In this document: positions 1 to 12,081 of the stretch, in pieces | Layout of the letters: each line of letters starts with the position of its first letter | How positions within the stretch are numbered: position 1 is the first letter of the stretch | Program-made: the position numbers and the translations under genes | DNA from: Pseudomonadota bacterium | GTDB lineage: Bacteria > Bdellovibrionota > Bdellovibrionia > Bdellovibrionales > JAEYZS01 | Assembly (NCBI GenBank): GCA_023427925.1 | Contig: JAEYZS010000060.1 | Coordinates: 1-12,081, forward strand | Direction of reading: 5' to 3' | DNA length: 12,081 nucleotides | Notes under the pieces: generated by a model | What the model was told of the DNA's origin: nothing | Database searches by the model: none | The model's input: only the letters and a program-made list of their open reading frames with translations

Positions 1-295
1 GTCCTGCTTTTAGCGCGCCAAAAAGTACGATGGGATATTGCAAACAATTGGGCATTTGTATTGCAACGCGGTCACCTTTTTTAAGATTCAATTCATTTTG
101 GAAAAAAGATGCGAAATCATCACTATATTTTGCAATTTGTTCGAAGGTTAGACTTTCGCCCATGTTCGTAAATGCTTTTTGCTTAGAATATTTTTTTACA
201 GCTTCATCAATGACATCTACAATTGAAGCGTATTGATCGACATTAACTTCCTGTGGAATTCCCTTTGGATAGTTTTTATACCAAGCAAAACTCAT
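1..295 (-). CDS. fadD: Long-chain fatty acid--CoA ligase, N-terminal part (partial, runs off left end)
   Basis: Read on the minus strand from ATG at 295, this gives 98 codons opening MSFAWYKNYPKGIPQEVN and continuing through NMGESLTFEQIAKYSDDFA and LKKGDRVAIQMPNCLQYPI to FGALKAG at the window edge. This follows the N-terminus of Escherichia coli FadD closely (conserved YP..VP.E, NMGE..TF, LKKGDRVA, MPN.LQYP, LFG.L.AG), as recalled from the family. The enzyme activates long-chain fatty acids with ATP and CoA through an acyl-adenylate, feeding beta-oxidation or lipid synthesis at the inner membrane. The AMP-binding P-loop and catalytic motifs lie beyond the window, so activity cannot be judged. 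A purine-rich ribosome site, GGGGGAAGG on the minus strand (297-305), sits just before the start. An upstream terminator (342-385) separates it from the lipoprotein gene, so it probably has its own promoter. Confidence 0.9.
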   Translation of the reverse strand, partial: MSFAWYKNYPKGIPQEVNVDQYASIVDVIDEAVKKYSKQKAFTNMGESLTFEQIAKYSDDFASFFQNELNLKKGDRVAIQMPNCLQYPIVLFGALKAG

Positions 296-296
296 G

Positions 297-305
297 CCTT
301 CCCCC
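297..305 (-). promoter_or_regulatory. Ribosome binding site of the fadD-like gene
   Basis: The minus strand reads GGGGGAAGG one base before the ATG at 295. The SD core is close to the start but strongly purine-rich, and supports this ATG. Confidence 0.5.
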
Positions 306-341
306 GTTTAAGTTCCAGTTTTCAGAGTCAAATGCTAGCAT

Positions 342-385
342 AAAAAAAAACGCAAGTCTTTAGGATTCACCCTCGACTTGCGTTT
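342..385 (-). terminator. Factor-independent terminator after the lipoprotein gene
   Basis: On the minus strand, AAACGCAAGTC-type arms at 375-385 and 348-358 form an 11-bp perfect stem with a 16-base loop. The stem is followed by an unbroken run of T on the minus strand (complement of the A-run at 342-350). The orientation fits termination of the small lipoprotein transcript, whose stop is at 428, before the fadD-like gene. Confidence 0.85.
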
Positions 386-399
386 CTTAGATTTAACCT

Positions 400-423
400 A
401 GATCTTAGATCTGACTAAGATCT
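400..423. repeat. Triple AGATCT / inverted repeat just after the lipoprotein stop
   Basis: AGATCTTAG (400-408) and CTAAGATCT (415-423) form a 9-bp perfect inverted repeat with a 6-base loop. The self-complementary hexamer AGATCT occurs three times here, at 400-405, 407-412 and 418-423. It lies 4 bases past the lipoprotein stop and ahead of the terminator stem, so the transcript 3' end could carry two stacked hairpins. It may be an mRNA-stabilising hairpin or a protein site; no T-run follows it. Confidence 0.5.
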
Positions 424-427
424 ACAA

Positions 428-607
428 TTACTCAGCAGACTGAGTCGTACCAGCATCTGCCGGAACTTCTTCAGTTGGCTGTCCTTCAGTTGGCACTGCT
501 TCGACCGCAGTTTCTTCTGCAGTTGGTTCTGCAGATTTATCTTTTAAGCAAGCAGTTAGTGAAGTTGCAAGAATCGCTGTAATAGCTAGAACTTTAAAAA
601 GTTTCAT
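428..607 (-). CDS. Small acidic lipoprotein (59 residues), function unknown
   Basis: The minus-strand gene starts at ATG 605-607 and encodes MKLFKVLAITAILATSLTAC followed by a 39-residue tail. The first 19 residues form a lipoprotein signal peptide: Lys at 2 and 5, a hydrophobic core, and the lipobox L-T-A-C with Cys20 as the lipidated residue. The mature tail is short, has no Trp or Tyr, and is rich in Glu, Ala, Pro and Thr (repeated PTE/PTAEE-like words), so it is probably disordered and strongly acidic. An AAAGGA ribosome site (617-622) lies 9 bases before this ATG, which decides against the longer in-frame start at 685. Mature residue 2 is Leu rather than Asp, which in enterobacteria would favour transport to the outer membrane. 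A candidate promoter and a clear terminator flank it, so it is likely a single-gene transcript. The tail matches no family I recognise. Confidence 0.8.
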   Translation of the reverse strand: MKLFKVLAITAILATSLTACLKDKSAEPTAEETAVEAVPTEGQPTEEVPADAGTTQSAE

Positions 608-616
608 TTTAGTTAT

Positions 617-622
617 TCCTTT
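617..622 (-). promoter_or_regulatory. Ribosome binding site fixing the lipoprotein start
   Basis: The minus strand reads AAAGGA 9 bases before the ATG at 607. It places translation initiation at MKLFK rather than at upstream in-frame Met codons. Confidence 0.65.
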
Positions 623-644
623 CATTGGTTTTACATTCAACTCG

Positions 645-674
645 AATATAGTTTTAATATACTTTTGGATACAA
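645..674 (-). promoter_or_regulatory. Candidate sigma-70-type promoter of the lipoprotein gene
   Basis: On the minus strand, TTGTAT (complement of 669-674) and TATATT (complement of 645-650) are separated by 18 bases. The -10 box matches TATAAT at five of six positions; the -35 box is weaker. The predicted transcript would begin about 30 bases before the ATG at 607. This is a visual match only, in AT-rich DNA. Confidence 0.35.
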
Positions 675-748
675 CCAATACGCAAAGCGTTATTCTATTG
701 AATTATATGCGTAAATGAAAAAAAATTCATTTAACATATACCCACAAA

Positions 749-774
749 TGTTTACTCTTTTAATGTTGTAAACA
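749..774. repeat. 7-bp inverted repeat in the divergent intergenic region
   Basis: TGTTTAC (749-755) and GTAAACA (768-774) are perfect inverted copies 12 bases apart. They lie in the 223-base gap between the divergent lipoprotein and DUF2914 genes, where an operator would be expected. There is no T-run, so it is not a terminator. It could be a regulator site or chance in AT-rich sequence. No convincing promoter for the rightward gene could be picked out around it. Confidence 0.3.
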
Positions 775-830
775 GCTCACAATTCCCTTCAGAATTAACA
801 TTTAAGCCTTAACGCAAAACGGACCCTCAA

Positions 831-1940
831 ATGGATAATTATTTTAACCCTTCCGAATTAAAATCCAAAGTCTCAAGCTTTTATACAAGGCATGAAACTC
901 ACTTAATGATCGCATTCTTTATTGGTGGATTTCTATTCGACTTGATCACTCTGACTGATCCAGACGATTGGTTTTCGATTCTCCAGCAAGCGGTTTACCT
1001 GACTATTATCGGATGCACTCTTTATTTTGACGTTTTAAACTCTTTTCAAAAAATACAAATTCCTGAAAGGCTTCAGAAACTTTGGGAATATCGGCAACTT
1101 CTCGTCCACTTTCTTTTTGGATCTCTATTGAGTATTTATTCTATATACTATTTTAAAAGTTCATCACTTTTAAGTTCTTTTGTTTTTATTTTCATAATGA
1201 GCGCAATCCTTATAGGAAACGAACTTTCTCGCGTCCAAAATGCAGGCCACTGGCTAAAGTTTGGAATGTTTATTCTTTGCCTGAATGCGTTTTTCTCTAC
1301 AATTTACCCAACTCTACTAGGGTTCATCGGACTTGTTCCATTCTTACTAGCGGTGCTTTCGTCCATCGGCTGCGCCTATTTTTTATTCAAAAAAATATTA
1401 CCAAAAGAAATCGAAAAGGCTTTTGTTCAAAAACAGTTGTTTATGCCGATCGTTGTCGTTCAAGCTGCATTTGTTATTCTTTACTTCATCGGTTGGATTC
1501 CGCCAGTACCCGTTTCTGCCAAATTCATGGGTATCTATCATAACGTTGAAAAGAAAGATAATAAGTATCTCCTCTATCATCAAAAGCCCTTTTGGAAATT
1601 CTGGGCTAACGGAGATCAAACATTCCGAGCTCAGTACGGAGACAATATTTATTTTTTCACAAATATTTATTCTCCCGCGCGATTTTCTGATCAAATCAAT
1701 ATCCGATGGATGCAAAAAGATCCAATTCGCGGATGGACGACGTGGGATTTAATTTCGATGAAGATCGCAGGCGGCAGGGAAGATGGTTTCAGAGGATTCA
1801 CTTATAAATCAAAATATCTTCCCGGTGAATGGAGAGTCATCGCCGAAACGACCGACGGAAGAGAGATCGGTAGAATTTATTTTACGGTCATTGAAGAAGA
1901 AGCCGGTCTACCGAGAGAATTTCAGATTGACGAAAAATAA
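831..1940 (+). CDS. DUF2914 domain-containing polytopic membrane protein
   Basis: This 369-residue protein has about seven hydrophobic helices (roughly residues 24-43, 50-68, 88-108, 113-130, 140-160, 163-187 and 203-222). A soluble C-terminal domain follows (about 235-355). That domain carries the pattern I associate with DUF2914: W(F)..G at 257-261, IYFFTNIY at 273-280, RGWTTWDL at 300-307, the GGREDGFR segment at 314-321, and GEWRVIAETTDGREIGRI at 332-349. The family role is not established. Its architecture, a membrane bundle carrying a small beta-rich domain, suggests a sensory or envelope function; that is inference. The ATG at 831 has only a weak GGA upstream, so the start is less secure than the frame. 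Its 3' end overlaps the ATP-grasp gene by 14 bases, pointing to a two-gene operon with coupled translation. Confidence 0.85.
   Translation: MDNYFNPSELKSKVSSFYTRHETHLMIAFFIGGFLFDLITLTDPDDWFSILQQAVYLTIIGCTLYFDVLNSFQKIQIPERLQKLWEYRQLLVHFLFGSLLSIYSIYYFKSSSLLSSFVFIFIMSAILIGNELSRVQNAGHWLKFGMFILCLNAFFSTIYPTLLGFIGLVPFLLAVLSSIGCAYFLFKKILPKEIEKAFVQKQLFMPIVVVQAAFVILYFIGWIPPVPVSAKFMGIYHNVEKKDNKYLLYHQKPFWKFWANGDQTFRAQYGDNIYFFTNIYSPARFSDQINIRWMQKDPIRGWTTWDLISMKIAGGREDGFRGFTYKSKYLPGEWRVIAETTDGREIGRIYFTVIEEEAGLPREFQIDEK
1913..1918 (+). promoter_or_regulatory. Ribosome binding site for the TTG-started ATP-grasp gene
   Basis: GAGAGA, inside the end of the DUF2914 gene, lies 8 bases before the TTG at 1927. It is the main sequence support for that start codon. 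Confidence 0.5.
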
Positions 1941-3024
1941 GTCCGTACTTTTTATTGGAAAAAGACTTGAGGCAATTAAGACGGCGGTCGAGCTGGGTTT
2001 CGAAACTCATGTTCTAAGCTTCAAAAAACCTAAATTCAAATCCAAAAATTACTCCGAAATATTATTTACAGGAAATTATGATGTCATCAAGGGAATGTCT
2101 TTCGATGCCATCATTCCACTTACGGAAAAATCCATACCCATCGCTAAAAATATTTTTGACCAATTAAACTCTAAAAAACCTGACGTACAAAAATATTCTC
2201 TATGTCATGACAAATACGAGATGAAGTTGCACGCACAAAAACATCGTATTCCAATTTCTGATTTTATGTTGATTGGCGAAGAAACAACTCCAGATGATCT
2301 CATAGCAAAACTAGGTTTTCCAATTGTACTTAAACACCGCGATAGGTCCGGAAGCAGAGGTCTGACAACTGCAGAGTTCAAAAGTGAGCTTTCATTAGCT
2401 CAGCCCAACATGCTGGCCGAAAAATATATTGAAGGGAAAGAATACAGTGTTGAAACTCTCGTTAAAGACGGTGAGATAGTATTCACAAACATCACCGACT
2501 ACTTTGTTCATCACACTTGCAATATAGTTCCAGCGAATCTTTCAGCCTTAGAACAATCACGATTGTTGAAACTCAACCAAGAAGTCACCAAGGCATTTGG
2601 AATTATGAATGGAATTGCGCACGCGGAGTATTACCTAGGCAAAAATCAAATCACATTTGGTGAAATCGCAGTACGACCTCCTGGCGGGTATATCATGAAA
2701 CTGATTGAACAGTCCTACGGATTTAACCCCTGGGAAGCACTCCTACAAATTGAACTAGGCCATGTACCGACAATCACAAAAACTCCGAGCGCTTACTCGG
2801 CTACTTGGATATTACATCCGGGGGAAGGTACTTTGGAAAGTGAGCCAGATTTTTCTCCACTCCTGACCGATCCTAATTTAATCGATATCCAATCAGGTTT
2901 AAAAACAGGGATGATCATAAAGCGCAGAGAAGGATCGGGAGAAGATTTTGGTCGGATACTTTTGAAGTCATCAGACTTCGCACAACTGCTCTCGACTATT
3001 CATAAGACCAGGAAGTGTCTTTGA
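1927..3024 (+). CDS. ATP-grasp domain ligase of unknown substrate
   Basis: From the TTG at 1927 this encodes 365 residues. The order is that of the biotin carboxylase/PurK-like ATP-grasp fold: an N-terminal Rossmann-type pre-grasp domain opening with VLFIGKRLEAIKTA; DKYEMK at 95-100; the nucleotide-binding strand PIVLKHRDRSGSRG at 132-145 with Lys135; the AEKYIEGKEYSVE segment at 164-176; and the metal-binding GEIAVRPPGG at 245-254. The EIA.RP form, in place of EINPR, also occurs in PurK, so catalysis is not ruled out. Such enzymes join a carboxylate to an amine or thiol through an acyl-phosphate; the substrate cannot be read from the sequence. In-frame codons extend back to an ATG at 1783. 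That would add 48 residues lying wholly within the upstream gene, ahead of the natural first beta strand, so TTG is preferred. Overlap with DUF2914 suggests coupled expression. Confidence 0.85.
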   Translation: MTKNKSVLFIGKRLEAIKTAVELGFETHVLSFKKPKFKSKNYSEILFTGNYDVIKGMSFDAIIPLTEKSIPIAKNIFDQLNSKKPDVQKYSLCHDKYEMKLHAQKHRIPISDFMLIGEETTPDDLIAKLGFPIVLKHRDRSGSRGLTTAEFKSELSLAQPNMLAEKYIEGKEYSVETLVKDGEIVFTNITDYFVHHTCNIVPANLSALEQSRLLKLNQEVTKAFGIMNGIAHAEYYLGKNQITFGEIAVRPPGGYIMKLIEQSYGFNPWEALLQIELGHVPTITKTPSAYSATWILHPGEGTLESEPDFSPLLTDPNLIDIQSGLKTGMIIKRREGSGEDFGRILLKSSDFAQLLSTIHKTRKCL

Positions 3025-3061
3025 TCCTCTTCTATGGTCTGTGTCCATAAAATATAAATCA

Positions 3062-3073
3062 TAACAATTGTTA
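3062..3073. repeat. Perfect 12-bp palindrome TAACAATTGTTA
   Basis: This self-complementary 12-mer lies in the 166-base leader region ahead of the stator-like operon, about 118 bases before its start codon. It has the size and symmetry of a dimeric-regulator half-site pair. No sigma-70 promoter with both boxes at good spacing was found near it (TATAAA at 3053-3058 is the best -10-like word), so the operator role is speculative. Confidence 0.35.
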
Positions 3074-3126
3074 AGATCTATAAGTCCAAGGTCTGAATTA
3101 TTTCATTTGCCCTGCCTCCGTATTCA

Positions 3127-3154
3127 GGTCGTCGACCAGCTTGACGATAAGCTG
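3127..3154 (+). repeat. Dyad and hairpin in the leader of the stator-like operon
   Basis: GGTCG-T-CGACC (3127-3137) is an odd-length dyad that runs directly into the hairpin CAGCTT / AAGCTG (3137-3142 and 3149-3154, 6-base loop). The two share C3137. The stretch is richer in G and C than its surroundings and ends 36 bases before the ATG at 3191. It has no following T-run. It may fold in the 5' leader of the mRNA or bind a regulator. Confidence 0.3.
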
Positions 3155-3181
3155 TTGGAATATTTTATTCATTTTTCAAGT

Positions 3182-3186
3182 AAGGT
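3182..3186 (+). promoter_or_regulatory. Ribosome binding site fixing the MotB-like start
   Basis: AAGGT lies 4 bases before the ATG at 3191. It supports that start over in-frame open sequence reaching back to 3068. Confidence 0.6.
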
Positions 3187-3190
3187 AAGC

Positions 3191-4864
3191 ATGGCATTTA
3201 ACTACGAAAAAAATAAAAATAATGAAGGAAACGATAGTTTTTGGACATCGTACTCAGATTTATTTTTAGGCTTGAGTACAATATTTTTGCTTTTGTATGT
3301 TATGGCAAGCCTCCGCACCGGAACCGATGCAATCAAGAACCATTCCGACAATCAAAAACTTACACAGAGAGTTGAAGAACTTCAGAATCAGCTCAAGATG
3401 TATGAGTCTGCCAAAAATCAATACATGAATGATGCGCCCAAAACAGAACAGCAAGAATATCAAGAGTTAATGGATAAACTTACGCTATTACAAGAGGAGG
3501 CTAAGTCTGAAAAAGAAAGACTTGCTCAAGAAGCCCTTGAAAATGGCAAAAAAGCTCAAGCACTCAACAAATACCAACAGATGATTCGAAATATTATTGA
3601 TGCAAACAAGGTCGCTAAATCACGCATCATTACTAGAAATGAAATTATCGATGAACAAGACATTAAGATAGATGAGCAACAACAAAACATAAGCAGTTTA
3701 GAAAGTGAAATTGTTCAAAAGCAACAAATGATCGAAAGCAACAACAAGCAGATTGCACAAAGCAAAGCTATTCTCGACAAGAGAATGAAACAGCTTCAAG
3801 CTGCGTTAAAGAAAAACAAAATGACAAAGGCCGCCTACAATAAACAGGTTAAAGCTATTCAAGATGAAAATAATAAGAAGCTTGCCTCACTTCAGTCTGC
3901 AAATCAGGCTTATACACAACAATTAAATCAGGCCAGCCAACAATTATCACAACTTAACGCCGAACTCGAGGGAACTCAGGCCCAGCTTTCCCAAAAAACT
4001 CAGGAAGCGTCTAGCTTACAAGCTCAGCTTTCTGAAGCCGAAAGTGTAGCTCAAGGACTCAAGGGACAAATTGGCAATCTCAAATCCGAATTCGCTCGAC
4101 AGCAAGCTGCTGATAGAAAAGCATTCGAAGCACAGATGGGAAAACTTAAACTCACTGCCGCACAGAAGGCTGCAAGAGAGGCTAAGTTTAGAGCAGATGC
4201 CGAAGGCAAAGCCAGAGCGCTTCAATCGAAAGTCGCAGGTCTTGAAGGACAACTGGCCGCGACCGAGGGTGACCTTGCACGAGCAAAAGCTGAAATGGAC
4301 ACAAGAAGAGCAATTGCTCGCGAAATCAAATCGGGATTTGCTAAAGCCGGTGTAAAAGCCGATATTGACATGCAAACGGGCGATGTGATTCTAGATTTTG
4401 GCGACGCATACTTTGAAAGCAACTCAGCAAATCTTAAGCCCGAGATGAAATCAATAATAGAAAGGGCAATGCCAATCTACTCGAAATCTCTGTTTGGAAA
4501 CCCTAAGGTGGCGAACCAAATTAAGGACGTTGAGATCGTTGGTTTTGCATCGCCAACATACCAGGGACGATACATTGATCCGCGAAGCACAAAGCCTGAA
4601 GACAAGGCTGCTTTGAAGTACAACATGGATTTAAGTTATCAACGTGCCAATGCAATATTTAAACATTTAGTCGATGGAAAAGTCCCGAACTTTAATAATC
4701 AACAACAATTAATGTCATTGATGAAGGTTTCGGGACGAAGTTTCTTGGATGTTATGAATGTCCAAAACAGAAATATCTCATCCGCCGCTGAGTTTTGCAA
4801 AGTCAATGATTGCAAAAAGGCTCAACGCGTGATCGTGAGATTTAGCGTAGATGGTAGAAAATAA
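3191..4864 (+). CDS. MotB/ZorB-like stator protein with long coiled coil and OmpA-like domain
   Basis: This 557-residue protein has three parts. Residues 17-40 (FWTSYSDLFLGLSTIFLLLYV) form one transmembrane helix with Asp23 at the position of the proton-carrying Asp of MotB and ZorB proteins. Residues about 50-385 are Gln, Lys, Glu and Ala-rich with few helix breakers (a single Pro, at 83) and read as a very long coiled coil. Residues about 395-555 are OmpA-like, with FGDAYFESNSANLKPE and the helix N..LSYQRANAIFKHL (Arg485). The usual GHTD loop is replaced by GFASPTYQGR, and Cys536 and Cys541 could form a disulfide. Topology would be N-in, C-periplasmic, binding peptidoglycan. The start was set by the AAGGT site and by the N-terminal sequence; the 41 possible upstream residues look non-coding. 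It is the first gene of a three-gene operon with a TolQ/MotA-like channel and an FHA protein. Classical MotB and TolR lack such a long coiled coil. Confidence 0.85.
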   Translation: MAFNYEKNKNNEGNDSFWTSYSDLFLGLSTIFLLLYVMASLRTGTDAIKNHSDNQKLTQRVEELQNQLKMYESAKNQYMNDAPKTEQQEYQELMDKLTLLQEEAKSEKERLAQEALENGKKAQALNKYQQMIRNIIDANKVAKSRIITRNEIIDEQDIKIDEQQQNISSLESEIVQKQQMIESNNKQIAQSKAILDKRMKQLQAALKKNKMTKAAYNKQVKAIQDENNKKLASLQSANQAYTQQLNQASQQLSQLNAELEGTQAQLSQKTQEASSLQAQLSEAESVAQGLKGQIGNLKSEFARQQAADRKAFEAQMGKLKLTAAQKAAREAKFRADAEGKARALQSKVAGLEGQLAATEGDLARAKAEMDTRRAIAREIKSGFAKAGVKADIDMQTGDVILDFGDAYFESNSANLKPEMKSIIERAMPIYSKSLFGNPKVANQIKDVEIVGFASPTYQGRYIDPRSTKPEDKAALKYNMDLSYQRANAIFKHLVDGKVPNFNNQQQLMSLMKVSGRSFLDVMNVQNRNISSAAEFCKVNDCKKAQRVIVRFSVDGRK

Positions 4865-4867
4865 AGT

Positions 4868-4888
4868 GCGATGACAATCGCAAATTGT
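4868..4888 (+). repeat. Two mutually exclusive small hairpins between the stator genes
   Basis: GCGAT-GACA-ATCGC (4868-4881) forms a 5-bp stem with a tetraloop. ACAAT-CGCAA-ATTGT (4874-4888) forms an alternative 5-bp stem that uses some of the same bases. Both end just before the strong ribosome site at 4889-4895. They could set relative translation or mRNA processing between the two genes. The stems are short, so this is tentative. Confidence 0.3.
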
Positions 4889-4895
4889 GAAGGGG
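4889..4895 (+). promoter_or_regulatory. Strong ribosome binding site of the MotA/TolQ-like gene
   Basis: GAAGGGG lies 7 bases before the ATG at 4903. It is the best Shine-Dalgarno match of the operon, which fits channel subunits being made in excess over their partner, as in 5:2 motors of this superfamily. Confidence 0.65.
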
Positions 4896-4902
4896 AAATA
4901 TT

Positions 4903-5832
4903 ATGACAACTAAACTCGTAGCCGAATATTTTATTCTAGGCTTACCGTATGCCATGGGAGTGATCTTCCTTTTAGGAGTCTCTTTCAGAGCATTAGTTTG
5001 GTACACAGTAAAAAGACACGAATGGTTTTCAAGAGAATTTGAAAAACGCGTTAACAAATTTATTGATAACGAAGTGCCTGGCGCTGTTCATAACGTATCT
5101 TTTTATGTTCTAGCAAAAAGAATTTTAGAAAGAACTTTTTACGAAGCGTTTGCAGTACGAGATAGAACAAGCAGACGCAAAAACGACGGAATCATGAAAA
5201 CGAGCGATCGTATATTCCTTGTGAAACAAGGTTGTGCTTGGTTAGTTCGTGATATTCTTAAGCAGTTGAAATTTTTAAAATGGTCAGAGGATAATCCTAA
5301 ATTACTAAATATCACCAAGGCAACATTCCACCACAATCCTTGCTTTAATAGAGTTTTCGGATTGATTCCAATCACAGGTCTAAACGACCTTATTAATATT
5401 CTTCCCGGATTATTTGTTATCGGAGGTATCCTAGGTACATTTGTTGGTATTGCTGGTGGTCTTGAAGGATTGGGTGGTATGAACCTCCAAGATGTCGATA
5501 ACACGAAAAACATTATGGATAGATTCCTTTATGAAATTTCATTTGCAATGAAGACATCTATCGCAGGGATTTTATTTTCTTTGATGTCTCACATTGTAAA
5601 CGTTCTTCTTTCTCCAGAGAGAGCCTATGTATCTATGATTGATAGATTTGAAAGCTCTTTAGATCTTTTGTGGTACAGAAGTGACAACAATACCTACCCT
5701 GCAGTTGAAGCAGCGTTTGATGAGCATAGAGATCCACTTGAGGCTTTAGCTGAAGACGCTGTTAACAGCGAACTGGGTACGCAAACTCGAGGTCGCGAAA
5801 TGACGAAAACTCGTCCGTTCAAAGCCTCTTAA
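4903..5832 (+). CDS. MotA/TolQ/ExbB/ZorA-like proton channel subunit
   Basis: This 309-residue inner-membrane protein has three predicted helices: about residues 9-33, 162-185 (NDLINILPGLFVIGGILGTF and following VGIAGG), and 214-236 (FAMKTSIAGILFSLMSHIV). A cytoplasmic stretch of about 125 residues separates helices 1 and 2. The LPGL...GILGTFVGI signature and the TSIAGI..SL pattern in the last helix are typical of the MotA/TolQ/ExbB superfamily. The three-helix layout matches TolQ/ExbB rather than four-helix MotA, and the LPG..GTF.GI wording recalls ZorA. It would form a pentameric ring around the MotB-like partner encoded 38 bases upstream, passing protons past that protein's Asp23. The C-terminal tail (about 240-309) is short and polar, unlike the long tail of Zorya ZorA. 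The following FHA gene begins 12 bases after its stop. Confidence 0.85.
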   Translation: MTTKLVAEYFILGLPYAMGVIFLLGVSFRALVWYTVKRHEWFSREFEKRVNKFIDNEVPGAVHNVSFYVLAKRILERTFYEAFAVRDRTSRRKNDGIMKTSDRIFLVKQGCAWLVRDILKQLKFLKWSEDNPKLLNITKATFHHNPCFNRVFGLIPITGLNDLINILPGLFVIGGILGTFVGIAGGLEGLGGMNLQDVDNTKNIMDRFLYEISFAMKTSIAGILFSLMSHIVNVLLSPERAYVSMIDRFESSLDLLWYRSDNNTYPAVEAAFDEHRDPLEALAEDAVNSELGTQTRGREMTKTRPFKAS

Positions 5833-5834
5833 TC

Positions 5835-5840
5835 GTGGAG
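5835..5840 (+). promoter_or_regulatory. Ribosome binding site of the FHA-domain gene
   Basis: GTGGAG lies 4 bases before the ATG at 5845, within the 12-base gap after the channel gene. It supports both the start codon and polycistronic expression. Confidence 0.6.
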
Positions 5841-5844
5841 TTAA

Positions 5845-8235
5845 ATGGGAGATACTAAGTTATCCGTACAGGTCCACATCACTATTGATGGAGCTAAGAC
5901 CCATAAAAAGGTCAAGAAGGATAGCTTTACTCTCGGACGTCATGCAGATTGTGACGTCAATGTTCTTCACCCTCAAGTCAGCCGTAAACATCTCGAAGTT
6001 TCCATTAAAGACGAAAGAATATTTATCGAAGACACGGGTTCGTCTAATGGAACATTCTTGAATTCCAACAGAATTCCGCCAAAGCAACTCCATGAACTTT
6101 GCGCTGATGATATGCTTCAATTTGGTGAAGAAGGTCCAATCATTCAGATTGAAATTGAAGAGAGAAAAACAAGCACTACCCTATCCAAACTCTCAAGATT
6201 AGAATCTATAATTTCGCCAATAATAAATCACATCGGTGATAAGCATGGAGATGGCAAAAGCACAATTGATGCGAAGGCTCTACCACCGAAACCCATAGAG
6301 CAAGAGCCCGCTTCACCTAAGGTAGTACAAGTTAAGGGCAACTCGACTTTGCCGGAACCACCAAAGGCAGGACAAGGGCTTCCTTCTACATTGGTCCACG
6401 ATCCGTTTTCGGAACCATTATCTGCGCAAGCCAACAAAAGCGAACAAGTTATCGAAGCCAACAAGCAAGCGGCCATGATATTACAAAAAGCCGAACTTGA
6501 AGCTGAGCAAAAGGCTCAAGAAGCTCATAAGCGAGCATTAGAAATTGAAGAACGGGCGGAAGAAATTTACAAGGAACGCATCAAAGCTTCCACAGTTGAT
6601 GCCACAAAGCTATTTGAAGAAGCGCGCGAAGAGTCTACAAAGTTTCTTCAAGAAGCTCGCGCACAAGCCCAAGCCATTCGAGAAAAAGCAGAACAAGACG
6701 TGCGTGAGCTCAAAAAAAGTGCTGAAGAAAAAATCACACAGCTCATAAAAGAAGCTGAGGAAGATACCAAAGCGCTAAGAAGAGAAAGTGAAGAAAAAGG
6801 TTCTCAATATGTCAAGGCCGCTGAACAAGACGCAAAAAATCTGAGAAAAGATGCTGAAGAAAAAGCGGCATCTATTTTAAAGGAAGCTGAAAAAGATGGA
6901 GCCGCAATTAAAGCCAAAAGACTTTCTGAGGCCGATGATATCATAGAGAAAAAGGGTCAAGACCTTCTCAAAGAGACTCATGAGAAAATCCAAAAAGAAA
7001 AGAATGCTGCATTAAAAAATCTAGATTCACTAAAAGCGCAATCTTCTCGACTTAGAGAAGAGAATGCAAAAAGTGAAACCGAGCTTAAGGCACTCGAAGG
7101 TAAAATCTCGGACCTTAAGAAGCAGGCCAATCAGGACGGAGCCGAAGCCGAATCTAAAAAATCTTTACTGGAAAAGTATCGCTCTGACGAAAAAGACCTT
7201 TCCAAAAAGCTTGAACAGCTCAAAAAAGAAACTCATGAACATGAGATGACTCAACAAAAGCTCAAATCCGAGTTTGAGAAACTCAATATCTCGATTTCAG
7301 CATTGAAAAGTGAAAAAGAAGAAAAAGAAAAAGAAATCAATGCTCAGTTGCAAGCCTTAAAGAACAAAGTCGATGAAGAAAAAGATGCTCTTGCGAAAGC
7401 AGAAACTGAAAGAATGAATCAGTTAAAGCTTGAAACTGCAGAAGCACTTAAAAAGTTTGAACAGGAACTCATCGATGAAATCACAAGCCGCAAAATACAG
7501 CTTACCAAAGAAGTTATGCTGCAAATTGAGTCCAAGTGCCCAGGTATCGCTCTGACCGACGAATGGAAGAATCATCAGACAGAATTGAGAACAGTAATTC
7601 AAGATATTATTGGAAACGCAGACCAAGCCTCGGCAAAGAAAGTTATCGATGCGAAAGGCAAAAGAAGGTTTTCTACTCGAACGAGAGAAAAAACATTTTC
7701 GATGGCTTTGGGTCTATGTATGGGTATTTTAGCAGTTTTTGGTGGTCAAGAAATCAAACAATATATGGAAGGGTCTTCCCCTATTGAAAGAATGGTAGCT
7801 GGTGCCATTAACTCAGCTAAGGAAGACCTCGAAAAAAGAAAATATAAACCCAAGCAAGTTAAAGAAGTTAAAGACACTTATGTTGATGCAGTCATTTATA
7901 CGAAAGACTTCAGCAAACTTTATAACGATTCTAAGTTCCAAGAAGAATGGACAAAGGCTGCCACGTTATATCTCTTAAAGACCTGGAGGTTAGACGAAGA
8001 CGCCGCTACCCGCGCTCTTGCAAGTTCGGCAGCCCTTGTTAAAGATCTCACAGAGCGAAGAGAAAAGATTCACCCCGACTTCGTCAAAAGCGCAATCGAT
8101 AAAATGCGTGAAGCCGAAAAAGATACCATAGCCCGAATCAAAAAAGAGCTTGGCGGTGAAGTGAGATTTGAATCCTTTAAAAAATACGAAAAGCGTTTCT
8201 TCGAAAAATACGATCGCAAGCCTGCTACTGAATAA
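5845..8235 (+). CDS. FHA-domain, long coiled-coil, single-pass membrane protein
   Basis: This 796-residue protein begins with an FHA domain (about residues 5-105). It shows all the usual landmarks: FTLGR (28-32), SRKH (46-49) and SSNGTF (66-71), which hold phosphothreonine peptides. A Pro-rich linker (about 140-195) follows. Residues about 196-560 are a highly charged coiled coil, including an exact 11-residue repeat from 260 to about 358, then more heptad-like sequence. A hydrophobic stretch at about 617-635 (TFSMALGLCMGILAVFGG), preceded by KGKRRFSTRTREK, looks like a transmembrane helix with a cytoplasmic N-side. The last 155 residues are helical, rich in Lys and Glu, and match no family I recognise; they would face the periplasm. 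FHA placement implies control by a Ser/Thr kinase, which is not in this window. As last gene of the stator operon it is probably the cytoplasmic adaptor or regulator of that complex; this is inference. Confidence 0.8.
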   Translation: MGDTKLSVQVHITIDGAKTHKKVKKDSFTLGRHADCDVNVLHPQVSRKHLEVSIKDERIFIEDTGSSNGTFLNSNRIPPKQLHELCADDMLQFGEEGPIIQIEIEERKTSTTLSKLSRLESIISPIINHIGDKHGDGKSTIDAKALPPKPIEQEPASPKVVQVKGNSTLPEPPKAGQGLPSTLVHDPFSEPLSAQANKSEQVIEANKQAAMILQKAELEAEQKAQEAHKRALEIEERAEEIYKERIKASTVDATKLFEEAREESTKFLQEARAQAQAIREKAEQDVRELKKSAEEKITQLIKEAEEDTKALRRESEEKGSQYVKAAEQDAKNLRKDAEEKAASILKEAEKDGAAIKAKRLSEADDIIEKKGQDLLKETHEKIQKEKNAALKNLDSLKAQSSRLREENAKSETELKALEGKISDLKKQANQDGAEAESKKSLLEKYRSDEKDLSKKLEQLKKETHEHEMTQQKLKSEFEKLNISISALKSEKEEKEKEINAQLQALKNKVDEEKDALAKAETERMNQLKLETAEALKKFEQELIDEITSRKIQLTKEVMLQIESKCPGIALTDEWKNHQTELRTVIQDIIGNADQASAKKVIDAKGKRRFSTRTREKTFSMALGLCMGILAVFGGQEIKQYMEGSSPIERMVAGAINSAKEDLEKRKYKPKQVKEVKDTYVDAVIYTKDFSKLYNDSKFQEEWTKAATLYLLKTWRLDEDAATRALASSAALVKDLTERREKIHPDFVKSAIDKMREAEKDTIARIKKELGGEVRFESFKKYEKRFFEKYDRKPATE
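6622..6918 (+). repeat. Nine-unit hendecad (11-residue, 33-base) repeat in the FHA protein
   Basis: An A/S-[ER]-x core recurs at residues 260, 271, 282, 293, 304, 315, 326, 337 and 348, spaced exactly 11 residues apart: ARE, ARA, AEQ, AEE, AEE, SEE, AEQ, AEE, AEK. An 11-residue period favours a nearly straight or right-handed coiled coil. The period is conserved in protein but diverged in DNA, so the repeat is old. Confidence 0.8.
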
Positions 8236-8260
8236 GTTCATTATTGACCCTGCTTATTCA
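8229..8260 (+). terminator. Possible 3'-end hairpin of the stator operon
   Basis: TGAATAAG (8229-8236, including the stop codon) is complementary to CTTATTCA (8253-8260), with a 16-base loop. It is AT-rich and lacks a T-run, so it is a weak terminator candidate at best. It lies in the 64-base gap between convergent genes, where termination is expected. Confidence 0.25.
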
Positions 8261-8299
8261 ACAACTATGACTATATTCAATTAATGAGTTCTATAAAAT

Positions 8300-9073
8300 C
8301 TAAAAGAACAATTTGATACCACCAAAGATTCCATCTCTTTCAATTTCTTTGGTGGAAGGAACGACGATATTCCTGTACTCTTCTTTTTCTTGAAACCAAG
8401 TCCCATAGACTCTTAAGAAAGCGAAATCGATAAAGAAGGTTCCCTCTATTCTTTCGCTTTCTAGTTCACTTCCGATATCGGATTTGTCTTTGAAGTATTT
8501 TTTGTAGTTACCAATTATTCCGGCATACTTTATTAGATTTAATGTCAGACTCCCACCTGCAAAGTTTTGTTGGAATTTCTCTTGGTTTGTAGTTAGCATC
8601 TTATCATTTCTATAGCGTATTCCATAAAATCCAGTCAGATTTGTTCCTTTTGAGTTACGCCCTAAAAGCCTCAAATGAATAGACCCTTCACCGCTTGTAA
8701 ATTCTTCTCCCGAGTCAGCGTACTCAGCTTGTAGTCCGATGATCGAAGCATAAGCTCCGATTTGTGCTCGGTTCATTCGATATTCCTTAAGAGGCTCGGC
8801 GACTCCATTTATGCGAACAATAGAATCATAGGTTGTAGTTTGAGCTCCTAAATAAAATTCAAAAGGGTTCGATGATGAATTCATTGCCAACCACTGATCC
8901 ATCAGTCTATTTTTTCGTTGTGTTTCAAACCAATCTGACAAACTCCATACATCGCGATAGGCGTTGTCACTTTTTCCTCTGAGTGAAGATGGACCTTGTC
9001 TCGATGACCAAGACTGAAACTGAGCTTGAGCCGGCAAAACTGCAAAAATAACTAAAATAATTAGGAGTTTCAT
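8300..9073 (-). CDS. Secreted, probably outer-membrane beta-barrel, protein of unknown function
   Basis: On the minus strand from ATG at 9073 it encodes 257 residues. A signal peptide is clear: MKLLIILVIFAVLPAQAQ, with predicted cleavage after AQA. After a polar, probably flexible N-terminal stretch (about 50 residues), the chain alternates hydrophobic and polar residues in beta-strand fashion (for example FEFYLGAQTTTYDS, GAYASIIGLQAEYAD, NLTGFYGIRYRND, GTFFIDFAFLRVYGTWFQ). It ends GIFGGIKLFF, and a final Phe is the usual outer-membrane barrel targeting signal. The barrel would be small, about 8-12 strands, but was not counted rigorously. In-frame ATGs at 9079 and 9085 are possible alternative starts, as no convincing ribosome site distinguishes them; GATGAG lies upstream of 9073. 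I recognise no family. It converges with the stator operon and diverges from the PPC gene. Confidence 0.7.
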   Translation of the reverse strand: MKLLIILVIFAVLPAQAQFQSWSSRQGPSSLRGKSDNAYRDVWSLSDWFETQRKNRLMDQWLAMNSSSNPFEFYLGAQTTTYDSIVRINGVAEPLKEYRMNRAQIGAYASIIGLQAEYADSGEEFTSGEGSIHLRLLGRNSKGTNLTGFYGIRYRNDKMLTTNQEKFQQNFAGGSLTLNLIKYAGIIGNYKKYFKDKSDIGSELESERIEGTFFIDFAFLRVYGTWFQEKEEYRNIVVPSTKEIERDGIFGGIKLFF

Positions 9074-9151
9074 ACACATACTCATCGGCAAATTCGCTAG
9101 ACCAATGTAGGGTTTCGTGTCACATTATGAGTCACTCTTATTTTAATTTCT

Positions 9152-9156
9152 GGGAG
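9152..9156 (+). promoter_or_regulatory. Ribosome binding site of the PPC/DUF296 gene
   Basis: GGGAG lies 5 bases before the ATG at 9162. The 88-base divergent gap from 9074 to 9161 should hold promoters for both flanking genes, but no clear boxes stand out. Confidence 0.6.
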
Positions 9157-9161
9157 TTAGT

Positions 9162-9593
9162 ATGGAATTTCGCAAAACTGAATATGGATTTTACTTAAAA
9201 TTTGATAAAGATGAAAAGCTTCACAAAACACTCGAAAAATTCATGTTGGATCAAAAAATCCAAGGTGGATTTTACCATGGATTAGGTGCTCTCAAAAATT
9301 GCGAGCTTGGATTCTATCATTTAAATAAAAAAGAGTATCATCGCGAGACATTCGAGGCCGAGTGCGAACTCCTCAATTTGACAGGAAGTTTGTCTTGGTT
9401 TGAAAATCAACCAGTCATTCACTCACATGTGACCTTGGGTGATGAGCAGTTTAATGCGTTCGGTGGCCATTTATTTGAGGCAAATGTGGCAGTGACCGTA
9501 GAATTATCTCTTACGACTTTCAAAGACAAAATCGAGAGAGCTAATAACCCAGATATTGGTCTCAATCTGATCACATTTTGTCCGATAAAGTAA
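9162..9593 (+). CDS. PPC/DUF296 (PCC) domain protein
   Basis: This 143-residue protein consists of a single PPC (plants and prokaryotes conserved, DUF296) domain. Visible landmarks are the GFYHGLGAL segment at 36-44, IHSHVTLGD at 86-94, and AFGGHLFEANV at 99-109, followed by VTVELSLTTF. His87, His89 and His103 correspond to the conserved histidines that bind metal in prokaryotic members. Bacterial and archaeal proteins of this size are stand-alone trimers whose function is mostly unknown; in plants the domain is attached to AT-hook DNA-binding proteins. There is no AT-hook or other DNA-binding element here, so a direct DNA-binding role is doubtful. It is cytoplasmic, with no signal peptide. 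The next gene starts at GTG 9595, one base after this stop, so the two are almost certainly co-translated. Confidence 0.88.
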   Translation: MEFRKTEYGFYLKFDKDEKLHKTLEKFMLDQKIQGGFYHGLGALKNCELGFYHLNKKEYHRETFEAECELLNLTGSLSWFENQPVIHSHVTLGDEQFNAFGGHLFEANVAVTVELSLTTFKDKIERANNPDIGLNLITFCPIK

Positions 9594-9594
9594 T

Positions 9595-10884
9595 GTGTCC
9601 AAAAACAAGAAGTTATTCAGTTTAGTTGCAGAGATCTCCACAGCAATTGTCGAGGCCCAAAAGCCAATTCAAATTTTGGATGCCATTAAATGGAAAGACG
9701 GTATCTTTGAACAATTTAAAAAATCCAATTTTAAAGAGCTTCCGCAAACGGATAAATCTTATTATTCAGATATACCTCTAAAATTTGATGCCAAATCCAA
9801 AATTCAGGAATTCGAAGAAATTCGAAAATTAATCGAAAAAAAAATCGGCAAGGCTGAACCTGTAGCTCAAATACTGTTACGCAACTGTAAGCAGTATGAG
9901 GATGTCGTAAGAATGCTCTTAGCGCGTGGAACTCTGGATTTTTACAAATACTCCAAAGATCTTTTTGGAAGCTCAAACGACGTCTTGTTAGACGGAAAAA
10001 CCAGCCTTATCGAAGCCGGAACGATGCTCAGTGAAATTTTAATTTTTATAGAAAATGCGGATCTTGGCGTGTGCTATCTCAAGAATATTCCTTCGGAAGA
10101 TGCTGTGGCATCACTTAATGATAGGTTAACAAACTATTTTCACGATACTGAAGTCACTGTCAAATTGGACGACGGAATTTTATCTGATGCAGCTGCTGGA
10201 TCAAATTATATAAAGATTAGACCAAATCTCATGTTTTCAGAGCGCGATATAGACATATTTGAAGTCCACGAAGGCTGGGTTCATGTCGGAACAACGCTCA
10301 ACGGGACAAACCAGCCGTTTGCCAAATGGCTCTCCAAAGGACCACCTTGCACAACGTCCGCACAGGAGGGACTCGCTTTTCTATTAGAGGTATTTACGTT
10401 TGTCTGTACTCCGGAAAGACTCAAAAAAATCAATAATCGCCTTGTAGCCTGTGAAATGATTGAAAGTGGCGCAAACTTTAATCATGTTTTTAATTTTTTC
10501 AAAAATTTGAATCAGACTGATGAGCAAGCATTTAAGAATGCGCATCGCCTCTTCCGAGGCGGACTTACAACAGGGGGGGCGCCATTTACAAAGGATATTT
10601 CTTATTCGAAAGGGTTTATAGAAACCTATAACTTTATTAGAAGCTCAGTGAGAATTGGAAAGCCCGATATGATTCCCTTTCTGTTTTCCGGAAAAGTGAC
10701 TCTAGAAGATGTTCCAGTACTCTACGAATACTCCAAAGAAGGTCTTATCGAACGACCTAAATATTTACCTCCGCAGTTTAACGATCTCAATGGTATCGCC
10801 GTTTGGATGACTTTTTCAAACTTCCTGAATAAAATAAGCCTTGAAACTATTTCTAAAAATTTAAAGCAAGATATTAACAAATAA
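9595..10884 (+). CDS. DUF1704 'QEGLA' metallopeptidase-like protein
   Basis: This 429-residue protein starts at GTG 9595. It matches the family annotated as 'flavohemoglobin expression-modulating QEGLA motif protein' (DUF1704). Landmarks: VEAQKPIQILDAIKW near the N-terminus (19-33); H225-E-G-W-V-H230, an HExxxH metal motif; QEGLA at 257-261 with Glu258; and FRGG at 320-323 followed by FTKDISYSKGF at 331-341. Eukaryotic members of this family, the MATCAP/TMCP enzymes, are tubulin carboxypeptidases using HExxxH plus a downstream Glu; the same residues are present here, so the bacterial protein should bind zinc and may trim C-termini. Its substrate is unknown, and the flavohemoglobin label rests on old genetics. 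Only a weak AAAG precedes the GTG; the N-terminus matches the expected family start. It follows the PPC gene by one base (TAATGTG), suggesting re-initiation and a joint role. Confidence 0.87.
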   Translation: MSKNKKLFSLVAEISTAIVEAQKPIQILDAIKWKDGIFEQFKKSNFKELPQTDKSYYSDIPLKFDAKSKIQEFEEIRKLIEKKIGKAEPVAQILLRNCKQYEDVVRMLLARGTLDFYKYSKDLFGSSNDVLLDGKTSLIEAGTMLSEILIFIENADLGVCYLKNIPSEDAVASLNDRLTNYFHDTEVTVKLDDGILSDAAAGSNYIKIRPNLMFSERDIDIFEVHEGWVHVGTTLNGTNQPFAKWLSKGPPCTTSAQEGLAFLLEVFTFVCTPERLKKINNRLVACEMIESGANFNHVFNFFKNLNQTDEQAFKNAHRLFRGGLTTGGAPFTKDISYSKGFIETYNFIRSSVRIGKPDMIPFLFSGKVTLEDVPVLYEYSKEGLIERPKYLPPQFNDLNGIAVWMTFSNFLNKISLETISKNLKQDINK

Positions 10885-10965
10885 CGCCCGATTTATAGGC
10901 TCTTATTTTATTGCTTTTCCCTCTAAGCCATATTAGTTTTAGGCCCTCACAAACAGTCTAAAAAC

Positions 10966-10972
10966 AAGAGAG
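10966..10972 (+). promoter_or_regulatory. Ribosome binding site of ettA
   Basis: AAGAGAG lies 4 bases before the ATG at 10977. The 92-base gap before it contains no convincing terminator (GCC/GGC arms at 10887-10900 are too short) and only weak promoter-like words (TTGCTT at 10911, TATTAG at 10931). Confidence 0.5.
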
Positions 10973-10976
10973 AAAA

Positions 10977-12081
10977 ATGGCACAAATTATCTATACAATG
11001 AAGGGTTTAACCAAATCCTACAATCAGAAGGTTATTTTAAAAGACATTTATTTATCATTTTTTGACGGAGCTAAGATTGGTATTTTAGGTCTCAATGGCT
11101 CTGGTAAATCCACTATACTAAGAATCATGGCGGGAATTGATAAAGACTATAACGGCGAAGCATTTGTTCGTGACGGCGTTAAAGTTGGATATTTGCCGCA
11201 AGAACCACAACTCGACGAAACAAAAACTGTAAAAGAAAATGTCATGGAAGGAGTAAAAGAGATAGCAGATCTTCTTACCGAGTTTGAGGCCATCGGGGCA
11301 AAATTCGCAGAAGAGATGACTCCAGAGCAAATGGACAAGCTTCTTGCAAGACAAGCCGAGCTTCAAGACAAGATTGATGCTACAAATGCATGGGACATTG
11401 AAAGAACTTTAGCAATTGCGATGGACGCCCTTAGATGTCCACCGCCAGACTCGCCTGTAAAACATCTTTCAGGCGGAGAAAAAAGACGTGTTGCCCTTTG
11501 CCGATTACTTTTAAGTAAACCTGATATGCTACTACTTGACGAACCAACGAACCATCTGGATGCGGAATCGGTTGCATGGTTAGAAAGATATTTACACGAC
11601 TACCCCGGAACTGTTGTTGCGATTACTCATGATCGTTACTTCTTAGATAATGTTGCTGGCTGGATTTTAGAACTTGATCGTGGCAGAGGTATTCCGTGGG
11701 AAGGAAATTATTCTTCTTGGCTAGAGCAAAAACAAAAACGTCTTGAAGGAGAAGAAAAAGCTGAAGGCAAACGCCAAAAGCAACTTGAAAGAGAATTAGA
11801 ATGGGTACGTCAATCTCCAAGAGGACGTCAGGCCAAGTCTAAGGCGCGTATTACTTCTTACGAAACCTTACTCAACCAAGATGTGAATGAAAAGATCAAC
11901 GATCTAGAAATTTATATCCCTCCAGGACCAAGACTTGGAGAATTGGTGATCCAGGCTAACGGAGTATCAAAAGCTTTTGACGACAAACTCTTATTTGAAA
12001 ATTTAGATTTCAGTCTTCCTCGCGGCGGCATTGTCGGAGTCATCGGTCCAAATGGTGCGGGTAAGCCCACACTCTTTAATT
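10977..12081 (+). CDS. ettA: Energy-dependent translational throttle protein EttA (ABC-F), partial, runs off right end
   Basis: The window holds 368 codons of a protein usually about 555 long. It follows E. coli EttA closely from [10 protein letters not shown] onward. The first ABC domain is complete: Walker [10 protein letters not shown] (38-46), signature LSGGE (164-168), Walker [12 protein letters not shown] (185-195) and the switch His218. The stretch after Walker B ([20 protein letters not shown]) is nearly identical to EttA. The inter-domain linker follows (about 238-300, [16 protein letters not shown]..., [19 protein letters not shown]). The second domain begins at about 322, and its Walker A reads GPNGAGKPT (357-365): Pro364 stands where Ser is normal. 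EttA binds the ribosomal E site and gates the first peptide bonds according to the ATP/ADP ratio. The Pro would harm Mg-ATP binding in the second site, or be a base-call error (CCC for TCC) near the sequence end. ATG 10977 has a good ribosome site. There are no membrane helices, as expected for ABC-F proteins. Confidence 0.93.

Follow-up and report, generated by a model that had tools for sequence, protein, structure and literature searches.

Motors of the MotAB and ZorAB kind have a 5:2 make-up, conduct ions and rotate; the known tasks of their superfamily are swimming, gliding, work at the outer membrane and defence against phages. For the gliding machinery AglRQS-GltG, the accessible part of PMC3169522 describes GltG as a protein with a cytosolic FHA domain, one transmembrane (TM) helix and a periplasmic part ending in a TonB-type domain, which contacts AglR; it also describes Bdellovibrio as gliding and as having four agl-like clusters. 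The three genes compared here with these systems are read, with a probability of about 0.5, as encoding a motor of the ZorA/ZorB branch that is anchored in the cell wall and gated by a signal, with the third protein as its likely switch and a likely role in the attack phase.

The trio lies in a window (the whole stretch of DNA analysed, 12,081 bases) as adjacent genes on the + strand. An ORF check confirms the three-gene stretch outlined in the preliminary description, with gaps of 38 bases between genes 1 and 2 and of 12 bases between genes 2 and 3, and with Shine–Dalgarno-like sites (Table 1). The mechanical ORF list begins gene 1 at a TTG (position 3068); the ATG was taken instead because the N-terminus is conserved among relatives. 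By hydropathy, genes 1 and 3 each have one TM helix and gene 2 has three (residues 10–28, 166–184 and 209–227). The claim that these genes form a true operon agrees with their conservation. In 91 of 93 loci compared, window included (the genomes G090, G104 and G183 contribute two loci each), gene 1 lies ≤500 bases upstream of gene 2 in the same order, the remaining two being contig edges. Judged from the sequences, this linkage exceeds chance, since the order holds down to 21% gene 2 identity with the window. The genes flanking the trio differ between lineages, and the unit itself is kept. Upstream of the trio, at 831–3024, lie a gene for a DUF2914 membrane protein and one for an ATP-grasp ligase, in different frames and sharing 158 bases; this pair is also found 5′ of the trio in L082. 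At 9595–10884 the window encodes a homologue of microtubule-associated tyrosine carboxypeptidase (MATCAP; Pfam E 6e-121) in a predatory bacterium; its QEGLA family score is just under the cut-off.

Table 1. Features of the three-gene unit (positions in the window)
Feature	Position	Strand	Basis
Gene 1, 557 aa, ZorB-like anchor with Asp-bearing TM helix, long coiled coil and OmpA-like domain	3191..4864	+	profiles
Gene 1 TM helix FWTSYSDLFLGLSTIFLLL, residues 17–35	3239..3295	+	hydropathy; aligns with ZorB TM helix
Asp23 codon, predicted ion-binding residue	3257..3259	+	alignment with residue 26 (Asp) of chain 8qyd_F
Predicted periplasmic coiled coil of gene 1, residues ∼44–386, predicted turn 208–212	3320..4348	+	low-confidence model
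OmpA-like domain of gene 1, residues 407–500, sub-threshold in Pfam	4409..4690	+	Pfam stretch
Peptidoglycan-binding-type motif NMDLSYQRA, residues 478–486	4622..4648	+	sequence
AAGGGG, Shine–Dalgarno-like, 5′ of gene 2	4890..4895	+	sequence
Gene 2, 309 aa, ZorA-like three-helix channel subunit without long tail	4903..5832	+	profiles, hydropathy, alignment, tree
Thr179 (LGTFVG)	5437..5439	+	aligned with residue 147 (Thr) of E. coli ZorA
Ser219 (MKTSIAGI)	5557..5559	+	aligned with residue 184 (Ser) of E. coli ZorA
TGGAG, Shine–Dalgarno-like, 5′ of gene 3	5836..5840	+	sequence
Gene 3, 796 aa, FHA domain, coiled coil, TM helix and C-terminal helical domain	5845..8235	+	Pfam, hydropathy, model
FHA domain, residues 29–94	5929..6126	+	Pfam E 7e-18
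Gene 3 single TM helix, residues 617–635	7693..7749	+	hydropathy
Gene 3 C-terminal helical domain, residues 670–789, predicted periplasmic	7852..8211	+	model

The first two products resemble the two subunits of the Zorya motor. PADLOC profiles match gene 1 as ZorB (E 3e-32) and gene 2 as ZorA (E 5e-11), values that indicate homology only. PDB profile matches of gene 1 include a ZorB-type chain (8vvi_A, E 1.4e-6) and E. coli ZorB (8qyd_F, E 1e-4). In a profile of 12 relatives, Asp23, in the context WTSYSDLF, falls on residue 26 of E. coli ZorB, and the C-terminal part aligns with the ZorB-type chain. The aspartate of the TM helix is kept in all 85 gene 1 relatives whose N-terminus can be read (79 by pattern, five by eye and L069 from hydropathy analysis). 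Pfam scores fall short of their cut-offs for the OmpA domain (22.7 bits against 27.2) and likewise for MotB_plug. An N.xLSxxRA-type motif, which we take to be of the peptidoglycan-binding kind of OmpA domains, is present in 89/92 gene 1 relatives. Its distance from the aspartate has a median of 865 residues (540–978) in the nine rows of the nucleotide branch (see below) with both found, and of 458.5 residues (395–585) in the other rows with both found. Gene 1 reaches 1758 aa in L075:10448-15724, where it is almost wholly coiled coil and three times as long as in the window. In L050, a stretch of ∼40 bases directly 5′ of gene 1 is tandemly doubled, and single in the related HD100-like locus.

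The AlphaFold model of gene 1 (mean pLDDT 63.7) has helices 84–207 and 213–318 on either side of the predicted turn, so that the coiled coil is possibly a hairpin arm. In Foldseek, this low-confidence model resembles the hairpin coiled coils of EnvC (8tzl_E, probability 1.00, E 0.056) and of SMC arms (5xg2, probability 1.00, E 0.045), a likeness that would suit a motor-driven device for cell division or envelope constriction, similar to Tol-Pal or FtsEX-EnvC. Such a device is improbable: neither match reaches E 0.001, coiled coils match many proteins, and a comparison of flanks finds no division genes conserved beside the unit. A Rad50 match of the same model (E ≤ 0.001, TM 0.11) was set aside as a coiled-coil match without meaning.

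The channel subunit, gene 2, largely escapes general profiles. With Pfam MotA_ExbB (PF01618; cut-off 22.9 bits), it scores 13.0 bits in the window and 18.1 bits in the HD100 copy; of the 10 PF01618 matches in the HD100-like genome, all but the gene 2 orthologue reach the cut-off. Standard annotation thus misses the motor, its HD100-like channel gene scoring too low. The NCBIfam ZorA profile matches with E 6.5e-11, far under its own cut-off. In an alignment made with a profile of 12 nucleotide-branch relatives of gene 2, Thr179 and Ser219 correspond to Thr147 and Ser184 of E. coli ZorA. Both are invariant in the 28 aligned gene 2 rows, and their sequence patterns recur in 92/93 (GTxxG) and 91/93 loci. 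The polar residues of TM helices 2 and 3 and the aspartate of the partner's TM helix, by which 5:2 motors are recognized, are therefore kept. The motor nature of genes 1 and 2 is thus predicted from homology and conserved residues, and the three-helix channel of the ZorA/TolQ kind and the Asp-bearing, OmpA-like anchor, both proposed at the outset, are borne out by hydropathy, ZorA and ZorB profiles and the aligned Asp, Thr and Ser. Among the best 120 of 947 matches at E ≤ 0.001, the nearest proteins to gene 2 come from Bdellovibrio and Bdellovibrionota MAGs. Two gene 2 matches (P0009 and L002) are labelled Actinobacteria or Actinomycetota and are most simply misbinned contigs. In L012:9995-10841, from a MAG, gene 2 is split into two frames (210 and 94 aa), either by a real break or by a sequencing error.

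A tree of 50 sequences (28 gene 2 rows, eight ZorA-profile rows and 14 PF01618 paralogues from HD100 and G050, Agl types among them) unites the 28 gene 2 rows in a single clade (99/100), which branches among the eight ZorA-profile rows. The branch parting the gene 2 family and ZorA from the 14 paralogues has a support of 96/77; the tree has long branches and is read as unrooted. Within the family, 10 nucleotide-branch rows (99/100) and 14 FHA-side rows (97/99) form clades, the partner type being verified for 7/10 and 10/14 of them and the others being database proteins; the four loci without a third gene fall outside the FHA-side clade. The tree splits by partner type; therefore, the partner was apparently acquired or swapped, rather than fixed from the start.

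Gene 3 begins with an intact FHA domain (65.2 bits against a cut-off of 20.7) and, as proposed earlier, has a membrane anchor of its own. The domain keeps the GR, SxxH and NG residues as GR, SRKH and SSNGT, presumably its signal-site residues. Among 69 FHA matches, 58 have the conserved pattern, and by eye at most four of those missing it look degenerate (L115, L118, L119 and L126). Because these four look degenerate, the C-terminal domain may outweigh phosphothreonine reading in some lineages. In relatives with a called TM helix, it lies 152–191 aa from the C-terminus, similar to its place in the window. The helical domain that follows is predicted with a pLDDT of 88–96 per ten-residue block over residues 670–789; it has no match in a PDB sequence search and none in Foldseek at E ≤ 0.001. 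A second FHA/coiled-coil protein of the gene 3 type (BLAST E 5e-10) lies upstream on the opposite strand in L010:5052-7775.

The layout of gene 3 recalls GltG, which likewise joins an FHA domain, one TM helix and a periplasmic part. The trio could accordingly energise gliding or the outer membrane like AglRQS-GltG, and simply happen to have subunits of the ZorAB type; the contact of GltG with AglR, and the gliding and agl-like clusters of Bdellovibrio, as given in the accessible part of PMC3169522, speak for it. The reading is nonetheless unlikely. Gene 2 stands outside the HD100 PF01618 paralogues, Agl types included; gene 1 has an OmpA-like domain and a long coiled coil; a Pfam scan finds no TonB domain in gene 3; and the flank comparison finds no GltC/D/E-like TPR genes conserved beside the unit.

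The distribution of the unit bears on the part played by its third gene. With channel profile A2 (E ≤ 1e-5), 180 of 368 genomes of the phylum are matched and 188 are not, counted whatever their predator status or completeness; the single gene 2 sequence of the window, used as query, matched 41/114 genomes. There is usually one copy per genome, and the gene 1/gene 2 unit occurs in Bdellovibrio as well as in Bacteriovorax/Halobacteriovorax. As third gene, 72/93 loci have one of the FHA type (FHA with C-terminal domain 64, FHA alone or as a fragment 5, C-terminal domain alone 3), 15/93 have one for a cyclic-nucleotide-binding protein and 6/93 have none, counts that are no out-of-sample test, the third-gene profiles having been built partly from the same loci. 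A Pfam check found the nucleotide domain PF00027 in five of five scanned loci (E 1e-15 to 2e-21). FHA was checked in the same way in four third genes without a BLAST link to the others; three of five scanned ones have it, and L057 and L068 do not. The cyclic-nucleotide proteins (146–161 aa; 12 loci of a first set and three of a second) stand directly 3′ of gene 2 and all 15 keep the phosphate-site residues FGE...R. Named members of this nucleotide branch come from Bacteriovorax, Halobacteriovorax, one Bacteriovoracaceae MAG and one Oligoflexia MAG. In L010, from a MAG labelled Bacteriovoracaceae, the third gene is of the FHA type, so that label and partner type disagree there.

The C-terminal domain was not found anywhere in six nucleotide-branch genomes, nor in five of the six genomes without a third gene, and FHA-branch controls were positive. 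Because those five lack both, the predicted motor can exist without the third protein. In the sixth, the complete, Bdellovibrio-like genome G097, the FHA gene is in two pieces at two places: its first codons are in the operon (L083:10440-10577) and the rest lies far off on the other strand (L166:6382-8457), as if by a rearrangement or an assembly error with its breakpoint inside the gene. The preliminary description would have been refuted by an FHA gene that is usually absent; with 72/93 loci of the FHA type, the opposite is seen. The phospho-regulated motor of the preliminary description fits the FHA-type loci; given the 15 loci of the nucleotide type and the six with no third gene, phospho-regulation belongs to one branch, rather than to the motor as such.

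With ZorA and ZorB as the nearest profiles, the trio could also serve phage defence in the manner of Zorya, its third protein standing in for the effectors ZorC/D/E. In PADLOC, the nucleotide domains of Pycsar effectors match the cyclic-nucleotide partner, but CRP matches it too. A PADLOC scan found no ZorC, ZorD or ZorE among nine proteins of the window or among ten neighbours scanned around the HD100 copy, in keeping with the earlier remark that a complete Zorya system is missing. The curated Zorya cut-offs are missed as well (ZorA best 41.9 of 100 bits, ZorB best 29.2 of 400 bits); for these reasons and for want of a long tail on gene 2, the trio was not classed as a Zorya system. The ZorA1 profile finds 51/368 genomes at E ≤ 1e-8. 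Eight strong matches, at eight places in eight genomes (E 1.7e-15 to 7.8e-57, open frames of 284–672 aa), start near the profile start and are genes separate from the gene 2 family, which accounts for the other matches (2.9e-12 or weaker, almost all at profile positions 125–254 only). Against a defence role also stand the wide retention of the unit in one phylum, in the same order and usually as one copy, the lack of any match in 72,556 plasmids or 50,697 phages, and the absence of nuclease or other killing domains from the scanned third proteins. Anti-phage defence is therefore quite unlikely.

For the signal-gated motor, a mechanism can be proposed by analogy with MotAB and ZorAB. Five gene 2 copies would surround two gene 1 copies, ions would pass at Asp23, and the gene 2 ring would turn about the peptidoglycan-anchored gene 1 dimer. 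The third protein would be an input (a clutch or switch), not a load, because two unrelated ligand-reading domains share one slot. Once the target of a threonine kinase is phosphorylated, the FHA end of gene 3 would bind it; coiled coil and TM helix would relay the signal to the helical domain on the far side of the membrane, which would then engage the motor or let it go. A cyclic nucleotide would take the place of phosphothreonine in the Bacteriovorax branch, with the same effect. The force may act on the envelope of the predator itself while it is free and in its attack phase, for surface movement or prey entry; this cell-level role is the weakest step.

Evidence on the attack phase comes from HD100. 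In the HD100-like genome G078, the seventh gene after gene 3 is of the L,D-transpeptidase type, and Bd1176 is an L,D-transpeptidase according to the accessible parts of PMC12546842 and PMC10482364. Counting back from it, genes 1, 2 and 3 would be Bd1167, Bd1168 and Bd1169. A second L,D-transpeptidase-type gene, at 1,124,619 in G078, competes for the tag Bd1176; the first is preferred because agl cluster spacing with known tags fits better. In the accessible part of an array study, Bd1167 is the only one of the three named as down-regulated and is reported as an attack-phase gene, and Bd1168 is used as a gene unchanged in host-independent growth. The former fits an attack-phase role for gene 1, as one array result on a tag obtained by counting. 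The accessible text of the Tn-seq paper gives no predation phenotype for Bd1167–1169, and the main text of PMC12546842 does not mention them. It is tempting to go further and propose that a private ZorAB-type motor with exchangeable control subunits powers prey attack, the first of its branch in predation and not phage defence, a proposal that is rather doubtful. In a branch kept within a phylum of predators, the exchanged control subunits would offer a natural comparison of motor gating, and the unit would be a testable candidate for a force-generating step of bacterial predation.

Among known systems, the YscD-type secretion ring protein (PF16697) resembles gene 3 in having a single TM helix after an FHA-type domain; the profile match (E 5e-11) exceeds the cut-off and covers the same stretch as the FHA match. 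It differs by the hundreds of coiled-coil residues before the TM helix of gene 3 and by the helical C-terminal domain, and the flank comparison finds no secretion genes conserved beside the unit. Flagellar MotAB likewise joins an ion channel subunit to an anchor that bears an Asp and an OmpA-like domain. MotA has four TM helices, whereas three are predicted in gene 2; this, the long coiled coil of gene 1 and the lack of conserved flagellar genes in the flank comparison led to the rejection of a MotAB identity, and the view that the trio is neither flagellar MotAB nor Tol/Ton is supported. Zorya ZorA/ZorB (E. coli, PDB 8qyd and others) is alike in the three-helix channel, the aligned Thr and Ser, the best profile matches and, for gene 1, the Asp-bearing TM helix and OmpA-like domain. 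It is unlike in that gene 2 covers only ∼130 residues of the ZorA profile and lacks the long cytoplasmic tail (its last TM helix ends at residue 227 of 309), that gene 1 adds hundreds of residues of coiled coil, and that the ZorB-like gene precedes the ZorA-like one. AglRQS-GltG of Myxococcus and Bdellovibrio shares the association of a TolQ-type motor with an FHA protein of one TM helix, and differs in a channel subunit from another branch of the tree, in the TonB-type end in place of the helical domain of gene 3, and in the OmpA-like anchor that gene 1 provides. To call the trio a new system, as was initially done, is thus too strong: in the tree its core belongs to the ZorA side, as a divergent branch, and AglRQS-GltG, as the accessible part of PMC3169522 describes it, already pairs an FHA protein with a TolQ-type motor.
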